Assembly: GCF_025151535.1 (NCBI RefSeq)
Contig: NZ_CP102288.1
Location: 687,501-751,500 of the forward strand
Direction: 5' to 3'
DNA: 64,000 bases
From: Segatella copri DSM 18205
GTDB lineage: Bacteria > Bacteroidota > Bacteroidia > Bacteroidales > Bacteroidaceae
Shown here: one piece after another, positions 1 through 64,000 of the stretch
How positions within the stretch are numbered: the stretch's first letter is position 1
Layout of the letters: each line of letters opens with the position of its first letter
The notes under the pieces: generated by a model
Database searches by the model: none
The model's input: only the letters and a program-made list of their open reading frames with translations
Told to the model about the DNA's origin: nothing
Made by a program: the position numbers and the translations under genes

Positions 1-149
1 GTCATGATTTCACTATCAGATAAAGAGGCTTTACGTCGTCTGCGCTTTACTCCATCTTCACTCAAAAGCAATTTTCCTGCATTTTCAGCATCAAAAACTT
101 TGTAAAATTCATCAATAATACAAAATAATTTTGTAATTTTGGATAAAAT
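1..149 (-). CDS. IS982-family transposase, N-terminal part (partial)
   Basis: The minus strand frame encodes about 49 residues running off the window, including IIDEFYKVFD followed by a basic RRRRKASLSDSEIM segment. This pattern (aromatic/acidic start, then a basic stretch and LSDSEIMT) is typical of the N terminus of IS982-family DDE transposases. The in-frame codons before it are ATT, GCG and ATT after a TGA, so no ATG, GTG or TTG start is visible. The start is therefore unusual or mutated, and the copy may be inactive. The catalytic residues lie outside the window. Confidence 0.6.
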   Translation of the reverse strand, partial: MLSKITKLFCIIDEFYKVFDAENAGKLLLSEDGVKRRRRKASLSDSEIM

Positions 150-200
150 CGCAATTCATCTTTATAAAAGGCAGTCTGAGGGATTGAGGAAAATTGGGGT
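1..200 (-). mobile_element. End of an IS982-like insertion sequence (cut by the window edge)
   Basis: The minus strand opens inside a transposase-like reading frame (1-149). The element appears to end at 188-200, where the minus strand reads ACCCCAATTTTCC, which resembles the terminal repeats of IS982-type elements. A promoter at 301-316 points into it, so the element probably replaced or separated whatever lay downstream of that promoter. The other end is outside the window, so target duplication cannot be checked. Confidence 0.55.
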
Positions 201-259
201 TACGGATAAGAGACCGTATTCAATTCTACATTCTGCTATGATTTGCGTATCAAAGAACT

Positions 260-316
260 CCCGACGCTGAGCCACCAGCCTGTTTCAATGGCTCGTTGTC
301 GGGGCAAAGGTAATAC
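260..316 (-). promoter_or_regulatory. Minus-strand promoter followed at once by a hairpin
   Basis: On the minus strand a Bacteroidetes -7 box (TACCTTTG, 305-312) is followed immediately by a two-part stem: 298-303 pairs with 260-265 (GTCGGG in forward reading against CCCGAC) and 290-294 with 269-273 (GGCTC with GAGCC), separated by a 3x3 internal loop. A transcript from here would begin in the hairpin and run towards the insertion sequence. No gene is left downstream, so this is probably the orphaned 5' end of an older transcript or a small RNA. Confidence 0.45.
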
Positions 317-361
317 TTTTATTTGAAACCACCAAATCTTATACACACAATTTAACGGTGC

Positions 362-1285
362 TTACCGCCATATTGGCTCCTTGCGCCAGTCACCAGTAAA
401 ACCGTACTTGTAATAAGGTATATTGGTACTGTGGTCAATCAAGGCAAGCAACTTGTCCTTTATCTGATTGTCTGGATACACGGCATTGCAGAGATAGAGC
501 ATAGCAGAAATCACTCCGTATGGTTTCTTCTTTTGGTTGTCCGTCAATAGATTCAGCAACCACCTGTCACGATGTCCTTTGGGATTGGTCACTTGCTTGG
601 CAAGGCTACGGTTCCAGAGACGTGAGTGGTGGGCTATGATGTTACGAAGCACAGAGATAGCCTCCAACCAACTGGATAACTCCTTTGCAGAATACAGTCC
701 GAAGTCGTTGGCAATAGCGGCGCGTTCTGGCAACTGGCTCTTCAAATTCTTATACATCTTGGAGAGTGTACCAAAGGTGGCACTTTCGAGTATCATCCAC
801 GCATCAGGATTATCGCCCTCCATCGACTCCCAATCCCAATTAGAATGCTCTGCTATGTATTCTTTGGCAAATGGCTCTGTACTACGGTCAAACTCATATT
901 TGAGGTCGAGCACGAAGTCCTCGTAATAGTCTTTACGCTCAAAGAGAGAAGCATCCAAATACCAAAGTCCGCTACCCTTTGCTTGTGAAAGATGGTTGAT
1001 AATCTTAGCACGTAATGCCACTTCTATAATCTCAATGGCATCAAAGAGTATCAGTCGAAGTCTACGGTCAAAGTCGTATCGGGCAATTACATCGTCGAAT
1101 GACGCACCCTCCTTGAAGTCGTGCTCTGTTTCCTCATCCCTCATGTCCGTCCAATAGTATTTCAAACGGAAATAACTGATATGCGCCAAACACTGCTTGG
1201 CACTCTCCTCATCACCAAACGCCATACCTCTTGAACGGAGCAGGCGGATTTGTTCATCTATTGTGCGTGGCTTCTGATTGCTCAT
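362..1285 (-). CDS. Abi_2 family (AbiD/AbiF-like) HEPN abortive-infection protein
   Basis: This 307-residue protein has the Abi_2 layout: an N-terminal segment with RSRGMAF and YFRLKYYW, a central helical region with YDFDRRLRLILFDAIEIIEVALRAK, and a C-terminal HEPN motif R214-N-x-x-A-H219 (RNIIAHH) that matches the Rx4-6H RNase signature. Length is normal for the family. Known members cause abortive infection and are thought to cleave RNA. The start at 1285 follows a ~90-nt leader that carries its own promoter and terminator (1296-1400), so expression may be set by readthrough, or the leader may be a partner RNA. The neighbouring insertion sequence and defence genes suit an accessory locus. 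Confidence 0.85.
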   Translation of the reverse strand: MSNQKPRTIDEQIRLLRSRGMAFGDEESAKQCLAHISYFRLKYYWTDMRDEETEHDFKEGASFDDVIARYDFDRRLRLILFDAIEIIEVALRAKIINHLSQAKGSGLWYLDASLFERKDYYEDFVLDLKYEFDRSTEPFAKEYIAEHSNWDWESMEGDNPDAWMILESATFGTLSKMYKNLKSQLPERAAIANDFGLYSAKELSSWLEAISVLRNIIAHHSRLWNRSLAKQVTNPKGHRDRWLLNLLTDNQKKKPYGVISAMLYLCNAVYPDNQIKDKLLALIDHSTNIPYYKYGFTGDWRKEPIWR

Positions 1286-1295
1286 TGCTGTTTAT

Positions 1296-1387
1296 AAAAA
1301 AGTGACCCGCCAGCAGATCTACGGGATGCCGACGGGTTCTGTTATCGTTTGATTCGGACTGTCTTATCCGAGAATCTTCCTATTTTC
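1296..1387 (-). ncRNA. Putative ~90-nt RNA or attenuator upstream of the Abi_2 gene
   Basis: On the minus strand a clear -7 box (TATCTTTG, 1393-1400) predicts a start near 1387. The transcript first forms a 5-bp hairpin (TCGGA...TCCGA) and then an 11-bp stem with arms at 1327-1337 and 1305-1315, followed by a run of U (1296-1301). That is an intrinsic terminator lying only ~10 nt before the abi start codon. Either it is an attenuator, or the locus makes a discrete small RNA. Recent work links Abi_2/AbiF HEPN toxins to adjacent non-coding RNA antitoxins, which would fit, but this assignment is inferred. Confidence 0.55.
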
Positions 1388-1474
1388 GTGGGCAAAGATA
1401 GCATATTTTCTTGAATTACGCAATATTTTCATAAGTTTTTTCACTAAACGGCTTTAATTCTATCAATTTTTCAG

Positions 1475-1482
1475 TATCTTTG
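1475..1482 (+). promoter_or_regulatory. Promoter of the folded RNA / lipoprotein transcript
   Basis: TATCTTTG at 1475-1482 followed by CACC is a consensus Bacteroidetes -7 element. It is divergent from the abi promoter at 1393-1400 and starts transcription just before the folded region 1489-1655. Confidence 0.65.
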
Positions 1483-1488
1483 CACCGA

Positions 1489-1655
1489 GTTTCGCAAGAG
1501 ACACGACATATTAGATGCTCAATTTCATCTCGAATCTGCACCTCGAAAGAATGAGAGCTACCTATACACGTTGAAGTGTACGCATAAGCGTGGACTTCAC
1601 CATAGTGTATAGAGGCAGTGCAGAGCCTGAGATGAATATGGCAGGGGTCTGCGCT
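1489..1655 (+). ncRNA. Highly structured RNA region (leader or independent RNA)
   Basis: Directly after the promoter at 1475-1482 the + strand can fold into a GTTTC-GCAA-GAGAC tetraloop hairpin (1489-1502) and one long nested stem. Its helices are TTCATCTC 1524-1531 with 1629-1636, TCTGCAC 1535-1541 with 1618-1624, CTATACAC 1562-1569 with 1605-1612, TGAAGT 1572-1577 with 1594-1599, and ACGC 1580-1583 with 1588-1591 closed by an ATAA loop. A one-sided bulge of ~20 nt (1542-1561) interrupts it. All helices are perfect Watson-Crick. No U-run terminator follows, so it may be the 5' leader of the lipoprotein gene at 1723. The RNA class is not recognised; a 6S-like fold is one possibility. Confidence 0.5.
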
Positions 1656-1722
1656 TTCTTTCTGCTTGACTGTTAGTGCTGATTTCCCATTGAGAAGATA
1701 GTAGTAACTAAAGATAAAGATT

Positions 1723-2448
1723 ATGAGCAAGAAAATCATTTTAGCCTGTATGTGCGTCTTGACACTTGGCGCGTGTAAGAAAGACTATCAGAAGTTGGCG
1801 ACGGAGTTTGAGCGTGCGTTGCCAGACACGGTGGAAGTGTTAGCAGAACAGATTAATGAAATCGACCACTTTGTCTATTACAAGAACAAGAATAATACGG
1901 AGTTAATTCGTTATAACCTTGAAACTGAAAGCAAAGAGGACATCAAGCCTACATTGGAAGATGGAGAAAGTATCTATGGCATCTATATGGGAAAAGAGAA
2001 TATATCTTTCTTAAAACATGACATTTCAGAGTATGGTTCGTCTACATCTACACTTCTTCTATACAATTTGAAGACTCAAAAATTCAAAGAGATAGAATCT
2101 TTTTTTGGTGCAGACCCAGTTGATGCGTATGCAGACGAAAAGGACAAAACGATTACGGGGTTTATTGGGATGAAATATGCACCAACGGTGAAATATGTAT
2201 ATGATTTTGACGGAAACAAAATATCAGAGGAAGCAGAACAAGTTGAGGCATTCAATCCAGATGATATACTTGAAGATGTGTCTGTGGCAAGCACCCAAAG
2301 ACAACAAGAAACACCGCTGCAGGAATTTCGTTGCAGAAAATGTGGCCAACGTGTTGCCGCAAGAAATACAATAGAAGCGGATATAAAAGCCCGCTATGGT
2401 TGTGAGCCTGCTGGTAGTAGTCATTCGTGGGATTACATACAATTTTGA
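1723..2448 (+). CDS. Lipoprotein with C-terminal zinc-ribbon-like motif
   Basis: The 241-residue product starts with a short lipoprotein signal (lipobox LGAC, lipidated Cys18) followed by KKD. The middle part has alternating hydrophobic strands (FVYYKNKNN, SIYGIYMG, TLLLYNLKT) that suggest a beta-rich or propeller-like fold. The last 40 residues carry CRKCGQ and a later GC...SSHSW, a zinc-ribbon-like pattern that is odd for an exported lipoprotein. It ends one base before the start of the UDG-like gene at 2450, so the two are translationally linked. Function unknown. Confidence 0.6.
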   Translation: MSKKIILACMCVLTLGACKKDYQKLATEFERALPDTVEVLAEQINEIDHFVYYKNKNNTELIRYNLETESKEDIKPTLEDGESIYGIYMGKENISFLKHDISEYGSSTSTLLLYNLKTQKFKEIESFFGADPVDAYADEKDKTITGFIGMKYAPTVKYVYDFDGNKISEEAEQVEAFNPDDILEDVSVASTQRQQETPLQEFRCRKCGQRVAARNTIEADIKARYGCEPAGSSHSWDYIQF

Positions 2449-2449
2449 A

Positions 2450-3235
2450 ATGAAATACAACGAGCGACTAGATGATCTTTTCAGCCGATGGATGGAAAGC
2501 CTTGATGAAACACAGAAACCATTGTTTTGCAAAGACGGGCTAATGTTGAAAGCCGACAAGCCCGTAGAGTATGTAGATGAGCGATGGGACAATGCGACGA
2601 GGCGTGTGATGTTTCTGCTGAAAGACAAAAACACGCCTGACGGAAATGACACTAGACTATGGCTGATTGATGAGCAGAATGGAGCGAACAACAGACGGCT
2701 CTCTGGCGGGAAGGTTGGCAAAACTGGATTTCTACCGAACATTGCGCGAATGCTCTATGGTTTGCTGGAGTTGGGACCAGACTATAGGATTACATTTGAC
2801 GAAGTGAAACGCACAAAGAGAGACAAGGTGAGGATGATCTGGAACACTGAGCCTTTCGCCTTTATCGAATCAAAGAAACTGGCAGGTTATTCGTGGGTGT
2901 CAAGTAAGGCGGTAGCAAAAGCGATGCTGAAAGATGAAGCTTTTCTAAATGAGGAAATAGACATCCTGCGCCCCAATATTATCGTCTGCTGTGATGCGGA
3001 CGATTCGCAGTTCAATTATATCACCCATAACTATCTTGCAGGCAGAGAGACTGAGAAGATAGAGTATGATTATCCCGATGCGAAGATGAAACCCTGTTGC
3101 CTGTGGTACTATCCTAAAGAGCACATTGCCGTTATCAAGTCCTATCATCCTTCACGCATCGGCAAGGCAGATTGGATGATATTCGAGCGGGTTATCAGTC
3201 CTTTCCATGAGTTAGTAAAGAGAGGTATTTTCTAA
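2450..3235 (+). CDS. Uracil-DNA-glycosylase-superfamily-like protein of unknown function
   Basis: I chose the ATG at 2450, one base after the previous stop, rather than the upstream in-frame ATG at 2396 inside the lipoprotein gene; this gives 261 residues. The layout resembles the UDG fold: RVMFLLKDKN near the N terminus in the position of the usual 'GxAPG' strand, a middle strand RPNIIVCCDAD, and a late VIKSYHPSR resembling the UDG 'HPS' motif. The catalytic Asp/Asn of classical UDGs is not evident, so activity is uncertain. It forms an operon with the lipoprotein before it and the membrane protein after it (13-nt gap). Confidence 0.45.
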   Translation: MKYNERLDDLFSRWMESLDETQKPLFCKDGLMLKADKPVEYVDERWDNATRRVMFLLKDKNTPDGNDTRLWLIDEQNGANNRRLSGGKVGKTGFLPNIARMLYGLLELGPDYRITFDEVKRTKRDKVRMIWNTEPFAFIESKKLAGYSWVSSKAVAKAMLKDEAFLNEEIDILRPNIIVCCDADDSQFNYITHNYLAGRETEKIEYDYPDAKMKPCCLWYYPKEHIAVIKSYHPSRIGKADWMIFERVISPFHELVKRGIF

Positions 3236-3248
3236 AAAACAACGTAAT

Positions 3249-3881
3249 ATGGCACAGAAAGTTAAAACGAGCGAGCGGTACATCAGAATTAGTGATAGCG
3301 GCCACAGTTTGGATATATCAAGCGATGGACGAAACTGGACGAATTGTTTAGGAACAACCGAAGTGTCTGCTACATACCAGGATTTAATATCCTACAAAGG
3401 CTATGTACTGGCAATAGTCAAAGACCATTTTTATTGCATGAAGATTCTGGATAGGCTGGGGACTGTGAAATTCAGTAGCAGTCTGAGAGAGAAAATCATA
3501 CGCTTCGAATATGGTGAAGACAATCTTTTGCATGGGTATGACGAGAACGAAACAGACTTCGTCCTCAATGAATTTGACATTAGATTCAGTCGTTTTTCGT
3601 GGATAAGGCACGACAAGTGGAAGGAAGAGCAGAAACGGAAAAGCGAAAAAGATGAGAAAGAACGGAAACGCAAGGAATGGGAGAAGGAGAAGGCTGTGAA
3701 GAAGGCGAGTAAGTCGCAGAGTCCAAAGAACTATTCCAAGCGGTCTTATAGTAGCGTAAGTTCTACAGGCGGAAAAGAGTTAGGTTGTTTAGGCAATTTA
3801 TTTGTCGGTATCGGAAGCTGTTTGGGAACAATCTTGATTATAGCGTTTCTCATCTGGGTGTTTATGAAAGTATTATCGTAG
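3249..3881 (+). CDS. Hypothetical protein with charged coiled coil and C-terminal membrane anchor
   Basis: This 210-residue protein has an N-terminal beta-rich part (about 1-115, with WSxD-like repeats such as ISSDGRNW), a strongly charged Lys/Glu helix (about 120-155, EEQKRKSEKDEKERKRKEWEK read in two halves), a Ser-rich linker, and one hydrophobic segment near the C terminus (IGSCLGTILIIAFLIWVFM). This looks like a tail-anchored membrane protein facing the cytoplasm. It is the last gene of the 1723-3881 unit and is followed by a strong terminator at 3970-4009. No family recognised. Confidence 0.5.
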   Translation: MAQKVKTSERYIRISDSGHSLDISSDGRNWTNCLGTTEVSATYQDLISYKGYVLAIVKDHFYCMKILDRLGTVKFSSSLREKIIRFEYGEDNLLHGYDENETDFVLNEFDIRFSRFSWIRHDKWKEEQKRKSEKDEKERKRKEWEKEKAVKKASKSQSPKNYSKRSYSSVSSTGGKELGCLGNLFVGIGSCLGTILIIAFLIWVFMKVLS

Positions 3882-3969
3882 TTCTTTGAAAGATGGAATA
3901 AGACAAACGCCTTGAAAAATATGAATCCCCTGAAAAAATAATTATCAACCCATACTTCGCGGTTGTTCC

Positions 3970-4009
3970 AAGGGTCTATACACCTCGACAAAAGGGTGTA
4001 TAGACCCTT
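3970..4009. terminator. Bidirectional intrinsic terminator
   Basis: A 15-bp stem (3970-3984 with 3995-4009, core GGGTCTATACACC) is followed by a T run on the + strand and preceded by an A run. It sits between the + strand gene ending at 3881 and the minus strand ATPase ending at 4022, so it can serve both. Confidence 0.8.
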
Positions 4010-4021
4010 TTTCCTATTGTT

Positions 4022-5407
4022 TTATGGTGTTGCTATTTTCATCTCCGTATCAACGCTTAGTTTGCACAAATTACTCATTGCATAGAGTGGAATTACATCT
4101 ACGTGGCGAATGGCATCCTGGGATTCTTTATCAACATACTCAAACTCTCCGAAATTCTCTAGGGATGTACGAACAGCATGATGAAGAGCCTTCTTTCTCA
4201 TGAATAGCCATAAGCTTTGCATGCTACCCCTGGTAGTGGCTTTCACTTCTATCGGTAAAACCATACCATCCTTGGCTTCCAGAAAATCAATCTCAGCATT
4301 GGCCCCTCTTGACAAATTCTGCCAATAATACATTTCTGCCTTCTGGAAACAGTCGTGGTTCTTGACGAGTTCCAAACCAGCAAACATTTCTGATGCAGCA
4401 CCTTTATTGACGAAATCAACATTCGAAGCTAAAAGTACATTGGCAGCAGGAGTACCCAACATGGTTTGCATCAGTCCCAAATCCAAGAAAAGATATTTCC
4501 TATAGCTGTCATTCTCTTCAGCTCCAAGTGGAACGCCATTTCCATCACTATGGGTCACCGGCTTTATGAGTCCTGCCAAGGTCAATAAATGAAGTGCGTC
4601 TTTGATAACCGAAGAATGAACATCATCGGCCACCTGCCTATAGACAAACTTACTGCCAGCCTGCAAAGCTACGGAACGCAAAACCTTTCTCAATAAAGCC
4701 GGAGATACACGCGACTTGTACTTGGCAAAATCATCCTGATAGGTATCCAGAATATCATTATGGACATGAGCGCATTCTATGTAACTGTTAGTCTCTATCC
4801 ATTCTGTAACTGCGGCAGGCATACCACCCACCAGATAGAAAGTCTTCAACTGGTCCACCAGTTTATTATGAACGGCCTCTGGAAGCGGAGATGAGGGTGA
4901 AGCCTGCTGCTTGTAACTCACCGTGGTATCTAGTCCCTGTGCCATGAGAAATTCATCAAAGGAAAAAGGGTACATATAGAGTGAGCGTATTCTACCCACT
5001 CCAAAGGAAGGCAGTTCTTCTAAGGTGAATTCCAACAAAGAGCCAGCAGCGATGACATGCAGTTCCGGATAATCTTCTTTGAAATAACGGAGCGACATGA
5101 TTGCTTCCTGGCTCACTTGTATCTCGTCTATGAAGAGCAGTGTTTCACCAGGTATCACTGGGATGCCGGTAGTGGCACTTATGCTTTCACACGTTCTATG
5201 CACGTCAATATCCTTTGAAAAGAGTCCTCTTATGGATGGCTGGCTCTCCAGATTGATCTCTACAAAGTACTTGAATTCTTTACCAAAGTGGCGCACAGCA
5301 GAAGATTTTCCTACTTGTCTGGCTCCACGTATCAGCAGCGGTTTTCTTCTTTGAGAAGCCTTCCACTCCAGGAGTTTTTTATCTATAATTCGCTTGTAAT
5401 ATGTCAT
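4022..5407 (-). CDS. AAA ATPase with DUF4143 domain
   Basis: The 461-residue protein starts MTYYKRIIDKKLLEWK and carries a Walker A (RGARQVGKSS, about 27-36), a Walker B (LLFIDEIQ, about 90) and a sensor-like VIAAGSLLEF, followed by a C-terminal DUF4143 region with a nuclease-like IDFLEAKDG...PIEVKA motif (D-x(n)-E-x-K). This family is very common in Bacteroidetes accessory DNA, and its role is unclear; defence or toxin-like functions have been proposed. The upstream region holds three 33-bp promoter-like repeats (5446-5531), suggesting tuned expression. Confidence 0.85.
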   Translation of the reverse strand: MTYYKRIIDKKLLEWKASQRRKPLLIRGARQVGKSSAVRHFGKEFKYFVEINLESQPSIRGLFSKDIDVHRTCESISATTGIPVIPGETLLFIDEIQVSQEAIMSLRYFKEDYPELHVIAAGSLLEFTLEELPSFGVGRIRSLYMYPFSFDEFLMAQGLDTTVSYKQQASPSSPLPEAVHNKLVDQLKTFYLVGGMPAAVTEWIETNSYIECAHVHNDILDTYQDDFAKYKSRVSPALLRKVLRSVALQAGSKFVYRQVADDVHSSVIKDALHLLTLAGLIKPVTHSDGNGVPLGAEENDSYRKYLFLDLGLMQTMLGTPAANVLLASNVDFVNKGAASEMFAGLELVKNHDCFQKAEMYYWQNLSRGANAEIDFLEAKDGMVLPIEVKATTRGSMQSLWLFMRKKALHHAVRTSLENFGEFEYVDKESQDAIRHVDVIPLYAMSNLCKLSVDTEMKIATP

Positions 5408-5430
5408 TTTGTATAATTTATTGATTTACA

Positions 5431-5531
5431 GTGCAAAGATACAACTTTTATCCAAAAGTCAAGGCAAACAATAGTTAATTTTATCCAAAAGTCAAGGCTA
5501 AAATAATGGCTTTTTATCCAAAAGTCAAGGC
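5431..5531 (-). promoter_or_regulatory. Promoter with three tandem 33-bp repeats
   Basis: The minus strand -7 box (GTATCTTTGCAC, 5431-5442) drives the ATPase gene. Upstream lie three identical 20-bp copies of TTTTATCCAAAAGTCAAGGC (forward reading) at 5446-5465, 5479-5498 and 5512-5531, spaced exactly 33 bp apart. Read on the minus strand, the first copy places CTTGAC at the -33 position. The arrangement looks like tandem duplication of a promoter upstream half, or an operator array. Confidence 0.65.
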
Positions 5532-5600
5532 TAAGAGCCTAAAACTGCCGTCATCAAGAATCTGTGTCGCCAAAATCGTGATGCAGCATTCTCGCTTGAG

Positions 5601-5661
5601 GCGGATTGCAAATCCGCAAGGAAATAGGTCGAGCCTTTTTTGACGTCGGATTGCAAATCCG
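5601..5661. repeat. Two REP-like palindromes
   Basis: GCGGATTGCAAATCCGC (5601-5617) and CGGATTGCAAATCCG (5647-5661) are near-identical perfect palindromes 46 bp apart between the ATPase promoter and the DUF4248 gene. Palindromes of this type are scattered in Bacteroidetes genomes. Their close pair spacing is typical of REP elements mobilised by RAYT transposases, but no such transposase is in the window. Confidence 0.6.
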
Positions 5662-5716
5662 CCGGAACGCCTAGCGGGGTTGCGTTTCTTCTTTACGTCT
5701 GGTGTAGGAAACAGGG

Positions 5717-5926
5717 TTAGGGCTCACCGAGGAAGTAGAGGATGTAGGAGACTTGCATCGGGGTGAACTCCTTGCAGTTCTTGCCGTAACCGGTGGCGGC
5801 GAGCTTCTGGAGAAGGTCGGGGATGCGCTGGATCCATCGCATCAGGTGAGCACTGGCTACTGCTGGAGTAGCATCGGGAAAATACAGGAGAGCAAGCTCT
5901 TGCTTGGTATAACTTCTTAAATCCAT
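5717..5926 (-). CDS. DUF4248 domain-containing protein
   Basis: This 69-residue protein has the compact DUF4248 pattern: a start MDLRSYTKQELALLYFPD, a central ALMRW-like helix (AHLMRWIQRIPDLL) and the ending FTPMQVSYILYFLGEP. The family is small and Bacteroidetes-specific, and often sits beside BT4734/VapE-type primase genes, as here. It is probably a helix-turn-helix-like DNA-binding protein, inferred from its helices and context. It reads in the same direction as the VapE gene, separated by the inverted repeat cluster at 6055-6200. Confidence 0.75.
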   Translation of the reverse strand: MDLRSYTKQELALLYFPDATPAVASAHLMRWIQRIPDLLQKLAATGYGKNCKEFTPMQVSYILYFLGEP

Positions 5927-6054
5927 AGTTTTGTTTGATTTTTATGAGGGTTAATGATTGAGTTGCGGTTCATAAGCTACTGACTTTTTCATCGTAAGTC
6001 TCTGACTTTTGCACCGTAAGTCCTTGGTTTCCGTTTCGGAAGTAACTGGCTTCT

Positions 6055-6200
6055 GGGTGACAGGGTGACAGGGGTGACAGGGAATTCTGAAGATTTACTC
6101 TCGCGCGGGCAGGCAGGAAAAATCAGGCCGAAAGTTCCTGCCTGCCCGCGTGCGAGGCGAAAAGTTGAAAAACTCGTGTCACCGTGTCACCCTGTCACCC
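6055..6200. repeat. Inverted octamer iterons enclosing a large GC-rich hairpin
   Basis: Three GGGTGACA octamers (6055-6062, 6063-6070, 6072-6079) are mirrored by three inverted copies (TGTCACC at 6177-6183, TGTCACCC at 6185-6192 and 6193-6200). Between them lies a ~20-bp stem, with CTCGCGCGGGCAGGCAGGAA (6100-6119) facing its complement at 6135-6156, broken only by a 2-nt insertion. The whole region could extrude as a cruciform. It lies just past the 3' end of the VapE gene and before DUF4248. It could be a terminator, but the iteron-like layout beside a primase-helicase gene also suggests an origin or protein-binding site. Confidence 0.6.
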
Positions 6201-6231
6201 TGAACCGGATGAACCGATGGCTTGGGAACGG

Positions 6232-8280
6232 CTAGAAGGGGGCATCATCATCGCATTGCGGCGGGTTGATGCAGACGGATACCTGATATGCCTTGATTTC
6301 CTCGGCTGTACGGACGATTGCCCTGTAACCACGGCTGTGCTTGGTGCGCATCTTTTCGAATCCGAGATCATTGAAAGCCTTGCCCAGTTTCGAACTGTTC
6401 AGCTTCTGGGAGATGTTGCAACTGATGATCTGCATCGCTCTGGCTATGGACACGAACTCCCCTGTCTCCGCCTCCGTTGGCTTTCGGAAGTAGAGATCCA
6501 CAAGTTCCTGTTCTAGTCTGGGCGCCTCAAAAGCGCGGTTGTGCCGGTTCTGCTGTTCTATCTCCTCATCGGTGAACCAGTAGCGGAAATCACTCTTGTA
6601 GAGGGCGTAAGCCTGGGCGTAGATGCCTTCGTAATTGAACGGATGCTCACGGGGCGAGAGGATGCTCTCTATCTCGTAGGGCAGCCAGCGACGGTTACCG
6701 GTAGGGTCGCTCAAAAACTCGGGATTGTTGCCCGTGCCGCAGAAGGTGTTGATATGCTTGCGCTGCTCGGCATAATGTCCGTATGCCGCCCTTTCGTTGG
6801 TATACTGCATCGTTACCACAGCCTTCAGCTGGTTCAGTTCCGACGGACTCATCGTATCGAGCTCTTCATAACAGATGAGTGCATACTGCGAAAGGGCGAT
6901 GATATCATCCTTCGTCATGCGCCTGGCATTCGCCTTCGTATAGAAGTATTGCTTCAGTTCCGGCGGCAGGAGATAGTTGAACCAGGTGGTCTTGTAGGCG
7001 CCCTGTCTGCCGATGAATACCAGGATGACATTGTTTACGGCACCTTCGTCTATCCATCCTGCTATCATCGCCACGAGCCATTTCCTGAGGGCTTCACAGA
7101 AGGGCATCACGGGGTCTCCCTTCATCTTTACCGTGGCAGCGAGTTCGGCAATATAGTCCTTGTCGCCTTCCTGCCAGGGTGGGAGATTCTCCAGATAATC
7201 GGTGAAGGGATTGTAGGGCGGGGTATAGTCGCTCTCGATGACATTGATCATGTCGCTCTTGCTCACCCTTGCGGTTAGCGACATGTTGCTCCATAGCGTA
7301 TTCAGATTGCGGTCCTGGAGGATTCGCCATTTCTCCTTCTTATACTCGTAGCGCAAGGTGATGAGGTTGAAGCGGAGCTTGATATGCCCGTCGAGGAAGT
7401 CTTTGATTTCATCTACGGTGGCATAGGGAATCTTTCCGGTTTCTGCCTTCGCCTTCTGTGGGTGAGTGGTGTTGTCGTAACACGACTTGAACACCTGTTC
7501 AACGTCGTCGTATTCGGGAAACTGCCTGATAGCCCACTGGGTGGCTTCTTTCCTGTCGTACCGTTTCTTTGCCATCATGTAGCCCACCCGCATTACATAC
7601 TGGTTGTGGTTGCCGGGTTCGTACCTGATTTTTTCGCTTTCCAGCTTGGGTTTGACGATCTGCTCGTAGTAGTCGGCGATGCGTTCCTGTTTCTTTTTCT
7701 TCTGGGCGGTCTTGAGCGTAGCGGAATGGAAATGGCTGATTTCCTCGGCGCTGAAGGCTTTGGCTTCAGGATTGAAATAGACTTCGGGGTCGTAGGCGAG
7801 TCCGCTGAGCCTTGTGATGTTCTTGCAGAGCGGATCGCTTTCCTTGCCGATGAGATGCGCGTAGTAGTCGTTTCCCATGGCGAAGGCGGAGGGATAATCA
7901 TCGCCTTCGTAGCGGTAGATGACGCGCAGTCCGTTGCCGCTCATGGTAACGTAGCAGAGCAGGGTGTGGGCATCGTGGCAGATTCTCTCTTTGAGCGAGC
8001 GCAGGGTGCCGTCATCCGGTTTTTCTGTGATGTGGTCGAAGTCGACCAGTGACAGATGTGTGAGGCTCCGGATGTTGTCCTTGCCTTTTCCGCCTTCGAA
8101 GATGCAGGCTACGGCGAAGAGGGGTGCATCGTGCTTGTACGACTTATTACCCGTTTTCCGGTAAGACTCGGTGAAAAACCTGAGTTTCTCATCTTCCTTC
8201 ATGAAGGTTACCAGGCCTTCCAACTGGCCAGGTGAAGGAATCTTGCTGGCCATGTTAATGAATGTGCTGATGTTCATCAT
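6232..8280 (-). CDS. BT4734-type primase/VapE (VirE) helicase fusion
   Basis: The 682-residue protein has an N-terminal BT4734/BF3469-like region (about 30-200) with the primase-like signature LVDFDH and TLLCYVTMSGNGLRVIYR, and a C-terminal VapE/VirE helicase-like domain (about 340-610). The latter has a Walker A-like loop GRQGAYKTTW, where the usual second Gly before Lys is Tyr, a Walker B LICYEELD, and a later GNRRWLPYEI. VapE-like proteins drive replication of phage satellites and mobile islands; in Bacteroidetes this type is common on integrated elements. A promoter (-7 at 8371-8380) and a 22-bp palindrome (8399-8420) lie upstream. No integrase is present in the window. Confidence 0.8.
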   Translation of the reverse strand: MMNISTFINMASKIPSPGQLEGLVTFMKEDEKLRFFTESYRKTGNKSYKHDAPLFAVACIFEGGKGKDNIRSLTHLSLVDFDHITEKPDDGTLRSLKERICHDAHTLLCYVTMSGNGLRVIYRYEGDDYPSAFAMGNDYYAHLIGKESDPLCKNITRLSGLAYDPEVYFNPEAKAFSAEEISHFHSATLKTAQKKKKQERIADYYEQIVKPKLESEKIRYEPGNHNQYVMRVGYMMAKKRYDRKEATQWAIRQFPEYDDVEQVFKSCYDNTTHPQKAKAETGKIPYATVDEIKDFLDGHIKLRFNLITLRYEYKKEKWRILQDRNLNTLWSNMSLTARVSKSDMINVIESDYTPPYNPFTDYLENLPPWQEGDKDYIAELAATVKMKGDPVMPFCEALRKWLVAMIAGWIDEGAVNNVILVFIGRQGAYKTTWFNYLLPPELKQYFYTKANARRMTKDDIIALSQYALICYEELDTMSPSELNQLKAVVTMQYTNERAAYGHYAEQRKHINTFCGTGNNPEFLSDPTGNRRWLPYEIESILSPREHPFNYEGIYAQAYALYKSDFRYWFTDEEIEQQNRHNRAFEAPRLEQELVDLYFRKPTEAETGEFVSIARAMQIISCNISQKLNSSKLGKAFNDLGFEKMRTKHSRGYRAIVRTAEEIKAYQVSVCINPPQCDDDAPF

Positions 8281-8370
8281 CTCCTAAAAATTTTATATTG
8301 TTATACAATATATGTATCAGTTATTCGTTTTATTATTGGTAAGCAGATTGTTGAATCTGTAATACATGGT

Positions 8371-8420
8371 GCAAAGATACTAAAAAGAAAATAAAAAAGA
8401 GTTCCCGACGTCGGGAACTC
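8371..8420 (-). promoter_or_regulatory. VapE-gene promoter with upstream perfect palindrome
   Basis: GCAAAGATAC at 8371-8380 is the minus strand -7 box of the primase gene. Just upstream, 8399-8420 is a perfect 22-bp palindrome whose half is GAGTTCCCGAC. It lies about 20 bp from the -7 box, in the region of the -33 element, and between two divergent genes, so it is a good candidate operator for the broken HTH-like gene at 8457. Confidence 0.6.
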
Positions 8421-8456
8421 GTTTACATATTTTTATAACATTTAAAATTAATTATT

Positions 8457-8741
8457 ATGTTCTACGACAAATTTAAAGTAGACAACAGCCGTTTCGGTGC
8501 TGTTTTGAGTGAAGAAATGAAGAACCATCACATTACTGGTTCTCATTTAGTGGCTTGTGCAGACATGCGCAAGGAAAATGTTTTTGCAATCTAAAAGGGT
8601 AAGGGCGATTATCGGCTCAGTGTTTATGTGAGGATTGTTTCTGCTCTTCGGTACTTTATCGAAGACTCGGCAGAATACGCCCGAGTGAAGCAACGCCTTA
8701 TCGAAGCAGCCTTCGATGATAGTTACTTTTTTAACAGATAA
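8457..8741 (+). pseudogene. Small HTH (XRE-like) regulator with in-frame stop
   Basis: From ATG 8457 the frame encodes 45 residues (MFYDKFKVDNSRFG..., ending MRKENVFAI), then TAA at 8592-8594, then continues open in the same frame for 48 codons (KGKGDYRLSVYVRIVSALRYF...) to TAA 8739-8741. The joined product of 94 residues reads like a small helix-turn-helix protein. The stop sits where a Tyr codon would fit, so a single substitution could have broken it. Two separate peptides are also possible. It is divergent from the primase gene and shares its palindrome. Confidence 0.5.
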
Positions 8742-8771
8742 TTCTTTTGAATTGGATTTTTAAATTAAAAA

Positions 8772-8799
8772 GTGGAATCCGGCGGTTGTCGGATTCCAC
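8772..8799 (-). terminator. Intrinsic terminator for minus-strand transcripts
   Basis: A 10-bp perfect stem (GTGGAATCCG 8772-8781 with 8790-8799, 8-nt loop) is followed on the minus strand by a T run (forward AAAAA at 8767-8771). It terminates transcription coming from the small genes at 8970-9979. Confidence 0.7.
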
Positions 8800-8969
8800 C
8801 GATATCGTATTTTCACCCTGTGCGGGTGGAATTTCGCAGATACAGGAATGAGGCTAGGCAAACTGATTTTCGGGGGGATTTGCAGATTTATTGCAAATTT
8901 TGCCCTTATACATTACTAATTAGCAATGCAAATATAGTAAGAGGCAGACGAAGGGCAAAGGACTGCACC

Positions 8970-9143
8970 CTATCTCTTGAGGATACAGATCCGATATAGA
9001 GGATACCCTATCAAGGGTGTAAGAATAGTGCAGAAGAGAAGGTAAAGTACCCAGTAGGCGGGAATCCTGCTCTTAACCAGGAAAGGCATCAGTACTACCG
9101 CTATAATGGCGGAGTAGCCTTGTATATACGTTATCAGTCCCAT
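8970..9143 (-). CDS. Small two-helix membrane protein
   Basis: This 57-residue ORF reads MGLITYIQGYSAIIAVVLMP, then a short positively charged loop (FLVKSRIPAYW), then a second hydrophobic helix (VLYLLFCTILTPLIGYPLY) and a basic tail. It has its own promoter (-7 box GCAAAGATAC, 9186-9195) and is followed by the terminator at 8772-8799, so it looks like a real expressed gene. Such small membrane proteins are frequent in Bacteroidetes islands; function unknown, with a holin- or toxin-like role only a guess. Confidence 0.6.
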   Translation of the reverse strand: MGLITYIQGYSAIIAVVLMPFLVKSRIPAYWVLYLLFCTILTPLIGYPLYRICILKR

Positions 9144-9185
9144 AATATTTTAATATGTTATATAGTAACAGACAGACTCTCGGAT

Positions 9186-9195
9186 GCAAAGATAC
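9186..9195 (-). promoter_or_regulatory. Promoter of the small membrane protein gene
   Basis: The minus strand reads GTATCTTTGC, a consensus -7 box, 43 bp upstream of the ATG at 9143. Confidence 0.65.
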
Positions 9196-9316
9196 ACCAC
9201 TTTTTCTGAAAAACCAAATTTTCGGGAAAGAAAAAAGAAGACCACCCTCACGGGCAGCCATCCGTGATTAGAGAACAGACTAAATTTAAAGCTTTATTAC
9301 ATAATAGATTAGAAAA

Positions 9317-9526
9317 CTACTCTTTTGTACTGTTACTGAGTACTTTGCGGAAAGTTTCATACTCAATGTAGTCTTTCCTGCTTATCTCGAAGACTGTTGT
9401 GATTTTCTGCGTATTTTCCGTGCGCTTTCCGCATGAGAAAGCCCCGATGCGCTGCTGCAACGGGGCTGATGCGCCACAAGGCTATGGCGACTTCTGTCTT
9501 ATGGGGAACGATGACCCCAGCCTCAT
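9317..9526 (-). pseudogene. Small ORF coupled to the DUF5053 gene, with in-frame amber stop
   Basis: The ATG overlaps the stop of the DUF5053 gene (TAATG), a typical translational coupling. The frame reads MRLGSSFPIRQKSP, hits TAG at 9484-9482 (codon 15), then stays open for 54 codons to TAG 9319-9317, ending KITTVFEISRKDYIEYETFR and KVLSNSTKE. The ending has the balance of a real protein. The amber could come from one CAG-to-TAG change. If not broken, the upper part is a 14-residue peptide. No family recognised. Confidence 0.35.
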
Positions 9527-9777
9527 TATATCCTGTCCGCAGCCGCACGCAAGCGATTGGAAACATCGCAAAGTGCTCCACGGAGCATAACCTTCTCTTC
9601 TTCGGTGAAACCACCTACACCACCATTTCCATCAATACCATCGAGCTTATGATAAAGCCATGATGCCGATTTCCCGAAATAGGTATGTGCTATCTCGCGC
9701 CATGATACCGTCATCTGGATATCTTGTATGCGCTGCTTTACTGTGCTGTCCTTAGCCTGCTTCATTGTTACTTCCAT
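9526..9777 (-). CDS. DUF5053 domain-containing protein
   Basis: Started at the ATG at 9777 (MEVTMKQAKDS; an alternative Met lies four codons in), this gives 83 residues. It contains SWREIAHTYFGKSASWLYHKLDGID, a helix-turn-helix-like core typical of DUF5053, and ends GALCDVSNRLRAAADRI. The family is Bacteroidetes-specific and occurs on mobile islands, probably as a small DNA-binding regulator. It lies downstream of the 50-residue gene at 9827 and shares its promoter. Confidence 0.7.
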   Translation of the reverse strand: MEVTMKQAKDSTVKQRIQDIQMTVSWREIAHTYFGKSASWLYHKLDGIDGNGGVGGFTEEEKVMLRGALCDVSNRLRAAADRI

Positions 9778-9826
9778 AATCTTATGCTTTTTAATGCCCT
9801 CCCCGAAGGGAAGACTGTTGTTAATA

Positions 9827-9979
9827 CTAGGTGTAATACTCGGGTGGCTCAATCATCTCATCAAACAGCTGCTGAGCGTACCATAATAACTGTGGGTTAC
9901 CTCTAGGGTATGACTTCCGGAAATTTCTGATAGCTTCTATCAGTTCTTCCTCTTTTTCTGTTACTAAAATCTTCTTCAT
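9827..9979 (-). CDS. 50-residue hypothetical protein
   Basis: The ORF reads MKKILVTEKEEELIEAIRNF, then RKSYPRGNPQLLWYAQQLFD and EMIEPPEYYT. It has a strong promoter directly upstream (10001-10010), overlapped by a 16-bp inverted repeat, and lies 49 bp before the DUF5053 gene. It is acidic and helical. Position and size suggest a small regulator or antitoxin, but no family is recognised. Confidence 0.55.
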   Translation of the reverse strand: MKKILVTEKEEELIEAIRNFRKSYPRGNPQLLWYAQQLFDEMIEPPEYYT

Positions 9980-10000
9980 ATCGTTTTATTTTAAGACAAT

Positions 10001-10056
10001 GCAAAGATACTACTATTTTTCGTAGTAACCAAATGTTTTATACGAAAAATAGTAGT
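10001..10056 (-). promoter_or_regulatory. Promoter with a perfect 16-bp inverted repeat operator
   Basis: The -7 box GCAAAGATAC (10001-10010, minus strand GTATCTTTGC) is overlapped by ACTACTATTTTTCGTA at 10009-10024. Its exact inverse complement is at 10041-10056 with a 16-bp spacer. The repeat brackets the -7/-33 spacer and the -33 region, so a dimeric or tetrameric repressor bound here would block RNA polymerase. Confidence 0.7.
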
Positions 10057-10067
10057 CTTAACTATGT

Positions 10068-10313
10068 TTAAGCTATCTGTATGTGAAAAGGTAGAAAATG
10101 AGCGGGAAAAAATAGGCTATACTCAGGGGCACCTGTCATTCTGACCGAAGAAGGCATCACCAAAGAGACTATCATTTCTTTTTGCTGATCTGTCAAGGTG
10201 TAAAATTTTTCAGATATACCAATCGTACCTTCCCTAAACTTGAGGAATGTTTGTGAGGAGATATCGTTTGCAACATCATAAGCAGAATGGCCAATGTAAT
10301 TCTTTACTTGTTT
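10068..10313 (-). pseudogene. Coding remnant of unknown origin
   Basis: An open minus strand frame without a start codon (TAG at 10316-10314 just before it) encodes 81 residues, including KNYIGHSAYDVANDISSQTF and LTDQQKEMIVSLV. The composition looks protein-like, and no shadow gene explains it. It probably remains from a gene cut by recombination. On the + strand in the same area a 26-codon ORF from 10063 (MFKLSVCEKVENEREKIGYT) could be the N-terminal stub of an HTH gene. Neither is certain. Confidence 0.3.
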
Positions 10314-10546
10314 CTAACACATAGAAATACTAAAAGGTTGTGCTCAGTTACAAAAACAAGTAAGTCGGCAAAAGCTATGGATGGCAGTCTCCTTACCGCA
10401 CTTTTTAGGGGTGATGTGCAATATAATAAAAGTTTTTTATCAAGCTGCTAAATAAACTTAAAAATCACTTTGTTTATGCGGAATAGTGATGTATTATAAT
10501 TACCTTTGTAATTAAATATGCATCTAGCAAATAATAGACTGATAAA
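10314..10546. other. Non-coding AT-rich stretch with the DUF1016 promoter
   Basis: About 230 bp with no supported gene. Near its right end TTACCTTTGTA (around 10500-10510) matches the -7 element and probably starts the DUF1016 transcript. Confidence 0.45.
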
Positions 10547-11602
10547 ATGACAACAGACAATAAATACAACAAACTCTCAATAGAAAGTAGCGATTATGCT
10601 GAGATACTGCGACACGCTGTCGCAGTAATTGAGCATGCACGGACAGAAATAGCCCGACATGTCAATGGCTACGTATCTACCGCCTATTGGGAGATTGGTC
10701 AAATGCTTCATGAGCGCAAGATTGAAAGTGGGTATGGTGACAGCGTTGTAAGAAGATTGTCAGCAGACCTGAAAGAACGCTATCCAAAGATGGGTGTTTC
10801 ACCACGAAATCTGTGGTATATGAAAAAGTTCTATGAACGTTATGCAGGGCATAATGAGAAAGTGCAACGGAGCGTTGCACTTTTGCCGTGGTCACATAAC
10901 ATGCTGTTGTTGAGCAAGGGACTGAATGATGAAGCCACGCTATATTATGCTCAGGAAACTATAACCAAAGGTTGGAATCGTGACTTGTTGCTCAATGCCA
11001 TCAAACTCAATATGTATGAGACACAGACATTGGCACGAGTAGACAACAATTTCGACCGCACTCTTCCTGCCGAACAAGCACAGTATGCCAATGAAGTGTT
11101 TAACAGCAGCTACAATCTTGGTTTCTTGGGAGTAACAAGTCCCATTCTGGAGCTTGAACTTGAAGACCGCCTTGTAAAAGCTATCACTCGTTTCCTTATG
11201 GAACTTGGTAATGGCTTCACTTTCATTGGCAACCAGCATGTATTGGAATACAATGGTAAAGAAAGTAAGGTAGATATGTTGTTTTTCCATCGTGGACTGC
11301 GCTGCCTTGTTGCTGTTGACCTAAAGATAGGTCCTTTCAAACCAGAGTATGCAGGTAAGATGAACTATTATCTGTCTCTGCTTGACCGTCTTGAACGTGG
11401 TGCTGACGAGAACCGTTCTATAGGAATCATACTTTGTGCGGAGAAAGACCGTGTAGAGGTGGAACTCGCACTTGAAGATATGGGAAAACCTATTGGAGTG
11501 GCGGATTATCAGTTGATAGTACCGAAAGAAAAATTACAGAAAGTCCTTGCTGATGAGATAAAGGCATTTAGTGAGGAGAAAGAAAACAAAGAAACATTAT
11601 AA
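10547..11602 (+). CDS. DUF1016 (YhcG-like) PDDEXK nuclease
   Basis: This 351-residue protein has the YhcG N-terminal helical domain (about 1-170, with STAYWEIGQMLHERKIESGYG and SPRNLWYMKKFYERY) and a C-terminal PD-(D/E)xK nuclease domain (VLEYNGKESKVDMLFFHRGL, then CLVAVDLKIGPFKPEYAGKM). The acidic D in KVDMLFF and the D-x-K in VDLKIG form the expected active site. DUF1016 proteins are frequent beside restriction systems and in defence islands, sometimes as accessory nucleases. It lies 116 bp before McrB in the same direction. Confidence 0.85.
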   Translation: MTTDNKYNKLSIESSDYAEILRHAVAVIEHARTEIARHVNGYVSTAYWEIGQMLHERKIESGYGDSVVRRLSADLKERYPKMGVSPRNLWYMKKFYERYAGHNEKVQRSVALLPWSHNMLLLSKGLNDEATLYYAQETITKGWNRDLLLNAIKLNMYETQTLARVDNNFDRTLPAEQAQYANEVFNSSYNLGFLGVTSPILELELEDRLVKAITRFLMELGNGFTFIGNQHVLEYNGKESKVDMLFFHRGLRCLVAVDLKIGPFKPEYAGKMNYYLSLLDRLERGADENRSIGIILCAEKDRVEVELALEDMGKPIGVADYQLIVPKEKLQKVLADEIKAFSEEKENKETL

Positions 11603-11718
11603 CATGGACATTCAAAGAATAAATCTGCATACATCCGCTTTCAACGAGATAACGCATCTCAATTTTATAAAAAACATTAAATTATAGTGTTGTGAAATTT
11701 GTAAAACAATAAACGCTT

Positions 11719-13926
11719 ATGGATAGGAACGATTTCATAGAAACGCGCGAAGATATAGTCCAAAACATCAAAACGCTTTATTCATACCTCGATGGTGAGG
11801 TGGACAGCGAGCATAAAGACTGGGCTATCCAAAGGATGTCCCGTGGGAGTAACTATGTCATAGAAGTTGTAGATTCTCAAATATACTTTGCTCCAAGTCG
11901 TTTTGTCGGATATGTTGACAACACGATGGAAAAGCATGTAGCCAACCATGGCAATGGCACCGAAACTGACAACAAGATAAAGAATTTCTACCAGAAAGTA
12001 CAGGATGTCAAACTTGATGCCTTGTTACAAAAAAACATGTCTGAATACGGTATTGTTGTGGGGGCAAAGAAATATTGGATAAGCAAAGATACAACGGTAG
12101 ACGATATCCTGTCTTGTTCCGCTGTTAAAGTTCGTAGATATTGGATTGCCCGTCTCTCAGACGACAACCACTGGGATTATGCATTGGAGAACAACCTGTG
12201 GCTTATGCAACAGCGATACGACATTCAAAGAAATCACATAGTCACCCAGTTACTGAATTTAGTAAAGGAAATAAGAGTCGGTGATGTGCTATTGCTTACT
12301 TTTGACAATATAATATATGCATATGGGACTGTGGTAAGATGTCCATTTCAAACCCGTCAAATCTCAAATCTGCAGAACATAGTGTCCCTAAGACAATATG
12401 ATTATAATGATGGCATAGTATGTTTTGAAGATGCTCCAGCTTTCTATGAAGACTTAAGAGATGGAGAAGAAAATTGGGGGCAGCGAGTATCTGTAGACCA
12501 ATGGCATTGTTATGACAACGACTCAACCGTATATAATTCCGGATGTCAATCTGCTCTTTTAGCAGGCAATACTCAACAGTCAATATTCGAAGTTGACGCT
12601 AAGTTTGCACAAGACAAAATAAAAGAATTGGAAAAACAATACTATAAGAAATATATGTTCATTAATAATACTGCAAAGTTGCTGAAATCCAAGCACAACA
12701 TAATCCTTCAAGGTGCGCCAGGAACTGGCAAGACCTATAATACGGCAGCCATTGCGCTCAGTGTGCTCGGTATAGACGGAGTCGACCTTGACAATCACGA
12801 TGAAGTAATGAAGAAATATCAAGAGTTGCAGGACGACCGCATATTCTTCACGACATTCCATCAGTCTCTTGACTATGAGGATTTCGTCGAAGGTTTGAAA
12901 CCTCGCATTCAGTCGAATGAGAATGGCGAAAGTCTTGGCGTAACCTACGAGCCCGAAGACGGCATCTTCAAACGAGCATGCAACGCAGTGGTGACCGATG
13001 ACAGCAAGGATATTATAGAGTGCATTGATGATTACCTGCAAAAGATAAAGGGATTTGAGAACCGTCGTGAAATACCTACGGTAACCGGGAAATCGTCGTT
13101 GTATGTATGGTGGAACGAAGGGAACAAGACCGTCAGCAGTAGAAGTACAAACTCTACAAGTCAACGTGAGGAAAGTTACTCTCCGTCTCCACTGAATATT
13201 GAGAAAATCAAGGCTCAAGCCTTGGGAAAAGGATGTGAGAATAATTGGCAGCAATATGCTCAGGCTTTCATTGAAGCGGTCAAGAATGAATATCACGCCA
13301 AGACAGACAAATCAGTGGTACTCATCATTGATGAGATAAACAGAGGAAATGTTTCCAAGATATTTGGTGAACTGATTACATTGCTTGAAGCGGACAAACG
13401 AGACAAAGGCAATCACCCTATAAAAGTGACATTACCATACTCCAAGACATTGTTTGGCGTGCCAAGCAACCTGTATATCATAGGCACAATGAACACAACA
13501 GACCGAAGTACGGGGACGCTTGACTATGCCCTCCGTCGCCGCTTTGCATTTGTGACGTTAAAGTCTGACCCGAATGTGATAGTCAAACATTATGAGAAAT
13601 TGGGCAACGACGACTTGAAAGCAATAGCTATCGACTTGTTCAACAATATCAAAGCCTTCATCACAAATCCAAAACATCTGTGTGGCGACTTGGGCATTGA
13701 CGACCTGATGGTGGGCCACAGCTACTTTATGGCATCCTCTAAAGAAGAACTACAATGCAAGGTGGAATTTGAAATAATACCCCTCATCGCTGAATATATC
13801 AATGACGGCATCTTGACCGTGAACGACCAAGAGAAAGAAAAGGCATTTGATGCCTGGGAGTCCCTCCACCCCGTGCAGATTGTAGACGATGAGGACGAAG
13901 ATAATATAGACGAAGAAGACGAATAA
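11719..13926 (+). CDS. mcrB: McrB-like GTPase subunit of a modification-dependent restriction system
   Basis: The 735-residue protein has an N-terminal specificity part (about 1-300) and a C-terminal AAA+ GTPase domain. Residues around 140-215 (ARLSDDNHWDYALENNLW then VGDVLLLTFDNIIYAYGTV) resemble EVE/PUA-like modified-base readers. Walker A is GAPGTGKTY (about 331-339), Walker B VLIIDEINRGN (about 532), and the McrB signature MNTTDRS with ALRRRFAF follows. McrB forms rings on DNA with modified bases and activates McrC. The gene ends one base before mcrC at 13928. The first ~120 residues match no common McrB domain I recognise and may set target choice. Confidence 0.9.
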   Translation: MDRNDFIETREDIVQNIKTLYSYLDGEVDSEHKDWAIQRMSRGSNYVIEVVDSQIYFAPSRFVGYVDNTMEKHVANHGNGTETDNKIKNFYQKVQDVKLDALLQKNMSEYGIVVGAKKYWISKDTTVDDILSCSAVKVRRYWIARLSDDNHWDYALENNLWLMQQRYDIQRNHIVTQLLNLVKEIRVGDVLLLTFDNIIYAYGTVVRCPFQTRQISNLQNIVSLRQYDYNDGIVCFEDAPAFYEDLRDGEENWGQRVSVDQWHCYDNDSTVYNSGCQSALLAGNTQQSIFEVDAKFAQDKIKELEKQYYKKYMFINNTAKLLKSKHNIILQGAPGTGKTYNTAAIALSVLGIDGVDLDNHDEVMKKYQELQDDRIFFTTFHQSLDYEDFVEGLKPRIQSNENGESLGVTYEPEDGIFKRACNAVVTDDSKDIIECIDDYLQKIKGFENRREIPTVTGKSSLYVWWNEGNKTVSSRSTNSTSQREESYSPSPLNIEKIKAQALGKGCENNWQQYAQAFIEAVKNEYHAKTDKSVVLIIDEINRGNVSKIFGELITLLEADKRDKGNHPIKVTLPYSKTLFGVPSNLYIIGTMNTTDRSTGTLDYALRRRFAFVTLKSDPNVIVKHYEKLGNDDLKAIAIDLFNNIKAFITNPKHLCGDLGIDDLMVGHSYFMASSKEELQCKVEFEIIPLIAEYINDGILTVNDQEKEKAFDAWESLHPVQIVDDEDEDNIDEEDE

Positions 13927-13927
13927 A

Positions 13928-15178
13928 ATGATACAACTCCAAGAACACGAACAACTATGCAAGAATGACTTACCCGTTGAAAAAAGCGAAAGGTACGATA
14001 ACCTTCAACTCATTCAATGGGATAAGCCTATGGATAATAGTGCATGGGGGTACTATGCCTCATTCAAAATTGGAGCAGAATGGATTGACAAGCAAGAAGC
14101 ATTGGTGGTTACGGCAAAACGGGGAATGGAGAAAATCGATTTCCTGCGCATGTTTATGACATGCTTCTGCTCTGACCTTGCGGTGGAATCGTTTTCCAAA
14201 ATCTATTCCATTGATCAGGAGAATCCTGCCATTGTAGCCCCTGTATTGAGCAGTGTTGTTAGTCCACTTATCGTGTTTCATTTCATAGGAGTGGTAAACA
14301 GAATCAAGTCGTTAAGAAAAGGATATGTTCTGCGCCAAAAGAACCTTAAGAAGGTGAAGGGGCATATCAAGATGCTCAAAAACGAACGCATCAATATCGC
14401 CGTAAAACGATACGACCGTATTTATTGCGAATACGCTGACTACTCAGTAGATACTCCAGAGAACAGACTGCTAAAGAAAGCACTTGTCTTCTCTCAGAGA
14501 TTTGTCGCCAAGATAAATCGCAATAATGTAGTATATTCAAAAGTCAACCAGATGGTCACGAAAGCACTATCGAAATTTGATTATGTGAGCGATGACATCA
14601 ACATCAATTCCATTGGGCAAATACGCTCCAATAAACTCTATCGGGAATATGCGGAAGCCATGCGATTGGCCAAGGTCATATTAAAGCATTTTGACTATAG
14701 TCTCTCAAATGTGGAAGCCACGGAAAATAGGGTCACGCCGTTTGTGCTCGATATGTCTTTACTATACGAACATTATGTGTACGGTTTGTTACATGAAGCT
14801 TATCGGGAGAAAATCAGTTACCAGTATCCGGGAGTAACTGGACTGCCAGACTTTTTATACAAGTCGAAACATTTCAATGCTATACTGGATACCAAATATA
14901 TCCCTAAATATGAGAAAGGGACGCTTGACAACTACGTCATTAGGCAACTGAGTGGCTATAGTCGCGATCTAACAATTTTGAGAAAGTTAGGATATGAAGA
15001 CATTGACGAAGACTCACCGGCTCCTTCTGTTCCGTGCATCATTATATATCCCAAGGAAGGTGGAGATACTACCAATCCGTTCAAAAGCAATAAGCTGAGA
15101 GATCTTTGCACGAGACATCTAAAAAAAATCTCGAGGTTTTACAAAATCAGCATCTCTGTTCCAACTATTAGCAGATAA
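13928..15178 (+). CDS. mcrC: McrC-like nuclease subunit
   Basis: This 416-residue McrC has the usual N-terminal beta-rich part contacting McrB and a C-terminal PD-(D/E)xK nuclease core: LPDFLYKSKHFNAILDTKYIPKY supplies D and D-x-K. It also has the conserved LYEHYVYGLL helix. It partners with McrB, cutting DNA with modified cytosines (or another modification). Start at 13928 gives a 1-bp gap to mcrB. A strong terminator follows at 15302-15342. Confidence 0.88.
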   Translation: MIQLQEHEQLCKNDLPVEKSERYDNLQLIQWDKPMDNSAWGYYASFKIGAEWIDKQEALVVTAKRGMEKIDFLRMFMTCFCSDLAVESFSKIYSIDQENPAIVAPVLSSVVSPLIVFHFIGVVNRIKSLRKGYVLRQKNLKKVKGHIKMLKNERINIAVKRYDRIYCEYADYSVDTPENRLLKKALVFSQRFVAKINRNNVVYSKVNQMVTKALSKFDYVSDDININSIGQIRSNKLYREYAEAMRLAKVILKHFDYSLSNVEATENRVTPFVLDMSLLYEHYVYGLLHEAYREKISYQYPGVTGLPDFLYKSKHFNAILDTKYIPKYEKGTLDNYVIRQLSGYSRDLTILRKLGYEDIDEDSPAPSVPCIIIYPKEGGDTTNPFKSNKLRDLCTRHLKKISRFYKISISVPTISR

Positions 15179-15301
15179 AAGAGAAAAATGTCGGCCTGTA
15201 CGGTTGAAATTACCCAATACGCCCTTTCAGGGCGTGTGGAACTTACATGCGAAACTTGAACTTTATTATACTTCATCAGATTGTGATGAGGTTGCAAAAG
15301 T

Positions 15302-15342
15302 AAACTGTGTCAAATTACTTTGGTTGTAACTTGACACAGTTT
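15302..15342. terminator. Bidirectional terminator between mcrC and uvrA
   Basis: AAACTGTGTCAA (15302-15313) pairs with TTGACACAGTTT (15331-15342), followed by T6. Both mcrC (+) and uvrA (-) end towards it. A smaller stem (CGCCCT...AGGGCG, about 15219-15234) lies just upstream. Confidence 0.8.
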
Positions 15343-15359
15343 TTTTATATCTCCAACTC

Positions 15360-18257
15360 TTAACGCAAGAACTTTCCGGTAAGGCTTGCCTTGCAGGCAG
15401 CTACTTCTTCCGGAGTTCCGGCAACAACAAGATTGCCGCCTTTATCGCCGCCTTCAGGACCGAGGTCAATGATATAGTCGGCACACTTGATGACATCCAG
15501 ATTGTGCTCAATCACTACCAGCGAATGGCCCCTTTCTATCAGGGCATTGAAGGCATGGAGCAGGCGCTTGATGTCGTGGAAGTGAAGGCCCGTGGTAGGC
15601 TCGTCGAAGATGAAGAGCGTAGGCTCCTGTTCTTCCTTACCTATGAAGAAGGCGAGCTTTACACGCTGATTCTCACCACCCGAAAGCGAACTTGAATTCT
15701 GACCGAGCTTGATATAGCCCAGACCCACATCCTGAAGCAGCTTCAGGCGGTTTACGATGATGCGGCAGTTGTCGAAGTCGCCCTCGTTGCGCTGCAACTT
15801 TTCATCGCTGAAGAACTCAATGGCCTCGTTTACCGTCATGTTCAGCACATCATTGACGTCTTTTCCGCCATAGCGTACCTCCAGGATATCGTGCTTGAAA
15901 CGCTTGCCCTTACAAGCCTCGCAGGTCAGCGTGAGGTCTGCCATAAACTGCATCTCGATGGTAACATATCCTGCACCCTTACATTCCTCGCATCTTCCAC
16001 CTTCGGTATTGAAAGAGAAGTACTGGGGCGTGAATCCCATCTGCTTAGCCAGTGGCTGGTTGGCAAAGAGGGCACGTATCGCATCGTATGCCTTCAGATA
16101 AGTGGCAGGGTTGCTGCGGGTACTCTTTCCGATAGGGTTCTGGTCAACAAACTCTACATGACTGATGCTCTTCCAGTCGCCTTCCATCGATGCATATTCG
16201 CCTGGTGCCTCTGCTACGAGGTCCAGACGGCGACGCATGGCAGGATAGAGGATTCCCTTGATGAGCGAACTCTTGCCTGAGCCTGATACACCGGTTACAC
16301 AGGTGAATACATTGAGCGGTATCTTAACGTCGATGCCGCGCAGATTGTTCATCCGGGCTCCCTTGATTTCGATATACTGGTTCCAGGCACGGTGGCTCGT
16401 TGGCGCCTTTATCTCCTCGTTGTGGGTCAGGTATTTGATGGTATAACTCTCCGGATATTCAGCCAGCAGCTTTTCCTGTTCAGCCTTGTCGGTGGTTGAA
16501 TATTCTGATGACGGACCGGCGTAGACCACTCTTCCGCCCAGTCTGCCGGCATCGGGACCGATATCGATGAGATAGTCGGCTGCCCGCATAATCTCTTCGT
16601 CGTGTTCTACCACAACCACCGTATTGCCCAGTTGCTGCAGTTCTTTCAGCACCTTAATCAGTCGGGCGGTATCGCGGCTATGGAGTCCGATACTAGGTTC
16701 GTCGAGGATATATACGCTACCCACGAGCGATGAGCCCAGGTTGGTAGTCAGGTTGATGCGCTGACTCTCACCGCCGGAGAGGGTGTTGGAGAGTCGGTTG
16801 AGCGTAAGATACCCCAGACCTACATCCAGGAGGAACTGCAGGCGGTGGGTGATTTCGGTGAGCAGACGCTTGCTGATTTCCTTCTCATGCTCAGAGATTT
16901 CCAGTTTCTTGAACCATTCGCTCAGGTTCACAATCGACATTTCAACCAGTTCGGTGATGCTCTTTCCGCCAATCTTTACATAGTTGGCTTCCTTCTTGAG
17001 TCGGGTACCATGGCAGTCGGGACAAATCGTCTTTCCACGGAATCGGCTCAGCATCACGCGGTATTGTATCTTGTACTGGTTCTCCTTTACCATTCTGAAG
17101 AACTCATCGATGCTCACCCTTTCCTGCTGTTTACGTTTCTTTTCGCCAGGCAGACCGTGCCACAGCCAGTCCTTCTGCTGCTGAGTCAGTTCGAAATAAG
17201 GCTTGAAGATAGGGAAGTCGTATTCTGCAGCTCTGCGGATGAATTCCTTGAGCCACATACCCATCTTTTCGCCTCGCCAGCAAACCACACATCCGTCATA
17301 TACGCTCATCGAAGTGTTCGGGATGACGAGTTTCTCATCGATGCCTATTATGCTGCCGAAACCTTCGCAGGTAGGGCAGGCTCCGAGAGGGGAGTTGAAG
17401 GCAAACATATTGTCGGTAGGCTCTTCAAACTGCATGCCGTCAGCTTCGAACCGGGTAGAGAAGTCGTAGCAGATATTGCTTGGCAGGAAGACGAGGCGGC
17501 AGGCTCCATCTCCCTCATAGAAGGCAGTTTCGGCAGAATCCATCAGTCGGCTGATGTCATCCTTCTCATCGCTTACCGAAGCACGGTCGATGACCAGGAA
17601 GATTTCTTCATCCTTCTGCTGCATTCTCTTTTTCAGTTTGTCGCCGCTTACTTCCAGCAGTTCCTTATCCGCCTGCTCCATGAAGTCTTCTATGCGCACG
17701 AATTCACCTTTTATATATATACGCGCGTAACCTTCCTGGTTGTACATCTCCAGCTGTTTGCCCAGACTGCGCCCTTCGATGACGTGGATAGGGGCGAGGA
17801 TGACAAACCTGGTACCCTGGGAATACTGTCGGGTGCAGGCGAGTACATCTTCGGTAGTATGGCGTTTCACCTCCTGTCCGCTGATAGGCGAATAGGTTTT
17901 TCCGATGCGTGCGTAGAGCAGTCGCAGGTATTCGTAGATTTCGGTGTTGGTGCCCACGGTAGATCGTGGGTTGCGCGAAATCACCTTCTGTTCGATGGCG
18001 ATGGCCGGTGGCAATCCCTTGATGAAATCACATTCCGGTTTGCTCATACGTCCCAGAAACTGGCGAGCGTATGAAGAGAGCGACTCCACATAGCGGCGCT
18101 GGCCCTCAGCATATAAGGTATCAAAAGCCAACGATGATTTTCCCGATCCTGAGACACCCGTAATGGCAACAAACTTGCCCTGAGGTATCTTCACATCGAT
18201 ATTCTTGAGGTTGTTGGCTCTTGCCCCTTTTATTTCTATATATTTATCTTTTGGCAT
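15360..18257 (-). CDS. uvrA: UvrA excinuclease ABC subunit A
   Basis: I start at the Met at 18257 (MPKDKYIEIKGARANNLKN), giving 965 residues; the upstream extension is low-complexity. Two ABC ATPase halves are seen: Walker A GVSGSGKSSLAFDTL, signature LSGGESQRINL with ILDEPSIGLH, then GVSGSGKSSLIKGIL and LSGGENQRVKL with IFDEPTTGLH. The C-terminal zinc finger CEECKGAG...CEACKGKR is complete; in the first half only the second CxxC (CPTCEGFG) is obvious, as the first pair is replaced by an ICYDF segment. It scans DNA for bulky lesions and loads UvrB. Confidence 0.95.
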   Translation of the reverse strand: MPKDKYIEIKGARANNLKNIDVKIPQGKFVAITGVSGSGKSSLAFDTLYAEGQRRYVESLSSYARQFLGRMSKPECDFIKGLPPAIAIEQKVISRNPRSTVGTNTEIYEYLRLLYARIGKTYSPISGQEVKRHTTEDVLACTRQYSQGTRFVILAPIHVIEGRSLGKQLEMYNQEGYARIYIKGEFVRIEDFMEQADKELLEVSGDKLKKRMQQKDEEIFLVIDRASVSDEKDDISRLMDSAETAFYEGDGACRLVFLPSNICYDFSTRFEADGMQFEEPTDNMFAFNSPLGACPTCEGFGSIIGIDEKLVIPNTSMSVYDGCVVCWRGEKMGMWLKEFIRRAAEYDFPIFKPYFELTQQQKDWLWHGLPGEKKRKQQERVSIDEFFRMVKENQYKIQYRVMLSRFRGKTICPDCHGTRLKKEANYVKIGGKSITELVEMSIVNLSEWFKKLEISEHEKEISKRLLTEITHRLQFLLDVGLGYLTLNRLSNTLSGGESQRINLTTNLGSSLVGSVYILDEPSIGLHSRDTARLIKVLKELQQLGNTVVVVEHDEEIMRAADYLIDIGPDAGRLGGRVVYAGPSSEYSTTDKAEQEKLLAEYPESYTIKYLTHNEEIKAPTSHRAWNQYIEIKGARMNNLRGIDVKIPLNVFTCVTGVSGSGKSSLIKGILYPAMRRRLDLVAEAPGEYASMEGDWKSISHVEFVDQNPIGKSTRSNPATYLKAYDAIRALFANQPLAKQMGFTPQYFSFNTEGGRCEECKGAGYVTIEMQFMADLTLTCEACKGKRFKHDILEVRYGGKDVNDVLNMTVNEAIEFFSDEKLQRNEGDFDNCRIIVNRLKLLQDVGLGYIKLGQNSSSLSGGENQRVKLAFFIGKEEQEPTLFIFDEPTTGLHFHDIKRLLHAFNALIERGHSLVVIEHNLDVIKCADYIIDLGPEGGDKGGNLVVAGTPEEVAACKASLTGKFLR

Positions 18258-18326
18258 ATTCTTTCTTCTTTTAAGATTAGGGGACCAGCGATGGAATCGC
18301 TGGGGACGGGGGCGCAAGGGGGAAAG

Positions 18327-18380
18327 GCTCTTTTTACCTTTTTACCTTTTTACCCTTTTACTTTTTTACCCTTTTACCTT
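18327..18380. repeat. Short tandem pyrimidine repeats (CTTTTTACC)
   Basis: Six imperfect copies of a 9-10-bp unit (CTTTTTACC/CCTTTTTA) lie directly between the stop of rlmH (18380) and the start of uvrA (18257). Their copy number could vary by slippage and affect the rlmH-uvrA spacing or mRNA. Confidence 0.6.
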
Positions 18381-18850
18381 TATTCGTGGTGGTAAGGCTC
18401 ACCTTTTATAATAGTACATGCTCGATAGAGCGCCTCGGTAAAGATAAGGCGCACCATCTGATGCGAGAAGGTCATCTTGGAGAGGGAAATCTTCTCGTTG
18501 GCGCGGTCGTAGACAGACTGTGAAAAGCCGTAAGGACCGCCGATGACAAAGACGAGCCTGCGGGCAGTAGCCTGCTTGCGCTCTATCCATTTGGCAAACT
18601 CGATGCTTCGGAATTCCTGTCCATGTTCATCCATCAGCACCACGGTATCCGAAGGCTGGAGGAGTTTCAGAATCAGTTCTCCTTCCCGTTCCTTCTGCTG
18701 CTGTTCGCTGAGACTCTTGGTGTTCTTGAGCTCAGGAATGGTTGTTATGTTGAAAGGCATATAATGGGTGATGCGCTCGGCATAATCCTTGATGCCCGCA
18801 ATGAAATGCTTGTTCACGGTCTTTCCGACCAGAATGAGTTCTGTCTTCAT
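18380..18850 (-). CDS. rlmH: 23S rRNA (pseudouridine1915-N3)-methyltransferase RlmH
   Basis: At 156 residues this is a full-length RlmH of the SPOUT class. Typical features are the start MKTELILVGKT, LMDEHGQEFRSIEFAKWIE, the SAM-binding knot FVIGGPYGFS and the C-terminal HQMVRLIFTEALYRACTIIKGEPYHHE read in parts. It methylates pseudouridine 1915 in helix 69 of 23S rRNA in assembled 70S ribosomes. It is transcribed with uvrA downstream. Confidence 0.95.
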   Translation of the reverse strand: MKTELILVGKTVNKHFIAGIKDYAERITHYMPFNITTIPELKNTKSLSEQQQKEREGELILKLLQPSDTVVLMDEHGQEFRSIEFAKWIERKQATARRLVFVIGGPYGFSQSVYDRANEKISLSKMTFSHQMVRLIFTEALYRACTIIKGEPYHHE

Positions 18851-18929
18851 TTCGCTGGCGTTTTCTTCCTATACACTTTACACTTGAATTGACTTTCACT
18901 TCGTCCGTCGAACGTTGTTTCTTCGTTCT

Positions 18930-19250
18930 TCACTTCGCTTCGTCCCTGTAATATCCTGTTCCTATTCTTTTCGGATTCTTCGGGAACCAGCCTTTCTCGC
19001 AGCGTTGTCTCTGTTCGAAGAGTTCACCGATGCTCCAAAGGCATGAAGCACCTACTACGCCCAGTATGGCAGAGAAGAGCACGTTGGCAACCAGGAAGGC
19101 AGCTCCGATGCAGATGATGCCTGCAACGAGGAAAACCCACCAATAGCGGGTGCCCGTATAATATTCCGTCTTCATGACGATAGGGTGAAAGATACCTATT
19201 ATTAAAAAGGTGGATACGGCGATGATGACGCCCGTGTAATATACTTCCAT
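18930..19250 (-). CDS. DUF4491 family membrane protein
   Basis: The 106-residue protein has three hydrophobic segments (GVIIAVSTFLIIGIFHPIVM, WWVFLVAGIICIGAAFLV, and FSAILGVVGASCLWSIGELF), then a basic tail with RCEKGWFPKNP and the C-terminal motif RIGTGYYRDEAK. This is the typical DUF4491 pattern, a small inner-membrane protein of unknown role found in Bacteroidetes and some Firmicutes. It sits 79 bp upstream of rlmH on the same strand. Confidence 0.8.
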   Translation of the reverse strand: MEVYYTGVIIAVSTFLIIGIFHPIVMKTEYYTGTRYWWVFLVAGIICIGAAFLVANVLFSAILGVVGASCLWSIGELFEQRQRCEKGWFPKNPKRIGTGYYRDEAK

Positions 19251-19492
19251 ATTCTATTGTTTTATATTTTGTTCATTCAACTTTTGCTATCTTACCAATA
19301 CGATGTTGCTAAATATTAGCCTTATTCTATTTTCAATTCCATTTCAATGTGCAAAAATACAAAAAAAACTTCAAACATGTTTGGTTTATCAAATATTTTA
19401 TATAACTTTGTACGCAAATAGAGAAAATATGCATTGTTTTCGTGCACATCCTTCTCGATAAGAATTAATTAATAACTTAATATAATCAAACT

Positions 19493-21244
19493 ATGGCTAA
19501 TAACGCAGAATTGATCAAGCAGTGTGAAGAAAGAGCACAGCAGTGGCTCACACCTGCTTTTGACGAAGAAACCCGTAAGGAAGTAAAGGCAATGCTCGAC
19601 GCAGAGGACAAGTCTGCTCTCGTTGATGCATTCTATCAGAACCTGGAGTTCGGTACTGGTGGTTTGCGCGGTATCATGGGCTCAGGTACTAACCGCATGA
19701 ACAAGTATATCGTTGGTATGGCTACCCAGGGCTTTGCTAACTACATTCTCAAGGCTTTCCCAGGTGAGGAGAACCTTTCTGTAGTGGTAGGTCACGACTG
19801 CCGTAACAACTCCCGTCTCTTCGCTGAGACCGTAGCTGCCATCTTCTCTGCCAATGGCATCAAGGCTTATCTCTTCGAGAGCCTCCGTCCTACACCAGAG
19901 ATTTCTTTCGCTATCCGCGAGCTCGGTGCCAAGGCTGGTGTCAACGTAACAGCTTCTCACAACCCTAAGGAGTACAACGGTTACAAGGCTTACTGGAGCG
20001 ACGGTGCTCAGGTTCTGGCTCCACATGATACAGGTATCATCGAGGAGGTGAACAAGGTTACTATCGACCAGGTGAAGTTTGAGGCTAACTGGGATAAAAT
20101 CAAGATTATCGGTGGTGAGATGGATTACGACTACATGACAGCCGTTCATTCTGCTATGATTGACCAGGATGTCATCAACCGTCAGAAAGACCTCAACATC
20201 GTTTATTCTGCTATGCACGGTACAGGTCGTGTCATCGTTCCTCTCTGTCTGCGTTCTTGGGGCTTCCAGAACATCAATGTAGTTCCTGAGCAGATGGTAG
20301 TAGATGGCAACTTCCCAACAGTGGTTTCTCCTAACCCAGAGAATGCAGAGGCTATGACCCTCGGTATGAAGCTCGGTACTAAGTTGAACGCTGACCTCGT
20401 GGTAGCTACCGACCCAGATGCTGACCGTCTGGCTATCGTTTGCCGCGACGACAAGGGCGAGTGGATAATCATCAATGGTAACCAGACAGCCATGATGTTC
20501 TGCTACTACATCATCGAGAACAAAAAGAAGTTGGGCAAGTTGAAGCCAACAGACTTCCTCGTAAAGACCATCGTAACAACAGAAGTTATTGCTGAGATTG
20601 CCAAGAAGAACAACGTAGAGTTGCGCGACTGCTACACCGGTTTCAAGTGGATTGCACGCGAGATTGCTATCTCTGAGGGCAAGCAGCAGTACATCGGTGG
20701 TGGTGAGGAGAGCTTCGGTTTCTTGCCATACGATAAGGTACGCGATAAGGATGCTCCTGCATCTATCTGTCTCATCTGCGAGATTGCAGCATGGGCTAAG
20801 GATCAGGGCAAGACACTCTACGACCTCCTGATGCAGATTTATGCAGAGTATGGCTTCAGCAAGGAGTTTACTGTAAACGTAGTTCGCCCAGGTAAGACCG
20901 GTGCTGACGAGATTAAGCAGATGATGGCAGACTTCCGTGCCAACCCTCCACAGGAGTTGGGTGGAAGCAAGGTGGTAACCTGGAAGGACTACCAGAGCCT
21001 GGAGGCTAAGCATGCTGACGGCAGCGTAGAGAAGCTCGATATGCCTGCTACAAGCAATGTACTCCAGTGGTTCTGCGATGACAACACCAAGGTAAGTGTC
21101 CGTCCATCAGGTACAGAGCCTAAGATTAAGTTCTATATTGAGGTTAAGGATCCTTCATTCAAGTGCGCTGGCTGCTACAACCGCTGCACAGCTGCTGCAA
21201 TGGATAAGATCGAGGCTATCAAGAAGAGCCTGAAGTTGGATTAA
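19493..21244 (+). CDS. Phosphoglucomutase/phosphomannomutase (phospho-sugar mutase)
   Basis: The 583-residue protein is a PgcA-type alpha-D-phosphohexomutase. Its landmarks are FGTGGLRGIMG, the catalytic phosphoserine loop TASHNPKEYNGYKAYW, the metal loop DPDADRLAI, the sugar-binding GGGEESFGF and the phosphate-binding RPSGTEPKIKFYI. It interconverts glucose-1-phosphate and glucose-6-phosphate, feeding glycogen and cell-surface sugars; the GT5 synthase at 37637 uses the same pool. The promoter is near 19400-19410 (TAACTTTG) and the terminator at 21267-21293. Confidence 0.95.
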   Translation: MANNAELIKQCEERAQQWLTPAFDEETRKEVKAMLDAEDKSALVDAFYQNLEFGTGGLRGIMGSGTNRMNKYIVGMATQGFANYILKAFPGEENLSVVVGHDCRNNSRLFAETVAAIFSANGIKAYLFESLRPTPEISFAIRELGAKAGVNVTASHNPKEYNGYKAYWSDGAQVLAPHDTGIIEEVNKVTIDQVKFEANWDKIKIIGGEMDYDYMTAVHSAMIDQDVINRQKDLNIVYSAMHGTGRVIVPLCLRSWGFQNINVVPEQMVVDGNFPTVVSPNPENAEAMTLGMKLGTKLNADLVVATDPDADRLAIVCRDDKGEWIIINGNQTAMMFCYYIIENKKKLGKLKPTDFLVKTIVTTEVIAEIAKKNNVELRDCYTGFKWIAREIAISEGKQQYIGGGEESFGFLPYDKVRDKDAPASICLICEIAAWAKDQGKTLYDLLMQIYAEYGFSKEFTVNVVRPGKTGADEIKQMMADFRANPPQELGGSKVVTWKDYQSLEAKHADGSVEKLDMPATSNVLQWFCDDNTKVSVRPSGTEPKIKFYIEVKDPSFKCAGCYNRCTAAAMDKIEAIKKSLKLD

Positions 21245-21266
21245 TTTCATAGGAAATCATATCATG

Positions 21267-21293
21267 GCGCTCCGGTAATTATTGCCGGAGCGC
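21267..21293 (+). terminator. Terminator of the phospho-sugar mutase gene
   Basis: GCGCTCCGG (21267-21275) pairs with CCGGAGCGC (21285-21293), followed by TTTT. Confidence 0.8.
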
Positions 21294-21452
21294 TTTTCGT
21301 TTCAGTAGCCGTTTATTCTCCTCGAAATAGGGTAGCAAGTTACCCTCATTATCATGTTTTTATAGAAAAAAAGCAAAAAGACTTGCATATTTTCTGATTT
21401 TTATTTATCTTTGCACCCATATTACAAAATTATAACATAGAATTATACTCTT

Positions 21453-22892
21453 ATGGGAGGCATTTTCGGAACTATTTCCAAGAAAAGCTGTGTCGCAGAT
21501 CTCTTTTACGGCACAGATTACAACTCACATCTCGGCACACGCCGGGGCGGTTTGGCAACCTACAGTAGTGAGAAGGGCTTCGTGCGCTCTATCCACAATC
21601 TGGAAAGTTCATACTTCAGAACGAAGTTTGAACCTACACTCAACAAGTTTGAAGGAGCTACATCGGGCATCGGCGTGATTAGCGATACAGATGCCCAGCC
21701 ACTCATCATGAACTCTCATCTTGGCCGCTTTGCCATTTGCACTGTAGCTAAGATAGTAAACAAGGATGAACTTACTCAGCTTCTGCTCGAAAAGAACATG
21801 CACTTTGCAGAGATGTCTTCGGGTAGTACCAATCCAACTGAGTTGGTGGCTCTGCTTATTATTCAGGGTAAAACCTTCAGGGAAGGTATCGAAAACGTTT
21901 TCCATCACATCAAAGGTTCCTGCACAATGATGATCCTTACCGAGGATGGCATCATCTGTGCGCGTGACAGTTGGGGACGTACTCCAATCATCATTGGCAA
22001 GAAGGAAGGTGCCTATGCGGCTTCCAGCGAAACCACCTCGTTCCCTAATCTCGATTATGAAACAGCATATGAGGTAGGACCAGGCGAAATCGTGAAGATT
22101 ACAGCTGATGGCATGGAGCAGATCCGACCTGCCAACAAGAAGATGCAGGTTTGCTCTTTCCTCTGGGTTTACTATGGTTTCCCTACATCTACCTACGAAG
22201 GCAAGAATGTAGAGGAGGCGCGTTTTACCAACGGCTTTAATCTCGCCAAGACCGATGATGTGGAGGTAGATTGCTGCAGCGGTATTCCTGATTCGGGTAC
22301 AGGTATGGCGATGGGTTATGCTGCCGGCAAGGGTGTGCCTTACCAGCGCTGCATTGCCAAGTATACTCCTACATGGCCTCGCAGCTTTACTCCTAGCAAC
22401 CAGAGCATGCGTTCGCTGGTAGCCAAGATGAAGCTGATTCCTAACAAGGCGATGCTGAAGGGCAAGCGAGTATTGTTCTGCGATGACAGTATTGTGCGTG
22501 GTACCCAGCTTCGCGACAATGTAAAGGTGCTTTTCGACCAGGCTGGCTTGAAGGAGTGCCACATGCGCATAGCGTGTCCTCCATTGGTATATGGTTGTCC
22601 GTTCATCAACTTCACTTCTTCCAAGAGTGATATGGAGCTGATTACCCGCCGTATCATCGAGAAGTTTGAGGGCGATGCCAACAAGAATCTTGAGAAATAC
22701 GCTACCACCGGTTCTCCTGAGTATCAGAAGATGGTAGGTGAGATTGCCAACCAGTTGGGCTTGACTTCCCTGAAGTTCAACACCATCGAGCAACTGGTAG
22801 AGGCCATCGGTCTTCCAAAGTGCCAGGTATGTACCCATTGTTTCGATGGCAGCAGTGCATATACTCTGAATGAGTTTGCTGATGAAGACTAA
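21453..22892 (+). CDS. PurF-like amidophosphoribosyltransferase lacking the catalytic Cys
   Basis: This 479-residue protein matches the Bacillus-type PurF layout: a glutamine amidotransferase domain (about 1-230) with GTRRGG, then a phosphoribosyltransferase domain with the PRPP loop VLFCDDSIVRGTQ. The likely 4Fe-4S cysteines remain (CSFLWVYY, GCPF, CQVCTHC). However, the N terminus reads MGGIFG instead of MCGIFG, so the Ntn glutaminase nucleophile (Cys after Met removal) is missing. It may use free ammonia, be a regulatory paralogue, or have another substrate. A consensus promoter (-7 TTATCTTTG near 21407-21415) and the terminator at 22925-22967 make it a single-gene unit. Confidence 0.8.
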   Translation: MGGIFGTISKKSCVADLFYGTDYNSHLGTRRGGLATYSSEKGFVRSIHNLESSYFRTKFEPTLNKFEGATSGIGVISDTDAQPLIMNSHLGRFAICTVAKIVNKDELTQLLLEKNMHFAEMSSGSTNPTELVALLIIQGKTFREGIENVFHHIKGSCTMMILTEDGIICARDSWGRTPIIIGKKEGAYAASSETTSFPNLDYETAYEVGPGEIVKITADGMEQIRPANKKMQVCSFLWVYYGFPTSTYEGKNVEEARFTNGFNLAKTDDVEVDCCSGIPDSGTGMAMGYAAGKGVPYQRCIAKYTPTWPRSFTPSNQSMRSLVAKMKLIPNKAMLKGKRVLFCDDSIVRGTQLRDNVKVLFDQAGLKECHMRIACPPLVYGCPFINFTSSKSDMELITRRIIEKFEGDANKNLEKYATTGSPEYQKMVGEIANQLGLTSLKFNTIEQLVEAIGLPKCQVCTHCFDGSSAYTLNEFADED

Positions 22893-22924
22893 AATAAGAA
22901 TATAAGTTCTTGATAGATTAGAAG

Positions 22925-22967
22925 ATAGGTCTAGCGACCCCGCTTAGCGCAGTGTAACTAGACCTAT
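22925..22967 (+). terminator. Terminator after the PurF-like gene
   Basis: ATAGGTCTAG (22925-22934) pairs with CTAGACCTAT (22958-22967) and is followed by TTTTATTG. Confidence 0.75.
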
Positions 22968-23038
22968 TTTTATTGTTATTTTCGGAAATTTTGAACATAT
23001 TATGATAAGATGTGAATAGTCATTTATCACCGAAAAGC

Positions 23039-23050
23039 CGTATCTTTGCA
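23039..23050 (+). promoter_or_regulatory. Promoter of the efflux operon
   Basis: GTATCTTTGCAC is a consensus -7 element about 65 bp before the TolC-family gene at 23113. Confidence 0.65.
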
Positions 23051-23112
23051 CCCAGATAATAAATGAAACGTAAATCAATAAAAATCATTAAAATAGAAAT
23101 CATTAAGAAGAA

Positions 23113-24441
23113 ATGAAGAAAATAATCATCTTATGTTTCGCGCTCGGAGCTTTCCATACACTTGGCGCACAGGAGACGCTTACGCTCAGCCAGTGCCTGC
23201 AGATGGCAGTGGATAACAACCTGTCGCTCCAGAGCAGCCGAAACGAAATAGCTAAGGGAAAGTACGCTATCAGCGAAAATCAGGCTAAACTCTATCCGCA
23301 GATTAATGCGGTGGCACAGCTCAACGACAACTTTACGCCGCCAGTTTCGGTTACCGACGGCTCGGCTTACGGCAAGCCTTATAATGTAACCAAGACGTTG
23401 CAGTATAATGCATCGGCGGGTGTACAATTGCAGATGCCACTGTATAACCAGATGATTCTTACCGCCATCGACATTACCAAGATTGCCGATAAACTCAACC
23501 AACTCTCTTATGAGAAGGCGCGTGAAGACCTCATCGTGCAGACTGCCAAGATGTATTACATGGCGCAGAACATATCTGAGCAGATTCGTCTGACGAATGA
23601 CAACATCAAGCGACTGGTAGAACTCAGAAACATCACCCAGGCTTTCTATGATAACCAGATGAGTCTGGAGGTAGATCTGAAGCGAGTGAATCTCAATATC
23701 GAGAACCTCACCGTGCAGCGCGATAACGCCATCGCCATGCTCGAACAGCAGTATACCATGCTCAAGTATGTGATAGATTATCCTGCCGAGAAGGAGATGA
23801 AGGTGACAGCCGTAGATCCGGGAAAGATTGAGATGGTGAAGGCTGACGGACTGGATACGGGACTCTACGAACTCCAGTTGCTGGAACAGAAGAAACTGCT
23901 CACCCAAAAGCAGACCAAACTAGCCAAGGACGGCTATCTGCCATCGCTCTCGCTGACCGGAAACCTGATGTATTCTGCCTTTACCGATAGGATAGATCAC
24001 TGGATTCATTCGGGCGAGTCAAACCACTGGTATGGTTCCAACGGTCTGGGCATCCAGCTGCGAGTGCCTGTATTCGATGGTTTTGAAAAGCGTTCTAAAA
24101 TCAGAAAGGCGAAGATAGAGGAGGAGAATGCACGCATCGGTTACGAGGACGCCCTGAAGGGACTGCAGGCAAACTATATGAATGCGGTGAGCGAGGTGAA
24201 CAACAGTCAGCGCAACTACAAGAAACAGTTTGATAATTATACCATGGCGCAGGATGTTTACAACGTAACAGCCGACCAGTATAAGGAGGGTGTGGCTTCG
24301 ATGACAGCGGTGCTGCAGGACGAGATGCGTATGAGCGAGGCGATGAACAATTATCTCACAGCCTACTATAGCTATAAGGTTGCCAATCTCTCGCTGCTCA
24401 AGTTGACTGGACAGCTCAACCAGATTTCGGTTGCTAAATAA
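23113..24441 (+). CDS. TolC family outer membrane efflux protein
   Basis: The 442-residue protein has a cleavable signal peptide (MKKIIILCFALGAFHTLGA), the OEP start LTLSQCLQMAVDNNLSLQS, and two repeats of long alpha-helical segments. It forms the trimeric outer membrane channel of a tripartite efflux pump. It is the first gene of an operon with an HlyD-type adaptor (24540) and an EmrB-type MFS pump (25682). Confidence 0.9.
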   Translation: MKKIIILCFALGAFHTLGAQETLTLSQCLQMAVDNNLSLQSSRNEIAKGKYAISENQAKLYPQINAVAQLNDNFTPPVSVTDGSAYGKPYNVTKTLQYNASAGVQLQMPLYNQMILTAIDITKIADKLNQLSYEKAREDLIVQTAKMYYMAQNISEQIRLTNDNIKRLVELRNITQAFYDNQMSLEVDLKRVNLNIENLTVQRDNAIAMLEQQYTMLKYVIDYPAEKEMKVTAVDPGKIEMVKADGLDTGLYELQLLEQKKLLTQKQTKLAKDGYLPSLSLTGNLMYSAFTDRIDHWIHSGESNHWYGSNGLGIQLRVPVFDGFEKRSKIRKAKIEEENARIGYEDALKGLQANYMNAVSEVNNSQRNYKKQFDNYTMAQDVYNVTADQYKEGVASMTAVLQDEMRMSEAMNNYLTAYYSYKVANLSLLKLTGQLNQISVAK

Positions 24442-24539
24442 CGGAGAAGAATAAATCATTAAAAAATAAAATATAAACAGGAAAACGGGACATAAAAAAG
24501 TTTACTTCATATTCCCTGATTCCAAATTACAATATAACT

Positions 24540-25652
24540 ATGGAACAGAACGAAAATAAAAATGTAGAAACAGCAGAGGCTACACAGGTATCTCACGAAG
24601 AAACCATGAAAAAACTGAAGAAGCAGCGCGTAAGACAGATTGTTGCCAGTCTGATAGGTATTGCTATTCTGGCTTTCGGACTCTGGAAAATCGTATGCCT
24701 CTTCCTCGATTATAACTCTAACGAAACGAGCAATGATGCTCAGATAGAGCAATATATCTCACCGGTTAATCTCCGTGCATCCGGCTATATCGCCAAGGTA
24801 TGCTTCAGAGAACATCAGGAAGTACACAAGGGAGATACCCTCCTTGTGCTCGACGACCGTGAGTATCGTATCCGTCTGATGGAGGCTGAAGCAGCCCTCA
24901 AGGATGCCAAGGCAGGAGCCAATGTCATCAACGCTACAGAGCAGACCACCGAGACTTCAGCTTCTATCTATCAGGCATCCATCGATGAAATAAATGTACG
25001 ACTTGCCAAACTTGCCAAGGACTGCGAACGTTATCGCAACCTGGTAGAAAAGAAGGCGGCTACTCCTATCCAGCTCGAACAGCTGGAGGTGGAATATGCT
25101 GCTACCAGGAAGAAACTCGAAGGGGTAAAGAAGCAGCAGGCTGCTGCCTATAAGGGCGTAAACGAGGTAACTACCCGCAAGCAGAATGTGGCTGCCTCCA
25201 TCGAACGTGCCGAGGCTGCCGTAGAGATGGCAAAGCTGAACCTCTCTTACTGTGTGGTTGTGGCCCCTTGCGACGGTAAACTGGGTCGCCGCTCTATCGA
25301 GGAGGGACAGATGGTAAATGCAGGAACCACCATTACCTACATCATTCCAACTAATAACAAATGGGTGATTGCCAACTATAAGGAAACCCAGATAGAGAAT
25401 CTCTATGTTGGACAGAAGGTGCGTATGACCGTAGATGCCATCAGTAACAAGGAGTTTGAGGGTACGGTGACCGCCATTTCTGGTGCTACCGGTTCGAAAT
25501 ATTCGCTGGTACCTACAGACAATTCGGCTGGCAACTTTGTCAAGATTCAGCAGCGTGTGCCTGTAAGAATCGATTTCAACAACCTTAGCAAAGAGGATAA
25601 TGAGCATCTTGCTGCCGGCATGATGGTGGTTGTCAAGGCTGAGAGAAAGTAA
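24540..25652 (+). CDS. HlyD/EmrA family periplasmic adaptor
   Basis: The 370-residue product has one N-terminal membrane helix (QIVASLIGIAILAFGLWKIV), then a biotinyl-lipoyl-like hybrid motif (INLRASGYIAKVCFREHQEV, read as VNLRASGYI), a coiled-coil hairpin (about 110-215) and the second lipoyl half LSYCVVVAPCDGKLGRRSIEEG. It bridges the MFS pump and TolC channel. Spacing to neighbours is 98 bp and 29 bp, consistent with one operon. Confidence 0.9.
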   Translation: MEQNENKNVETAEATQVSHEETMKKLKKQRVRQIVASLIGIAILAFGLWKIVCLFLDYNSNETSNDAQIEQYISPVNLRASGYIAKVCFREHQEVHKGDTLLVLDDREYRIRLMEAEAALKDAKAGANVINATEQTTETSASIYQASIDEINVRLAKLAKDCERYRNLVEKKAATPIQLEQLEVEYAATRKKLEGVKKQQAAAYKGVNEVTTRKQNVAASIERAEAAVEMAKLNLSYCVVVAPCDGKLGRRSIEEGQMVNAGTTITYIIPTNNKWVIANYKETQIENLYVGQKVRMTVDAISNKEFEGTVTAISGATGSKYSLVPTDNSAGNFVKIQQRVPVRIDFNNLSKEDNEHLAAGMMVVVKAERK

Positions 25653-25681
25653 AAAACAGCTAGATGGAAATGAAGTAATAT

Positions 25682-27376
25682 ATGGAAGAAGAATATAAGA
25701 ATTATCCGTTTTATGATTGGGTGCCCAAACCGCTCGGCATCATCTTCATGATCATCCTCTTCGTGCCGATGATTACGATGAGTGGCGTCTATTCTGCCAA
25801 CAGCGGCGAGATGATGAGCGGGCTCGGCATCCAGTCGGAATACATCGCCTTTGCGGGCTTCTGCACCTCGATAGGAATGGCGGCTTTCTCGCCGTTCTTC
25901 TATGAACTGGTGTGCATCCGTAGAGAGAAGATGATGTGTATCGTGGGCTTCTCCATTCTCTTTATCCTCAGTTTCGTGTGTGCCCAGACCGACTCGCTGT
26001 TTATACTCGGACTGTGCAGTCTGCTGATGGGTTTTGTCCGCCAGACGCTGCTGATGGCGCATCTCTTCGTGCTCATCAGATATGGTTTCGGAATAGAGGC
26101 TACGAGGAATCTCACGCCGGGATGCGAGCCTACTACCGAGGAAGCATGGGATGCGGCAGATTCGGAGAAGATGGTGTCGCAGCCGGTCATCTATCTCTTC
26201 TTCATGATTATCGGACAGTTGGGAACCTGGCTAACGGCATGGCTTGCCTATGCCTATGAGTGGCAGTATGTTTATCATTTCATGATGGCATTCATGCTGG
26301 CAGGCATCATTATCGTGTTCTTCACCATGCCTTATCATAAGTATCCGATGCCTAAGTTCCCGATAACGATGTCGAAGTTTGGCAATGTTACGGTGTTCAG
26401 TATCATGCTCTGTTCGTTTGCTTATGTCATGGTATTCGGTAAGACGCTCGACTGGTTTGATGATCCTACCATCCGTTTCTCTTCGGTGGTCTGTCTTATC
26501 TTTACCGCTCTGTTCATCTATCTGGAGAAGACGAGGCGTTCACCTTATTTCATCATGGAGGTGTTCCAGCTCAGGGTCATCAACTACGGCATCCTGCTCT
26601 TCTTCCTGATGATGGTCTGCAATTCGAGTGCCATGTTTGTCAACGTGTTCACCAATGTGAGCATGAAGATAGATAACTGGCAGAACGCCACGCTAGGCAA
26701 CTGGGTGATGGTGGGCTACACCGTGGGACTGATATTCGCCGTCATCGCCCGAGCCAAGAATGTTCACCTGAAGTGGATGTACTGTCTGGGCTTCCTCTTT
26801 ATCGGAGCCTATGCGCTGTACATGTATTTCGAGGTACAGAACGACGGCATGTATGAGCGTATGAAATGGCCTATCATCATCCGTTCTACGGGAATGATGC
26901 TGCTCTATTCGCTCATCTCCACGATAGCCAACCAGCGCATGCCTTACCGCTTCATGTCAACCTGGGTTTGCATCATGCTTACCGTTCGTATGGTCATTGC
27001 CCCTTGCATCGGCTCTGCGCTCTATACCAATGTGTTGCAGCACAGACAGCAGTATTATGTAACCCGCTTTGCCCAGGATTACGACCGCACGAACATCGAG
27101 ACGGCGAAGACTTACGACCAGACGGTGAGAGGCATGCAATATCAGGGCAAGAGTGTAACCGAGGCGCAGAATATGGCTGCCATGAGTACGAAGGGAAAGG
27201 TACAGGTACAGGCCACGCTGGTGAGTATCAAGGAGATGGCAGGCTGGACCTTCTACGGCTGTCTGCTGTGTGCCGGACTGATGCTCGTTCTCCCTTGGCG
27301 CAAGCGCAATATCGGGGAACTGACGCGTGAGTATCTGCTGAAGAATGTAGATGTGAAATCCCTGGGAAGAAGGTAG
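25682..27376 (+). CDS. MFS transporter, DHA2/EmrB-like
   Basis: This 564-residue protein has about 14 hydrophobic segments, as in the EmrB/DHA2 drug:H+ antiporter branch, with a long loop (about residues 425-515 region) before the last helix. The neighbours (TolC and EmrA-like adaptor) define a three-part pump that probably expels drugs, bile acids or fatty acids. The substrate cannot be told from sequence. The signature loops are less conserved than in EmrB, so a divergent subfamily is likely. Confidence 0.85.
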   Translation: MEEEYKNYPFYDWVPKPLGIIFMIILFVPMITMSGVYSANSGEMMSGLGIQSEYIAFAGFCTSIGMAAFSPFFYELVCIRREKMMCIVGFSILFILSFVCAQTDSLFILGLCSLLMGFVRQTLLMAHLFVLIRYGFGIEATRNLTPGCEPTTEEAWDAADSEKMVSQPVIYLFFMIIGQLGTWLTAWLAYAYEWQYVYHFMMAFMLAGIIIVFFTMPYHKYPMPKFPITMSKFGNVTVFSIMLCSFAYVMVFGKTLDWFDDPTIRFSSVVCLIFTALFIYLEKTRRSPYFIMEVFQLRVINYGILLFFLMMVCNSSAMFVNVFTNVSMKIDNWQNATLGNWVMVGYTVGLIFAVIARAKNVHLKWMYCLGFLFIGAYALYMYFEVQNDGMYERMKWPIIIRSTGMMLLYSLISTIANQRMPYRFMSTWVCIMLTVRMVIAPCIGSALYTNVLQHRQQYYVTRFAQDYDRTNIETAKTYDQTVRGMQYQGKSVTEAQNMAAMSTKGKVQVQATLVSIKEMAGWTFYGCLLCAGLMLVLPWRKRNIGELTREYLLKNVDVKSLGRR

Positions 27377-27479
27377 GGGAGTGCTAAAATATCATAAAAG
27401 ATACAGGGTGCTCATCTGATGAATGGATATTTTTGTTATCTTCGCAGTTAAATCTGAAGATAACAGACCCATATTCATC

Positions 27480-28343
27480 ATGAAAATAACAGATAATATC
27501 ATCATATACGAGGCTCATGAGTTTCCTCAGCTGTTGATGCAGCCTTTCTACTCCGACTATGTCGGAATCGTAATCTGTCATCAGGGGATGTTCCGTTTCT
27601 GCGTAGACGGAACATCCTTTGTTGCATCTGTGGGTGAGACAGTTTTCCTCACCAAAGGAGTGATGTTTCATGTGCAGGAAACGGGCAAGAACCTTAAATA
27701 TACCCTTCTTTTTTACCGTGCTGAACAGATTCGTCACATGTTGGGCAATACTGTGGTTACCATGCGTCTTTATGCTACGATTTATCCCAAACCCTGCCAT
27801 GTCAAGACGACGGGCTATGAGGATATGCTTACTTCTTATGCCATGATGCTGAGGAAACTGGAGCTGGAAAAAGAGAAGAGTGGTGAACTGGATGCCTATT
27901 GTGTGCATGAGCAGAAACTGTTGCTGATGGCTGTTACGTACCGTTTGTGCAGCATCTTCTCGGCATCGTTCAAGGCTGCCGGCAAGGAGATGGAACGGAA
28001 GATTGCCATCTTTGAGTCGCTGGTGCTGCTGATAGAGAAGAACTATATGCGTGAGCGCAGTGTGGCTTTCTATGCAGACGAACTCTGTCTTACACCGAAA
28101 TATCTGTCGGTACTGGTCAAGTCGGTTTGCGGTCAGACGGTCCAGCAGTTGCTTTTCAAGGCGATGATCCGTCGCAGTATCTATCTGATGAAGAGCACCA
28201 CGAAGACGATACAGCAGATAGCCAATGAACTCAGTTTTCCTAATGCTTCAGCCTTCGGAACCTTCTTCAAGAAACATACCGGTCTGTCGCCTAAGCATTA
28301 CCGTAATTGGGAAGAGGGGAATGAACCGCCTTCTTTCAAATAA
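27480..28343 (+). CDS. AraC family transcriptional regulator
   Basis: I start at 27480 (MKITDNIIIYEAHEFPQLLM, 287 residues), because the upstream in-frame ATG at 27423 overlaps a -7-like box (TTATCTTCGC, about 27432-27441). The N-terminal half is an AraC-type cupin/ligand domain (about 1-140) and the C-terminal half carries two HTH motifs (ADELCLTPKYLSVLVKSVCG and IQQIANELSFPNASAFGTFF). It follows the efflux operon and probably controls it, a common arrangement with EmrAB-TolC pumps in Bacteroidetes. Confidence 0.85.
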   Translation: MKITDNIIIYEAHEFPQLLMQPFYSDYVGIVICHQGMFRFCVDGTSFVASVGETVFLTKGVMFHVQETGKNLKYTLLFYRAEQIRHMLGNTVVTMRLYATIYPKPCHVKTTGYEDMLTSYAMMLRKLELEKEKSGELDAYCVHEQKLLLMAVTYRLCSIFSASFKAAGKEMERKIAIFESLVLLIEKNYMRERSVAFYADELCLTPKYLSVLVKSVCGQTVQQLLFKAMIRRSIYLMKSTTKTIQQIANELSFPNASAFGTFFKKHTGLSPKHYRNWEEGNEPPSFK

Positions 28344-28373
28344 AGATTTCATCCTATACCTATAAAATAAAAA

Positions 28374-28397
28374 GGGACAGAGGATTTGTTCTGTCCC
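28374..28397. terminator. Terminator between the AraC gene and the 130-residue gene
   Basis: GGGACAGA (28374-28381) pairs with TCTGTCCC (28390-28397). The T run is on the minus strand side (forward AAAAA before it), so it best serves the gene at 28420-28812. Confidence 0.65.
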
Positions 28398-28419
28398 CTG
28401 TCCCGAAACTGTGATATAA

Positions 28420-28812
28420 CTAAAACAACTGAGCGAAAGCCTCGGCTGTCTTTCCTGTATAGGTCTTCATCTCTGTAACCGGCTTGTAACCGAAATCCTT
28501 GAAGGCAAGGAGCTGTGTGGCAACAAACTGGTGGTCGTCAGAGATGCAAGCCTGTAACTTCATATTACCCATGCTGATGGAAGAAACAGGGAATTTGCTG
28601 ATCGCTGTTTCTACATCCTTTGGGGCTGCTCTGAGGATGTTCTCAAGCTTTCTTCCATCCTCTGTAGAATATTCTTTCTCTTTTATCTTAATCACACTGT
28701 TGGTAGGTTGATAGATGAGCTTGACAGTCAAACCCATGAAACCTTTCTTTACCTGTACATCCTGGAGTGCCAAAACATCAGCACCCATCTCTAAATGATT
28801 AATCTTTGCCAT
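28420..28812 (-). CDS. Hypothetical cytoplasmic protein (130 aa)
   Basis: The protein reads as a soluble alpha/beta domain (MAKINHLEMGADVLALQDVQ, then KGFMGLTVKLIY and a late CISDDHQFVATQLLAFKDFG). There is no signal peptide or membrane helix, and no family is recognised. It has a single-gene layout, an AT-rich upstream region of ~150 bp and a terminator downstream. Confidence 0.6.
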   Translation of the reverse strand: MAKINHLEMGADVLALQDVQVKKGFMGLTVKLIYQPTNSVIKIKEKEYSTEDGRKLENILRAAPKDVETAISKFPVSSISMGNMKLQACISDDHQFVATQLLAFKDFGYKPVTEMKTYTGKTAEAFAQLF

Positions 28813-28968
28813 AATTTTATACTGTTATTTGCTTATTCTTAATTCTTGAAAAATAATATATATTGAACTGTTTTTTGTTTTGAATAGGGGTGTAACCAGT
28901 CTTATCGCAATTCTTAGGAAAGATGCGATAAACCTATATGAAATTTTAAAAAGAGAAAAGAATAAGCA

Positions 28969-29391
28969 CTAACAGAGCAGATGTCGCAGGCAAATGACAT
29001 AATACTTGCTGGCGACATCAAAGTGGATTGGGGCAGTTTCCTGTCGGAAAGGCTCCATGCCACCTTCTATAGCTGATAAAAGGGATGATAAATAACGGAT
29101 TCTATTTGTAAGCAATCTACTGGCAGTCTGACTGTTGTGCATGTTGCCACTTGGCAATAAGCGCTGCGGACGGCTGCTACAGATGCGGTAAGCAAGTTGT
29201 GAGGCGTTTTCAAGCTGTGCCTCAGGCTGGCTCTTGTCATGCTCAACCTTCGCCAAACCATCTTTCTTATGGCTTGCATCTTCGGTATAAGAATCCTCGG
29301 GGGTAAAAGAAATAGAGGCAGCAGATACCTCTCCATAGCCTGAGAAGACCATGGACACCAGAAAAAGGATGTATAGTATCAACTGCCTCAT
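28969..29391 (-). CDS. Small exported protein (hypothetical)
   Basis: A 140-residue ORF with an N-terminal signal peptide (MRQLILYILFLVSMVFSGYG, then EVSAA before the mature part). The mature part has an acidic linker (KVEHDKSQPEAQ), then ASQLAYRICSSRPQRLLPSG and a basic RLLTNRIRYLSSL helix. The RICSSRPQRL-type core occurs in small exported Bacteroidetes proteins of unknown function. The upstream gap to proS holds an imperfect inverted repeat (29403-29522). Confidence 0.5.
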   Translation of the reverse strand: MRQLILYILFLVSMVFSGYGEVSAASISFTPEDSYTEDASHKKDGLAKVEHDKSQPEAQLENASQLAYRICSSRPQRLLPSGNMHNSQTASRLLTNRIRYLSSLLSAIEGGMEPFRQETAPIHFDVASKYYVICLRHLLC

Positions 29392-29402
29392 ATTTGATAT
29401 GT

Positions 29403-29522
29403 AGTTAAAGGAGTTAAAGAAGTTATCGCTCCCTACGGTCGCTGAGGAGTTAAGACAATAGTCTTTTTAGCCTGTTTTTGGGCGAAGTGACATACGTCTA
29501 AACTCCTTAACTCCTTAACTTC
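29403..29522. repeat. Imperfect long inverted repeat between two minus-strand genes
   Basis: GTTAAAGGAGTTAAAGAAGT (starting at 29404) faces TAAACTCCTTAACTCCTTAA (starting at 29499). The arms could form a ~20-bp stem with a ~75-nt loop downstream of proS. It may act as a terminator or be a small repeat element. Confidence 0.5.
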
Positions 29523-29530
29523 CCGTTTAA

Positions 29531-31012
29531 TTAATAGCTTCTTGCGATGATGACACGGGCTACGGCTGGCTTGCCGCTTACCATATCTACCCCTGGAGTC
29601 TGCTCGTAAGCGAAAGGCACGCAGCGGATGGTAGCCTGAGTCTCCTCCTTAATCTTAGCCTCGGTCTCGGCTGTACCGTCCCAATGGCAGAGGAAGAAAC
29701 CACCGTCCTTCACACGCTCCTTGAACTCCTCGTAGTTGTCGCACTCATAAACGTGAGCATCACGGTAAGCACGAGCCTTCTCGAAGATATTCTTCTGGAT
29801 GTCTTCCAACATATTCTTTACGAGCTCAACGATGCCGTCGAAGCTTACGTTCTCCTTCTCCAAGGTATCACGGCGCATGATTTCGATGGTGTTGTTCTCC
29901 AAGTCACGGCCACCCATAGCCAGACGAACAGGAACACCCTTCAACTCATAGTCAGCGAACTTGAAGCCAGGACGCTTGGCAGGGTTGTCATCATACTTCA
30001 CGGTGATGCCCAACTCGCGGAGCTGGTCGATGACAGGCTGCAACTTAGCAGTAATCTGAGCCAACTGCTCGTCGCCCTTGTTGATAGGAACGATAACCAC
30101 CTGGATAGGAGCCAGCTTTGGAGGCAATACGAGACCGTTGTCATCGCTGTGAACCATGATGAGGGCACCCATCAGTCGGGTAGAAACACCCCATGAAGTA
30201 GCCCATACATACTCAGGCTTGTTCTCCTTGTTCAAGTATGTTACGTCGAAACTCTTGGCGAAGTTCTGACCCAGGAAGTGAGAAGTACCGCTCTGGAGAG
30301 CCTTGCCATCCTGCATCATTGCCTCGATGGTATAGGTGTTGAGAGCACCTGCGAAACGCTCAGTCTCACTCTTCACACCCTGCAATACAGGAACACCCAT
30401 GTAGTTCTCTGCAAACTCAGCGTAAACCTTGAGCATCTCCTGAGCCTTTGCCTCAGCCTCTTCCTTAGTGGCATGAGCGGTATGACCCTCCTGCCAGAGG
30501 AACTCAGAAGTACGGAGGAACGGACGGGTACGCATCTCCCAACGCATTACGTTGCACCACTGGTTGCAGAGGATAGGGAGATCACGCCATGAATGGATCC
30601 AGTTCTTATAGGTGTTCCAGATGATGGTCTCAGAAGTAGGACGGATGATGAGCTCCTCATCGAGCTTTGCGTTAGGATCAACCTCAACCTCTTTTCCATC
30701 CTCTGTAGAACGGAGGCGGTAGTGGGTAACTACGGCACACTCCTTGGCGAAACCTGCCACGTGCTCAGCCTCACGAGAGAAGAAACTCTTCGGGATGAGG
30801 AGAGGGAAGTATGCGTTCTGTACACCTGTCTGCTTAAACATCTTGTCGAGCTGCTGCTGCATCTTCTCCCAGATAGCGTAACCGTATGGTTTGATAATCA
30901 TACAACCACGAACTGGTGACAACTCAGCGAGATCAGCCTTTACTACCAAATCATTGTACCACTGACTGTAGTTGTCAGCGCGCTTGGTTAAATTCTTGAG
31001 TTCTTTAGCCAT
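29531..31012 (-). CDS. proS: Prolyl-tRNA synthetase, short archaeal/eukaryotic-like type (ProS type 3)
   Basis: The 493-residue enzyme lacks the bacterial editing insertion and has the class II motifs: motif 1 around [17 protein letters not shown], motif 2 [23 protein letters not shown] read in parts, and motif 3 near [20 protein letters not shown]. It charges tRNA-Pro. Bacteroidetes commonly use this short form. A -7 box near 31207-31217 (TATTTTTGC on the minus strand) leaves a ~190-nt leader. Confidence 0.95.
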
Positions 31013-31206
31013 ATTGCTTTATTCTATTTATTTTGTTTTTTATTTCTTCTGTTATTTATATATTAAGGTATAAACATGAGCCCCTTCATCATCTGCTGAC
31101 GGCAGTTCATCTGTCTGCAGATTTCTGAAATCCTACTTTTAGGGATTTTCCACCCCCAAATAGGTGATTTCCTAGCTCTATTTCGACAAATACCCTTAAA
31201 TTTGCA
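31013..31206 (-). promoter_or_regulatory. ~190-nt 5' leader of proS
   Basis: Between the minus strand -7 box (about 31207-31217) and the proS start no ORF is seen. The leader can form a small hairpin at 31126-31147 (AAATCC...GGATTT type) and a weaker ATCTGC...GCAGAT stem. It matches no riboswitch I recognise. Confidence 0.4.
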
Positions 31207-31300
31207 TGCAAAAATACAAAAAAATATTAGAAAACTCTCCATTATGGAGAAAAAAGAGTTATCTTTGCAATTAAATAACATAAATATAGGAGATTTTAAA

Positions 31301-31990
31301 ATGAAAAAGACTAATTTTGCAGTTGCAGGCCTCTCTTTGTGCTTGCTTTTCTCAAGTTGTGGAACCAATCAGAAGACAGGTACAGCTGTAGGTGCCGGTT
31401 CTGGTGCAGCCCTGGGTGCTATCGTTGGTGGATTGCTCAACAATAGCCATCGTGGTACAGGTGCTCTCGTAGGTGCTGCTATCGGTGCAGCTGTTGGTGG
31501 CGGTGCTGGTAACCTCATCGGAAAGCACATGGATAAAGTGAAGGCTGAGGCTGAACAGGTGAAGAATGCACAGGTTGAGACTGTAACAGATGCCAATGGC
31601 TTGTCTGCCGTTAAGGTAACATTTGCTTCTGGTATCCTCTTCCCAACTAACGGTTCTACTCTCAGCAGCAGCGCAAAGACTGATTTGGCTCAGTTTGCCG
31701 GTGTATTGAAGAACAATACCGACTGCGAGGTTTCTATCCAGGGTTATACTGATGCTACAGGTAATGACGGTATCAACTTGCCTTTGAGCCAGAAGCGTGC
31801 TGAGGCAGTTTACAACTATCTCGCTTCTTGCGGTGTTACCAGCCGTCAGGTAAAGAATGTTCAGGGTTTTGGTTCTGCTAACCCTGTAGTGAATACTACT
31901 GCTGCTTGTGCCCAGAACCGTCGTGTAGAGGTTTATATGTATGCTAGCCAGGCTATGGTTAACGCAGCCAACAACGGTACATTGAAGTAA
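31301..31990 (+). CDS. OmpA family lipoprotein
   Basis: The start at 31301 has a good AGGAG site 9-13 nt upstream and a consensus promoter (TTATCTTTGC near 31258-31268). The 229-residue protein begins with a lipoprotein signal (LCLLFSSCG), then a Gly-rich glycine-zipper region (GAGSGAALGAIVGG and GAAIGAAVGGGAGNLIG), then an OmpA C-terminal peptidoglycan-binding domain (SIQGYTDATGNDGINLPLSQ, then KRAEAVYNYL). It anchors the outer membrane to the cell wall; the glycine zipper may insert in the membrane. Confidence 0.9.
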   Translation: MKKTNFAVAGLSLCLLFSSCGTNQKTGTAVGAGSGAALGAIVGGLLNNSHRGTGALVGAAIGAAVGGGAGNLIGKHMDKVKAEAEQVKNAQVETVTDANGLSAVKVTFASGILFPTNGSTLSSSAKTDLAQFAGVLKNNTDCEVSIQGYTDATGNDGINLPLSQKRAEAVYNYLASCGVTSRQVKNVQGFGSANPVVNTTAACAQNRRVEVYMYASQAMVNAANNGTLK

Positions 31991-32026
31991 TAACTTTCAT
32001 GATCCCGGAAGGGAAAAACTAAATAG

Positions 32027-32761
32027 ATGATTTTGAAGAAAATCAAGAATATAGTAAAATGGGTGGTGGTGCTGTTTTTCAGTACCACCATTCTTGCTGT
32101 AGTGGCATATAGGTTCATTCCTGTGTATGTCACTCCTCTGATGTTTATCCGATGCTTCCAGCAAGTAGCTGATGGAGAGAGTATTACCCTGCATCATCAT
32201 TGGATTTCGATGGATAAGATTTCGCCTCACATGCCAGTGGCGGTAATGGCGAGCGAAGATGCGAGATTCCTGAAGCATCACGGTTTCGACTTCAATGCCA
32301 TCGAGAGTGCGGCGAAGAATAATGCACGTGGTGGAAAGGTGCATGGAGCCAGTACCATCAGTCAGCAGACTGCTAAGAATGTCTTCCTGTGGCCTGGCCG
32401 TTCATGGACCCGCAAGGGATTTGAAGTCTACTTTACCTTCCTCATCGAAATGATGTGGAGCAAGCAGCGCATCATGGAGGTTTATCTCAACAGCATAGAG
32501 ATGGGACCGGGTATATATGGTGTGGATGCGGTTGCAGAATATCATTTCGACAAGAAAGCGAAAGATCTGTTTCGTGGCGAGTGTGCGCTGATAGCAGCTA
32601 CACTTCCTAATCCGCGCAAATTCAGTTCGCTGCATCCTAGCGCTTATATGAAGAAGCGCCAGCGACAGATAGAACATCAGATGAGATTTATCCCTACCTT
32701 CCCTCGTGAGGGCGAAGATTTCGACCCGGGCACGGCTGTGGGAGGATATAGGGTGAAGTAA
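32027..32761 (+). CDS. mtgA: Monofunctional peptidoglycan glycosyltransferase (MtgA-like)
   Basis: The 244-residue GT51 enzyme has one N-terminal membrane helix ([19 protein letters not shown]) and the GT51 motifs [14 protein letters not shown] (catalytic Glu), [16 protein letters not shown], and [20 protein letters not shown]. It polymerises lipid II into glycan strands. It lies 36 bp after the OmpA-like gene on the same strand. Confidence 0.93.
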
Positions 32762-32836
32762 TACTTAGTTGATAGTTTATAGTTTATAGTTGATAGGGGT
32801 GACCTTAAAATAGTTTTTTGCCTCAAATATTGATTC

Positions 32837-35347
32837 ATGGATTTACTGAACGACTTGAACGAAGCGCAGCGTGCTGCGGTAGAATATATTGACGGACCTT
32901 CGCTGGTGATAGCCGGTGCAGGTTCGGGTAAGACGCGTGTGCTTACTTATAAAATAGCTTATCTCCTGAGCCAGGGCATGAAACCCTGGAGCATCATGGC
33001 GCTCACCTTTACCAACAAGGCGGCTAGGGAGATGAAGGAACGTATCGGAAAACTGGTGGGAAATGATCTCGCCCAGCATCTCTATATGGGTACCTTCCAC
33101 AGCATCTTCTCCCGAATCCTGAGAGCGGAGGCTGAGCATATCGGCTTCAACAACAACTTTACCATTTATGACGAAAGTGACTCGCGCTCGCTGATCAAGG
33201 CGATAGTGAAGGAGATGGGGCTGGATGATAAGAAGTATAAGCCTGCTGCCGTTCATGCCAAGATTTCGATGGCGAAGAACAACCTGATGAGTGCTGCGGC
33301 TTATGAGAGCGATGCGACTATCTTCGAGCAGAACAAGCGTGCGCAGATGCCTGAGGTTGGTAAGATTTTCGTGGCTTACGTGCAGCGCTGCAAGCAGGCC
33401 AATGCCATGGATTTCGATGATTTGCTGATGCTTACCTATCAGCTCTTCAGGGAGCATGAGGATATTCGCCACAAATATGCCGCCCGCTTCGATTATGTTC
33501 TGGTGGATGAGTATCAGGATACCAATCACGTTCAGATGTCTATCGTCATGCAACTCTGTCAGGAGAAGCAGCGTGTTTGTGCCGTGGGTGATGACTCGCA
33601 GAGTATCTATAGTTTCCGTGGTGCCAATATCGATAATATTCTCAACTTTCAGCGCCAGTTTCAGGGCACGCGTCTCTTCAAACTGGAGCAGAATTACCGT
33701 TCTACCCAGACCATCGTTGAGGCGGCTAACAGTCTGATCAAGCATAACCGCAACCAGATTCCTAAGGATGTGTTCAGCGAGAATGCGAAGGGTGAGAAGA
33801 TTCAGTATAAGCCTGCTTACAGCGACAAGGAAGAGGCGGCGATTGTGGCGAAGGACGTGAAGCGTATCCGGCGCGAGGATGGCTGCCAGTATAGTGATTT
33901 TGCCATTCTATACCGCACCAATTCCCAGAGTCGCAGCTTCGAGGAGGAGTTCAGAAAGCAGGGTATTCCTTATCGCATTTATGGCGGACTGAGTTTCTAC
34001 CAGCGCAAGGAAATTAAGGATATTATTGCTTATTTCCGTCTGGTAGCGAATCCGAATGATGAAGAGGCTATCAAGCGTATCATCAACTATCCGGCTCGTG
34101 GAATCGGTGCTACTACGGTGCTGAAGATTGCTGACTGTGCCCATCAGAACCAGGTGAGTTTCTGGGAGGTGATCGGTGCCCCTGAGCGGTATGGACTGGC
34201 GGTTAACAAGGGTACGATGAACAAGCTGGAAACCTTCAGATTGCTGATTTCTTCGTTTATCGAACGGGCTCAAACCACGGATGTCTATGAATTGGGTGAT
34301 GCCATTATCAAGGAGAGTGGTATCAGTCAGGATATCATGTCGGGCAAGGATGCCGATGATCTGGCACGTCAGGAGAACCTGGAGGAATTCTTGAGCGGTA
34401 TGTCGGCTTTTGTGGAGGAACGGCGTGAAGAGGGTAAGTTCGATGAACTCTTCCTGCAGGATTATCTGCAGGATGTGGCGCTGCTTACCGATGCTGACAG
34501 CGATGGTGATAAGGATGAACCTCGTGTTTCTCTGATGACGGTTCATGCTGCCAAGGGTCTGGAGTTTCCTACGGTTTTCGTGGTTGGTTTGGAAGAGAAT
34601 ATCTTCCCGAGTCCGCTTTCTGCAACTTCGCTCCGAGACCTGGAGGAGGAACGGAGATTGCTTTACGTAGCCATTACGCGAGCTGAGAAACATTGTATCC
34701 TGACGAACGCCAAGAACCGCTGGCGATATGGCAAGATGGAGTTTGATAATCCGAGTCGGTTTATCGATGAGATTGACGGCAAGTTGATTGATAGCCTGGA
34801 TGAGGCTGGTGGAAGCTTGTTTGGCTCTATGTCTGACCAGCCGGAGTGGGCGAGAGCGCAACGTCCTCGCAGACCGTGGGAGGATGCTGAGCAGCCTAGA
34901 TACAGTAGCAGGTATCAGAATTCCAAACCGGTAGCATCGCAGTTTGTGGCAGATCCTAAGCCTTCTCTCTTTGATGATGAACCGGAGACTTCACGTATTT
35001 CCGGACGCTCGTCTGTTTCCGGACGCTCATCTCTCTCTGAAGGTAATTTCAAGTCTGTTAGAGCGCTGAATGCAGCGAAGCGTTATATGGAGACGCATTC
35101 TTCTCATCCTGCTTCTCGCGGTACAGGATCTTCTGCAGCATCAGTTTCTTCTTCTACAGCTTCATCTGCTGGCAGTTCTTCTTGCGGTTTGCAGGAGGGA
35201 ATAAAGATTGAACATCAACGTTTTGGACGGGGAACGGTGTTGAAGATTGAAGGTACTGGTGAGAATACGAAGGCTACGGTTGAGTTCGTTCATTCTGGCA
35301 CCAAACAGCTTCTGCTGAAATATGCCAAGTTTACGTTAGTAGATTAA
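32837..35347 (+). CDS. UvrD/PcrA family ATP-dependent DNA helicase
   Basis: This 836-residue SF1A helicase has all the usual motifs: GAGSGKTRVLTYK (Walker A), ALTFTNKAAREMKERI, DEYQDTN, VGDDSQSIYSFRGA, the long 2B region, TVHAAKGLEFPTVFVVGLEE and VAITRAEK. The C terminus has a Ser-rich disordered linker (about 700-780) and a final SH3-like tail ending in FVHSGTKQLLLKYAKFTLVD, typical of PcrA. It unwinds DNA 3'-5' in repair and replication restart. Confidence 0.93.
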   Translation: MDLLNDLNEAQRAAVEYIDGPSLVIAGAGSGKTRVLTYKIAYLLSQGMKPWSIMALTFTNKAAREMKERIGKLVGNDLAQHLYMGTFHSIFSRILRAEAEHIGFNNNFTIYDESDSRSLIKAIVKEMGLDDKKYKPAAVHAKISMAKNNLMSAAAYESDATIFEQNKRAQMPEVGKIFVAYVQRCKQANAMDFDDLLMLTYQLFREHEDIRHKYAARFDYVLVDEYQDTNHVQMSIVMQLCQEKQRVCAVGDDSQSIYSFRGANIDNILNFQRQFQGTRLFKLEQNYRSTQTIVEAANSLIKHNRNQIPKDVFSENAKGEKIQYKPAYSDKEEAAIVAKDVKRIRREDGCQYSDFAILYRTNSQSRSFEEEFRKQGIPYRIYGGLSFYQRKEIKDIIAYFRLVANPNDEEAIKRIINYPARGIGATTVLKIADCAHQNQVSFWEVIGAPERYGLAVNKGTMNKLETFRLLISSFIERAQTTDVYELGDAIIKESGISQDIMSGKDADDLARQENLEEFLSGMSAFVEERREEGKFDELFLQDYLQDVALLTDADSDGDKDEPRVSLMTVHAAKGLEFPTVFVVGLEENIFPSPLSATSLRDLEEERRLLYVAITRAEKHCILTNAKNRWRYGKMEFDNPSRFIDEIDGKLIDSLDEAGGSLFGSMSDQPEWARAQRPRRPWEDAEQPRYSSRYQNSKPVASQFVADPKPSLFDDEPETSRISGRSSVSGRSSLSEGNFKSVRALNAAKRYMETHSSHPASRGTGSSAASVSSSTASSAGSSSCGLQEGIKIEHQRFGRGTVLKIEGTGENTKATVEFVHSGTKQLLLKYAKFTLVD

Positions 35348-35451
35348 GTTCAGTAGTCTGATGTTTATATTTAAAGGTTTATCCTGTTTTGAAGTTCTCT
35401 CTTACAGGTAGAATCTTATAATATAGATAAAGAGTTATAAAAATAGATTGA

Positions 35452-35480
35452 GCGAGGCCATCTCTGGTCTTGCCCTTTTT
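35452..35480 (+). terminator. Terminator of the UvrD/PcrA gene
   Basis: GCGAGGCC (35452-35459) pairs with GGTCTTGC (35466-35473) with two G-U pairs, followed by TTTTT. Confidence 0.7.
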
Positions 35481-35500
35481 GTTTCTATATACTATAAATT

Positions 35501-35736
35501 GAAAAAGCGTCCCCGCAGTAGCCTCACGGTCACTACGGGGACTTATAATTACTAACATCTAACTTTAGCATTTTTGTTTAAACTTAAAAACATATTCTTT
35601 ATGAGAGTAATTTCTCCATTATCTATAAACATAAACCAAGTATCTCATATATTGCAAGTAACTTGTATCCTGCAAATATCTTGATTATTTTTATTTTATT
35701 GCTTTTTGTCCGTTTAATATTAAATACTTTTAATTT
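35501..35736 (-). ncRNA. Putative small RNA (~235 nt)
   Basis: On the minus strand a consensus -7 box (TATCTTTGC, 35742-35750) starts transcription near 35736. At the other end a strong stem (GTCCCCG...CGGGGAC, 35509-35542) is followed by U5. No credible ORF lies between: the longest are two peptides of about 9 and 13 residues. This is the arrangement of an independent small RNA. It is AT-rich with only weak internal stems apart from the terminator, and no known family is recognised. Confidence 0.5.
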
Positions 35737-35925
35737 GCAATGCAAAGATATAAAAAAATGGGTAAACTCCAAATTAATTTTGTTTTATTTTGTATTAAAT
35801 GGCTTTTTTTGTACTTATGCAGCGGTTTTTAAGGACTAACCGGCAAAGTTAAGAGGGTGTATCATAAACATTCAAATGCTTTATGACACACTCTCTTTCT
35901 CAGAATTCTGAATATTTTTTCGTGT

Positions 35926-36072
35926 TTATAACGCTTCGTCTTCAGGACGTGGCATCTGTATCTGGGGCTTCTGTTTCTTGCCTGACTTCATGAATAGTTT
36001 CTTTTTCTTGAGCCATGCAGCCTTGCGTATTTCGTATTCTTCGCGATGACGCTCCAAAAAATTATCTGCCAT
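35926..36072 (-). CDS. Small basic conserved protein (48 aa)
   Basis: The ORF reads MADNFLERHREEYEIRKAAW, then a lysine-rich centre (LKKKKLFMKSGKKQKPQ) and an acidic end (MPRPEDEAL). Similar short basic proteins starting MADNFLE are widespread in Bacteroidetes, where they are sometimes misannotated as dehydrogenases. The upstream neighbour is DUF4270, ending 36 bp away, so it may be cotranscribed. Role unknown; the charge suggests nucleic acid or ribosome binding. Confidence 0.65.
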   Translation of the reverse strand: MADNFLERHREEYEIRKAAWLKKKKLFMKSGKKQKPQIQMPRPEDEAL

Positions 36073-36107
36073 GTTTCGTTTCCTTTTTTACTTTGCGTTA
36101 TGAATGC

Positions 36108-37601
36108 TTATTCTTCTTTAAACTTACTGTAAATCACCTTGATTCGGATCGGACCAGATGCCACCTTCTTACCAGTCTTCTCGTCTGTGGTATAATCCTT
36201 GTCAGGATCATCCGTACCCACGATGAGTCGGGTAGAAGCGAGTGACATATCGTGATTAATCTTGGAGATGACGGTAGTATATCCCTGTGTGGTTGTGATG
36301 ACGTTTACAGGAACCAGCACTACTTTATTCCAGTTTTCCCCCTTGCCCTTGTTCTTATACATGGCAGAAATCAGGTTGGCGATATTCTGGAATGTATAGG
36401 CATTCTTGTAGGTGCCGGTACTGCTGTAGCTTGCCGTATAAGAAGTACGATTGTCAGCCAACTTGCTCTTTTCGAAGAACGACTGCAAACTATCTTTCTG
36501 AACCATCAGGATGGTGCTTGGTGTAGCAAAGTTGTATGGGTTGTCTTCGTTTTCATTGTTGAGTCGTGGGAAAGAGATGGTAGCTGTGTTAAGCGTATCC
36601 TTCTCATGACCATTCATGATGTCTTCGATAGGGAGGGTAACCTCGGTGAAGATACCTGCCGGTGACTTGAGATAAGTACATTTCTCCTGATCCTGACTTG
36701 CCAACTTCTTCAAGTTCTCGGTATCGTTCTCAATCTTGTTGAGCTGCAATACCTCTTCTGTACCATCGAAACGGTTGTATCCGATGCTTACAGCAGTACT
36801 GTCAGTAACGCCGTCCTTAGCCTTGATGGTCTTGTGGCGGGTCCAGTAGAAGATAAGCTCTGTATTCCAGATCTTAGCCATGTTACCCGTACCGCCTACG
36901 TTCTTGATATAGAAGCCAGGGCAGACGTTGTGCAGGAACTTGTAGTTGGTCTTGAAGTACTCAGGATGTTCGGCGTATGTTTGCATGATGTAAGAACCAT
37001 AGTTCTTGTATGTCTTGCCATCTTTCTTGTACTCCTTATTCAAGTATATCTTGAAGTTCTTGACATCTGATGTATTGCTCAAGTTGTAATTACTGCTCCA
37101 GTGCTGGTTGTTTTCGCTTACCCAGCCTTCCTTGACCTTGAAGGCATCATAATTAGAGTAATACTCCTGATCTTCTGCCATCGGCTTTGTCATCTCATAG
37201 GCTGTCACCTTCATTGGGGCGATGGTATCACCATAGCTGGCGTTGTATGAAACCAGGAGGTAGCATGAGTCTGCTTCGATAGAACCTTTGTTTGCCTGCT
37301 TGATGTAATCGAGTGTATCTACAGAGAAAGTAGGCAATACGCTCAACTGGGTCATGTAGTCGCCCTTTACATAGTTGCCGGTTTCCGGGTCTTTCATCTT
37401 TCCGATGAGCCCCGTGTTGTTGCGGCTCAATACGGAATCTGCTACTATAGACTTTGTGGTAACATTGAACGCTGAGTCAGAAATGTTAATGTTGTCTATC
37501 TTATTAGTGATGCTACCACCGATTCCCTCGGTGGTATCATCACATGCAGCGAAAGTAAGCGCTGCTATTACTAATACTGTTAAGAGTCTTAAAATTTTCA
37601 T
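36108..37601 (-). CDS. DUF4270 lipoprotein
   Basis: The 497-residue protein has a lipoprotein signal (MKILRLLTVLVIAALTFAAC, Cys20) followed by DDTTEGIGG, then a long beta-rich domain with the DUF4270 pattern (GLIGKMKDPETGNYVKGDYM; IEADSCYLLVSY; LRLNNENE-like late part). It is probably surface-exposed or periplasmic, and the family is Bacteroidetes-specific. It lies just downstream of the GT5 synthase (35 bp), as in many related genomes, but its function is unknown. Confidence 0.85.
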   Translation of the reverse strand: MKILRLLTVLVIAALTFAACDDTTEGIGGSITNKIDNINISDSAFNVTTKSIVADSVLSRNNTGLIGKMKDPETGNYVKGDYMTQLSVLPTFSVDTLDYIKQANKGSIEADSCYLLVSYNASYGDTIAPMKVTAYEMTKPMAEDQEYYSNYDAFKVKEGWVSENNQHWSSNYNLSNTSDVKNFKIYLNKEYKKDGKTYKNYGSYIMQTYAEHPEYFKTNYKFLHNVCPGFYIKNVGGTGNMAKIWNTELIFYWTRHKTIKAKDGVTDSTAVSIGYNRFDGTEEVLQLNKIENDTENLKKLASQDQEKCTYLKSPAGIFTEVTLPIEDIMNGHEKDTLNTATISFPRLNNENEDNPYNFATPSTILMVQKDSLQSFFEKSKLADNRTSYTASYSSTGTYKNAYTFQNIANLISAMYKNKGKGENWNKVVLVPVNVITTTQGYTTVISKINHDMSLASTRLIVGTDDPDKDYTTDEKTGKKVASGPIRIKVIYSKFKEE

Positions 37602-37636
37602 TATCCTTGTATGTATGTGTCTCTGTTGTCGGAATT

Positions 37637-38449
37637 TTATTCTGCGTCAGGACAAACCTTGTTGATGAAGTCTGCGTATGGCTCCTGGATATCTTCTCCC
37701 GGATAAGCCAGTACAGGCTTGTTCTTCTCCTTCGCATAATCAAAGAGAATCTTGTTAGCTTCTTCTTCACCTTCTACCACACCGTCGCTATAGTCGATGG
37801 CGAGTTTGCCGAGCTCAATGAAGTTGAAGTCGTCCTGATAGCCGTCGAGCAGTTCAGACTTGGCATCGCGGAAGGCAACGCAACGTTTGAAGTTGGTACC
37901 CAGTTCACCCTTGAGTTCGTTGGTATAGAGAGCGGTAATCACCTTTGATTCTGCAAATGAAGGCTCTTCGCTATAGGCAGTCTTTACATAGAAAGGCACT
38001 ACTGCGCTAGCCCAACCCTGGCAGACGATTACATCAGGCTGCCAGCGGAGCTTCTTTACGGTTTCCAATACGCCACGTGCGAAGAAGATAGCTCTTTCTC
38101 CGTTGTCGGCATATTCCTTTCCGTTTTCATCGGTACCCATCTGGCGGCTCTTGAAATAGTCGTCATTATCGATGAAATAAATCTGCTGTCGTGTTGTTGG
38201 TATAGATGCAACCTTGATGATCAGCGGATGGTCTGTATCATCTATGATAAGGTTCATACCAGACAGGCGAATGACCTCGTGCAATTGTCCGCGACGCTCG
38301 TTGATGGTGCCCCACTTAGGCATGAAGGTGCGGATCTCAAAACCTGCTTCCTGCATCTTCTGAGGCAGTTCGCGTCCCATGATTGACATGTGAGACTCGG
38401 CTACGTATGGGTCGATCTCCTGATTGATAAATAATACTTTTTTTGCCAT
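37637..38449 (-). CDS. Glycogen/starch synthase, GT5 N-terminal domain form
   Basis: The 270-residue protein matches only the N-terminal half of GT5 synthases: it begins AKKVLFINQEIDPYVAESHM and has QGWASAVVPFYVKTAY. Full-length GlgA is ~480 residues, so the C-terminal GT-B half is missing. This short form recurs next to panC in Bacteroidales, so it is not a local truncation, but its catalytic competence is doubtful. It shares a divergent promoter region with panC (-7 boxes at 38480-38489 minus and 38593-38600 plus). Confidence 0.8.
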   Translation of the reverse strand: MAKKVLFINQEIDPYVAESHMSIMGRELPQKMQEAGFEIRTFMPKWGTINERRGQLHEVIRLSGMNLIIDDTDHPLIIKVASIPTTRQQIYFIDNDDYFKSRQMGTDENGKEYADNGERAIFFARGVLETVKKLRWQPDVIVCQGWASAVVPFYVKTAYSEEPSFAESKVITALYTNELKGELGTNFKRCVAFRDAKSELLDGYQDDFNFIELGKLAIDYSDGVVEGEEEANKILFDYAKEKNKPVLAYPGEDIQEPYADFINKVCPDAE

Positions 38450-38479
38450 AAAATTTAAATTTTATTCTTACGAATTACG

Positions 38480-38603
38480 TGCAAAGGTACAAAAAAAACT
38501 TCAAATAGGGGCATTTTTTCTCCGAAATTCATTATTTTCGGCAATAATTCGCATATTTTTAGGTTTTTTCTTTCTCATTTGAGAAAAAAGTTGTTATTTT
38601 GCA
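38480..38603. promoter_or_regulatory. Divergent promoters of the GT5 synthase and panC
   Basis: The minus strand box GTACCTTTGC (38480-38489) serves the synthase, and the + strand box TTATTTTGC (about 38593-38601) serves panC. The space between is AT-rich with no further signal. Confidence 0.6.
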
Positions 38604-38617
38604 CCCGAAAACAGATT

Positions 38618-39475
38618 ATGACGATGAAAGTATTCAATAAGATTGTTGACCTCCAGAACGAACTCTTCATGTGTCGTAAGGAGGGAAAGGAAATCGGCCT
38701 TGTGCCAACTATGGGTGCGCTGCATGAGGGTCACGCCTCTCTTGTTAAGCGCTGTGTGAAGGATAATGGCGTGACTGTAGTTTCTGTGTTCCTGAATCCT
38801 ACACAGTTTAATGATCAGGGTGACTTGGATCGCTATCCTCGTACCCTCGATGCTGACTGCAAGCTCTTGGAGGCTTGTGGTGCTGACTATGTGTTTGCAC
38901 CATCGGTGAAGGAGATGTATCCTACACCAGATACACGCCACTTTGAGTTTCCACCTGTTTCTACCGTGATGGAGGGTGCCAAGCGCCCGGGTCATTTCAA
39001 TGGTGTATGTCAGGTAGTGAGCCGTCTTTTCTATATCGTTCGACCAACTCGTGCTTATTTCGGTGAGAAGGATTGGCAGCAGATTGCTGTCATCAAGCAG
39101 CTCGTGAAGTACATCAACAGCGATGTGCAGATTGTGGAGTGTCCTATTGTCCGTGATGAGGATGGTTTGGCTAAGAGCAGCCGTAATACTTTGCTGGCTC
39201 CTGATGAGCGTGCCATTGCGCCAAACATCTATAAGGCCCTGAAGGAGAGTGTGGAGTATGCCAAGACTCATACCGTACAGGAAACTCACGATAAGGTGGT
39301 TGCCGACATCAATGCTGTAGAGGGTCTGGAGGTAGAGTATTTCCAGATTGTGGATGGCGACAGCCTGCAGGATGTTTCTTCATGGGAGGATAGTGCCTAT
39401 GTGGTAGGTTGCATCACCGTTTATTGCGGTAAGACTCCTATCCGTCTCATCGACCATATCAAGTATAAGGGATAA
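38618..39475 (+). CDS. panC: Pantoate-beta-alanine ligase
   Basis: The start at 38618 ([17 protein letters not shown], 285 residues) lies just after the -7 box at 38593-38601, excluding the upstream in-frame ATG. Motifs are the HIGH-like [32 protein letters not shown] and the KMSKS-like [10 protein letters not shown]. It joins pantoate and beta-alanine to form pantothenate. panD follows 59 bp later, giving both last steps in one operon. Confidence 0.95.
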
Positions 39476-39534
39476 TTCCTCGATAGATTTCTTTATTAAG
39501 TTTAATCCGTAACAGATCAAGTAATAACAGAACA

Positions 39535-39879
39535 ATGCAGATAGAAGTATTGAAGAGTAAGCTCCATTGTGTAACCGTAACTGAGGCTAACCTGAATTAT
39601 ATGGGTAGCATCACCATCGATGAGGACTTGATGGACGCTGCTAATCTGATAGCAGGCGAGAAGGTTCAGATTGTAGACAACAACAATGGTGAGCGCTTGG
39701 AGACCTATATTATCAAGGGTGAGCGTGGCAGCGGTTGTATCTGCCTGAACGGTGCTGCAGCCCGCAAGGTGCAGGTGGGCGATACCGTCATCATCATCGC
39801 TTATGCCCTGATGGACTTTGAGGAGGCTAAGACCTTCAGGCCAACCGTGGTTTTCCCAAAAGAGGGAAATAAGGTTTAA
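39535..39879 (+). CDS. panD: Aspartate 1-decarboxylase
   Basis: The 114-residue proenzyme has the self-cleavage site in YMGSITID (Gly24-Ser25), yielding the pyruvoyl cofactor, and ends with [18 protein letters not shown]. It makes beta-alanine for PanC. It is followed by repetitive intergenic DNA (39881-40036). Confidence 0.95.
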
Positions 39880-39880
39880 T

Positions 39881-39937
39881 CCCAACACGCCCTGCATCGC
39901 GTTTTGTTTTTCCCAACACGCCCTGCATCGCGTTTTG
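39881..39937 (+). repeat. Two direct copies of a 26-bp repeat
   Basis: CCCAACACGCCCTGCATCGC plus GTTTTG occurs at 39881-39906 and again at 39912-39937, directly after panD. It runs straight into the three-hairpin repeat at 39949-40036. Confidence 0.75.
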
Positions 39938-39948
39938 GCTTTTCCCAC

Positions 39949-40036
39949 ACGCCCTGAAAGGGCAGAAGCTCCTAGCCCAGGGCAACACCCTGGGTTAACA
40001 TGCAAGCAACAATGTCGCCCTGTAAGGGCAAAAGCT
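39949..40036 (+). repeat. Three-hairpin intergenic repeat, copy A
   Basis: The element contains three short stems in order: GCCCTgaaAGGGC, CCCAGGG...CCCTGGG and GCCCTgtaAGGGC, joined by AGCTCCTAG and ending GGGCAAAAGC. Copies B (49831-49930, same strand) and C (57237-57335, opposite strand) share this order and much of the sequence. All three lie between genes. Confidence 0.75.
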
Positions 40037-40071
40037 TTAAAAAGCCAAAAGCTTTTGCCTTTGCAGGGCGA

Positions 40072-40283
40072 TTATATTTTATTCTTCGAGAAATGACTCA
40101 TGATGAACCTGCCTCCGAAACTCAACACCAATACGATGCCGCCCGCCAGAACCGTATATCCCGAAGAGAACTCTACGAAAAGGGGAGCAACATGCTTTGA
40201 AACCCAAGGCACGATGAGCAGGGTACCCCATACGCCATAGATGACGGAGGAAAGTCCGGCTAGAATATCGAGCAGCGGATATA
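40072..40283 (-). pseudogene. C-terminal fragment of a membrane protein
   Basis: The minus strand frame, without a start, encodes about 70 residues with two hydrophobic helices (SVIYGVWGTLLIVPWV and GYTVLAGGIVLVLSFGG), ending RFIMSHFSKNKI. It joins the cysH fragment at about 40265-40283 in another frame. It is likely the tail of a membrane gene of the old sulfate operon, but its family cannot be named. Confidence 0.55.
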
Positions 40284-41118
40284 TCCCTTGTCCTGCAGCT
40301 TGTTATAAGGCACATGGTGCTTCTTTACATACTGCTCCACATCCTCTTCGCTCCAGTTGATGAGCGGGTTCACCTTAATCAGGTTATGAATGTCGTCCCA
40401 TTCCACTACCTGCATATCCTTGCGGGTTACGCTCTGCTGCTTTCTCAATCCGCAAATCCATACATCCAGTCCCTGCATCGCCCGCTTCAGCGGTTCCAGT
40501 TTTCTAACCTGGCAGCAGCGGTGTCGGCTTTCAATCGAATTATAGAAGAGGTTGATGCCTTCTTCCTTCACCATCTGCTGCACCGCCTCATAGTTTGGGA
40601 AGAACACTTCCAGGTTGATGCCGTAGGTCATGTTTGTCTTGTCGATCAACTGGTAGGTCTCCGGGAAGAGTCTGCCTGTATCGAGTGTGAAGATGCGGGC
40701 AGATTTATCTATCTTCACGAGGGTGTCGCCACGCGAAATGTCGATGTCATCGTTCAGCGTCAGAGTAATGCTCATAGGGGCATAAGCCTCCTCCAAGTGC
40801 TCCTCTACGAAGTCGATGCTCTTCACGGTGCTCTCCGTGCCCGATGGCAATACTCTTATCTTATCGCCCGGACGGATGATGCCGCCGCTTACTCTGCCCG
40901 CATAACCTCGGTAGTCAGGGAACTGATATCCAGCGCCTCCGACATCTTCTTATAGTCGGCAACAATCTTGTCGTATACATCTTTACTGAAATCAACCAGG
41001 TCCATCTTGTTGATAGCCACCAGGATATGTGGTATGCCGAGCAACGATAAACTTGCGTTTCGGTGTGGCGAAATAGCGGTAAGCCACATCGATTGTGATG
41101 CCCTGTTCGCTTTTCTGG
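40260..41118 (-). pseudogene. Internally deleted cysN-cysH remnant (sulfate assimilation)
   Basis: Read on the minus strand, four pieces follow in natural order. CysN GTPase piece 1 has [20 protein letters not shown] (about 41040-41108). Piece 2 has [20 protein letters not shown] in another frame (about 40930-41045). CysN domain 2 has PDYRGYAGRVSGGIIRPGDK through DISRGDTLVK (about 40710-40925). This is fused in frame to a CysH (PAPS reductase) piece (ARIFTLDTGRLFPETYQ...SVTRKD...WSEEDVEQYVKKHHVPYN) that stops before its C-terminal Cys motif. G2/G3 of the GTPase and the CysH active-site Cys are lost. A promoter (-7 at 41121-41130) precedes piece 1 directly. Confidence 0.75.
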
Positions 41119-41239
41119 GTGCAAAGGTACTGCGATTTCCCCACTTGGGCAATACCACATGTGGTGTAAAAAGACTACCATACAGGGTGTAAAGAACATA
41201 CCATACATTTGGTATAAGGCTGCCAAACGTATGGTATGT
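41119..41239 (-). promoter_or_regulatory. Promoter and palindromes upstream of the cysN remnant
   Basis: GTACCTTTGCAC on the minus strand (41119-41130) is a consensus -7 box. Upstream lie a palindrome ACCACATTGTGGT (41154-41166) and an inverted repeat CATACCATAC (41198-41207) / GTATGGTATG (41230-41239). Such sites suit a regulator of the lost sulfate genes. Confidence 0.55.
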
Positions 41240-41392
41240 ATGATGGATTAGGATGTGTGTCCTATATATAATAAGGTGTAATTGGGATAGACCAATTAAA
41301 ATAGTATCTTCATTTTATTGCTAAATAATTATAAAGAAGTTGTTGGTATCAAATAAAAAGAGTATATTTGTACGATATAAAATTAATAAATC

Positions 41393-42916
41393 ATGGCATT
41401 ACCAATAAATATAGAAAGCCTTCTTAGTGGAAGTGCAGTAGAAAGCAACCAGCTTGAATACAAGGAAGGTTGGAATCCAGATACAATATATCGTAGCATC
41501 TGTGCCTTTGCCAATGATTTTGAAGACACTGGTGGTGGGTATATCATTGTTGGTGTAAAGGAAGAACGCGGTCATGCTGTTCGTCCTGTTTTAGGTGTTA
41601 ATCCTAATTTGATAGAACAGATAGAGAAGGATATGGTTGGTTACAATAATCTTATCCGTCCATACTATCAACCTCGTCTTTTCATTGAAGAGGTTGATGG
41701 CAAGACTATTCTTGTAATCAAAGTGACGGCAGGAGAACGCCGTCCATATAAGGTGCCTGATCGTATTACTGCAAAGCAGAAGGATTTCAACTATTATATC
41801 CGCTATAATAGTAGTAGCATTGTGCCGAAAGATGAGTATGAACGTGAGCTGATAAATTTGGCTAATCGTACACCTTTTGACGACCGTGGCAATGATCAGA
41901 TAAGTCTTAGGGATATTTCGGCTACTTTGTTGAGAGACTTTCTTGTTGAAGTAGGTAGTAATTTGGCAGATCAAGATCTATCGGGTGAAAACTTGAAAAT
42001 AGTTCTTGACCAAATGGACTTGTTGGAAACTACACCAGAAGGTTTCAAGGTCAAGAATGTTGCTGCGATGATGTTCTGTGAGCATCCTGAGAAATTCTTC
42101 AAAATGACCCAGGTTGAAATCGTAATATTCCCTAAGGGGAGATTACAAGATCCTGATAATATGATAGAGATTGCACCGATAAGGGGTTGTGTGCCTAAGA
42201 TGATTCGTGATACGATGAATTATCTCAAGACAAATATTATTCAGAAAACAATTCATAAGCCAGAGGATACCGAACGTTCCGTTGTTACATATAATTATCC
42301 TTATCAAGCTTTGGAAGAAGCTGTCGTAAACAGCCTTTATCATCGCAGTTATATTGAAAGAGAACCTGTTGAGATAACTATCGAACCAGATAAGATTAGT
42401 ATTCTCAATTTTGGAGGACCTAATCACACAATATCTATGCAGGCTATAAAAGAAGCTCGTATGCTTCGTTCTCGTCGATACACAAATCGCCGATTGGGAG
42501 AGTTCTTAAAGGAATTGAATTTGACAGAGGGTAGAGCTACGGGGATTCCTACTATTCAGCAGAAGTTGCAGGAAAACGGTTCGCCTCGTGCAATAATTGA
42601 GACCGATGAGGAACGTACATATTTCTTAATCGATATACCATGTAATTTAGACTATATCGGTGTGCCTATTGGTAAAGAATGCAAGAAAGAATGCAAGAAA
42701 GAATGCAAGAAAGAACAGTCTGAATTACAGATGCTTATCATGGGGGCGTTGTCTGAAAATGCTAAGTTAACAATACCAGAATTAGCAAGAATGATGGGCA
42801 TATCTGCAAGAAAGATTTCTCAGGAACTAAAGTCTTTACAGGAAGAATTTCAGGTCTTGAAACGTGAAGGAGGTCGCAAGAATGGTTATTGGGTAGTATT
42901 GAATCATGACGTGTAA
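41393..42916 (+). CDS. AlbA_2/Schlafen-like DNA-binding protein with HATPase-like domain
   Basis: The 507-residue protein has an N-terminal AlbA_2 domain (about 15-130, ESNQLEYKEGWNPDTIYRSI then GGGYIIVGVKEE), a middle ATPase-like region of the HATPase_c_4 type (YPYQALEEAVVNSLYHRSYI, ISILNFGGP, EGRATGIPTIQQKL) and a C-terminal winged helix (LTIPELARMMGISARKISQE). Between the last two is a Lys/Cys-rich tract (KECKKECKKECKKEQ) made by three 12-bp repeats. Such proteins are probable transcription regulators or defence-linked; the role is not known. Confidence 0.8.
   Translation: MALPINIESLLSGSAVESNQLEYKEGWNPDTIYRSICAFANDFEDTGGGYIIVGVKEERGHAVRPVLGVNPNLIEQIEKDMVGYNNLIRPYYQPRLFIEEVDGKTILVIKVTAGERRPYKVPDRITAKQKDFNYYIRYNSSSIVPKDEYERELINLANRTPFDDRGNDQISLRDISATLLRDFLVEVGSNLADQDLSGENLKIVLDQMDLLETTPEGFKVKNVAAMMFCEHPEKFFKMTQVEIVIFPKGRLQDPDNMIEIAPIRGCVPKMIRDTMNYLKTNIIQKTIHKPEDTERSVVTYNYPYQALEEAVVNSLYHRSYIEREPVEITIEPDKISILNFGGPNHTISMQAIKEARMLRSRRYTNRRLGEFLKELNLTEGRATGIPTIQQKLQENGSPRAIIETDEERTYFLIDIPCNLDYIGVPIGKECKKECKKECKKEQSELQMLIMGALSENAKLTIPELARMMGISARKISQELKSLQEEFQVLKREGGRKNGYWVVLNHDV
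42674..42709 (+). repeat. Three in-frame 12-bp tandem repeats
   Basis: AAAGAATGCAAG repeats exactly three times (42674-42685, 42686-42697, 42698-42709), encoding KECK units. Slippage would add or remove four residues without a frameshift in the linker before the winged helix. Confidence 0.85.
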
Positions 42917-43030
42917 AACGTATTATAAAATACAATTTATTTCTGTACGATAGCAAGTGCTTTCTAAAGTAACTCGAATGGTTGGGAGTTATTCAGAGCA
43001 TAACTTGCTATCGTCAGATATTTCGTTCTG

Positions 43031-46000
43031 TTACGGATAGATTTCGATATGGCTGCTGCCGGAGTTGCCATTCTTGATAATCCTTATCTGGGTGGTGATG
43101 CGCTCGCTCATCGTGTCGGTATGACTGATGACGCCCACCTTCTTGCCTTGCGAACTTTGCAGCATGGCGAGGGAGTCGATGACGGTGGCTAGGGTATCGG
43201 GGTCGAGGGTTCCAAAGCCTTCGTCGATGAACAGGTTTTCGAAGGAGATGTTGCGGGAGGATAATGCCGACAGGCCCAAGGCGAGACCGAGACTCACGAT
43301 GAAGGTTTCGCCACCTGATAGGGAGGTGGTGTCTCGGATGTCGTCGGCACGGTCGTGGTCGATGACTCGGATGCCCAAGGAATGCTTTACCTGCTGCAGT
43401 TCGTAACGGCTGTTGAACTTTCTGATTTCCTGGTTGGCGTGCGCTATCAGGAAACTGAGTGTATAGCATTGGGCTATCTTGCGCAGCGTCTTGCCGTCAG
43501 CTCCGATGGCATCCGTAATGGCTGTCCAGTCGTCCTTTTCCTGTGTTACTAGATTCAGAGCCTCAGCCTTGTCACCCAACTGCTTCACGGCTTCCTGATG
43601 GTTCTGCATCCTGGCGTTGGCAGCAATCAGTTCGTTGCGCTGGCTTCTCTCCTGATACTCCTGCTGAATGGCTAGGAGAGCATCACGGGTTTGGGCAGGC
43701 TGATGTTCCAAGTGCTGCTGATGCGCCTTTTCTGCACTCTGGTAAAGGGCGGTAGTCGAAGCCACGGCTTTCTCCTTTTCGTCCTTTTCCCGTCGGATAG
43801 CGTTCCAATCTTCGGCAGAGTGAAGCATCTCCCGGATGGTATTTCGGTCGATAAGGCTTGGCTCGATGCTTCTTTCCTCGATGCCTTCCTCTTCGGAGTC
43901 TTTTCCTTCGATGCTCTTTTCTTCAAGCTGCTTGTTGTATTCCTCAATCCAAAGGTCGAGTTCCTTTTCCTTCGCCAGCAGATTCTCTTTCATCGTCTTG
44001 TTCTGAGACAGCATGGTTTGATGCGAACCTTTGCTGTTGGCGAGTTCCGCCTTCAGTTTGTTAATGTTCTCGTTCTGCTTATCTGCTGCTTTTGTTGCCT
44101 CATCCTTTGCTGCTGTCAGTCTTTGTTCAGCCGCGTCTGGTTCTTCGCCATTCAGAATCTGCTGGTATTGCGCCTGCCATTCCTCCATTTCCTTCTTGGC
44201 GCTATTCCATGCCTGAAGGGCTTTCACGTAAGCCTCCTCCTTACTCTTCTGTTGCGAGATGAGGTTGGATGTAAGTGCTTTTTGCTCAGCTAGTTTTGTT
44301 GCGCAGGTTGAAGTGCTTTCTTGGGCTTTGTTCTGTATAGTAGAAGCCTTGCTTTCATACGCAGCTTCATCCTTTACAGCCTTATCCTTGAGTTGGGTCA
44401 GCCGTTCTATCTCTTTCTGAATCTTGTTAAAGAGGCTCAGTTTGCTGCTCGCATCTTTCGCCTTGTTTTCATAGATAGGCAAGAGCGATTTCAGTTCTGC
44501 CTCTGCCTTTGGAATCTTTGGATACTGGGCGATGAGCGCCTTCCAATCCTCTTCGTAAGTTGCTATTTCTTCCGAGAGCTTTTCCTGTTGTTTCTGGAGC
44601 GTCTGTACTTCGCCATCGTTCTGTTTTCTCTCGCCGGAAAGAACCTTCTCCTCTTTCTGCTGCAGTTTCAGCAGATTCTCCTTGACTTTCAGAAGTTGAG
44701 AGAGTTCCGTGGTGGCTTCCTCAAACTGTCTGTTGTCGGTATGATAAGGATGGGTCGTGCTGCCACAGAGCGGACACGGTTTGCCTTCGGTCAGGTTGGC
44801 ACGATGAATCTCCCATTTCTCGCTCACCATGAGGGTATAGGCATTTCTCAGCGTCAGGGTCTCTTGTGTCAGCGCCTCGATGGTCAACTTGCCCAGGGCT
44901 GCATCTATCTCAGCGTTTCTCTTGCCCAAGACCAGGATGCGCTCCTCATTCTTCTGCTTTTCTTTTGTGGCAGTATCGAGATGAGCCACAACCTTGATGG
45001 CTTGCTGGACATCCTGCAGTTTCTTTTCGGCTGCCGATTTATGGCTCTGCAGCTCCTCTATGTTCTGTCCGGCAGTCTTATTTCTTTCCGTCTCCCAAGC
45101 CTGTTCAGCGGCTTGCGTCGCTTCGTGCAGAACCTGTTTCTGCTTGGCAATCTCTTCCTGTGTTGTTTTGAGGGCAAGGTTCGCTTTCTCCGTTTCTGCT
45201 TCCCATTTTTGGATGTTTCGGGCGTTTTCCTCCACGTCTTTCTGGGCAGTTTGATTCTCTTTCTGAGCCAACTCCAATGCCTCTTTCTTTTCTTTCAGAT
45301 TCGGCATCGCCGCTTCCATTTTGGCTTTCAGCGCTCTTGCTTCTGCGATGACCGGCAGCGCCTTTTCCAGCTGTTCCTGTGCCTTGCTTACTGCTTCCTT
45401 CAGACTGGCGAGAGTTTTCTCGCTTTCGCTGATGGCAGACTCTTGACTTTTGATGTTTCCTTCCGCTTTCAGAATGTTTTCTTCCTGCTCGTGGATGCTT
45501 TGCGTCTGTCGCTCTACTTCCTGCAGCAGGTTGACGGCTGGCTGTACTTCATCGTGCAACTGAAGACGGAGAATCTGGGCTTGCATCGCTTTAATGGCAT
45601 CTGCTGCTTGCTCCATATCAGTCTGGCAAATAGTGATTTGCTTGATTTGCTTATCGTTTTCCTCAAACCATTGCAGGTCTTTCGAAATGGCTTGCAACTG
45701 GCTGTCGAGTTCCTTCTCAGCCTTTTCCAAGCGGGCGATTTCCTCCTTCAGTTGGGCGAGTTCTTCATCGTTCAGCAGGTTCTGTTTAACGGCTTCCACC
45801 GATGCTGCCATCTGGTTGTAGGCATCCGTCGCCTGGTCTTTCGCCTTCTTGATTTCAGTAGCGATGTTCGTATAAGTTTCCTCGCATCCGATGAGTTTTT
45901 CCAGGAGTTCGTACCGCTCGTTTTCCTTCGCCGTCAGGAAGTTGGCAAATGAGCCTTGGGCGATGAGTACGGTGCGGAGAAACTGGTCGTAGTCGAGTCC

Positions 46001-46486
46001 GATGATGTTCGGCAGCTCGTTCCAGTCGGCAGTTTCCTCCGTTATCTCTTCGCCGTTTCTTGTGATTTTATAGAGCGCAGTCTTGGCGTTCTCGTAGCGC
46101 ACTCTCTGGAATCTGACGTGCCATTCTGCGCGATAGATGCTGCCGTTGTTGGCAAGGAAGGTGAGTTTGCTGTAGCCTTCCTTCTTGCCCCGGGTCAGGA
46201 TGTTTCGGCTGTCGGTAGGTGCCAGACGGTTACTTTCGCTGGCATCGGCAGCTCCGAAAATCTCGATGTTCTGGTTCTTGTCGCCTTTCTTCCTGGGGTA
46301 GCGAGGGGCGCGGTTGTAGAGAGCCAGACAGATAGCATCGAGTAGGGTGGACTTGCCACTTCCCGTCGGACCTACGATGCTGAAGATGGTGCTCTCGCCT
46401 AAGGCACCTTCTTCAAAGTTGATGACCTCGCCTCCCTGTTTGTCAAGCGAAGCGAGGTTGAGTATTTCGAGTTGTAGGAATTTCAT
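43031..46486 (-). CDS. sbcC: SbcC, exonuclease subunit (SMC-like ATPase)
   Basis: The 1151-residue protein has the Rad50/SbcC layout: N-terminal Walker A (VGPTGSGKSTLLDAICLALY), long coiled coils (about 190-900) around a central CPLCGS zinc hook (about 575), and a C-terminal signature LSGGETFIVSLGLALGLSAL with Walker B LFIDEGFGTLD. With SbcD it forms the Mre11-Rad50-like nuclease that cleaves hairpins and protein-blocked ends. The start overlaps the sbcD stop by 4 bp. Confidence 0.93.
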   Translation of the reverse strand: MKFLQLEILNLASLDKQGGEVINFEEGALGESTIFSIVGPTGSGKSTLLDAICLALYNRAPRYPRKKGDKNQNIEIFGAADASESNRLAPTDSRNILTRGKKEGYSKLTFLANNGSIYRAEWHVRFQRVRYENAKTALYKITRNGEEITEETADWNELPNIIGLDYDQFLRTVLIAQGSFANFLTAKENERYELLEKLIGCEETYTNIATEIKKAKDQATDAYNQMAASVEAVKQNLLNDEELAQLKEEIARLEKAEKELDSQLQAISKDLQWFEENDKQIKQITICQTDMEQAADAIKAMQAQILRLQLHDEVQPAVNLLQEVERQTQSIHEQEENILKAEGNIKSQESAISESEKTLASLKEAVSKAQEQLEKALPVIAEARALKAKMEAAMPNLKEKKEALELAQKENQTAQKDVEENARNIQKWEAETEKANLALKTTQEEIAKQKQVLHEATQAAEQAWETERNKTAGQNIEELQSHKSAAEKKLQDVQQAIKVVAHLDTATKEKQKNEERILVLGKRNAEIDAALGKLTIEALTQETLTLRNAYTLMVSEKWEIHRANLTEGKPCPLCGSTTHPYHTDNRQFEEATTELSQLLKVKENLLKLQQKEEKVLSGERKQNDGEVQTLQKQQEKLSEEIATYEEDWKALIAQYPKIPKAEAELKSLLPIYENKAKDASSKLSLFNKIQKEIERLTQLKDKAVKDEAAYESKASTIQNKAQESTSTCATKLAEQKALTSNLISQQKSKEEAYVKALQAWNSAKKEMEEWQAQYQQILNGEEPDAAEQRLTAAKDEATKAADKQNENINKLKAELANSKGSHQTMLSQNKTMKENLLAKEKELDLWIEEYNKQLEEKSIEGKDSEEEGIEERSIEPSLIDRNTIREMLHSAEDWNAIRREKDEKEKAVASTTALYQSAEKAHQQHLEHQPAQTRDALLAIQQEYQERSQRNELIAANARMQNHQEAVKQLGDKAEALNLVTQEKDDWTAITDAIGADGKTLRKIAQCYTLSFLIAHANQEIRKFNSRYELQQVKHSLGIRVIDHDRADDIRDTTSLSGGETFIVSLGLALGLSALSSRNISFENLFIDEGFGTLDPDTLATVIDSLAMLQSSQGKKVGVISHTDTMSERITTQIRIIKNGNSGSSHIEIYP

Positions 46487-47796
46487 AATGATGATGTCGT
46501 TAATAAATCGGATAACATTTTCTCCTGTCTTTCGTTCATCGGAGCGTTGTGTCTGATGGCGAAGGCTTCCTTCAGCGTGTCGAGCGGAGGACGGTTGATG
46601 ATGTCTTCTATGCTGGTGATATGCTGGGAACCCTGGATGGTGGAGAGGTCCAGTTGCGGGATGATGCGCTGGATTTTGCAGAGCACGGCATCCTTTTCGT
46701 TGACGAGTTTCTCCAGTTCCTTGATGTCATCGCTGGTCAGTTTCTCCTGTTTCACCTTCAGCATCACGTAGTCGAAATGGTCGCTCAGTTCGCCGTCTGT
46801 TCTCTCCGAGAGTTCAGAATTGATGAGCTTCTGCCATTTCTTGAAGGTCAGCTCTTCCTCATCTTCGGGCAGGATGCGGAGGGCGTGCTGAGGCTTGTAT
46901 TCCAGGAAATCTACTTTCCATTCCTTACTCTTGCCGGTTTCCTTTCCTTCCTCCTCTTCTCCGTGTTCTATGGTGATGAGGTCGATGCCGTGGGTGTAGT
47001 CTTTCTCGGCAAACGACATCGGGAGGATACTTCCCGTATATCTTGCCCAGTCGGTATTCCAGATATGTTGCCGCTTGTGGATGTGTCCGCAAGTCATATA
47101 GTCGGGATGGTCGTTCCATCCTTCCAGGTCCACTTCCTCCTGTCCGCCGATGATGATTTTCTCGCTCGCATCCTTTTTGGCGATATCCGAACCCTTGGCG
47201 TACATGTGTGCCATCATGATGCATTTCCTGCCCGGGTATTTCTGTCGAGCCTCAGCCGTCAGTTCTCTCAGAAAGTCGTTGACACCCTGCGAATAACTGG
47301 CGTTCTGCACCACATCGCTTCTTAGGAAAGGTACGGCGAGGATGATGACTTCTTCTCCTGCCTCGTTGGTTACGGGGATGATGAGGTCATCGAAGGAATA
47401 TATCCAATGTCCGCCGGTTTTATCATCGTCCTCGCTTTCTCCCTGCTTCCAGATTTTCCTTACGTTTCCTCTTATTTCCACGTGGTATCGGGTGAGCAGC
47501 GGACGGGGAGCCTCCAGTCGGCTGGCGGAATCGTGGTTGCCGGCGGTAATGATAACCTGCATGTTCGGGCACAGTTGGGTAGCATCGGCAAGAAACTCGT
47601 AATAAACGGTCTGTGCCGCTGCCGATGGATTTCCGTTATCAAAGATGTCTCCTGCTATGAGGAGAGCATCGGGCTTTTGTTCAGCTATCTGTTCCAGGAG
47701 CCATTTCAGGAAATGCTTGTGTTCCGGCAGACGGTCGTTGCCGTGAAACAGGTTGCCCAGGTGCCAGTCGCTGGTTGCTAATATCTTCATACTCAT
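46483..47796 (-). CDS. sbcD: SbcD, exonuclease subunit (Mre11-like)
   Basis: I start at 47796 (MSMKILATSDWHLGNLFHG, 437 residues; the Met two codons later is also possible). The longer frame upstream is only the translated 22-bp repeats. Metallophosphatase motifs are TSDWHLG, LLIAGDIFDNGN, ITAGNHDSASRL, and the late TCGHIHKRQHI. It is the Mn-dependent nuclease of the SbcCD complex. Its 5' leader carries five 22-bp repeats (47831-47932). Confidence 0.93.
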   Translation of the reverse strand: MSMKILATSDWHLGNLFHGNDRLPEHKHFLKWLLEQIAEQKPDALLIAGDIFDNGNPSAAAQTVYYEFLADATQLCPNMQVIITAGNHDSASRLEAPRPLLTRYHVEIRGNVRKIWKQGESEDDDKTGGHWIYSFDDLIIPVTNEAGEEVIILAVPFLRSDVVQNASYSQGVNDFLRELTAEARQKYPGRKCIMMAHMYAKGSDIAKKDASEKIIIGGQEEVDLEGWNDHPDYMTCGHIHKRQHIWNTDWARYTGSILPMSFAEKDYTHGIDLITIEHGEEEEGKETGKSKEWKVDFLEYKPQHALRILPEDEEELTFKKWQKLINSELSERTDGELSDHFDYVMLKVKQEKLTSDDIKELEKLVNEKDAVLCKIQRIIPQLDLSTIQGSQHITSIEDIINRPPLDTLKEAFAIRHNAPMNERQEKMLSDLLTTSSL

Positions 47797-47830
47797 AAGA
47801 ATGTCTAATCTTTGTCTTTTTCTTTGTTTT

Positions 47831-47932
47831 TGGCTTGCAATCCTTTGGCCTTTTGCTTGCAATCCTTTGGCCTTTTGCTTACAATCCTTTGGCTTTTGGT
47901 TTGCAATCCTTTGACCTTTGGCTTGCAATCTG
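47831..47932 (-). repeat. Five tandem 22-bp repeats in the sbcD leader
   Basis: Units beginning near 47831, 47853, 47875, 47897 and 47919 share GGCTTGCAATCCTTTGGCCT. They lie between the sbcD start and a minus strand -7 box (TAACTTTG, 47937-47944), so they sit in its untranslated leader. The number of units may vary between strains. Confidence 0.8.
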
Positions 47933-48051
47933 ACTACAAAGTTAACACAATTATTTGGGATACGCAAAGAAATAAGCTCAAAAAACGAAGAATTATGGCC
48001 GGAAAAGTAAAGATATTCAGGAAAAGTCTTGTTTTATATCTGATAAAGTTG

Positions 48052-48060
48052 TATCTTTGC
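48052..48060 (+). promoter_or_regulatory. Promoter of the HU-like gene transcript
   Basis: TATCTTTGC is a consensus -7 box on the + strand, placing the transcript start about 15 nt before the tandem hairpins at 48076-48157. Confidence 0.65.
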
Positions 48061-48075
48061 ATAGTAGAAATCTTC

Positions 48076-48157
48076 GTTCACCGACGTTGAACCGACATTC
48101 ACCGACGTTGAACCGCCGTTCACCGACGATGAACGGACATTCAGCGTCGGTGAACGG
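48076..48157 (+). ncRNA. Tandem-hairpin leader of the HU-like gene
   Basis: Four small hairpins repeat about every 21 nt: GTTCA-TGAAC (48076-48092), TTCA-TGAA (48098-48112), CCGTTCA-TGAACGG (48116-48136) and TTCA-TGAA (48140-48154). Loops 1-3 read CCGACGT or CCGACGA and loop 4 reads GCGTCGG, which is complementary to them, allowing loop-loop contact. As an alternative, 48116-48128 pairs perfectly over 13 bp with 48145-48157, so two exclusive folds exist. The region is followed by ~130 nt of leader before the gene at 48294. Confidence 0.5.
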
Positions 48158-48293
48158 AGATTTCTCCTAGGATAAAATACTTTTCTTCCTAGGTTTGTGG
48201 TCTTTTCTTCTTAGGTATGATCATAAATGCTGTAGGATGCAAAGGCTGCTGCAATAAGGAGTGATAACAATCTTAATAAGAAAGGAAACTGAT

Positions 48294-48932
48294 ATGGCTA
48301 AGTACAAGTTGCAAGAGTTGAATGATTTGCGTGATGAAGGCAAGCGCAGAGTTTATCCCAAGATGGTGACCAACCGTACACTATCCCGAAAAGAGTTCGT
48401 CAAGATGATGCAGAACTACCATCGCGGTATTTCGGAAAGTACCACGGAGGCTGTATTGACCGATGTGGTTGATATGCTGACAGACATGCTCTCCATGGGG
48501 TACAACGTGAATCTGGAAGGTTTCGGCACCTTCTCCCTCTCCCTCGCTTTCGAGGATGAGAAGCCTAGGGAAATTCTGAATCCAGATGATAAGATGACGT
48601 ACCGCAAGGTGGGTGTGAAGGACATCAACTTCAAGGCGTCTCCTGAGTTTATCAAGGAGGTGAAGCGTGAAACCGACCGTGACCTGGAGCGTGATATGGG
48701 TGGTGTAAAGGTTATCCGTAAGCAGCTCTATTCCAAAGAAGAGCGCATCGCCCGTGCCCTGGAGGTGATAGAGAAGAACGGAGTCCTCACCCTAGGCGAT
48801 TATGCCTCCATCAACAACCTGAGCCGTACTTCTGCCTCTATGGAACTGAAGGAGCTGACCTGTGATAAATCTTCCCCGATAGATTCACTAGGCCGCGGCA
48901 GCCATAAGGTTTGGGTGAAGAGAAAAGAATAA
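48294..48932 (+). CDS. HU-like DNA-binding protein with C-terminal extension
   Basis: Starting at 48294 (MAKYKLQELNDLRDEGKRRV) gives 212 residues. The first ~125 residues match Bacteroidetes HU-HIG/HU-like domains (RKEFVKMMQNYHRGISESTT, VNLEGFGTFSLSLAFEDEKP, then INFKASPEFIKEVKRE). The rest (about 130-212) adds a winged-helix-like part (RIARALEVIEKNGVLTLGDY). It probably binds and bends DNA. Its leader holds the tandem hairpins at 48076-48157. Confidence 0.75.
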   Translation: MAKYKLQELNDLRDEGKRRVYPKMVTNRTLSRKEFVKMMQNYHRGISESTTEAVLTDVVDMLTDMLSMGYNVNLEGFGTFSLSLAFEDEKPREILNPDDKMTYRKVGVKDINFKASPEFIKEVKRETDRDLERDMGGVKVIRKQLYSKEERIARALEVIEKNGVLTLGDYASINNLSRTSASMELKELTCDKSSPIDSLGRGSHKVWVKRKE

Positions 48933-49009
48933 ATGCAAATATCTTTCAGAATATTTGTTAGTTTCAATTCTTTTTCGTATTTTTGCGGTGTAATAAAAAT
49001 GATAGTGTT

Positions 49010-49348
49010 ATGACGACAATAACAAGGGAACATCTTGAAGATGAGGTACTCAAGTCGATTCAGAAGAAAGCGGAGTCGATTATGCCGAAAGATGCCAAGG
49101 TTATCCTTTTCGGGTCAAGGGCTAGAAGGGATGCTAAAGCAGATTCCGACTGGGACATCCTTGTGCTTTTGAACAAGGATAAGATAGATGAGCAGGATCA
49201 TGATAATTACACCTATCCTCTTTGGGAATTGGGATGGCAAATCAATCAGATGATTCACCCGATAGTGTATTCGATGAAGGATTGGAACTGCAAAAAGGGT
49301 AGTCCCTTTTATAATAATGTAGAAGAGGAAGGGGTGATGCTATGCTAG
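49010..49348 (+). CDS. MNT-like nucleotidyltransferase domain protein
   Basis: Starting at 49010 (MTTITREHLEDEVLKSIQKK) behind a TATTTTTGC -7 box gives 112 residues. The MNT motif is KVILFGSRARRDAKADSDWD, giving GSxxR and two catalytic aspartates (DSDWDILV). This is the family of MNT-HEPN toxin-antitoxin antitoxins, which AMPylate HEPN toxins, but other roles exist. The partner gene begins inside its end (49342). Confidence 0.8.
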   Translation: MTTITREHLEDEVLKSIQKKAESIMPKDAKVILFGSRARRDAKADSDWDILVLLNKDKIDEQDHDNYTYPLWELGWQINQMIHPIVYSMKDWNCKKGSPFYNNVEEEGVMLC

Positions 49349-49500
49349 AAAAAAAGGATAATGGTATGCCGACAGATAGCCGCTATTTTGCGCAAAAAGC
49401 AATAGATGCCGCAGATGAATTGTGGGATAAGGGCTTGATAGATGAAAATACTATTGAGCAATGGAAGCATGAACATATGAGAACGCCTTATTCTGAATAA
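49342..49500 (+). CDS. Small acidic protein overlapping the nucleotidyltransferase gene
   Basis: The ATG at 49342 overlaps the previous stop by 7 bp (ATGCTAG). The 52-residue product (MLEKKDNGMPTDSRYFAQKA, later ELWDKGLIDENTIEQWKHEH) sits where a HEPN partner normally lies, but is far shorter than a HEPN domain (~130) and lacks Rx4-6H. It may be a remnant of one or a different small partner. Translational coupling supports a real gene. Confidence 0.6.
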   Translation: MLEKKDNGMPTDSRYFAQKAIDAADELWDKGLIDENTIEQWKHEHMRTPYSE

Positions 49501-49549
49501 ATGCAGCGGATTGTATTAAAATAGATGTTTAATTTAATGTCCAATAATT

Positions 49550-49780
49550 ATGGAGCAGATTACCATAGATTTTAAGAACGCTTTTGATTGTTCCAAGAAG
49601 GAAAAGTCGAAGGTTTGTCGCTCTGGCTATGTACGTTTGGTTCGTTTTATGGATGATAAGAAGCATACTAGACCACAAGTGTATGAGGGCGATTTGTTGG
49701 AGGCTATTATGGATGTAAAGAGGGGGAATGTCAAGAACTTCGATACATTGGAGGATATGATGAACTATCTGGAAGCTTAG
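49550..49780 (+). CDS. Hypothetical small protein (76 aa)
   Basis: The ORF reads MEQITIDFKNAFDCSKKEKS, with CRSGYVRLVRFMDDKKHTRP and the acidic end NFDTLEDMMNYLEA. It lies 49 bp after the small gene at 49342 and may belong to the same transcript. Size and charge would suit a toxin-antitoxin or phage-derived protein, but no family is recognised. Confidence 0.5.
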   Translation: MEQITIDFKNAFDCSKKEKSKVCRSGYVRLVRFMDDKKHTRPQVYEGDLLEAIMDVKRGNVKNFDTLEDMMNYLEA

Positions 49781-49830
49781 ACATGAGTATAAAATGCCTG
49801 GTTAAGAAGTAAATCATTGAACTTTTGCAT

Positions 49831-49930
49831 GTGGTTCAAGCACGGGCTGAAGGCCCAAAAGCTCCTAGCCCAGGGCAACACCCTGGGTATTAAGATGTTG
49901 TATCCCTGCGCCCTGTAAGGGCAAAAGCCT
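49831..49930 (+). repeat. Three-hairpin intergenic repeat, copy B
   Basis: GTGGTTCAAG, then GGGCTGAAGGCCC, AGCTCCTAGCCCAGGGCAAC, CCCTGGGT and GCCCTGTAAGGGCAAAAGC. It matches copy C in reverse orientation over nearly the whole length. Confidence 0.8.
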
Positions 49931-49977
49931 TGAATATATGCTGCTTTATAACCGATTTTATTGTGATTTGCAAGAAA

Positions 49978-50171
49978 CTATTTTTCTTTTAAATCATTTG
50001 CCGACTTTTCGAAATCAGCTTTGATTTCATCTAATAGTGGATTTCTGTTTTAGCATAAATGTCAATGCCATCATATTGTTTTGCTCTTTCGAGCATCTCC
50101 TCTTTATGTTTTAGGAGTTGTTTAAACTTTCTGATGTTTTCCTCCTTTGTATTGTTCTTTATTGCTTGCAT
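49978..50171 (-). pseudogene. Small ORF with strong RBS and a probable frameshift
   Basis: The start at 50171 has an unusually strong site for this genome, AAAGGAGG six nt upstream, and a promoter (TATCTTTGCC near 50212-50221). It encodes 46 residues (MQAIKNNTKEENIRKFKQLL to KTEIHY). At a four-base A-run (forward T-run 50048-50051) a one-base change would instead continue as KNRNPLLDEIKADFEKS and NDLKEK to a TAG at 49980-49978, giving a ~70-residue protein. The alternative tail is protein-like, so a frameshift (true or sequencing) is likely. It resembles small antitoxins. Confidence 0.45.
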
Positions 50172-50282
50172 AATAACCTCCTTTTTAATGTTATTGTTAT
50201 TAATTTGGTGGCAAAGATAAGAAAAGTAAATGAGATATGCAAGAAAAAAGACCCAAAATTTTGTGAACCCAATTCTTTTTCG

Positions 50283-50290
50283 TACTTTTG
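50283..50290 (+). promoter_or_regulatory. Promoter of the restriction-like operon leader
   Basis: TACTTTTG with following CAG (50283-50293) is a -7-type element. It predicts a transcript start near 50297 and therefore a leader of ~490 nt before the methyltransferase start at 50788. Confidence 0.5.
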
Positions 50291-50296
50291 CAGTTG

Positions 50297-50787
50297 TCTT
50301 GCTGTGGATGGCTGGCGATGAGTCGCTGGCTAGGTAAAATCCATGGCTTGGCCTATCATAATTAAGAAAGACGTTCTCTACGTTTTCTTCTGACCTATTG
50401 AAATCTGGTAAATTACAAAAGGTGTTCAGAGGGAGACAGCAGTGGGCGTCTACCCACTGTGTATATACACATGGCATAGGTGTGCCCCTTCGTCTGGAGG
50501 GGGTACGCTCTGTGCTATCATATATATACCCGCTTGGCGTAGGCTCTATTGCTTCTTATCCTTGACACCAGGGTTTTACCAGAACCTCAATAGGCAAGGA
50601 TTATGCGAGTGATAGATTCCCTACGCCTTCCTTTTTGATAGCTAATCAGTTATCCTATTCCTTATCTTACGATGAGGCTGGACTAGAATCAAAATAATCT
50701 TTTAAAATCAGATGGTTTCTGCTTTCGGGAATCGGTGGAGTAATAGGATGGCAAGGCTTTGCTATGCTCCCATCGGCAACGGAAGTT
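50297..50787 (+). ncRNA. Large folded leader RNA of the methyltransferase operon
   Basis: No ORF of note fits here, but the + strand has dense pairing. CAGTGGG 50440-50446 pairs with CCCACTG 50453-50459. GTATATA 50461-50467 pairs with 50522-50528, ATGGCATAG 50471-50479 with CTGTGCTAT 50510-50518, and GTGTGCCCC 50480-50488 with GGGGTACGC around 50500-50508, forming one long hairpin. Further on, CGTAGG (50538-50543) pairs with CCTACG (50619-50624), and CTATTG/CAATAG and ATCCTTG/CAAGGAT pair in crossing order, a pseudoknot. It could be a regulatory leader or an RNA component of the system. Confidence 0.45.
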
Positions 50788-53544
50788 ATGGCAAAGAAAC
50801 AGCAACTCAGCTATAAGGAAATCGAATCCCGATTAGAATCGTTTAAAACTAAAGTGGTGCCAGCCTCTGAGGTTGGCTATGAGATACTGAAGGCTTTTGG
50901 TAAAAGCGAAAAGGATGTGTCGAGATACAAGGAAGGAAAGGGTGTCTTGAAGACATTCGACGGCTTGCTTATCAAAGGCTTGTTCTGCTATCAGGCTGTA
51001 GATACTTTGCATCTTACCACCAGGTTGGAGGCATTGAAGACCGATGCTCAGGTAAAGAAGGCTGCACCAAAGATTATTGCGGTGAGCGATGGTGAAATCC
51101 TCCTTGCTTGTGATACTCGTGAGAATGATACTTACGAGCAGAAACTCGTCAAGATGCACAGCGACTTTGGCTTCTTCTATCCTTTGATGAATGTTGAGCG
51201 AGTACACACTACGGCAGAAAACCCTGCCGATGTGAAGGCTGCTGAGAAACTTGCCAAGCTGCATGATGAGATTCGTGCTTATAACGAATATAATAGTGAT
51301 GACGACTTGCACGACCTCAATATCTTCATTACCCGCCTGCTCTTCTGTTTCTTTGCCGAAGACACAGGTATCTTTGCCGAAAATCTCTTTACCAACTTTA
51401 TCAAGCAATTTACCAAGGAAGATGGTTCCGATCTCGGCGAGATGCTAGGTCAGGCATTCCAGGTGATGAATGTGCCAAACAAGGAGCGTTCGGAAGAACT
51501 TACCAAGGAAATCAATCAGTTTCCTTACGTGAATGGCGGTCTTTTTGCCTCTGACATTCCTATCCCAAAGATGGGTTATAAGGCTAGAAAGATTATCATC
51601 GAATGCGGCGACTTGGATTGGAAGGACATCAATCCGGATATTTTCGGTAGTATGATTCAGGCGGTGGTGAATCCTGATGTGCGTGCCAAGGAGGGTATGC
51701 ACTACACCAGTGTGCCTAATATCATGAAGGTAATCAATCCGCTCTTTATGGATGATTTGAGAGGGGAATATAAGAAACTGGAAGAGTTTTACGAACAGAA
51801 GAAGAACCTGCTTGATATGAGTGCCTTGTCTCAAAATCAGTTTATTGACGAGTGCAAACCAATCATTAATGGTTGCAATAAGTTGATGGTAAGAATGAGC
51901 AAGATGAAGTTCTTTGACCCAGCTTGTGGTAGTGGTAATTTCCTGATTATCACTTATAAGCAGTTGCGCTTGCTCGAAATGGATATTCTGCATCTCCGCA
52001 AGAAATGTACGCCTGAGCAGATGCTCGACTTTATTGATGGTTCGTGCATCCGTTTGGAGCAGTTCTTTGGAATAGAACTTCTCGACTTCCCTCACGAGGT
52101 AGCCATGCTTTCGCTCTGGCTTGCTGAGCATCAGATGAACAACAAGTTTCACGCCGATTTTGGTGTGAATGTTGCTGCCTTGCCTTTGCATAATATCAAC
52201 CAGATAAAATGTGGTAATGCCTGTAGAATGGATTGGGAGGTAGTATGCCCACATACCAAGGATGAAGAAGTGTTTGTATTTGGAAATCCGCCGTATTTGG
52301 GGAGTAAATTACAAACCAAGGAGCAGAAAGAAGATATAAGTTATGTCTTTGGTAAATTAAAGAATAGTAAGATACTGGATTATATCACAATTTGGTTCTA
52401 TTTGGGAGCAAAATATATTCATGAATCCAAAGCCAAGTACGCTTATGTGAGTACAAACTCAATATGCCAAGGAGAACAAGTATCTGTGCTTTGGCCTCAA
52501 ATTTTGAAAATGAATGAAGAAATAGCTTTTGCTTATACTTCTTTCAAATGGACCAATAATGCAAAATATAATGCCGGTGTTACTGTTGTGATTGTTGGGG
52601 TGTTCAATAAGAGTAATAATAAGAAACTATTGTTTACCTCCGACAAACAAATAGAATCTTCTGTGATAAATCCTTATTTATCTGTAGGAACAGAAACGAT
52701 AGTATATAAGGATGTTCATACACCTGATGGCTATCCGAAATTATGCTTTGGCTGCATGCCTTATGATAATGGTAACTTGTTGTTTAACAAAGTTGAATAT
52801 GAAGATTTTATAGCCAAATATTCATCATTCTCTAAGTATTTGCGAATGATGTATGGTTCTGAAGAATTTATAAATGGGAAGCCTAGATACTGTTTGTGGA
52901 TAGACGAACAGGATGCTGATGAGGCATTGAAAAATGAAGAAATTGCAAGGCGTGTAGAAAGAACTAAAGAACTTCGGTTGGATAGTACTGATGCTGCTTG
53001 TTTGAAATTGGCAGAAAAACCTTATCAGTTTAGAGAGCATCCGATATTAGATAGAGACAAGATTATCATTCCTCGTGTATCGTCTGAAAGGCGAAAGTAC
53101 ATTCCTATGGGATTTTTGGACAAAGGAACTGTTATTTCAGATTCAGCTTTCGCTATCTATGACGCATCACTATGGCTCTTTGGCTTTCTTACCAGCGAGA
53201 TGCACATGGTGTGGGTTAGAACAGTAGGAGGCAGATTAAAGACTGATTACAGATATTCCGCAGGTCTCTGTTACAACACTTTCCCCTTCCCATCCATCTC
53301 CGACACCAAGAAGTCTGAGATAGAAGAGGCGGCAACGAATGTGCTTCTGGCTCGTGAAAACTATCCAGAGAAGACGCTTGCAGATCTTTACGACCCGGAA
53401 AAGATGCCGGAGGATTTGCGTACTGCACATGAGGAACTGGATGCCATCGTAGAAAGCTGCTATCCTGGCGCTCCGTTCCCAAATGATGAGGCTCGATTGG
53501 AATGCCTCTTCAAACTCTATGAGAAAATGACAGCTAACAAGTAA
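50788..53544 (+). CDS. MmeI-like class I DNA adenine methyltransferase
   Basis: Starting at 50788 (MAKKQQLSYKEIESRLESFK) gives 918 residues. The layout matches MmeI-like proteins: N-terminal domain (about 1-150), helical spacer, methyltransferase core with motif I FFDPACGSGNFLII and motif IV FGNPPYLGS (N6-adenine type), then target recognition region (EEFINGKPRYCLWID, later IIPRVSSERRKYIPM) and the C-terminal helix with PEKTLADLYDPEKMPEDL. I see no PD-(D/E)xK motif in the N-terminal part, so it may only methylate. A helicase and a GIY-YIG protein follow. Confidence 0.85.
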   Translation: MAKKQQLSYKEIESRLESFKTKVVPASEVGYEILKAFGKSEKDVSRYKEGKGVLKTFDGLLIKGLFCYQAVDTLHLTTRLEALKTDAQVKKAAPKIIAVSDGEILLACDTRENDTYEQKLVKMHSDFGFFYPLMNVERVHTTAENPADVKAAEKLAKLHDEIRAYNEYNSDDDLHDLNIFITRLLFCFFAEDTGIFAENLFTNFIKQFTKEDGSDLGEMLGQAFQVMNVPNKERSEELTKEINQFPYVNGGLFASDIPIPKMGYKARKIIIECGDLDWKDINPDIFGSMIQAVVNPDVRAKEGMHYTSVPNIMKVINPLFMDDLRGEYKKLEEFYEQKKNLLDMSALSQNQFIDECKPIINGCNKLMVRMSKMKFFDPACGSGNFLIITYKQLRLLEMDILHLRKKCTPEQMLDFIDGSCIRLEQFFGIELLDFPHEVAMLSLWLAEHQMNNKFHADFGVNVAALPLHNINQIKCGNACRMDWEVVCPHTKDEEVFVFGNPPYLGSKLQTKEQKEDISYVFGKLKNSKILDYITIWFYLGAKYIHESKAKYAYVSTNSICQGEQVSVLWPQILKMNEEIAFAYTSFKWTNNAKYNAGVTVVIVGVFNKSNNKKLLFTSDKQIESSVINPYLSVGTETIVYKDVHTPDGYPKLCFGCMPYDNGNLLFNKVEYEDFIAKYSSFSKYLRMMYGSEEFINGKPRYCLWIDEQDADEALKNEEIARRVERTKELRLDSTDAACLKLAEKPYQFREHPILDRDKIIIPRVSSERRKYIPMGFLDKGTVISDSAFAIYDASLWLFGFLTSEMHMVWVRTVGGRLKTDYRYSAGLCYNTFPFPSISDTKKSEIEEAATNVLLARENYPEKTLADLYDPEKMPEDLRTAHEELDAIVESCYPGAPFPNDEARLECLFKLYEKMTANK

Positions 53545-53559
53545 TAATTTGAATGGCTT

Positions 53560-55608
53560 ATGAACAAGATAAATGATAATATCGTTGATATTTCGTATCA
53601 GCAAACGGGTAAATCGAGTAATACGAATGAACTCGGTATGAGAGAGATGCAAGCCAAGGCTTACGAAGTCCGCAACCATCGCTTTCTGCTTATCAAGGCG
53701 CCACCTGCATCTGGCAAGAGTCGCGCCTTGATGTTCATCGCCCTGGATAAGCTGAAGAATCAGGGCATCAAGAAGGTTGTAGTGGCTGTACCGGAAAAGA
53801 GTATCGGCCGCTCCTTCCAAAACACCGACCTGATGAAGTATGGCTTCTTCGCCGATTGGAGGGTGGCGCAACAGTATAATCTTTGCGATAATAATCTTTG
53901 CGATACTACCGACGAGAAAGTTAAGGCGGTACGCTTTAAAAATTTCTTCCATCAAGATAAAAACAATATCCTGGTTTGCGCCCATGCTACCCTCAGAAAC
54001 GGCATGAAGGAAATAAGTGACGAGGAGTTTAATGATTGCCTCTTGGCGATAGATGAGTTCCATCATACTAGTGCTGATGTGAACAGCGGATTGGGCGATA
54101 TTGTGCGCCGGGTGATGAATAATTCCACCGGTCATATTGTTGCCATGACGGGCAGTTACTTCCGTGGCGATGGCGTTCCGGTGTTGAGGGCAGAGGATGA
54201 GGCCCGTTTCTTCCCGGTAACCTACAACTATTATCAGCAACTCAACGGTTATCGCTATCTCAAGAACCTTGTCCTGGGCTATCACTTCTATCACGGCAGT
54301 TATCTCGACCATATCGCCGAGGTGCTGGATACTACCAAGAAGACCATCATCCATATTCCGAGTGTCAACTCCCGAGCATCCAGCGGTTTGGGTAAATACA
54401 CGGAGGTGGATGAAATCATCAAGATTATCGGTAAGGTAGAGGAACGGGATTACAACAATGGCGGCATCTATCACATCAGAACCAAGGACGGCAGACTACT
54501 GAAGGTTGCCGATCTGGTGGAAGACCACGCCGAGACCCGCAATCTGGTGCAGGGATATTTGCAGCGGATAAAGAAGCGTGATGATGTAGATATTATCATC
54601 GCTCTGGGTACTGCCAAGGAAGGTTTCGACTGGCAATGGTGTGAGGAATGTCTGACCATCGGTGTGCGTGGCTCGCTGACCGAAGTGGTGCAGATTATCG
54701 GAAGATGCACCCGTGATTGCGAAGGCAAGGAAACCGCCAAGTTTGTGAACATGATAGGAATGCCTGATGCCAATCAGCCCGATGTGAAGGTGGCGGTGAA
54801 CGACTTTCTGAAAGCCATTACCGCATCGCTTCTGATGGAGCAGGTGATGGCGCCTAGTTGGCATTTCAAGACGGTGAAGGATGTGGATAGTGATGAGGGT
54901 AGTCCGTTGGATGCCCGTACCCTGGTGATAGAGGGCTTGAAACCTTTGTCGAGCGAGAAGACGAAGATGATTGTAGAGGAGCAGTTGGATGATTTGAAGG
55001 CTTCTATCTTGCAAGACGAACTGGTGGTGAAAGCCATCAGCGGAAGTACTACGGCTGAAACCATCACCAAAACGCTCATTCCGAAAGTGATTCGTGAAAA
55101 GTATCCGGATTTGAGCGAGGACGAAGTGGAAGAAGTTCGTCAGCGCCTGCTGCTTGATACCCTTGTCAAGGGTGGTGAAGTGGTGGATGATAAGGGAAAT
55201 CCTATCGATTTCGATGCTTCGGCAAACGATGAGGAGAAGGAGTCGGAAGGCAATCGCCTCATCAAACTGGCAAACCGAATGATTAACATCGACCAGTTGA
55301 GCATCAATCTGATTGATTCCATCAATCCTTTCCAGCGTGCTTACGAAGTGTTGTCGAAGAATGTGGATAAACAGACCCTGAAGATTATCCAGGACACGAT
55401 GGCTGAACAGAAATTCGATATGACCATCGAACAGGCGATGATGCTGTTCAAGGGGCCCTATAAGCGATGGGTGGCAGAGCATGACGGTCTGCGCCCAGAC
55501 ATCAATGACCCTGATCCGAAGGTAAGGGAACTGGCTGCTGCATTCCAGAAACTCAAGAACCTGAAGATTCGAAAGATGATGGGATTGGAGTATGAGCCGG
55601 AAAAGTAA
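53560..55608 (+). CDS. DEAD/DEAH-type SF2 helicase of a restriction-like system
   Basis: The 682-residue protein starts 15 bp after the methyltransferase. SF2 motifs are LIKAPPASGKSRALMF (Walker A), LLAIDEFHHTS (motif II), VAMTGSYFRGD (motif III) and VVQIIGRCTRD (motif VI). A long C-terminal part (about 430-682) has no recognised domain. It probably translocates on DNA and couples recognition to the nuclease encoded next. Confidence 0.85.
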   Translation: MNKINDNIVDISYQQTGKSSNTNELGMREMQAKAYEVRNHRFLLIKAPPASGKSRALMFIALDKLKNQGIKKVVVAVPEKSIGRSFQNTDLMKYGFFADWRVAQQYNLCDNNLCDTTDEKVKAVRFKNFFHQDKNNILVCAHATLRNGMKEISDEEFNDCLLAIDEFHHTSADVNSGLGDIVRRVMNNSTGHIVAMTGSYFRGDGVPVLRAEDEARFFPVTYNYYQQLNGYRYLKNLVLGYHFYHGSYLDHIAEVLDTTKKTIIHIPSVNSRASSGLGKYTEVDEIIKIIGKVEERDYNNGGIYHIRTKDGRLLKVADLVEDHAETRNLVQGYLQRIKKRDDVDIIIALGTAKEGFDWQWCEECLTIGVRGSLTEVVQIIGRCTRDCEGKETAKFVNMIGMPDANQPDVKVAVNDFLKAITASLLMEQVMAPSWHFKTVKDVDSDEGSPLDARTLVIEGLKPLSSEKTKMIVEEQLDDLKASILQDELVVKAISGSTTAETITKTLIPKVIREKYPDLSEDEVEEVRQRLLLDTLVKGGEVVDDKGNPIDFDASANDEEKESEGNRLIKLANRMINIDQLSINLIDSINPFQRAYEVLSKNVDKQTLKIIQDTMAEQKFDMTIEQAMMLFKGPYKRWVAEHDGLRPDINDPDPKVRELAAAFQKLKNLKIRKMMGLEYEPEK

Positions 55609-55626
55609 CATTTAACATTAACATAA

Positions 55627-55887
55627 ATGGATTGGCCAGAAGAATTATTAGAGATATTTGATGACCCCTTGTTGGCGGATGTACGTCCGAAACCGAAGGC
55701 ACCGACGCCCGATGACAGGCTGGCACAGAAATTGCTTGAAATCAACAAGTGGGTGGCAGAGCATGGTAGCGAACCTACAGCTGACGGTGGCTTGAAAGAA
55801 AAGTTGCTTGCTGCATCGCTCAAGGCTCTGCGAACCAAGGCAACAGATAGCCTCAGACAGTATGATGAGTATCATCTGTTGGGATAG
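55627..55887 (+). CDS. Small protein sharing the N-terminal motif of the GIY-YIG gene
   Basis: The 86-residue product (MDWPEELLEIFDDPLLADVR, then PTPDDRLAQKLLEINKWVAEHGSEP read in parts) has the same N-terminal pattern as the next protein: EL-x-(E/D)-IF-x-DPL-x-x-V. Its helical part resembles the N-terminal region of longer GIY-YIG/T5orf172 proteins in other bacteria, so here that region appears to be a separate gene. It lies 18 bp after the helicase. Confidence 0.7.
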   Translation: MDWPEELLEIFDDPLLADVRPKPKAPTPDDRLAQKLLEINKWVAEHGSEPTADGGLKEKLLAASLKALRTKATDSLRQYDEYHLLG

Positions 55888-55920
55888 GCTATAGTTTTTC
55901 ACCTTATTATATATAGTGAT

Positions 55921-57153
55921 ATGGATATTGATAAAGAATTAGAAGATATATTCAGCGATCCCTTGATGGATGTTTCCTATCAGGAGGCAAAACTCTTCGA
56001 TGTGCCTGCCGACATGAAAGGCGTAATGGCTCAGAAGAAGGATGCGCCCGACCATGTGGCGCAAAGAAAACTGTGTGAGAATTTCGCACAGTTTAAGCCG
56101 CTCTTCGAACAGGTGCATCAGGATTTGAAGACCGGTAAGCGACAGTTGCAGAGAATCTCGAAGACGACGAGCTTATTGGCTGGACGCTATTATCTTGTAG
56201 ATGGTCAGATGGTTTTGTTATATGAGATTATTGAGAAGAAAAAGGGTACTAATGGTTTGCCCGATGGCAGAACCCGTTGTATCTATGAAAATGGTACGGA
56301 GTCGGATATCTATCTCCAGACACTTCGCAAGAGTGTGGTGGCAAGTGGTTATGCCATCACCGAAACTCTGGAGGAGACGGATGCTCATTTCTTCAATCCT
56401 GAGGATGTGAAGCAGGAAGACCAGGTGACGGGTTATATCTACGTGCTTCGTTCGAAATCAGAGAATCCGGAAATTCGTAACATCAAGAATCTCTATAAAA
56501 TAGGTTTCTCTACGAATCGGGTGGAGGAGCGTGTGGCAAATGCCGAGCATGAGCCTACTTATCTGATGGCACCTGTAGAGATAGTAAGCACTTACAAGAT
56601 AGTGAACATGCACTCTCAGAAGTTTGAGGACCTGGTGCATCAGGTGTTGCAGACGGTGAACTTCCGTTTTAAGGTGGCTGATGATAAGGGAGAGATGCAT
56701 GAGGCTACGGAATGGTATCAGGTTCCGCTGGAAATCATCGACAGTATCATTCAGAAAATCATGAATGGCACTATCATCTACTTTGCCTACAATAAGGAAC
56801 AGCAATGTCTGGAGCAGCGGATAGAGAAAAAGCCATCGCAGTTAAATCTGTCGGGCTTGAAGGTTTTGACGCTGATTATCGAGAAACAGTATTTCGAGGA
56901 GATTGTATCTGGTGTGAAGACCGAGGAGTACCGTTCGCTGAAGCAGACCACGCTTAACAAATATACTTATATTGATGAGGCTGATGGCAAGCGTTATCTC
57001 CGTCGTTTCGATGCGATAAGGTTTTATGTGGGTTATCATTCGGATAGGGATAGTGCCGTGGTTCAGGTATTGGACACCACCTATGAGGATGGCTTGGTAA
57101 CTTATCATCTCGGAAAGGTATTGGAGGTGATAAGGGGAAAGGAAAATAAATAA
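55921..57153 (+). CDS. GIY-YIG (T5orf172) nuclease with C-terminal ASCH domain
   Basis: The 410-residue protein has the short N-terminal motif ELEDIFSDPLMDV, an all-alpha linker (about 40-120), a GIY-YIG domain of the T5orf172/MUG113 type (GYIYVLRSKSENPEIR, then NLYKIGFSTNRVEERVANAE; about 165-260) and an ASCH/PUA-like domain at the end (LNLSGLKVLTLIIEKQYFEE, later YHLGKVLEVI; about 300-405). The nuclease and RNA/base-binding domains suggest the effector of the operon. A terminator follows at 57172-57200. Confidence 0.8.
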   Translation: MDIDKELEDIFSDPLMDVSYQEAKLFDVPADMKGVMAQKKDAPDHVAQRKLCENFAQFKPLFEQVHQDLKTGKRQLQRISKTTSLLAGRYYLVDGQMVLLYEIIEKKKGTNGLPDGRTRCIYENGTESDIYLQTLRKSVVASGYAITETLEETDAHFFNPEDVKQEDQVTGYIYVLRSKSENPEIRNIKNLYKIGFSTNRVEERVANAEHEPTYLMAPVEIVSTYKIVNMHSQKFEDLVHQVLQTVNFRFKVADDKGEMHEATEWYQVPLEIIDSIIQKIMNGTIIYFAYNKEQQCLEQRIEKKPSQLNLSGLKVLTLIIEKQYFEEIVSGVKTEEYRSLKQTTLNKYTYIDEADGKRYLRRFDAIRFYVGYHSDRDSAVVQVLDTTYEDGLVTYHLGKVLEVIRGKENK

Positions 57154-57171
57154 AATAGTTGAAAACCAATA

Positions 57172-57200
57172 GTTTAAGGTCACAAATTGTGACCTTAAAC
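57172..57200 (+). terminator. Near-perfect palindromic terminator of the restriction-like operon
   Basis: GTTTAAGGTCACAA (57172-57185) is followed, after one base, by its complement (57187-57200). The almost loop-free 29-bp palindrome would form a hairpin with a minimal loop; a weak T-rich stretch follows. Confidence 0.6.
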
Positions 57201-57236
57201 GCTATTTCTATGTGTTCTAATATAGAGTGTTATACG

Positions 57237-57335
57237 AAGCTTTTGCCCTTACAGGGCGCATTGCTGACTGCGAGTGTACCCAGGGCGATGCCCTGGGCTA
57301 GGAGCTTTTGGGCTTTCAGCCCGTTCTTGAACCAC
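57237..57335 (-). repeat. Three-hairpin intergenic repeat, copy C
   Basis: In reverse orientation this carries GGGCTGAAAGCCC, AGCTCCTAGCCCAGGGC and GCCCTGTAAGGGC, closely matching copy B. It lies between the terminator of the restriction-like operon and the toxin-antitoxin genes. Confidence 0.8.
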
Positions 57336-57411
57336 CTGCAATGTCCTATATGTTAGACCTTTCGAGTATTGTGCGCATAGCACGATAGCGAGAATAATTT
57401 TGGTATTGCTT

Positions 57412-57576
57412 TTATTGGATAAGCCATAATCCTTCTGCCTTTAATTCTTCTATAAATTCTTCAAAATCTGTAGTCTTGCCTGTCCTTTCGTATTCCCCTT
57501 CAATGGCTTCAATCCTAGCCACGGCTTCTTCTTCATTAGCCGGATGCCAGCCAATTGGATATCTTTTCTCCTTCAT
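57412..57576 (-). CDS. Second antitoxin-like gene, short paralogue
   Basis: The 54-residue ORF starts MKEKRYPIGWHPANEEEAVA and matches the C-terminal half of the antitoxin at 57906 (IPIGWHPANEEEAVARIEAI), with ~50 bp of near-identical DNA (57511-57560 against 58006-58055). It lies 12 bp after the toxin gene, on the same strand. It may be a duplicated, shortened antitoxin or a fusion of the MKEKRY start and the repeat. Confidence 0.7.
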   Translation of the reverse strand: MKEKRYPIGWHPANEEEAVARIEAIEGEYERTGKTTDFEEFIEELKAEGLWLIQ

Positions 57577-57588
57577 AAGCTTTTTCCT

Positions 57589-57918
57589 TTATAGTTTTCT
57601 TTTGAATTGTCTAATCAGATATCTAGGACTTCTTCTCATATCCCATAAATCTACGAAAATGACGAGGTCGTTGGCTTCGTCGTAGCGATAGATAATCTTC
57701 CAATTCTCCTTGATAATTGCACTATGGTAAGGACGGTGGAATCGCTTAAGCATAGGCTCTCTGGGTGAAGAAAGAGGATGTTTGCTAAGTCTGTTTATTA
57801 TTGCTTGCAAGCTTTCGTCAAATCTTTGAACGCAAAGTCGACCAAAGTTTTGATAACTATAGTCGGTTGTTTCTTTATAAATTTGAAGAAAGCTATTGCG
57901 TAGTGTTACTTTAGCCAT
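57589..57918 (-). CDS. ParE/RelE-superfamily toxin
   Basis: The 109-residue product reads MAKVTLRNSFLQIYKETTDY, with HPLSSPREPMLKRFHRPYHS and ENWKIIYRYDEANDLVIFVD, ending in LWDMRRSPRYLIRQF. This is the ParE/RelE fold pattern. It overlaps the antitoxin by 13 bp. The target (gyrase or ribosome) cannot be told from sequence. Confidence 0.8.
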   Translation of the reverse strand: MAKVTLRNSFLQIYKETTDYSYQNFGRLCVQRFDESLQAIINRLSKHPLSSPREPMLKRFHRPYHSAIIKENWKIIYRYDEANDLVIFVDLWDMRRSPRYLIRQFKRKL

Positions 57919-58193
57919 GTTCGTTCTTCGTTTAGTTTATTGAAAAACTCTTCTACACTATAGCTAATGCCTGTCCTTTCATACTCCGCCTCAATAGCTT
58001 CAATCCTAGCCACGGCTTCTTCTTCATTAGCCGGATGCCAGCCAATAGGAATCTTATTCCAGTCAATAACTTCTTCTGCACATTCATCCTCGGGAAGTGC
58101 TATGGCGGCATTTCCGTGATAGGCTGGTGCAGGCTCTGCTGCGAAAGCTGCATCTTTCTGCTCTTCTGGCAATGTATATCTTTTCTCTTTCAT
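57906..58193 (-). CDS. Antitoxin-like protein partnered with the ParE-type toxin
   Basis: I start at 58193 (MKEKRYTLPEEQKDAAFAAE, 95 residues), since the -7 box TATTTTTGC (near 58213-58221) excludes the longer frame. The C terminus has IPIGWHPANEEEAVARIEAI and SVEEFFNKL, as in phd/CopG-like helical toxin-wrapping tails. No DNA-binding domain is evident, so autoregulation may use an unfamiliar fold. Confidence 0.7.
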   Translation of the reverse strand: MKEKRYTLPEEQKDAAFAAEPAPAYHGNAAIALPEDECAEEVIDWNKIPIGWHPANEEEAVARIEAIEAEYERTGISYSVEEFFNKLNEERTWLK

Positions 58194-58329
58194 AAGCTTG
58201 CGTATTTTATCTGCTGCAAAAATACGATTATTATCTGAATCATGCAAGAAAAATGGGAGAAATGTTTTATAAAGTATCTTATAATCAAGGTTTTTGTTCT
58301 TTGTAGGGCTTTGGGGTGGTTCTGAAAAA

Positions 58330-58370
58330 AAGTCACAATACCTAGCTGATAGAGCTGGGTATTGTGACTT
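58330..58370 (-). terminator. Strong terminator of the moeB-like gene
   Basis: An 18-bp stem (AAGTCACAATACCTAGCT 58330-58347 with 58353-58370, one G-U) is followed on the minus strand by T7. Confidence 0.85.
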
Positions 58371-58413
58371 TGCTTTTTGCTATATGTGTTTATTCGAAAA
58401 TAATCACTAAATC

Positions 58414-59223
58414 TTAGTGGTGTTTCAAATCACACGCTGCCTGCTCATAGTCGATGAGATGATCGATGGTAGGGTGGTCGCCGCAGATTTCGCAGGATGC
58501 ACGCTTCTTTACCTTGATGGTGCGGAAGTTCATCGTCTTGGCATCGAAGGTGAGCAATCGGTCGGTGAGCAGTTCGCCCACACCGAGGAAGTACTTCAAC
58601 GCCTCGGCAGCCTGGATGGTTCCGAGCATACCAGCGATGGCACCAAGGACTCCTGCCTGGCTAGAGGTAGGAACAGTGCCTGCTGGAGGTGGTTCCTTGA
58701 AGAAGCAACGGTAACATGCCGTGCCTGGCAAGTGGGTAAAGGTCTGTCCCTGGAATCTCAGGATGCCGCCATGCGAGAATGCCTTGCCCAGTCGCACACA
58801 GGCGTCATTGATGAGGAACTTCACCGGGAAGTTGTCGGTGCAATCAATGACGAAATCCCATGGCTTGATGATTTCCTCGGCATTGTCTGAGGCGAGGAAG
58901 GTATGGTAGGTTGTTACCTCCACATCAGGATTGATGGCAATCATCTTCTCCTTGGCGCTTTCCACCTTAGGGGTGTTCAAGTCCTTGGTCTGGTGGATGA
59001 CCTGTCGTTGCAGGTTGCTGAGGTCAACCACATCGGCATCCACGATACCGATATGTCCCACGCCAGCCGCAGCGAGGTAGAGGGCAACTGGGGAACCCAA
59101 GCCTCCGGCACCAATGATGAGCACCTTGGCATTGAGGAGCTTTTCCTGTCCCTCGAGGCCTACATCCTGAAGGAGGATGTGGCGGCTGTATCTTTCTATC
59201 TGTTCTTCTGTTAAATCTATCAT
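58414..59223 (-). CDS. moeB: MoeB/ThiF-type E1-like adenylyltransferase
   Basis: The 269-residue enzyme has the E1 nucleotide motif IIGAGGLGSPVALYLAAAGV, the Arg/Gln pair NLQRQVIHQ, DCTDNFPVKFLINDAC and two zinc-binding CxxC motifs (CYRC and CEIC). It activates the C terminus of a small sulfur-carrier protein (MoaD or ThiS), so its pathway (molybdopterin or thiamine) depends on a partner not in this window. No rhodanese domain is present. Confidence 0.85.
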   Translation of the reverse strand: MIDLTEEQIERYSRHILLQDVGLEGQEKLLNAKVLIIGAGGLGSPVALYLAAAGVGHIGIVDADVVDLSNLQRQVIHQTKDLNTPKVESAKEKMIAINPDVEVTTYHTFLASDNAEEIIKPWDFVIDCTDNFPVKFLINDACVRLGKAFSHGGILRFQGQTFTHLPGTACYRCFFKEPPPAGTVPTSSQAGVLGAIAGMLGTIQAAEALKYFLGVGELLTDRLLTFDAKTMNFRTIKVKKRASCEICGDHPTIDHLIDYEQAACDLKHH

Positions 59224-59301
59224 TTTATAGTACTTTATGTCTTTTTTCTTTAGTAAAAAATTACTTTGTATAGCAGTTTATGCTCATACAGCAGTATAGA
59301 A

Positions 59302-59335
59302 AAAGGTCGCAAACAATTAACAGCTTGCGACCTTT
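59302..59335 (-). terminator. Terminator of the carboxylase operon
   Basis: AAAGGTCGCAA (59302-59312) pairs with TTGCGACCTTT (59325-59335), with an AAA/TTT flank on the minus strand side. Confidence 0.75.
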
Positions 59336-59408
59336 GATATTCTTTATAAGAACCCGAATTATAATCCCGAATCTGGAAGTATAATTCTCTAATTCTCAAA
59401 TTCTTGAT

Positions 59409-59834
59409 TTACTCGATTACTACGAGTGCATCCTCTTCGAGCACAGCCTGACCAGGCTTAACGCAGATAGCAGTAACCTTACCATCCTTCTCAGCCTCGA
59501 TGTTGTTCTGCATCTTCATAGCCTCGAGAACGACAACAGTATCACCTGCCTTCACCTCCTGACCAACAGCTACCTCGATGCTGGTGATAGTACCAGGGAG
59601 AGGAGCCTTTACAGCATTGGCTGTATTTACGTTGGCAGCTGGAGTAGCCTCAGCATCATCAGATGAAGCAGCTGGCTGACCAAGCACAACCTTCTTCTTC
59701 TCTGGCTCAGCCTCCTGTTCCATCTCAACCTTGTAAGCTTCGCCATTCACGTTCACGCTTGCGATGTTACCCTCAACAGCGTCAATCTGAACCTTGTATT
59801 CTTTTCCGTCAATTGTATATTTAAACTCTTTCAT
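59409..59834 (-). CDS. Biotin carrier protein of an acyl-CoA carboxylase/decarboxylase
   Basis: The 141-residue protein has an N-terminal beta part (MKEFKYTIDGKEYKVQIDAV), an Ala/Pro linker, and a biotinyl domain with VVLEAMKMQNNIEAEKDGKV, in which Lys of AMKM carries biotin. It serves the carboxyltransferase at 60019. Together with the small gene at 59845 it forms the three-gene operon. Confidence 0.9.
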   Translation of the reverse strand: MKEFKYTIDGKEYKVQIDAVEGNIASVNVNGEAYKVEMEQEAEPEKKKVVLGQPAASSDDAEATPAANVNTANAVKAPLPGTITSIEVAVGQEVKAGDTVVVLEAMKMQNNIEAEKDGKVTAICVKPGQAVLEEDALVVIE

Positions 59835-59844
59835 TTCTATATCT

Positions 59845-59994
59845 TTATGGTTTAGCTGTTAAACTCAAGAACTTGGCGTTCCACATCGTCAGACGTGGCT
59901 TGATAGTGATGATGCCAGGCTCCTTGTCGTGTACGTTATTGCCCTGGTACTCATAAAGAGCCATGGCAATCGCAGCATAAATATTCTTATCCAT
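59845..59994 (-). CDS. Small conserved protein of the carboxylase operon (49 aa)
   Basis: The ORF MDKNIYAAIAMALYEYQGNN, then VHDKEPGIITIKPRLTMWNA and KFLSLTAKP lies between the carboxyltransferase and the biotin carrier (10 and 24 bp gaps). Its N-terminal helix and PGIITIKPR strand are typical of a small accessory subunit in Bacteroidetes, in the position of a decarboxylase delta/gamma subunit, but it lacks a transmembrane helix. Confidence 0.75.
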   Translation of the reverse strand: MDKNIYAAIAMALYEYQGNNVHDKEPGIITIKPRLTMWNAKFLSLTAKP

Positions 59995-60018
59995 TTATTC
60001 TAATGTTTAATTGTATCA

Positions 60019-61584
60019 TTACATTGGCATACAGCCATGCTTCTTAGCTGGCAAGCTCTGACGCTTGGTAGCGAGCTGAGCCAAACCACGGCAGATGCGG
60101 AAACGGGTGTTACGTGGCTCGATGACGTCATCGATGTAACCATACTGAGCTGCCTGATATGGATTAGCGAACTTGTCAGTATACTCCTGCTCCTTCTCAG
60201 CCAGGAATGCCTTTACATCCTCGCCAGCTTCCTTCTTAGCCTTAGCTTCCTTACCACAGAGAACGGCAACGGCACCGCTGGCACCCATTACAGCAATCTC
60301 TGAAGATGGCCAAGCGAAGTTCAAGTCGGCACGCAACTGCTTGCAACCCATCACGATGTGGCTACCACCATAGCTCTTACGCAATGTGATAGTAATCTTT
60401 GGCACGGTAGCCTCGCCGTAAGCGTAGAGCAACTGTGCACCGTGGAGGATGACAGCGTTGTACTCCTGACCTGTACCTGGCAAGAATCCTGGTACGTCAA
60501 CCAGAGATACGATAGGAATATTGAAGGCATCGCAGAAACGGACGAAGCGGGCTGCCTTGCGGCTAGCGTTTACATCGAGTACACCTGCGTAAGCTGCTGG
60601 CTGGTTGGCTACGATACCAACGCTCTGACCATTGAAGCGGGCGAAACCTGTGATGATGTTCTTGGCGAACTTAGGCTGAATCTCGAAGAACTCTCCGTTA
60701 TCGGTTACAGCACCAATCACCTTATACATATCGTATGCCTGGTTTGGATCGTCTGGGATAATCTCGTTCAGAGTATCGTCCATGCGGTCGATTGGGTCTG
60801 TGCACTCTACGCGTGGAGCCTCTTCTGTATTGTTGCTAGGGATGTAAGAGAGCAGGCTCTTGATCATCTCGATAGCCTCTTCCTCAGTTTTAGCAGCGAA
60901 GTGGGTTACACCACTCTTGGTTGCGTGAACAGATGCACCACCGAGGTGCTCTGCATCGATGTCCTCACCAGTTACGGTCTTGACAACCTTAGGACCAGTC
61001 AGGAACATGTAAGAAGTCTGCTCCTTCATGATGATGAAGTCGGTCAAACCTGGAGAGTAAACGGCACCACCGGCGCAAGGGCCCATGATAGCAGAAATCT
61101 GTGGGATAACACCAGAAGCGAGGATGTTGCGCTCGAAAATCTCACCATAACCAGCGAGGGCGCAGATACCTTCCTGAATACGAGCACCACCAGAGTCGTT
61201 CATGCAGATAACAGGTGCACCCATAGTCATAGCCATATCCATTACCTTGCAGATCTTCTGTGCCATAGTCTCAGAGAGTGAACCACCATTTACGGTGAAG
61301 TCCTGAGCATATACGTAAACCAGACGGCCAGCTATAGTAGCGCTACCAGCTACAACACCATCACCGAGGTACTGCTTCTTCTCCATGCCAAAGTTAGTGC
61401 AACGGTGCAACTTGAACATATCATACTCCTCGAAACTGCCGGCATCTACCAACATTTCGATACGCTCACGAGCGGTATATTTGCCACGTGCATGCTGCTT
61501 CTCGATGGCCTTCTCGCCACCGCCAAGACGAGCCTGTTCGCGCTTAGCGATCAGCTCCTTAATCTTTTCTACTTGTTTGCTCAT
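60019..61584 (-). CDS. mmdA: Acyl-CoA carboxylase carboxyltransferase (methylmalonyl-CoA decarboxylase alpha type)
   Basis: The 521-residue carboxyltransferase has the crotonase-like core (GVVAGSATIAGRLVYVYAQD, MNDSGGARIQEG, GPCAGGAVYSPG) and a C-terminal half with DVPGFLPGTGQEYNAVILHG and HIVMGCKQLRADLNFAWP. It moves a carboxyl group between biotin and propionyl/methylmalonyl-CoA, as in the succinate-propionate pathway of Bacteroidales. A promoter (-7 at 61678-61687) lies upstream. Confidence 0.9.
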   Translation of the reverse strand: MSKQVEKIKELIAKREQARLGGGEKAIEKQHARGKYTARERIEMLVDAGSFEEYDMFKLHRCTNFGMEKKQYLGDGVVAGSATIAGRLVYVYAQDFTVNGGSLSETMAQKICKVMDMAMTMGAPVICMNDSGGARIQEGICALAGYGEIFERNILASGVIPQISAIMGPCAGGAVYSPGLTDFIIMKEQTSYMFLTGPKVVKTVTGEDIDAEHLGGASVHATKSGVTHFAAKTEEEAIEMIKSLLSYIPSNNTEEAPRVECTDPIDRMDDTLNEIIPDDPNQAYDMYKVIGAVTDNGEFFEIQPKFAKNIITGFARFNGQSVGIVANQPAAYAGVLDVNASRKAARFVRFCDAFNIPIVSLVDVPGFLPGTGQEYNAVILHGAQLLYAYGEATVPKITITLRKSYGGSHIVMGCKQLRADLNFAWPSSEIAVMGASGAVAVLCGKEAKAKKEAGEDVKAFLAEKEQEYTDKFANPYQAAQYGYIDDVIEPRNTRFRICRGLAQLATKRQSLPAKKHGCMPM

Positions 61585-61677
61585 AATTGATTATTATGTA
61601 TTATTTCTTTATTCTTTATAGAATGGTTTTCTGAATCCATGGGATGAACGGACGAACCGTCATCGCATAATTCGGGC

Positions 61678-61687
61678 GCAAAGATAC
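61678..61687 (-). promoter_or_regulatory. Promoter of the carboxylase operon
   Basis: The minus strand reads GTATCTTTGC, a consensus -7 box, directly beyond the terminator of the TonB-dependent receptor gene. Confidence 0.65.
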
Positions 61688-61693
61688 GAAAAA

Positions 61694-61721
61694 AACCGCA
61701 GATAGCGAACTATCTACGGTT
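61694..61721 (-). terminator. Terminator of the TonB-dependent receptor gene
   Basis: AACCGCAGATAG (61694-61705) pairs with CTATCTACGGTT (61710-61721) with one mismatch, followed on the minus strand by T7. The T run overlaps the region upstream of the carboxylase promoter. Confidence 0.75.
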
Positions 61722-61761
61722 AAATATTTAGAATAATGTGAAAAATCACTATTATTTGGTC

Positions 61762-64000
61762 CTAAAATTCCAAAAGAATGCGGGCATTGAGCTGTCTGCC
61801 GGTAAGATAATTAGGTACGGCGTATTGCTGACTGGTTACATCTGTCACCCAGTAATAGCTGTTTACGTTGTCTATGCCGAAGAGGTTGAGACAATCTACC
61901 CCCAGCATCACATTCTTCAGGAAGGTCTTCTTCTCCCGGCGGCTGTTGTCGAGCAGCTGATAGCTCATACCGATATCTGCACGGCGATAGGCGGTGGCAC
62001 GGAAACTGTTGGTCTCCAGCTCTCTGTGGGGTGCTGCAAAAGGAAGACCATCGGCAAAGGCGAGTTTCAAAGACATGCGCCATTTCTTGCTGCCCGGGAA
62101 ATAATCGGTGAAGAAGAGGTTTATCGCATAACGCTGGTCGGTAGGCAAAGGTATGCTCTTGCCACCCAGTTTCATCTTTGTATCCATGAGCGAAAGACTG
62201 AGCCAGGAATCGGTACCCGGAACAAATTCTCCGTAGAGCTTGAAGTCGAGTCCTGCTGCATGACCGCTGCATTCGTTCTGTCCGTAATAAACTACCTTCA
62301 CGTTACTAACCGAATAAGGAACCAGATTGCCCAAAGCCTTGTAATAGGCTTCGGCGGAGAATTTATAGCGTTGGTCTCCTATCTTGAACCTATAGTCGTA
62401 GCCGGCGATAAAGTGGATGCTTCGCTGGCTCTTGATTTTCTTGTTCAGCGATGCGATGGTTATGCCGTTCACCGTAGATGTATCTCTCAATTCCTTGAAG
62501 AATGGAGCCTGATAATACAGACCTGCCGCAAAACGGAGAGTTGTATTCTCATGGTTGGCTGGTATGATGGCGAGCGACAGACGAGGACTCACGATGGTTT
62601 CTCTGTTGAAATTCCAATGACTCATTCTGATACCATAGTTCAGGGTGTAATGTGTCTGTCCGTTCCCGGTACTGTCGGCTGTTCCTCCCGAAAAACGGTA
62701 GGTGTCCTGGATATAAGCTTCCATGCGGTTGGCATTCAGTTCGTTGCGAGCCTTCAGTGAATAAACCATATAGAGGTCTTTGCCATTGTGAGGAATACTG
62801 TATCCTGCAGAATCACGCATCTCATATTCTACAGAATTCTCCTCGATATGTTCACGCTTCAGGCTTACTGCGGCCTCTATCTGATGTTTCTTCACCTTGT
62901 GTTTGAGCATCAGTTTGGCACTCATCACGCGAGCCGTAAGATAGTTTCGGGCATGTTCGAAATAGGTACCTACACCCAGGTTTTCTGAAGTCTCGGTTTC
63001 GTCGAGCCAGTATTGTCCCTGAATGTCATATTTCTCCTGTTCCTTGGTATAGAAAGCACTGCCCAGAAGCGAGAGACTGGTGTTGGCTGTAAACTGGCGG
63101 GTAATGCCGAGTGTACCGAAGTAGGTGAGGAAACGGTCTTTCTCCTGACCGTCAAAATATACTCTGAAGCTCTTTACGTTTTCCATTGTTCCGAACTTCG
63201 TTTCTCGGTCTTCCGGTTCGAAGTTGTAGTGATTATCAGAGATGTAGCCTATGAAGTCAAGCTTCCAGCGTTTGTTGGGCTGGTAACTCAGATATGTTTG
63301 ATAGTCCAGATAGTTTGGCTTGTATTCGCCTTTGGTTTCCATCGAACCGAGCAGGTAAGAGGTAGTTTTGTAGCGCACGCTGTTGAGCCATGAAAGTTTC
63401 TGGGTTCCCAGACCGATGTATGCGTCAGCACCCAGCAGACTGGCAGCCAGACTGCCTTCAACCACCGGTTTCTTGCTTTTTGCTTTCAGGGTTTTGTAGG
63501 TGATGTCGAGAGCCGAACTCATCTTGTCTCCGTATTTGGCAGCATATCCTCCGGTTGAGAAACCGATTTTATCTACCATATAAGGGTTGATGACGGAGAG
63601 GCCTTCCTGCTGCCCGCTGCGAACCAGGAAGGGGCGGAATACTTCTACGTTGTTGATGTATACGGAGTTCTCATCGAAGGCACCGCCACGTACATTATAT
63701 TGCGAAGAGAGTTCGTTGTGGGTACTCACGCCAGCCTGTTGCTGAACCAGACTTTCCACCCCATTTCCGTTGGCAGATGGCGTCATCTTCATGTCCTTAG
63801 TCTTCAGCTCCTGTATCTGGTCCGACTGTATTTTTTCTCCCTTGATATTCACCTCATCGAGGGTGGTGGATGCTTCGCGAAGTACCACCTGCAGGGTTTG
63901 TTTTCCTCGCGGTCTTCTCAGCACTTTTGTTTTTGTTTTGAAACCGATATATGAGAATTTGACTACCACGCTGTCTGCTGAATGCAGTTTGAGGCTATAG
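61762..64000 (-). CDS. TonB-dependent receptor with CarboxypepD-like N terminus (partial)
   Basis: The frame runs off the window. The visible ~745 residues begin in a carboxypeptidase-regulatory-like domain (VVKFSYIGFKTKTKVLRRPR), then the plug domain (GVESLVQQQAGVSTHNELSS, QYNVRGGAFDENSVYINNVE), then beta-barrel strands and a C-terminal ending in ARILLEF, as expected for OMP insertion. The ligand is unknown, and no SusD-like gene is beside it. The true start is outside the window. Confidence 0.85.
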   Translation of the reverse strand, partial: YSLKLHSADSVVVKFSYIGFKTKTKVLRRPRGKQTLQVVLREASTTLDEVNIKGEKIQSDQIQELKTKDMKMTPSANGNGVESLVQQQAGVSTHNELSSQYNVRGGAFDENSVYINNVEVFRPFLVRSGQQEGLSVINPYMVDKIGFSTGGYAAKYGDKMSSALDITYKTLKAKSKKPVVEGSLAASLLGADAYIGLGTQKLSWLNSVRYKTTSYLLGSMETKGEYKPNYLDYQTYLSYQPNKRWKLDFIGYISDNHYNFEPEDRETKFGTMENVKSFRVYFDGQEKDRFLTYFGTLGITRQFTANTSLSLLGSAFYTKEQEKYDIQGQYWLDETETSENLGVGTYFEHARNYLTARVMSAKLMLKHKVKKHQIEAAVSLKREHIEENSVEYEMRDSAGYSIPHNGKDLYMVYSLKARNELNANRMEAYIQDTYRFSGGTADSTGNGQTHYTLNYGIRMSHWNFNRETIVSPRLSLAIIPANHENTTLRFAAGLYYQAPFFKELRDTSTVNGITIASLNKKIKSQRSIHFIAGYDYRFKIGDQRYKFSAEAYYKALGNLVPYSVSNVKVVYYGQNECSGHAAGLDFKLYGEFVPGTDSWLSLSLMDTKMKLGGKSIPLPTDQRYAINLFFTDYFPGSKKWRMSLKLAFADGLPFAAPHRELETNSFRATAYRRADIGMSYQLLDNSRREKKTFLKNVMLGVDCLNLFGIDNVNSYYWVTDVTSQQYAVPNYLTGRQLNARILLEF

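Follow-up and report, generated by a model that had tools for sequence, protein, structure and literature searches.

A DnmA-YeeB-YeeC operon with a divided YeeC in Segatella copri and the structured leader RNA upstream of it

Described systems and the layout of the operon

The closest described counterpart of the operon reported here is the dnmA-yeeB-yeeC set of Bacillus subtilis, which encodes an MmeI-like m6A methyltransferase without a nuclease motif, an SF2 helicase and a T5orf172 protein (PMC9973331, PMC7261158). According to the available text of these two papers, the gene order is conserved in other bacteria, the set had been noted earlier by Morgan and others in 2009, and it has been suggested to form a 'Type I-like' restriction-modification (R-M) system. 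Loss of the dnmA or yeeB homologues of Vibrio crassostreae led to higher sensitivity to some phages, as told in the available text of PMC9973331. Deletion of dnmA, yeeB or yeeC in B. subtilis left the sensitivity to three tested phages unchanged, deletion of dnmA left plasmid uptake unchanged, and the term used by the authors is relic (PMC9973331, PMC7261158, available text). The nuclease site of MmeI itself has been placed at V69-D70...E80-M81-K82 in the accessible part of PMC4833311. Among the newer literature listed, no further study of the dnmA-yeeB-yeeC set was recognised.

The operon of Segatella copri DSM 18205 lies in a 64,000-nt stretch of contig NZ_CP102288.1 (positions 687,501 to 751,500), which is referred to here as the window. 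It consists of a strongly folded leader and, after it, four ORFs on the forward strand that are separated by 15, 18 and 33 nt. A preliminary description, made from the letters alone, had reported four tightly packed genes with gaps of 15-33 bp and a large folded leader, and both are real by the ORF coordinates and the folding score of the leader. The features are as follows.

50260..50290, forward strand: putative promoter of Bacteroidota type, read from the sequence (TTTG at 50260-50263, a 19-nt spacer and TACTTTTG at 50283-50290)
50296..50763, forward strand: strongly folded leader of 468 nt (folding z -6.2)
50368..50600, forward strand: likely divergent member, with an enlarged apical arm, of the RNA family of models R1 and R2 (R2 match of 40.3 bits)
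50536..50636, forward strand: terminator-like element of putative function, in which GGCGTAGG (50536-50543) can pair with CCTACGCC (50620-50627), followed by TTCCTTTTT
50764..53544, forward strand: N6-adenine methyltransferase of 926 aa, DnmA/YeeA-type (MmeI family), without PD-ExK (Pfam, PDB, motifs)
53560..55608, forward strand: SF2 helicase of 682 aa, YeeB-type (ResIII, DEAD, motifs)
55627..55887, forward strand: protein of 86 aa, the detached N-terminal domain of YeeC (fused in nine loci)
55921..57153, forward strand: GIY-YIG (T5orf172) protein of 410 aa, YeeC-type (T5orf172 at 1.3e-15)
57172..57200, no strand assigned: palindrome on the downstream side of the operon (reverse-complement self-match 96.6%)

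The TTTG at 50260-50263 is taken here to be the upstream box of a Bacteroidota-type promoter. The start previously given for the operon, 50283, is the first base of the -7 box TACTTTTG, for which a Bacteroidota consensus is given in the available text of PMC9723704. The palindrome at the other end had been called a terminator; the palindrome stands at 57172-57200, no long U-tract follows it, and it is at most a candidate terminator. An inverted pair of an intergenic repeat (49825-49936 and 57231-57341) flanks the operon. A transposon bounded by these two copies was considered and rejected, since 67 matches to the repeat occur across the genome and it is not specific to the operon. A small nucleotidyltransferase gene (48983-49348) lies upstream of the operon and a ParE-type toxin gene (57589-57918) downstream.

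The proteins and conservation of the cassette

The 926-aa protein contains all five MmeI domains of Pfam (MmeI_N, hel, Mtase, TRD and C), aligns over residues 102-924 with MmeI in PDB 5hr4 (E 1.4e-178) and carries the motifs FDPACGSGNF and NPPY. Its recognition loop shows K-T-D at the aligned place of E-S-R in MmeI, from which a recognition site that ends in AG may be predicted. PADLOC assigned it to REase_MTase_IIG (Type IIG) with 1000 bits. The aligned ExK is missing from 16 of 16 helicase-linked methyltransferases, that of the window included. MmeI_N relatives of the same class, chosen by family match alone irrespective of their gene neighbours, have D...(I/V)E-x-KS at one aligned place in 10 of 10 readable sequences (of 23 loci from the MmeI_N search, 13 were dropped for wrong frame or strand or for lack of a reading), and the window protein has GLFCYQA where these relatives have (I/V)E-x-KS. 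The earlier observation that the N-terminal part of the methyltransferase holds no PD-(D/E)xK motif was thus borne out. The MmeI_N family was found in 25 of 198 genomes of the class and, among 14 control genomes, in B. subtilis only, which agrees with the presence of DnmA in that organism.

The 682-aa helicase matched ResIII (1.2e-08) and DEAD (2.6e-07) in Pfam and carries the motifs SGKS, DEFH and QIIGRCTRD; no PDB relative was found at E up to 0.1. The 410-aa protein matched T5orf172 (GIY-YIG) at residues 171-280 (1.3e-15) and also MUG113, and no PDB relative was found at E up to 1. Invariant in 21 aligned GIY-YIG sequences are G171, Y174, Y192-KIGF, R204, E236, H240 and E264-W265. The C-terminal domain of this protein (residues about 300-404) is optional, the part past residue 380 being matched in 26 of 50 loci. 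It had been labelled ASCH; Pfam gave no ASCH match, and residues 314-383 matched only phrog_625, a family of unknown function, so that the label is at best putative.

The 86-aa protein gave no Pfam match, and its PDB matches were at E 0.058 or worse. Blast searches revealed nine loci in which a single ORF matches the 86-aa protein near its N-terminus and the GIY-YIG protein after it. From these fusions the 86-aa protein was identified as the split-off N-terminal domain of YeeC, and it is not the separate operon component for which it had been taken. At 11 further loci the GIY-YIG match begins 95-121 residues further in than in the window, behind an extension without a Blast match to the 86-aa protein. 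The two counterparts are separate ORFs at 30 loci, mostly those of relatives of the window but also on plasmids of Proteus and Acinetobacter; as read from these ORFs, the split of YeeC occurs in two distant groups.

The window therefore holds a PD-ExK-less MmeI-type methyltransferase, an SF2 helicase directly 3' of it and a T5orf172/GIY-YIG protein 3' of the helicase, the features by which DnmA-YeeB-YeeC is recognised. The cassette is DnmA-YeeB-YeeC, here with YeeC split in two. The preliminary description knew of no named system with exactly this gene set and proposed a novel R-M or modification-dependent system. An R-M-like operon was confirmed, and the novelty was not: the set is in print as dnmA-yeeB-yeeC, in the available text of PMC7261158 and PMC9973331, which rules out a new defence system. 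These publications also supply in part the prior characterisation of the cassette that the same description had listed as evidence against its proposal. Other candidates were rejected as well. Classical Type I R-M and BREX were dropped after defence-system family searches with the four proteins. DISARM was rejected on the PADLOC results, in which DrmA, DrmB and DrmC were absent; the only DISARM-type matches were one to DrmD (13 bits) and those of the methyltransferase to DrmMI, which reached no more than 91 bits where REase_MTase_IIG scored 1000.

The four proteins were also compared by Blast with the ORFs of 53 loci and the window, and 51 helicase places were counted. The GIY-YIG gene adjoins the helicase gene at 50 of these 51 places and is fused with it into one ORF at the other (L067). 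A methyltransferase ORF or piece lies at most 4.5 kb upstream of the helicase at 42 of the 43 places with more than 3 kb of upstream sequence, the exception being L058, and several of the 42 matches are fragments (for example L004, L064 and L067). These loci are not independent, as 20 were obtained with the GIY-YIG query, L012 and L071 have the same matches and L066 and L067 belong to one genome; when only L048-L080 are counted, the 33 loci that the helicase query returned, 32 have the GIY-YIG gene beside the helicase gene and one has the two fused. The gene order is kept across loci of Bacteroidota, Bacillota, Actinomycetota and Pseudomonadota.

Among genomes, the helicase was found in 9 of 395 of the phylum and in 20 of 349 of the family, both counts including the own genome. 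Among 72,556 plasmid records, 261 match it, and 116 of these are predicted to be conjugative. Only two partial matches were found among 50,697 phage records. All three genes occur in nine of nine plasmid regions that were opened, with the methyltransferase cut or in pieces in three. In these plasmid loci (L051, L054 and L056) the helicase gene and the GIY-YIG gene appear complete. Some loci have a broken or partial methyltransferase (L009, L078). The fused ORF of L067 (7971-10403) encodes 810 aa and joins helicase residues 6-533 to the GIY-YIG protein; the methyltransferase of this locus was matched only as a small piece, and the locus has kept the leader RNA. Other ORFs often lie between methyltransferase and helicase (L002, L005, L007, L008, L010, L013, L017 and L020), many of them on the opposite strand and toxin-antitoxin, PIN or Abi-like by reading. 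The operon apparently serves as a landing site for small defence genes.

Two other readings of the cassette bear on these data. A relic, the conclusion drawn for B. subtilis in the available text of PMC9973331 and PMC7261158, would leave an orphan methyltransferase that marks DNA and tunes expression, beside a helicase and a GIY-YIG protein that no longer restrict. For the window this appears unlikely, as all its ORFs are intact with conserved motifs, and the retention of the order in four phyla, with many loci on plasmids, argues for use. Less probable still is a modification-dependent system, in which helicase and GIY-YIG protein would attack foreign-marked DNA and the C-terminal domain would read the modified base. 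Such a role would suit the optional domain of 26 of the 50 loci if it were ASCH, as once read, but Pfam gave no ASCH match, and 42 of 43 loci hold at least a piece of a methyltransferase ORF, as self-marking would lead one to expect.

The leader RNA and the genes downstream of it

The 468-nt leader folds at -176 kcal/mol, compared with a mean of -133.8 kcal/mol for 100 shuffled sequences (z -6.2). Regions of 470 nt upstream of homologous methyltransferases gave z below -4 in 15 of 23 cases, window included, with 20 shuffles each. Nine leaders were aligned by their helices (L072, with its inner helix in another register, was left out of this first alignment); 95.8% of the cells pair, and the covariation score is 0.602, compared with 0.233 for shuffled and at most 0.139 for slid controls. 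In a search of 45 sources, model R1 recovered 12 cassette leaders with E below 1e-14, among them the nine on which it was trained. Of 201 family genomes, 83 also gave R1 matches (E up to 0.01), and the idea of a leader private to the window operon was rejected on this account.

An alignment of 93 R1 matches has 93.4% of its cells paired, double changes at 51 of 55 pairs and 1163 double-change cells in all. Its covariation score is 0.580, against 0.184 for shuffled and at most 0.109 for slid controls, in an alignment that was fitted to the model, which raises the score, and that includes one reverse-strand match of an L002 copy already in it. The family folds into a small hairpin followed by two long helices, between which lies a conserved AA/RCC internal loop; after these come a lopsided loop and an inner arm, the strands of which contain GATAA/TTATC and GGGC. 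A conserved, covarying RNA family is well supported by these comparisons.

Model R2, built from the 93 matches without the window leader, found 50368-50600 in a search of the whole genome (40.3 bits, E 6.5e-6). With filters off it gave a local match at 50396-50592 (29.4 bits) that includes the AA/ACC loop, and one control stretch of equal size reached at most 2.7 bits. The R1 search and R2 with default filters both missed the window leader, the latter probably because of the enlarged apical arm. The window leader is thus likely, not certainly, a divergent member of the R1/R2 family. The leaders of L008 (3840-4340, z -5.7) and L012 (1100-1600, z -10.0) also have strong folds and reached only 7-12 bits with R2; possibly they are a further type with another inner arm. 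An element elsewhere in the genome (2268161-2268263) is 76% identical to the window leader over 104 nt and precedes a methyltransferase ORF that is EcoRI-type by reading; R2 does not have it in its list. A DNA search with the leader in 150 genomes of the genus returned the own genome and one weak match only. R2 matches occur in 21 of 247 genomes of the phylum, own genome included (E up to 1e-4). The window contains a second copy of the RNA at 1507-1641 (R2, 36 bits, E 1.5e-5), and some 80 nt behind it begins an ORF without a Pfam match (1723-2448). This copy is absent from the whole-genome list.

The family is apparently undescribed. Rfam 15 gave no family at gathering score at the leaders of the window and 26 loci; matches in evalue mode were weak, that of the window leader being mir-500 at 20 bits against a cut-off of 78. 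No description of the leader RNA was found among the titles listed on structured RNAs, riboswitches and attenuation in Bacteroidota. The main text of the microbiome RNA catalogue PMC8040213, as far as accessible, does not mention methyltransferase or restriction, and its supplementary tables may hold the RNA under a number. About 50 covarying pairs, an occurrence in 83 of 201 family and 21 of 247 phylum genomes and no Rfam match amount to an annotation gap in itself.

Downstream DNA was retrieved for 80 of the listed R1 matches, mostly the better-scoring ones, and the first ORF of at least 110 aa was taken. Two copies without such an ORF were dropped, leaving 78. Among the first 25 of 63 Pfam families listed for these ORFs were EcoRI_methylase (11), N6_Mtase (11), Eco57I (9), SNF2 (9), HsdM_N (7), D12 (3), N6_N4_Mtase (3), WYL (3) and BspA-type LRR (2). 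PADLOC pointed the same way. Simple methyltransferase or helicase motifs occur in 42 of the 78 ORFs and in 2 of 72 control genes (Fisher p 4e-13), a sample biased toward R-M, since methyltransferase leaders were the source of R1 and preference was given to copies with better scores, and a control that consists of any gene in 14 stretches across the own genome and not of leader-preceded genes. The control genes gave few R-M matches by Pfam or PADLOC.

Eleven elements of the own genome were looked at. An R-M or helicase gene is next to the window leader, L123 (SNF2), L124 (Mod-like), and L092 and L212 (EcoRI type), where L092 is included by DNA similarity only, L212 stands at E 0.64 and several gene types are by reading. 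Four others (L207-L210) stand before genes for secreted or lipoprotein-like products, no gene is near L211, and the copy at 1507-1641 precedes the Pfam-less ORF. Outside the family, R-M motifs were found in 0 of 29 first downstream ORFs. A crude signal-peptide test was passed by 20 of these 29 ORFs in other families, by 16 of 78 in the family sample and by 26 of 72 control genes. At L254, L257, L259, L261, L265, L266, L275 and L281, all from other Bacteroidota families, the RNA was seen 220-400 nt before ORFs of about 1000 aa that are SusC/RagA-like receptors by reading. A leader tied to R-M genes only was rejected, in view of the secreted-gene targets in the own genome and the 0 of 29 in other families. 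With 42 of 78 in one family and 0 of 29 elsewhere, the RNA is a general Bacteroidota leader that R-M genes in one family often use.

Of 92 matches, 75 have a U-tract no more than 75 nt downstream of the outer helix, compared with 267 of 1210 control windows. The 3' strand of P2 can pair with downstream sequence in a locus-specific way (mean of 7.03 pairs at its own locus, 5.90 when swapped, 6.14 as the highest of 30 shuffles). U-tract and alternative pairing together fit a fold that competes with a terminator, as in an attenuator or riboswitch, and suggest that the 3' part of the leader is a transcription attenuator. That the target genes are unrelated argues for a general signal. The element may instead be a trans-acting small RNA, a processive antitermination element or single-stranded DNA, to which an appreciable though lesser probability is given: terminator-like ends would also release a free RNA, and a general element for antitermination or recruitment would suit unrelated downstream genes with different needs. 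In 53 of the 78 copies, however, the first long ORF begins 55-125 nt behind the matched RNA, which suggests a role in cis, and in 8 of 10 copies the fold of the reverse strand is the weaker one, which favours an RNA of the matched strand.

With some reserve, we lean to an undescribed, phylum-wide, cis-acting and attenuator-like leader RNA. It would be a standard leader of R-M and defence operons in the Prevotella-containing family, with MmeI-, EcoRI-, HsdM-, D12-, Mod- and C5-type methyltransferases and SNF2 helicases, and would control TonB-receptor-like and surface genes elsewhere. If this is true, a single RNA control is common to R-M systems that are otherwise unrelated. How R-M systems enter a new cell without killing the host is an old question, and a leader RNA shared by many unrelated methyltransferase genes would be a common control point.

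The operon as a whole is probably best explained as a DnmA-YeeB-YeeC restriction-like system with a split YeeC and an attenuating, conserved leader. One transcript would start behind the promoter and carry the leader RNA at its head, and the leader would probably switch between its family-specific fold and a U-tract terminator hairpin, setting how much of the transcript runs on into the genes. The MmeI-type protein would read an asymmetric site and methylate one adenine, so that host sites are marked. On unmodified DNA it would recruit the YeeB helicase, which may move along or open the DNA and bring in YeeC, whose GIY-YIG domain would cut. Although detached, the 86-residue domain probably continues to dock with YeeC or YeeB. 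Cutting by the GIY-YIG protein, as proposed at the outset, is the most plausible reading, and the helicase may well link the two enzymes, as was also suggested then. The window operon may function in phage defence.

Comparison with known systems

Flavo-1 and Bacteroid-trp are Rfam families. The leaders reported here share with these structured 5' leaders of Bacteroidota a conserved fold upstream of genes (PMC9723704, PMC6414381, available text). They are set apart by the Rfam scans, in which no family reached its gathering score at these leaders and in which copies of Flavo-1 or Bacteroid-trp would be expected to show.

MmeI, a Type IIL R-M enzyme (PDB 5hr4), has the methyltransferase, helical spacer, target recognition and C-terminal domains in common with the window protein. 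It carries an N-terminal PD-(D/E)xK site on its own chain, whereas the window protein is without the V-D...E-x-K. Type I R-M systems (HsdRMS) resemble the operon in that the methylating and helicase parts are separate. They have HsdS, unlike the window, where neither the HsdS specificity subunit nor HsdR was among the families of the four proteins and the likely nuclease is a GIY-YIG domain on a protein of its own.

Since dnmA-yeeB-yeeC is in print, the cassette is not a new defence system, and this part of the work mainly corrects the record: the system is the known DnmA-YeeB-YeeC and the small extra gene is a split domain. The operon shares with B. subtilis DnmA(YeeA)-YeeB-YeeC the three protein types, the gene order and the direction, a likeness drawn from the published description and not from aligned sequences. 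It differs in having YeeC as an 86-aa and a 410-aa protein, an extra C-terminal domain and a long structured leader RNA.
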